In this document: positions 1 to 8,238 of the stretch, one piece after another
Position numbering within the stretch: position 1 is the first letter of the stretch
Layout: every line of letters starts with the position of its first letter
Origin: Treponema sp.
GTDB taxonomy: Bacteria > Spirochaetota > Spirochaetia > Treponematales > Treponemataceae
Direction of reading: 5' to 3'
NCBI GenBank assembly: GCA_017963165.1
Contig: JAGCTZ010000104.1
Coordinates: forward strand, 1 to 8,238
Length of the DNA stretch: 8,238 bases
Position numbers and translations under genes: made by a program
The notes under the pieces: generated by a model
Told to the model about the DNA's origin: nothing
What the model saw: only the letters and a program-made list of their open reading frames with translations
Databases searched by the model: none

Positions 1-366
1 CGGGCAGAGGCTCAGGGATATTTACCTGCAAAGGGCAGCATTATAAAAGGCGGCTGCGACATAACTGTCGGGGCAGGGGCGTTCCTGCGCATTCCGTTCC
101 TTTTAGGAAATGCAACTGCAGCCTTCCAGCCGGAGCTTTTGTACGGAGTTGTATTGCACAGCCTTAATGCTGATGACGAAGCTGTAGGAAGCCTTTACAC
201 CGACCAGATAATCTGCCTGAGTGCAGGACTACGCCTTAGTATGCCGAAGCTTGAAAAGCTTGAAATAGAGCTTGCACCACAGTGTACGGTAATCACAGAA
301 AGTACGGACGTAATCTGGCAGCCGGGCGTAAGGCTTGGAGCCGTCTGGCATTTTGAAACAAAATAA
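1..366 (+). CDS. C-terminal part of a probable outer-membrane beta-strand protein (5' end outside window)
   Basis: The frame is open from the first base and ends at a TAA at 364-366, so about 121 residues of the C-terminus of a longer gene are visible. The visible part shows alternating polar and hydrophobic stretches separated by short turns (for example LSAGLRLSMP, LEKLEIELAPQ, WQPGVRLGAVWHFETK). This pattern, with an aromatic residue near the C-terminus, is typical of outer-membrane beta-barrel or surface proteins. I do not recognise a named family, and the signal peptide would lie outside the window. The next gene starts 21 bases downstream on the same strand, so the two may be co-transcribed, which would fit two envelope proteins made together. 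A TTG at 139 could be read as a start, but the coding frame clearly continues upstream of it. The coding call is firm; the barrel assignment is inference. Confidence 0.7.
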   Translation, partial: RAEAQGYLPAKGSIIKGGCDITVGAGAFLRIPFLLGNATAAFQPELLYGVVLHSLNADDEAVGSLYTDQIICLSAGLRLSMPKLEKLEIELAPQCTVITESTDVIWQPGVRLGAVWHFETK

Positions 367-387
367 AAACGGAAGGGAGAAAAGTAT

Positions 388-2340
388 ATGAAAAAAGGGT
401 TAATTATATTTGCGACAGCTTGTGCCATCATTACAAGTATTATATTTGCTTCGTGCAGTAATATGCTGGAAGATTTACGAAATGCCGGAAAGAAGATTAC
501 ACTGGTGAGTGGTTACAAAGGGGAAACCATAGAATTTGGAAGCTGGCCGCAGTCCGAAGCTGAAAATATAACAGCCAGTAATCTTACCGCTACAGGTAAA
601 AAGTATGATGGGGAAAATGAAGAGTATAAGGATGCTGAAAATAATTACTATGTAAAGGTCGGAGATAAGTATTACAAAGTTGAACCAATAACCTGGCGTG
701 TTATTGCATATTATTCCGATGGAAGTAAACTGCTTTTAGCCGATAAGATTTATTCAAGAATTCCTTATTACGGAACAACATCAAATCGTGATTTAAGTGG
801 AACAACGATTTACCCAAACAACTACAAATATTCAAACATACGTGCTTATTTAAATAGTACAAAAAATCAGTTTGTGACAGATAGCAATACAACTACATCT
901 GATGATGATTGGGCAGGCAAAGGCTTTTTAACTTCTGCCTTTACTGGTGACGAGCTTGCAAAAATTAAGACAACAGCAGTTGATAACAGTGCAGCTTCAA
1001 CAGGTTATGATTTAAATGAATATGCTTGTGAAAATACAGAAGATAAAGTGCATTTGTTAAGCTATAAGGAAGCAACAAATCCACTGTATGGTTTGAGTAA
1101 AAATGCAGACAGAATTATGCAGGCAACTGATTACGCTAGAGCAAACGGTGCCGGTGGGGACTGGTGGCTGCGTTCTCCTAGCTATCGTGATAGTGACAGC
1201 GCGCGCTACATCCTCTACGATGGCGACGACTACTACTACTACTATGTTAACGACTGGTATGTGGGGGTTGTGCCGGCTTTGACTGTTAATAATTTATACA
1301 CCGTAACGTTTGATACCGATGGCGGAAGTGCTATTCCAAAGCAAACTGTAAGTAAAGGCGAAAAAGTAGTAAAGCCAACTGTTCCGATAAAAACTGATGA
1401 TGAAGACAATTTGTATGAATTCCTGGGCTGGTACAACGGGAAAACAAAATATGATTTTGATGCAACCGTTGGTACAGACATAACGCTTAAGGCAAAATGG
1501 AATAAAATTAAACTAGAGAGTGGTTACACTGTAGAAGAAAAATATTCTTTTGGAAGCTGGCCACAGTCTAAAGTTACAGATATAACAGGTATTACTTTTA
1601 TCGATTCTGACAGAAACAGAACTTATGATGGAAAATATAAAGAATATTTAGGTAGTGACAACCTGTACTATGTAAAGGTCGGTGAAACGTATTACAAAGT
1701 TGAACCAATACAATGGCGTGTTATTGCAACTTATTCCGATGGAAGTAAACTGCTTTTAGCCGATAAGATTTATTCAAGAATTCCTTATTACGGAACAACA
1801 TCAAATCGAGATTTAAGTGAAACAACGATTTACCCAAACAACTACAAATATTCAAACATACGTGCTTATTTAAATAGTACAAAAAATCAGTTTGAAACAG
1901 ACGGTGGGACACCAACAAGCTATGATGTAGACTGGACAAATGCAGGATTTTTAAGCGCTGCTTTTACAACTACCGAGCTTGAAAAAATTAAGACAACAGC
2001 AGTTGATAACAGTGCAGCTTCAACAGGTTATGATTCAAATGAATATGCTTGTGAAAATACAGAAGATAAAGTGTATTTGTTAAGCTATAAGGAAGCAACA
2101 AATCCACGGTATGGTTTGGGTAATAATGAATACAGAATTATGCAAACAACTGATTACGCTATAGCAAACGGTGCATATCAGAGTATAACGGAAGGTGCCG
2201 GTGGTTTCTGGTGGCTGCGCTCTCCTTACTATTATAATAGTTACAAAGCGCGCCACATCCTCCACGATGGCGACTACACCAAATACGATGTTTACGTCGA
2301 TGATGTGGGGGTTGTGCCGGCTTTGACTGTTACGGAGTAA
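388..2340 (+). CDS. Surface lipoprotein with two DUF6273-like domains and an InlB/Flg_new-type repeat
   Basis: A 650-residue protein preceded by a clear ribosome binding site (GGAAGGGAG, 371-379) 8 bases before the ATG. Residues 1-22 form a lipoprotein signal peptide: two lysines, a hydrophobic core, then FASC with Cys23 as the probable lipidated residue, a relaxed lipobox of the spirochaete kind. Residues 40-300 and 377-648 are two copies of a domain with the order FGSWPQS, YYKVEPIxWRVIA, LLLADKIYS, IRAYLN, IKTTAVDNS, DKVxLLSYKEATN, WWLRSP and VGVVPALTV. I match these from memory to DUF6273, whose function is unknown. Residues about 304-373 are one InlB/Flg_new-type repeat (YTVTFDTDGG start, FLGWY centre, LKAKWNK end), a module common in secreted and surface proteins. 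The protein probably sits on the cell surface. The end of each DUF6273 copy (WWLRSP to VGVVPAL) is strongly diversified while most of the rest is nearly identical. Binding or adhesion is plausible but not shown. Confidence 0.93.
   Translation: MKKGLIIFATACAIITSIIFASCSNMLEDLRNAGKKITLVSGYKGETIEFGSWPQSEAENITASNLTATGKKYDGENEEYKDAENNYYVKVGDKYYKVEPITWRVIAYYSDGSKLLLADKIYSRIPYYGTTSNRDLSGTTIYPNNYKYSNIRAYLNSTKNQFVTDSNTTTSDDDWAGKGFLTSAFTGDELAKIKTTAVDNSAASTGYDLNEYACENTEDKVHLLSYKEATNPLYGLSKNADRIMQATDYARANGAGGDWWLRSPSYRDSDSARYILYDGDDYYYYYVNDWYVGVVPALTVNNLYTVTFDTDGGSAIPKQTVSKGEKVVKPTVPIKTDDEDNLYEFLGWYNGKTKYDFDATVGTDITLKAKWNKIKLESGYTVEEKYSFGSWPQSKVTDITGITFIDSDRNRTYDGKYKEYLGSDNLYYVKVGETYYKVEPIQWRVIATYSDGSKLLLADKIYSRIPYYGTTSNRDLSETTIYPNNYKYSNIRAYLNSTKNQFETDGGTPTSYDVDWTNAGFLSAAFTTTELEKIKTTAVDNSAASTGYDSNEYACENTEDKVYLLSYKEATNPRYGLGNNEYRIMQTTDYAIANGAYQSITEGAGGFWWLRSPYYYNSYKARHILHDGDYTKYDVYVDDVGVVPALTVTE
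505..1287 (+). repeat. Domain repeat copy 1 (DUF6273-like, residues 40-300)
   Basis: First copy of an internal duplication of about 1.02 kb period within the lipoprotein gene. Its core is nearly identical in DNA to copy 2: 711-874 matches 1731-1894 over 164 bases with only two differences (at 789 and 800), and 961-1095 matches 1984-2118 over 135 bases with three. Divergence is concentrated in the start of the domain, in a stretch around 875-960, and in the segment 1180-1260. Such patchy identity suggests recent duplication or ongoing gene conversion rather than old paralogy. Confidence 0.9.
1147..1288 (+). other. Candidate DGR-type variable repeat 1 (VR1)
   Basis: This segment runs from the GAGG motif through WWLRSP, a diversified stretch at 1180-1260 and a 30-base tail at 1259-1288 that is identical to the tail of VR2. 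In the diversified stretch 25 of 27 codons end in C or T, with many TAC, GAC, AGC and AAC codons, unlike the A/T-ending codons of the rest of the gene. It encodes a run of five tyrosines. The pattern is what adenine-directed mutagenesis of a template rich in AAC/AAT codons would leave. This copy sits in the middle of the protein, whereas most DGR variable repeats lie at the C-terminus. The assignment is inference, since no template repeat or reverse transcriptase is in the window. Confidence 0.5.
1516..2331 (+). repeat. Domain repeat copy 2 (DUF6273-like, residues 377-648)
   Basis: Second copy of the internal duplication, following the InlB-type linker and running almost to the stop codon. 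Compared with copy 1 it has a seven-residue insertion just before the GAGG motif (AYQSITE, around 2173-2193). Its diversified C-terminal segment differs from copy 1 at 14 of 26 aligned codons, with one codon missing. The near-identical cores could pair in homologous recombination, which would delete or add a domain-plus-linker unit. Confidence 0.9.
2194..2332 (+). other. Candidate DGR-type variable repeat 2 (VR2)
   Basis: Counterpart of VR1 at the extreme C-terminus of the lipoprotein, the usual position for a DGR variable repeat. It has the same WWLRSP entry, a diversified stretch at 2227-2304 in which 23 of 26 codons end in C or T, and the shared 30-base tail at 2303-2332, which could act as the initiation-of-mutagenic-homing site. 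Aligned codon by codon with VR1 (one codon gap), I count 21 base differences, 18 of them at codon positions 1 or 2. A GC-rich hairpin begins 22 bases after the tail, and a hairpin just downstream of the variable repeat is a known feature of some DGR targets. Confidence 0.5.
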
Positions 2341-2354
2341 CTGTCTATCTATCC

Positions 2355-2367
2355 GCGGCATGGCCGC
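2355..2367 (+). terminator. GC-rich hairpin after the lipoprotein gene, possible terminator
   Basis: GCGGC (2355-2359) and GCCGC (2363-2367) form a perfect 5-bp stem with a 3-base loop, starting 14 bases after the stop codon. The following TTAAAATCTTT is T-rich but is not an unbroken T tract, so this is at best a weak intrinsic terminator. An alternative is a target-site hairpin for mutagenic homing, if the preceding segment is a real DGR variable repeat. Confidence 0.4.
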
Positions 2368-2375
2368 TTAAAATC

Positions 2376-2440
2376 TTTATAAATCATTACGGCCGGCCGC
2401 TATGCGGACGGTGCCCTTTGGGCAAGTAATGATTTATAAA
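2376..2440. repeat. Cloverleaf-like inverted repeat element
   Basis: A perfect 15-bp inverted repeat (2376-2390 with 2426-2440) encloses 35 bases that fold into two further perfect hairpins: CCGC/GCGG at 2397-2407 with a 3-base loop, and TGCCC/GGGCA at 2412-2424 with a TTT loop. The loop region also contains the palindrome GGCCGGCC (2391-2398). The outer arms are A+T-rich and the inner hairpins are G+C-rich. It lies between two converging genes. It could be a dispersed intergenic repeat or MITE-like element, or a bidirectional transcription stop. I see no unbroken T tract on either strand and no flanking target-site duplication that I can identify. Confidence 0.7.
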
Positions 2441-2452
2441 AAAGGTGTTCAA

Positions 2453-2587
2453 ATGGCAACTAATAATCCCCATTTTTGTGGTAGTTTAATCGGCAATTTT
2501 GTGGTCAATTTCAACCACTGTCCCCACCGTACAAGCTTTTCTGCCAGCGATGTGAAGCCAAGAAGTTTTTCGGAATTAATTATATAA
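2453..2587 (+). CDS. Doubtful small ORF (44 codons), unknown function
   Basis: An ATG at 2453 is preceded by AAGGTG (2442-2447) with 5-base spacing, a possible ribosome binding site. The reading frame gives a short protein of mixed composition with His and Cys residues (HFCGS, NHCPHRTSF) and no membrane segment or signal peptide. It ends 8 bases inside the 3' end of the convergent HD-domain gene. The frame stays open back to 2402 through the inverted repeat, but that part looks structural rather than coding. I do not recognise it. It may be a real small protein, a degraded gene remnant or chance. Confidence 0.2.
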   Translation: MATNNPHFCGSLIGNFVVNFNHCPHRTSFSASDVKPRSFSELII

Positions 2588-3746
2588 GTTTAACACACCC
2601 ATATTTTGTGTCTTTGTAGGCTAGAAAATCATTTATAATTTTACGTGCAAAAGGGGAAATTTTCGAAAGCCGCACTGTCTGTGTGCCCGATACTACCAGC
2701 GGGTCAATGTATCTTTGTTTTACATTCAATGAAATAGAAAAATATTCATCTTCGGGCAGCGCGCAATCTGTATGTTCAATTGCTGTCATGGTGCGGAAGG
2801 TTTTGTAAAGGCGGGCGAGCTTTGATAGCGGCCCTTCGACAGGCTCAGGGACCGCAAGGAACAAATGGGGTCCCTGAGGCTCTCGAAGGGCCGCCACATG
2901 TTCCAGTTTATCCATAATCTCCCGTTCGCTTTTTTCCATAAAATCATCTTCGTGCAGCACGCCTTGTTCAACGGCCAGGTTCATAATCTGTCCAAGCATG
3001 TGAAGAGTGAGCTTGTTTTCATTAAGCTGCAGAATGTGGCCAATCATACAAAAACGACGGCAATAGTCTTCTGCAATTTCTAGAGTGTTAAATCCAATTT
3101 CGTCCAGGCCATCTTCATTTTTCAGAACAGTAATGTCATTGTAGGCTCGTTCAATGGAAGGCAGATCCCAGGTTCCGTCTAGTGCCATGCCGGAAGGAAA
3201 CATATATTCAAGGCGGTCGGCGCTAAGCTGGGGAATTTCGTTGTCGGCAACAGGGTAGATATGATAGTCGCAGATATCATTTACTGTAAGTCCATCCTGG
3301 GCCAACAGCTGACACAACGCAGTATCATTTTTTAAAAGCCGTTCATTGTCAGATTCTGTTGCTGTTTGTGTGAGAGCATCACCTTTCCTGAAATCAGAAA
3401 CGTGTGAAAAAACAGGGGTGGAAGCATCGTGAAAAAGGCCAGCGAGCGTTTGCTTTTTGTCGTGTGTAAAATGCCAGATAATCAGGGCAACTCCCACAGA
3501 ATGATCAAGCCGCGAATAATAAAAACGGTTTTTGTAAAGCTTTGTCCAGTCTGTTCCGCATAACAAGCCTACGCCTTTTAGTCGCGCAAGAATTGGCAGG
3601 GCTATATACTTGTCCAAAAAGTCAGGATAATCGGGACTAAGGATTTTGTGATATTTTTTGATGTCGTAAAACTCGGCCGGATTTTCAGGCCATTTGTTCA
3701 ACGACATCATTGTGTTCCAGTCAAACTGCGAAAAATAATTTTCCAT
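2580..3746 (-). CDS. HD-domain phosphohydrolase (dNTPase/SAMHD1-like)
   Basis: A 388-residue cytosolic protein with the metal-binding signature of the HD superfamily: His82 (RLDHS), His106-Asp107 (LFHDAS, followed by TPVFSH), and Asp177 (SADRLEY). The order H...HD...D and the PVFSH context resemble the dGTPase/SAMHD1 branch, so hydrolysis of a nucleotide or other phosphoester is likely, but the substrate cannot be read from the sequence. The start lies 11 bases after the mscS stop. No good ribosome binding site precedes it, so translation probably depends on coupling with mscS. A second possible start is the Met pair at residues 13-14. The gene is the last of the probable PAS-GGDEF, nth, mscS, HD operon. 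Residues 285-307 are encoded by a palindromic repeat inserted in frame, well after the catalytic core. The stop is TAA, with no clear intrinsic terminator after it. Confidence 0.85.
   Translation of the reverse strand: MENYFSQFDWNTMMSLNKWPENPAEFYDIKKYHKILSPDYPDFLDKYIALPILARLKGVGLLCGTDWTKLYKNRFYYSRLDHSVGVALIIWHFTHDKKQTLAGLFHDASTPVFSHVSDFRKGDALTQTATESDNERLLKNDTALCQLLAQDGLTVNDICDYHIYPVADNEIPQLSADRLEYMFPSGMALDGTWDLPSIERAYNDITVLKNEDGLDEIGFNTLEIAEDYCRRFCMIGHILQLNENKLTLHMLGQIMNLAVEQGVLHEDDFMEKSEREIMDKLEHVAALREPQGPHLFLAVPEPVEGPLSKLARLYKTFRTMTAIEHTDCALPEDEYFSISLNVKQRYIDPLVVSGTQTVRLSKISPFARKIINDFLAYKDTKYGCVKLI
2828..2894. repeat. Palindromic repeat element inserted in frame within the HD gene
   Basis: Arms 2828-2853 and 2869-2894 are 26 bases each and pair at 24 positions around a 15-base loop. 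The arm core CCCTTCGACAGGCTCAGGG encodes PEPVEG in the HD gene frame (minus strand) and LSLSKG in another minus-strand frame. These are tell-tale peptides of a palindromic repeat that I remember as widespread in bacterial genomes. Its G+C content stands out from the host gene, whose frame is kept through it. Confidence 0.85.
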
Positions 3747-3757
3747 GTTAATTTCAA

Positions 3758-4633
3758 CTAACTGTTTTCTACCATTGCAACATCAAGCCTGTTGAATGGA
3801 GTTTGTAATCCAATTTCGGCTTTTTCTTTCATGATTGCAATATGAAGATCGCTCTTTGTCTGCAAAAAGTCTTTAGGATCAAACCAGACTGCTACAGTTA
3901 TATCAATTCCGGAATCGCAGAACTGATTTACCCATACGGCAGGAGCTGGGTCTTTTAAAACTGTTTCACAATCATTTGCTGCTTTGAGGTAAGTCTTAAG
4001 TGCAAGCTCAAGGTCATCGCCATAAGCAACAGGACAGGTTACTGTAAGACGTCTTTTTGCATGGAATGACTTATTCATAAGATTTGTGTTGATGATTGTA
4101 GAGTTTGGAATACGAACCATTTCGTTATCAAGTGTATGAACTGTAACAGAAATAAGATTTATAGAATCAACAACACCTGTAATTCCATCAACAATAATTG
4201 TATCACCAATTTTAATTGCACCTTCTGTAAGAACAAAAAGTCCGCTTATAAGATTGCTTACGCTTGTTTGGGCAGCAAAACCAATTGCAACTCCGGCAAT
4301 TCCTGCAGCGCCCCATATTGCGCCAAGCTTTACACCAAACAGACTTAATACATACATAACTACTACGACGTAGAAAATGTAGTGAAGGAATTTTATAAGA
4401 ATAAGCGAACGTGCTTTTGGAAGTTTTCGCTCCGGTACTTTTTTAATGCCACGAACAATCAGTCTAAAGATAATCCAAAAAACAAAGATTATTATGAGAG
4501 CGCCTATAACTTTAAAAAGATTTTCCCAGGTGAGGAAGCTTTTTATCCAGTTCATAAAAGAAGAGGTTTGTTCCATAAGGGAGTTACCGGCACTTTTAAG
4601 CCCATCAGTTACATCGTGAAGAGTATCATCCAT
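3758..4633 (-). CDS. mscS: Small-conductance mechanosensitive channel (MscS family)
   Basis: A 291-residue inner-membrane protein, close to the 286 residues of E. coli MscS. An amphipathic N-terminus is followed by membrane segments at about residues 40-60 and 82-100 and the pore helix at about 103-132. The pore helix has the Gly/Ala-rich packing of the family (WGAAGIAGVAIGFAAQTSVSN). The cytoplasmic beta domain follows with the typical IGDTIIVDG and VRIPNSTIINTNLMNKS. The channel opens under membrane tension and releases solutes on osmotic downshift. I chose the ATG at 4633 rather than one 24 bases upstream because AAGGAG lies 7 bases before it. The gene overlaps the end of nth by 8 bases and is followed after 11 bases by the HD gene. 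Nothing essential appears to be missing. Confidence 0.95.
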   Translation of the reverse strand: MDDTLHDVTDGLKSAGNSLMEQTSSFMNWIKSFLTWENLFKVIGALIIIFVFWIIFRLIVRGIKKVPERKLPKARSLILIKFLHYIFYVVVVMYVLSLFGVKLGAIWGAAGIAGVAIGFAAQTSVSNLISGLFVLTEGAIKIGDTIIVDGITGVVDSINLISVTVHTLDNEMVRIPNSTIINTNLMNKSFHAKRRLTVTCPVAYGDDLELALKTYLKAANDCETVLKDPAPAVWVNQFCDSGIDITVAVWFDPKDFLQTKSDLHIAIMKEKAEIGLQTPFNRLDVAMVENS

Positions 4634-5303
4634 TTTTATTCTCCTTACAAATATCATTTATTATACATGTATTACACTTTGGATTTCTAGCCGTACAGAC
4701 ATATCTTCCGTGGAGCAAAAGCCAGTGATGAGCATTGCCAAGATATTCTGAAGGGATTCTTTGTAAAAGCGATTCTTCAACCTGTTCCGGAGTTGTTCCG
4801 CTTGCAAGCCCAATTTTAGGACAGATTCTAAGCAGGTGAGTATCTACAGGCATAGTCGGTTTTTTGAAAATAACATTTAAAACAACGTTTGCGGTTTTGC
4901 GGCCTACACCTCTTAAAGTCATAAGTTTATCACGGTCATCTGGAACCTGGCTGTTAAAATCTTTTATAAGCTGTTCCGAAAGTTTAATGATATTTGCGGC
5001 TTTGTTTTTATAAAGTCCTATTGATTTGATATAAGGAATAAGTCCGTCAACTCCAAGTGCAAGCATTTTTTGTGGAGTATCTGCAACTTTAAAAAGAGGC
5101 TTTGTTGCAAGGTTTACACTTTTATCTGTGGCCTGTGCCGAAAGAACAACAGCCACAAGCAGCGTATATGGATTCACATATTCAAGCTCAGATTTGGGAT
5201 TGGGGTTCTGCGCTTTGAGTCGTTCCATTATTTTTATTATCTGATTTTTTGACAGCAGTTTGGTTTGATTCTGCTTTATACCCTGTTTTATATTCTGCTC
5301 CAT
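4626..5303 (-). CDS. nth: Endonuclease III, DNA glycosylase/AP lyase
   Basis: A 225-residue base-excision repair enzyme that removes oxidised pyrimidines and cleaves at the abasic site. The helix-hairpin-helix is LRGVGRKTANVV (residues 130-141) with catalytic Lys136. The catalytic Asp154 is in PVDTHLLRI, at the same 18-residue distance from the lysine as Lys120 and Asp138 of E. coli. Cys203, 210, 213 and 219 form the C-x6-C-x2-C-x5-C pattern of the [4Fe-4S] cluster. The LLVAVVLSAQATD motif at 48-60 is also typical. The protein is about 14 residues longer than E. coli Nth (211), mainly in a polar N-terminal extension. The start is supported by CGGAG 9 bases before the ATG. The gene follows the GGDEF gene after 15 bases and overlaps mscS by 8. 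Confidence 0.97.
   Translation of the reverse strand: MEQNIKQGIKQNQTKLLSKNQIIKIMERLKAQNPNPKSELEYVNPYTLLVAVVLSAQATDKSVNLATKPLFKVADTPQKMLALGVDGLIPYIKSIGLYKNKAANIIKLSEQLIKDFNSQVPDDRDKLMTLRGVGRKTANVVLNVIFKKPTMPVDTHLLRICPKIGLASGTTPEQVEESLLQRIPSEYLGNAHHWLLLHGRYVCTARNPKCNTCIINDICKENKNG
4641..4646 (-). promoter_or_regulatory. mscS ribosome binding site inside the nth 3' end
   Basis: AAGGAG on the minus strand overlaps the last Lys-Glu codons of nth and lies 7 bases before the ATG at 4633. It decides the mscS start, and it implies that ribosomes finishing nth reach the mscS start directly, so the two are probably translationally coupled. Confidence 0.85.
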
Positions 5304-5318
5304 CTGGAATTCTCCGGT

Positions 5319-6614
5319 TTATTTTTTCTTAAGCTTCTTTTTGTTTTCATACATTTCGTCATCGGCTCTGTCAAATACAGCTGCAACATTTTTATCTGCC
5401 GCAAAAATAAAATCTGCCAGGCCGCTTGCAACTACGGCTTTATTTTCTTTTCGATTATGAGAAGCAGTTTTCTGAAACTTTGCAAAAATCTTTTCACGGT
5501 CAAAGTAATCGGCACCTAACAGAATTACAGCAAATTCATCGCCGCCAATTCTGTAAACGGGACTATGGGTAAAGGTTTCGCAGATAAGCTTTGAAGCTTC
5601 GCAGATAAGGGCATCGCCGGCTTCGTGTCCGTATTTATCGTTTGTTTTCTTAAGATTGTTCAAATCAAAAATGGCGATAGAAAAAGGACTTATTGTTCCG
5701 GCTTTTATTTCTTCATTCATATGCTCTTCTGCTTTTTCAAAAGCAAGACGATTTTTTATTCCTGTAAGAGCATCTGTGTTTGCCATTTCTGTTGCAAGCC
5801 TGATTTTTTCTGAATACTCGCGTTCGAGCTTTACGTTTTCTTCTATATTCTGAATTGCAATGATACAGTGATTTGAATCTTCCTGGAGTGAAGGAGCAAC
5901 AGTCAGTCGGTAAAAAAGCGGTTTTCCGTTTATTTCCAATCGATATCTGACAGAAATTGTTTTTCGGGCTTTAATTGCAGGCTTAAGGTTTTCTTTGGAA
6001 ATAAAATCACTTACACGTTTGCGGTCGGCAATATAAACGATTGATGGAATGTTTTGTTCAGATTCCTTAAAAAAGTCTGAGCCTTCTGTCTGTAATTTAA
6101 ATTCCTTAAAATTTCCGTGTCCTATATATTCTTTATATTTACCGGTTTTTATATTTACATAATAGACGCATTCATAATCTTGACAAAGAGCCTGTGCAAT
6201 TCCAAAAAGAGTTACGCTGTTTGTATAATTTCTTAACTCTGAATTGTTGCGGAAAAATCCTTTATATATTTTTGTTGTCTTAGAAGAGGATTCAAGAATC
6301 CCGCCGAACAAGATTGTAATTTCTCCTTTTTTTGGATGCATCCACGAAAATTCAAGCTCAGAATAATCGCCTTCTTTAAGTTTCTTTATTGCTTTTTTTA
6401 TGTGTTCCTTATATTCATCTGTGACATGATCATACCAGAAAGAGTAGGCTTGCTCTGGTGTAAAAGATTTTGGATCAATTCCAAGAACTTTAGCACCTAT
6501 AGGATTGACGAATAGACGTGTATTTTCATCTTTTTTTGCTTCAATAGTCCAAAGTCCAATTCTTGCTTCCTTGAGGACAGCTGGCATGGAAAAATCTTCA
6601 TAAAAATCTTTCAT
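5319..6614 (-). CDS. PAS-PAS-GGDEF diguanylate cyclase
   Basis: A 431-residue soluble signalling protein that should make cyclic di-GMP from two GTP. The GGDEF domain covers about residues 276-431, starting with NTDALTGIKNR (Asp281). It has DLNNLKKTNDKYGHEAGD as the metal and nucleotide region and an intact catalytic GGDEF at 357-361 (YRIGGDEFAVIL). The RxxD inhibitory site usually found just before it is absent (FTHS at those positions), so product inhibition through that site is unlikely. The N-terminal half (about 10-130 and 150-270) has the character of two PAS-like sensor domains, joined by a short coiled stretch (NVKLEREYSEKIRLATEM) to the cyclase. There are no membrane segments. No ribosome binding site precedes the ATG at 6614, and the promoter lies directly upstream. 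An alternative start is Met10. First gene of the probable four-gene operon. Confidence 0.93.
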   Translation of the reverse strand: MKDFYEDFSMPAVLKEARIGLWTIEAKKDENTRLFVNPIGAKVLGIDPKSFTPEQAYSFWYDHVTDEYKEHIKKAIKKLKEGDYSELEFSWMHPKKGEITILFGGILESSSKTTKIYKGFFRNNSELRNYTNSVTLFGIAQALCQDYECVYYVNIKTGKYKEYIGHGNFKEFKLQTEGSDFFKESEQNIPSIVYIADRKRVSDFISKENLKPAIKARKTISVRYRLEINGKPLFYRLTVAPSLQEDSNHCIIAIQNIEENVKLEREYSEKIRLATEMANTDALTGIKNRLAFEKAEEHMNEEIKAGTISPFSIAIFDLNNLKKTNDKYGHEAGDALICEASKLICETFTHSPVYRIGGDEFAVILLGADYFDREKIFAKFQKTASHNRKENKAVVASGLADFIFAADKNVAAVFDRADDEMYENKKKLKKK

Positions 6615-6620
6615 GAGAAT

Positions 6621-6648
6621 ATTATAGCAGAAAAATAGAGAATCACAA
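6621..6648 (-). promoter_or_regulatory. Promoter of the PAS-GGDEF/nth/mscS/HD operon
   Basis: On the minus strand, TTGTGA (6643-6648) and a perfect TATAAT (6621-6626) are separated by 16 bases. The expected transcription start, about 7 bases after the -10 element, falls on or next to the A of the ATG at 6614. The message would then be leaderless, or translation would begin at the internal Met10 codon (6587). The 68-base gap to metK (6615-6682) contains this promoter and no clear metK terminator. Confidence 0.65.
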
Positions 6649-6682
6649 CCAAATAAAAATGTAAAATAAAGGTGTTAGCCTG

Positions 6683-7891
6683 TTACATTGTTACAGCGTT
6701 TTTTAGCTGTTCAATTTTATCGGTTTTTTCCCAAGGGAAGCCGTCGCGTCCAAAGTGTCCGTAGCTTGCTGTTTTTGAATAGATTGGAGCTTTAAGGCCA
6801 AGCGTCTTTGAAATACCGGCTGGTGTGCAGTCAAAAACCTTTTCTACGGCTGCTTCAATTCTGCTCTTTTCGAACTTTTCTGTACCAAAGGTTTCTACCA
6901 TAATACTTACCGGGAAAGGAACGCCAATTGCGTAGGCAAGCTGAACTTCTGCTCTGTCAGAAAGGCCGGCAGCAACAATGTTTTTTGCAATGTAGCGTGC
7001 CATGTAAGCTGCAGAACGGTCAACCTTGCTTGGATCTTTTCCGCTAAAGGCACCACCACCATGACGTCCCATTCCACCATATGTATCTACAATGATTTTT
7101 CGTCCGGTAAGACCTGAATCGCCGTCTGGTCCGCCTTTTACAAAACGTCCTGTAGGATTGATGTAGAATTTTGTTTTATCATCAAGAAGGCCGGTTGGTT
7201 CAAGCACTGGCTTTATAATTTCTTCTATTATAGTTTGTTCAATCTGTTCGTGTGAGATTTCTGGATCATGCTGGTGCGAAATTACAACTGCATCTATGCG
7301 TACGGGTTTGAAGCCGTCATATTCAATTGTAACCTGAGATTTTGCATCTGGTCTGAGCCAGGCAAGCTTTCCGCTTTTACGGAGCTCTGTTGCTTTAATC
7401 AGCAGTTGATGTGAATAATAAACAGGAGCCGGCATAAGAGATGGAGTTTCATTGCAGGCAAAACCGAACATCATTCCCTGGTCGCCTGCACCTTGCTGAC
7501 CTTCGTATTCCTTAAGGCCGGTTCCATCAACACCCTGACTTATATCATCTGACTGAGCGTGAAGTCGGTTCATAAATTCAAAGGTTTTATAATCAAGGCC
7601 TTTGTCGCTGTTGTCATAGCCAATCTGTTTTGCAACATCACGGGCAATTTGTTCGGCCTTTTTATTAAAAGCTTCTATATCAATGTCCTGCTTTTTAAAT
7701 CTAATTTCGCCGCCAATAAGAACAAAATTTGTTGTAGCAAAAGTTTCGCAGGCAACGTGAGCATCTGGATCAAGAGAAAGACTGTAGTCAAGAATAGAAT
7801 CAGAAATCTGGTCACACAATTTGTCCGGGTGACCTTCGCCTACAGATTCAGAAGTAAATAAATAGTGATTTTTGTTTAAGATAGCGTCCAT
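6683..7891 (-). CDS. metK: S-adenosylmethionine synthetase
   Basis: A 402-residue cytosolic enzyme that makes S-adenosylmethionine from methionine and ATP, the methyl donor for DNA, RNA and protein methylation. The family signatures are intact: the ATP-binding [11 protein letters not shown] near the N-terminus (His21, Asp23), the hexapeptide GAGDQG at 134-139 followed by MMFGFACNE, and the glycine-rich [16 protein letters not shown] at 278-293. The length is slightly above the usual 380-400. The start is fixed by a strong AGGAGGT six bases before the ATG at 7891. It has its own promoter and leader, and appears to be transcribed separately from the downstream operon, although no terminator is visible between them. 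Confidence 0.98.
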
Positions 7892-7976
7892 ACACGGACC
7901 TCCTCTTTAGCAAGATTTACCGGGGCATAAGCTCCAGTTTCCGTTCTGCAATTTGGATAAATCGACGGATTTTACT
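7892..7976 (-). promoter_or_regulatory. metK 5' leader with strong ribosome binding site
   Basis: About 85 bases lie between the predicted transcription start and the metK ATG. The ribosome binding site AGGAGGT is at 7898-7904. In the leader, ACGGA (7944-7940) can pair either with TCCGT at 7969-7965 or with TCCGT at 7898-7894, which overlaps the end of the ribosome binding site. These are mutually exclusive 5-bp helices. No known SAM riboswitch class is recognisable to me, so a regulatory role is a guess. Confidence 0.35.
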
Positions 7977-7982
7977 ATATGT

Positions 7983-8011
7983 ATAATAATACAAACATAT
8001 AAAGTGTGCAA
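7983..8011 (-). promoter_or_regulatory. Probable metK promoter
   Basis: On the minus strand, TTGCAC (8006-8011) and TATTAT (7983-7988) are separated by 17 bases, matching the sigma-70 layout. The A+T-rich surroundings fit, and the element lies about 90 bases before the metK ATG. Shifted -10 hexamers in the same A+T run are possible. Confidence 0.6.
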
Positions 8012-8096
8012 GAAAATTTCATATAAAGTATTTAATAAATGGTGTTTACGTAGTATAAAAATGGAATTTAAAAGGTATGAAAAAATGCTCCCGTGG

Positions 8097-8228
8097 GGAA
8101 CGTCGGTTACTTCGTAACCTTACCAAGTTTTCTTCGAAAACTTGCAGTTTTGTTCCGCCGAGTACGCTGAATAGAAATTATTCTACCGTGCAAATCTGCC
8201 TGCGGCAGCTTTGCACTTCCAGCGTACT
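8097..8228. repeat. Dense array of nested hairpins (structured repeat or RNA)
   Basis: The stretch upstream of metK holds no convincing gene but several perfect inverted repeats. GGAAC/GTTCC (8097-8101, 8152-8156) encloses GGTTAC-TTC-GTAACC (8105-8119) and an 8-bp stem CAAGTTTT/AAAACTTG (8124-8131, 8137-8144). A second unit has a 9-bp stem AGTACGCTG/CAGCGTACT (8161-8169, 8220-8228) enclosing GTGCAAA/TTTGCAC (8188-8194, 8210-8216), which itself encloses CTGCC/GGCAG (8196-8208). The first unit, a short stem around two small hairpins, has the same plan as the element at 2376-2440. It may be a dispersed repeat, a MITE-like element or a structured RNA. The window ends 10 bases after it, so its full extent is unknown. 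Confidence 0.65.
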
Positions 8229-8238
8229 ATGCTCCACA

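Follow-up and report, generated by a model that had tools for sequence, protein, structure and literature searches.

In Treponema denticola, a DGR acts on TvpA (PDB 2y3c), which is a lipoprotein, and Le Coq and Ghosh reportedly described a C-type lectin fold for the target of this system. Excerpts of PMC4891356 describe target genes remote from the DGR, as well as target genes in isolates that lack its reverse transcriptase (RT) and template repeat (TR). DUF6273 is itself known as a DGR-varied domain with a C-type-lectin-like model, from the gut phages nd4 and nd12 (PMC10743442, in excerpt) and from Faecalibacterium prophages (PMC11792537, in excerpt). Several variable repeats (VRs) can also share one gene: the available part of PMC6642488 places VRs within the same ORF in 31 of 271 multi-VR DGRs, and that of PMC3521204 reports a Marichromatium purpuratum ORF with three FGE-sulfatase paralogues and three VRs, for which its authors allow an artefact. 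For the BPP-1 DGR, the accessible text of PMC3240598 names template adenine bias as a feature, reports that the hairpin after the VR is needed for efficient homing and that breaking its stem lowers tropism switching more than 1000-fold with some residual activity, and finds tail plus hairpin enough to target another gene.

The locus analysed here lies in a window of 8238 bases (the whole stretch of DNA) from a Treponema genome. It resembles the T. denticola system in genus and in remote or coreless targets, and may share the C-type lectin fold, given the model of copy 2 below. The phage DUF6273 targets are phage-borne, whereas the window and its relatives are chromosomal Treponema genes, and the excerpts on the nd4, nd12 and Faecalibacterium prophage targets describe no protein with two VRs, unlike the window. 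Like the multi-VR ORFs excerpted from Marichromatium and Thiohalocapsa PB-PSB1 (PMC10907252), the window has several VRs per gene, and like the Marichromatium ORF it has tandem paralogous domains, although the domain differs; unlike all of these, no core cassette was seen in cis. Its likeness to the BPP-1 DGR, as excerpted, lies in RT similarity in the Treponema system, in a tail and hairpin after the VR, and in template adenine bias. As far as these sources extend, earlier work thus already covers the domain, remote targets and multi-VR ORFs, and the window is a tandem form without the core. The first-pass annotation had suggested that its combination may be undescribed, which holds only in part: DUF6273 targets (PMC10743442, PMC11792537) and multi-VR ORFs (PMC3521204, PMC6642488, PMC10907252) are known, and the exact combination was not found in the accessible literature. 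The excerpts consulted do not report DUF6273 lipoproteins of Treponema as DGR targets, although the supplements of large DGR surveys may list them.

Two DUF6273 copies and their variable segments

Features of the gene, its downstream flank and the related cassette L001 are listed in Table 1. A lipobox-like IFASC motif near the start of the 650-aa protein was recognized by eye rather than with a signal-peptide tool. Pfam and the alignment of 1162-1281 with 2209-2325 confirmed the annotation's view of two DUF6273 copies in one gene, each ending in a diversified segment, and the identical 30-base tail that it placed after both segments can be read directly off the sequence (1259-1288 and 2303-2332). 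Both copies terminate as WWLRSP-(variable)-VGVVPAL. VR2 ends 15 bases before the end of the stop codon and is therefore 3'-terminal; VR1 is internal. The AlphaFold2 model of copy 2, built from 119 alignment rows, gave C-type-lectin-like structure matches for this predicted fold; an earlier model from 24 rows was set aside (pLDDT 45.0, rising to 94.7 with 119 rows). Profile A3 had no match among PDB chains.

Table 1. Coordinates of features in the window and in the complete cassette of L001
Feature	Location	Strand	Basis or remark
Target gene, putative lipoprotein, 650 aa	388..2340	+	ORF list; Pfam PF19789 (DUF6273), two stretches, E 2.1e-39
DUF6273 copy 1, bounds approximate	490..1287	+	direct repeats D1-D5, D12; PF19789 with two stretches
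VR1, internal variable repeat	1162..1281	+	A-biased mismatches to L001 TR
IMH-like tail of VR1	1261..1276	+	16 bases identical to L001 TR; no hairpin after
List_Bact repeat, linker between DUF6273 copies	1297..1497	+	PF09479, residues 304-370, E 4.6e-13
DUF6273 copy 2	1501..2337	+	AlphaFold2 model, pLDDT 94.7
VR2, terminal variable repeat	2209..2325	+	A-biased mismatches to L001 TR
IMH-like tail of VR2	2305..2320	+	16 bases identical to L001 TR
HP1, spans stop codon; 8 pairs, one T.T mismatch, 3-nt loop	2325..2345	+	
HP2, GC-rich 5-bp hairpin	2355..2367	+	
HP3, branched 27-pair structure	2376..2440	+	
3' flank common to window and L001 complete cassette	2338..2466	+	blastn, 93% identity
First avd-like codons, ATGGCAACT	2453..2461	+	blastn against L001; L001 avd start 5848
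L001 target gene, DUF6273 lipoprotein with VR	4191-5735		
L001 Avd-like ORF	starts 5848		NCBIfam DivGenRetAVD, E 2e-14; Pfam bAvd, 1.9e-8
L001 TR, AAY-rich	at 6252		reads WWLRSPNYNNNNNARNINNDGNNNNNNVNNNNVGVVP
L001 RT	6714-7760		best PDB sequence hit 8ub7, E 8.3e-42

Aligned by codon with one copy-1 codon omitted, VR1 and VR2 show 22 base differences, distributed 12/6/4 over codon positions 1/2/3. An earlier count of 18 of 21 differences at positions 1 or 2 therefore keeps its 18 with a total of 22, and the accompanying 48 of 53 codons ending in C or T keep their 48 with a total of 55. C or T third bases occupy 25/28 codons of the variable core of VR1 (0.89) and 23/27 of VR2, against 290/554 in the rest of the gene. 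The framework of the same two copies, compared in ungapped blocks, holds 67 differences (23/21/23), and since 44 of these 67 also fall at positions 1-2, the count by codon position carries little weight by itself; if the gaps are placed differently, as in a plain protein alignment, the segments yield 13/7/12. Sharing of the third base where positions 1-2 differ is not discriminating either (11/14 codons in the VRs, 23/33 in the framework). Firmer evidence than the codon-position count comes from the C/T bias and from a real template, found in a relative, that the segments match.

Templates and cassettes in related genomes

All 24 loci returned by a scan of genome contigs come from metagenome assemblies, 22 of them under the title Treponema and 2 under Spirochaetaceae, and 9 of 17 of these genomes contain an RT domain. 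In L001, from a buffalo rumen Treponema, the order is DUF6273 lipoprotein gene with VR, Avd-like gene, TR and RT. The two Avd matches lie under their curated cut-offs (53.7 of 80 bits; 35.2 of 40), and a search of this Avd against PDB chains gave no match. The best PDB hit of the RT, listed only as Reverse transcriptase, is an entry that we take to be the BPP-1 DGR reverse transcriptase; PADLOC and most NCBIfam hits were generic RT matches. Its motif MGNQSSQ corresponds to the GxxxSQ of DGR RTs, with M where I, V or L is usual before it (PMC3521204, in excerpt). With an RT carrying GxxxSQ, an Avd, an A-rich TR and a VR, L001 holds a complete cassette, and a second complete cassette is L102 in genome G096. 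The two phage records closest to the L001 RT include one named nd12 (38.6%), assumed from this name to be the phage discussed above.

The L001 TR, which comes from another genome than the window's, contains 42 adenines in 117 bases. Against this TR, 22 of 28 mismatches of VR1 fall on TR adenines (binomial p 5e-6), as do 19 of 24 mismatches of VR2 (p 1.9e-5). The off-adenine mismatches number 6/28 and 5/24, and in 7 of these 11 cases the window has the same third base as the L102 TR, by eye and in an after-the-fact reading. The VRs of the cassettes themselves differ from their own TRs at A in 21/22 (L001) and 18/18 (L102) mismatches. For L103, a target on another G096 contig, 20 of 22 mismatches lie at template A, which fits DGR action in trans, and L108 compared with the L102 template gives 16/20. 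Using VR1 or VR2 as the template for the other gave nothing of comparable strength (4/22, p 0.53; 9/22, p 0.03). The VRs of L099 (two), L100, L101 and L007 (three), compared ungapped with the L102 template, have 51-62% of mismatches at A (19/35 to 26/48; p 0.001-0.017); they need other templates or indels and were not counted as support. Judged by adenine differences from a near-identical TR, here one of a related genome, both window segments would qualify as DGR variable repeats. The proposal that they are such repeats, copied from an A-rich template, is supported by L001, with its TR, Avd-like gene and RT, and by the position of the mismatches at adenines.

Of 196 genomes in the group, 37 contain RT relatives (E 1e-20), which are of mixed kinds. 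Those above 60% identity are in G001 itself, G016, G084 and G096, and an AAY-rich template is present in 4/4. A DUF6273 relative (E 1e-30) occurs in 51 of the 196 genomes, and 12 of these 51 also belong to the 37 that have an RT relative. Since every genome is a draft, the absence of RT or DUF6273 means little. A TR search of 200 genomes matched 39 at E 0.01, a figure that is not a template count because most matches are short and some are VRs. Genome G015 holds a different A-rich template-like stretch (L117, about 3018, minus strand) on a contig shared with an RT; by eye it reads like a formylglycine-enzyme-type (LGFRV) DGR template.

Hairpins and the truncated downstream flank

The structures that follow VR2 are retained in related loci: HP1 keeps 8/8 pairs in L001, L002 and L008 and 7/8 in L003; HP2 keeps 5/5 in L001 and L002, 4/5 in L003 and 3/5 in L008 at these columns; and HP3 keeps 27/27 in L001, 25 in L002, 20 in L003 and 23 in L008, where 7 changes are two-sided. 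This comparison covers five sequences and takes the window's own fold as the structure. A hairpin is present after VR2 (score 6.5) and absent after VR1 (3.0). Under a looser tail pattern, with 45 bases scanned and loops of 2-6, scores of at least 6.5 follow 18 of 38 terminal VRs, compared with 3.6% of letter shuffles, and 20 of the 38 are below 6.5; the template class is empty in this test since templates read VPDL. Neither of two internal VRs reaches that score (window VR1, 3.0; L099, 3.5), a tiny sample of related loci. Under a stricter tail pattern, and without L007 and L010, 9/24 terminal VRs score at least 6.5, 2 internal VRs score 3.0 and 3 TRs score 3.5-5.0. L007 carries, on one contig, three terminal VRs of DUF6273 genes in a row (7767, 10745, 13965), with perfect hairpins over their stop codons.

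In phage DGRs the hairpin stem is GC-rich and the loop is a 4-nt GRNA (PMC3240598, in excerpt), whereas HP1, which extends across the stop codon, has a 3-nt loop and no such richness in GC; unlike BPP-1, the window also has two more hairpins after HP1. The accessible text of PMC3521204, PMC6642488 and PMC10907252 yielded no mention of hairpin loss at an internal VR of a multi-VR system. Given the need for the hairpin in BPP-1, VR1 would no longer be a good direct recipient, and it is probably a retired or indirectly refreshed target.

The similarity between the window and L001 stops at 2466, just beyond the avd start, which is cut off there. No RT, TR or avd gene was found in the 8238-base window, and none of its 7 main ORFs matched an RT or Avd family in Pfam. 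In L002, 105 bases of the flank remain, at 93%. By eye, L008 shows the flank hairpins as well as an avd start running into short repeats; the array past the avd start, also read by eye, spans 598-1300 and contains ATTAGGGACAGAGTAA-like units. The RT search was without match in G002 and G008, both draft genomes. Within these 8238 bases, the window resembles a cassette that lacks its core. Further downstream, a 29-base inverted repeat (2828-2894) lies inside an ORF on the minus strand (2580-3746) for which Pfam gave no hit at E 0.001, as if an intergenic repeat had entered the coding frame.

Protein relatives and the state of the internal segment

Among 7,999 candidates scored, 464 proteins reached E 0.001 or better, and 120 were listed. 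A motif search of 197 fetched proteins found 155 variable segments in 152 proteins; 149 were terminal and 6, in 5 proteins, lay more than 12 residues from the C-terminus. Terminal position is therefore usual, not strict. NNY codons cannot encode M, Q, K, E or W, and these residues make up 212 of 4375 positions in the VRs and 14.8% of the 150 residues upstream. When the last segments of P0001-P0033 were compared in pairs, the VR was less alike than the framework in each of the 55 pairs whose framework identity exceeds 80% (means 0.37 vs 0.84). Another pattern found 3 two-segment proteins among 120. In viral contigs there was no relative of the 650-aa protein and the template pattern found 0 stretches, while the 16-base tail matched 15; phage records gave no match to DUF6273 copy 2.

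Two relatives bear on the history of the window. P0001, 97% identical to the window protein, has identical VRs (28/28 and 27/27) and a copy 2 framework identical at 190/205 positions, with a recombined-looking tract between them; judged by eye, the P0001 version of this tract is like copy 1 and the window version is like single-copy targets. This resemblance indicates that recombination between copies or paralogues occurs, and the unchanged VRs leave DGR activity here unproven. In P0002, a two-copy relative, VR1 shares 13/28 residues with that of the window over a framework sharing 166/197, so either VR1 has diversified in the past or the two genes arose by independent duplications. P0002 ends in a third domain, PF07603, after its two DUF6273 copies, and we take PF07603 to be DUF1566. 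The PF07603 domain is known as a DGR target (PMC6642488, in excerpt). L099, a two-copy gene in G001 that also has an internal VR, has a C/T codon fraction of 0.71, less clean than the 0.89 of window VR1, as would be expected if the L099 copy were decaying.

We consider it highly likely that VR1 and VR2 are variable repeats of a Treponema DGR that targets DUF6273 (C-type-lectin-like) lipoproteins. An in-frame tandem copy within the target gene leaves VR1 internal and without a hairpin, with VR2 retaining tail and hairpins. Homing would have taken place in the past of the window lineage and then been lost at VR1. As avd, TR and RT do not follow the window gene as they do in L001, VR2 could change further only with machinery acting in trans, and the gene may either be supplied in this way or be fully orphaned. 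The target protein may have a role in ligand binding.

The weakest competitor is ordinary diversifying selection with recombination and no retroelement. It could draw on framework differences that likewise spread across all codon positions (23/21/23), and we regard it as very improbable, given relatives with an A-rich template beside an RT and 18/18 and 21/22 mismatches at A, and given 48/55 C/T third bases in the window cores. The first-pass annotation had both segments as live targets, a claim that found no support, with an internal VR1 lacking a hairpin and a 97% relative, P0001, unchanged in both. Both VRs could still be live targets of one trans-acting template if homing at VR1 needs the tail alone. 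VR1 is as clean as VR2 (25/28 vs 23/27), it is strongly unlike that of P0002 (13/28 over a framework at 166/197), the target on another G096 contig fits trans action (20/22 at A), and distinct VRs of one Thiohalocapsa PB-PSB1 target were diversified at different levels (PMC10907252, in excerpt). Against this stand the missing hairpin, given the more than 1000-fold loss of tropism switching with a broken stem in BPP-1 (PMC3240598, in excerpt), and the identity of VR1 in P0001, and we judge this reading unlikely.

Alternatively, VR1 may serve as a store without a hairpin, into which gene conversion, not direct homing, brings sequence from VR2 or other target genes. The window/P0001 tract in copy 2 implies recombination between copies or paralogues; in that single comparison, however, the VRs did not move, and the idea seems to us rather improbable. 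Much the same doubt attaches to VR1 as a parked variant, which for want of a hairpin would escape direct homing and be renewed through gene conversion alone, with the hairpin-bearing terminal VR or paralogues as donors; if that were true, one protein would present a stable binding face together with a changing one.

If VRs of a Treponema DGR are what the window holds, DUF6273 lipoproteins of gut and rumen Treponema join the chromosomal DGR targets, with complete cassettes and their template supplied by relatives. The gene would also serve as a natural experiment on what turns a VR into a target: one gene with two VRs, the same tail at both and hairpins at one only. Should VR1 prove frozen while VR2 varies, the BPP-1 hairpin rule would hold in chromosomal DGRs.
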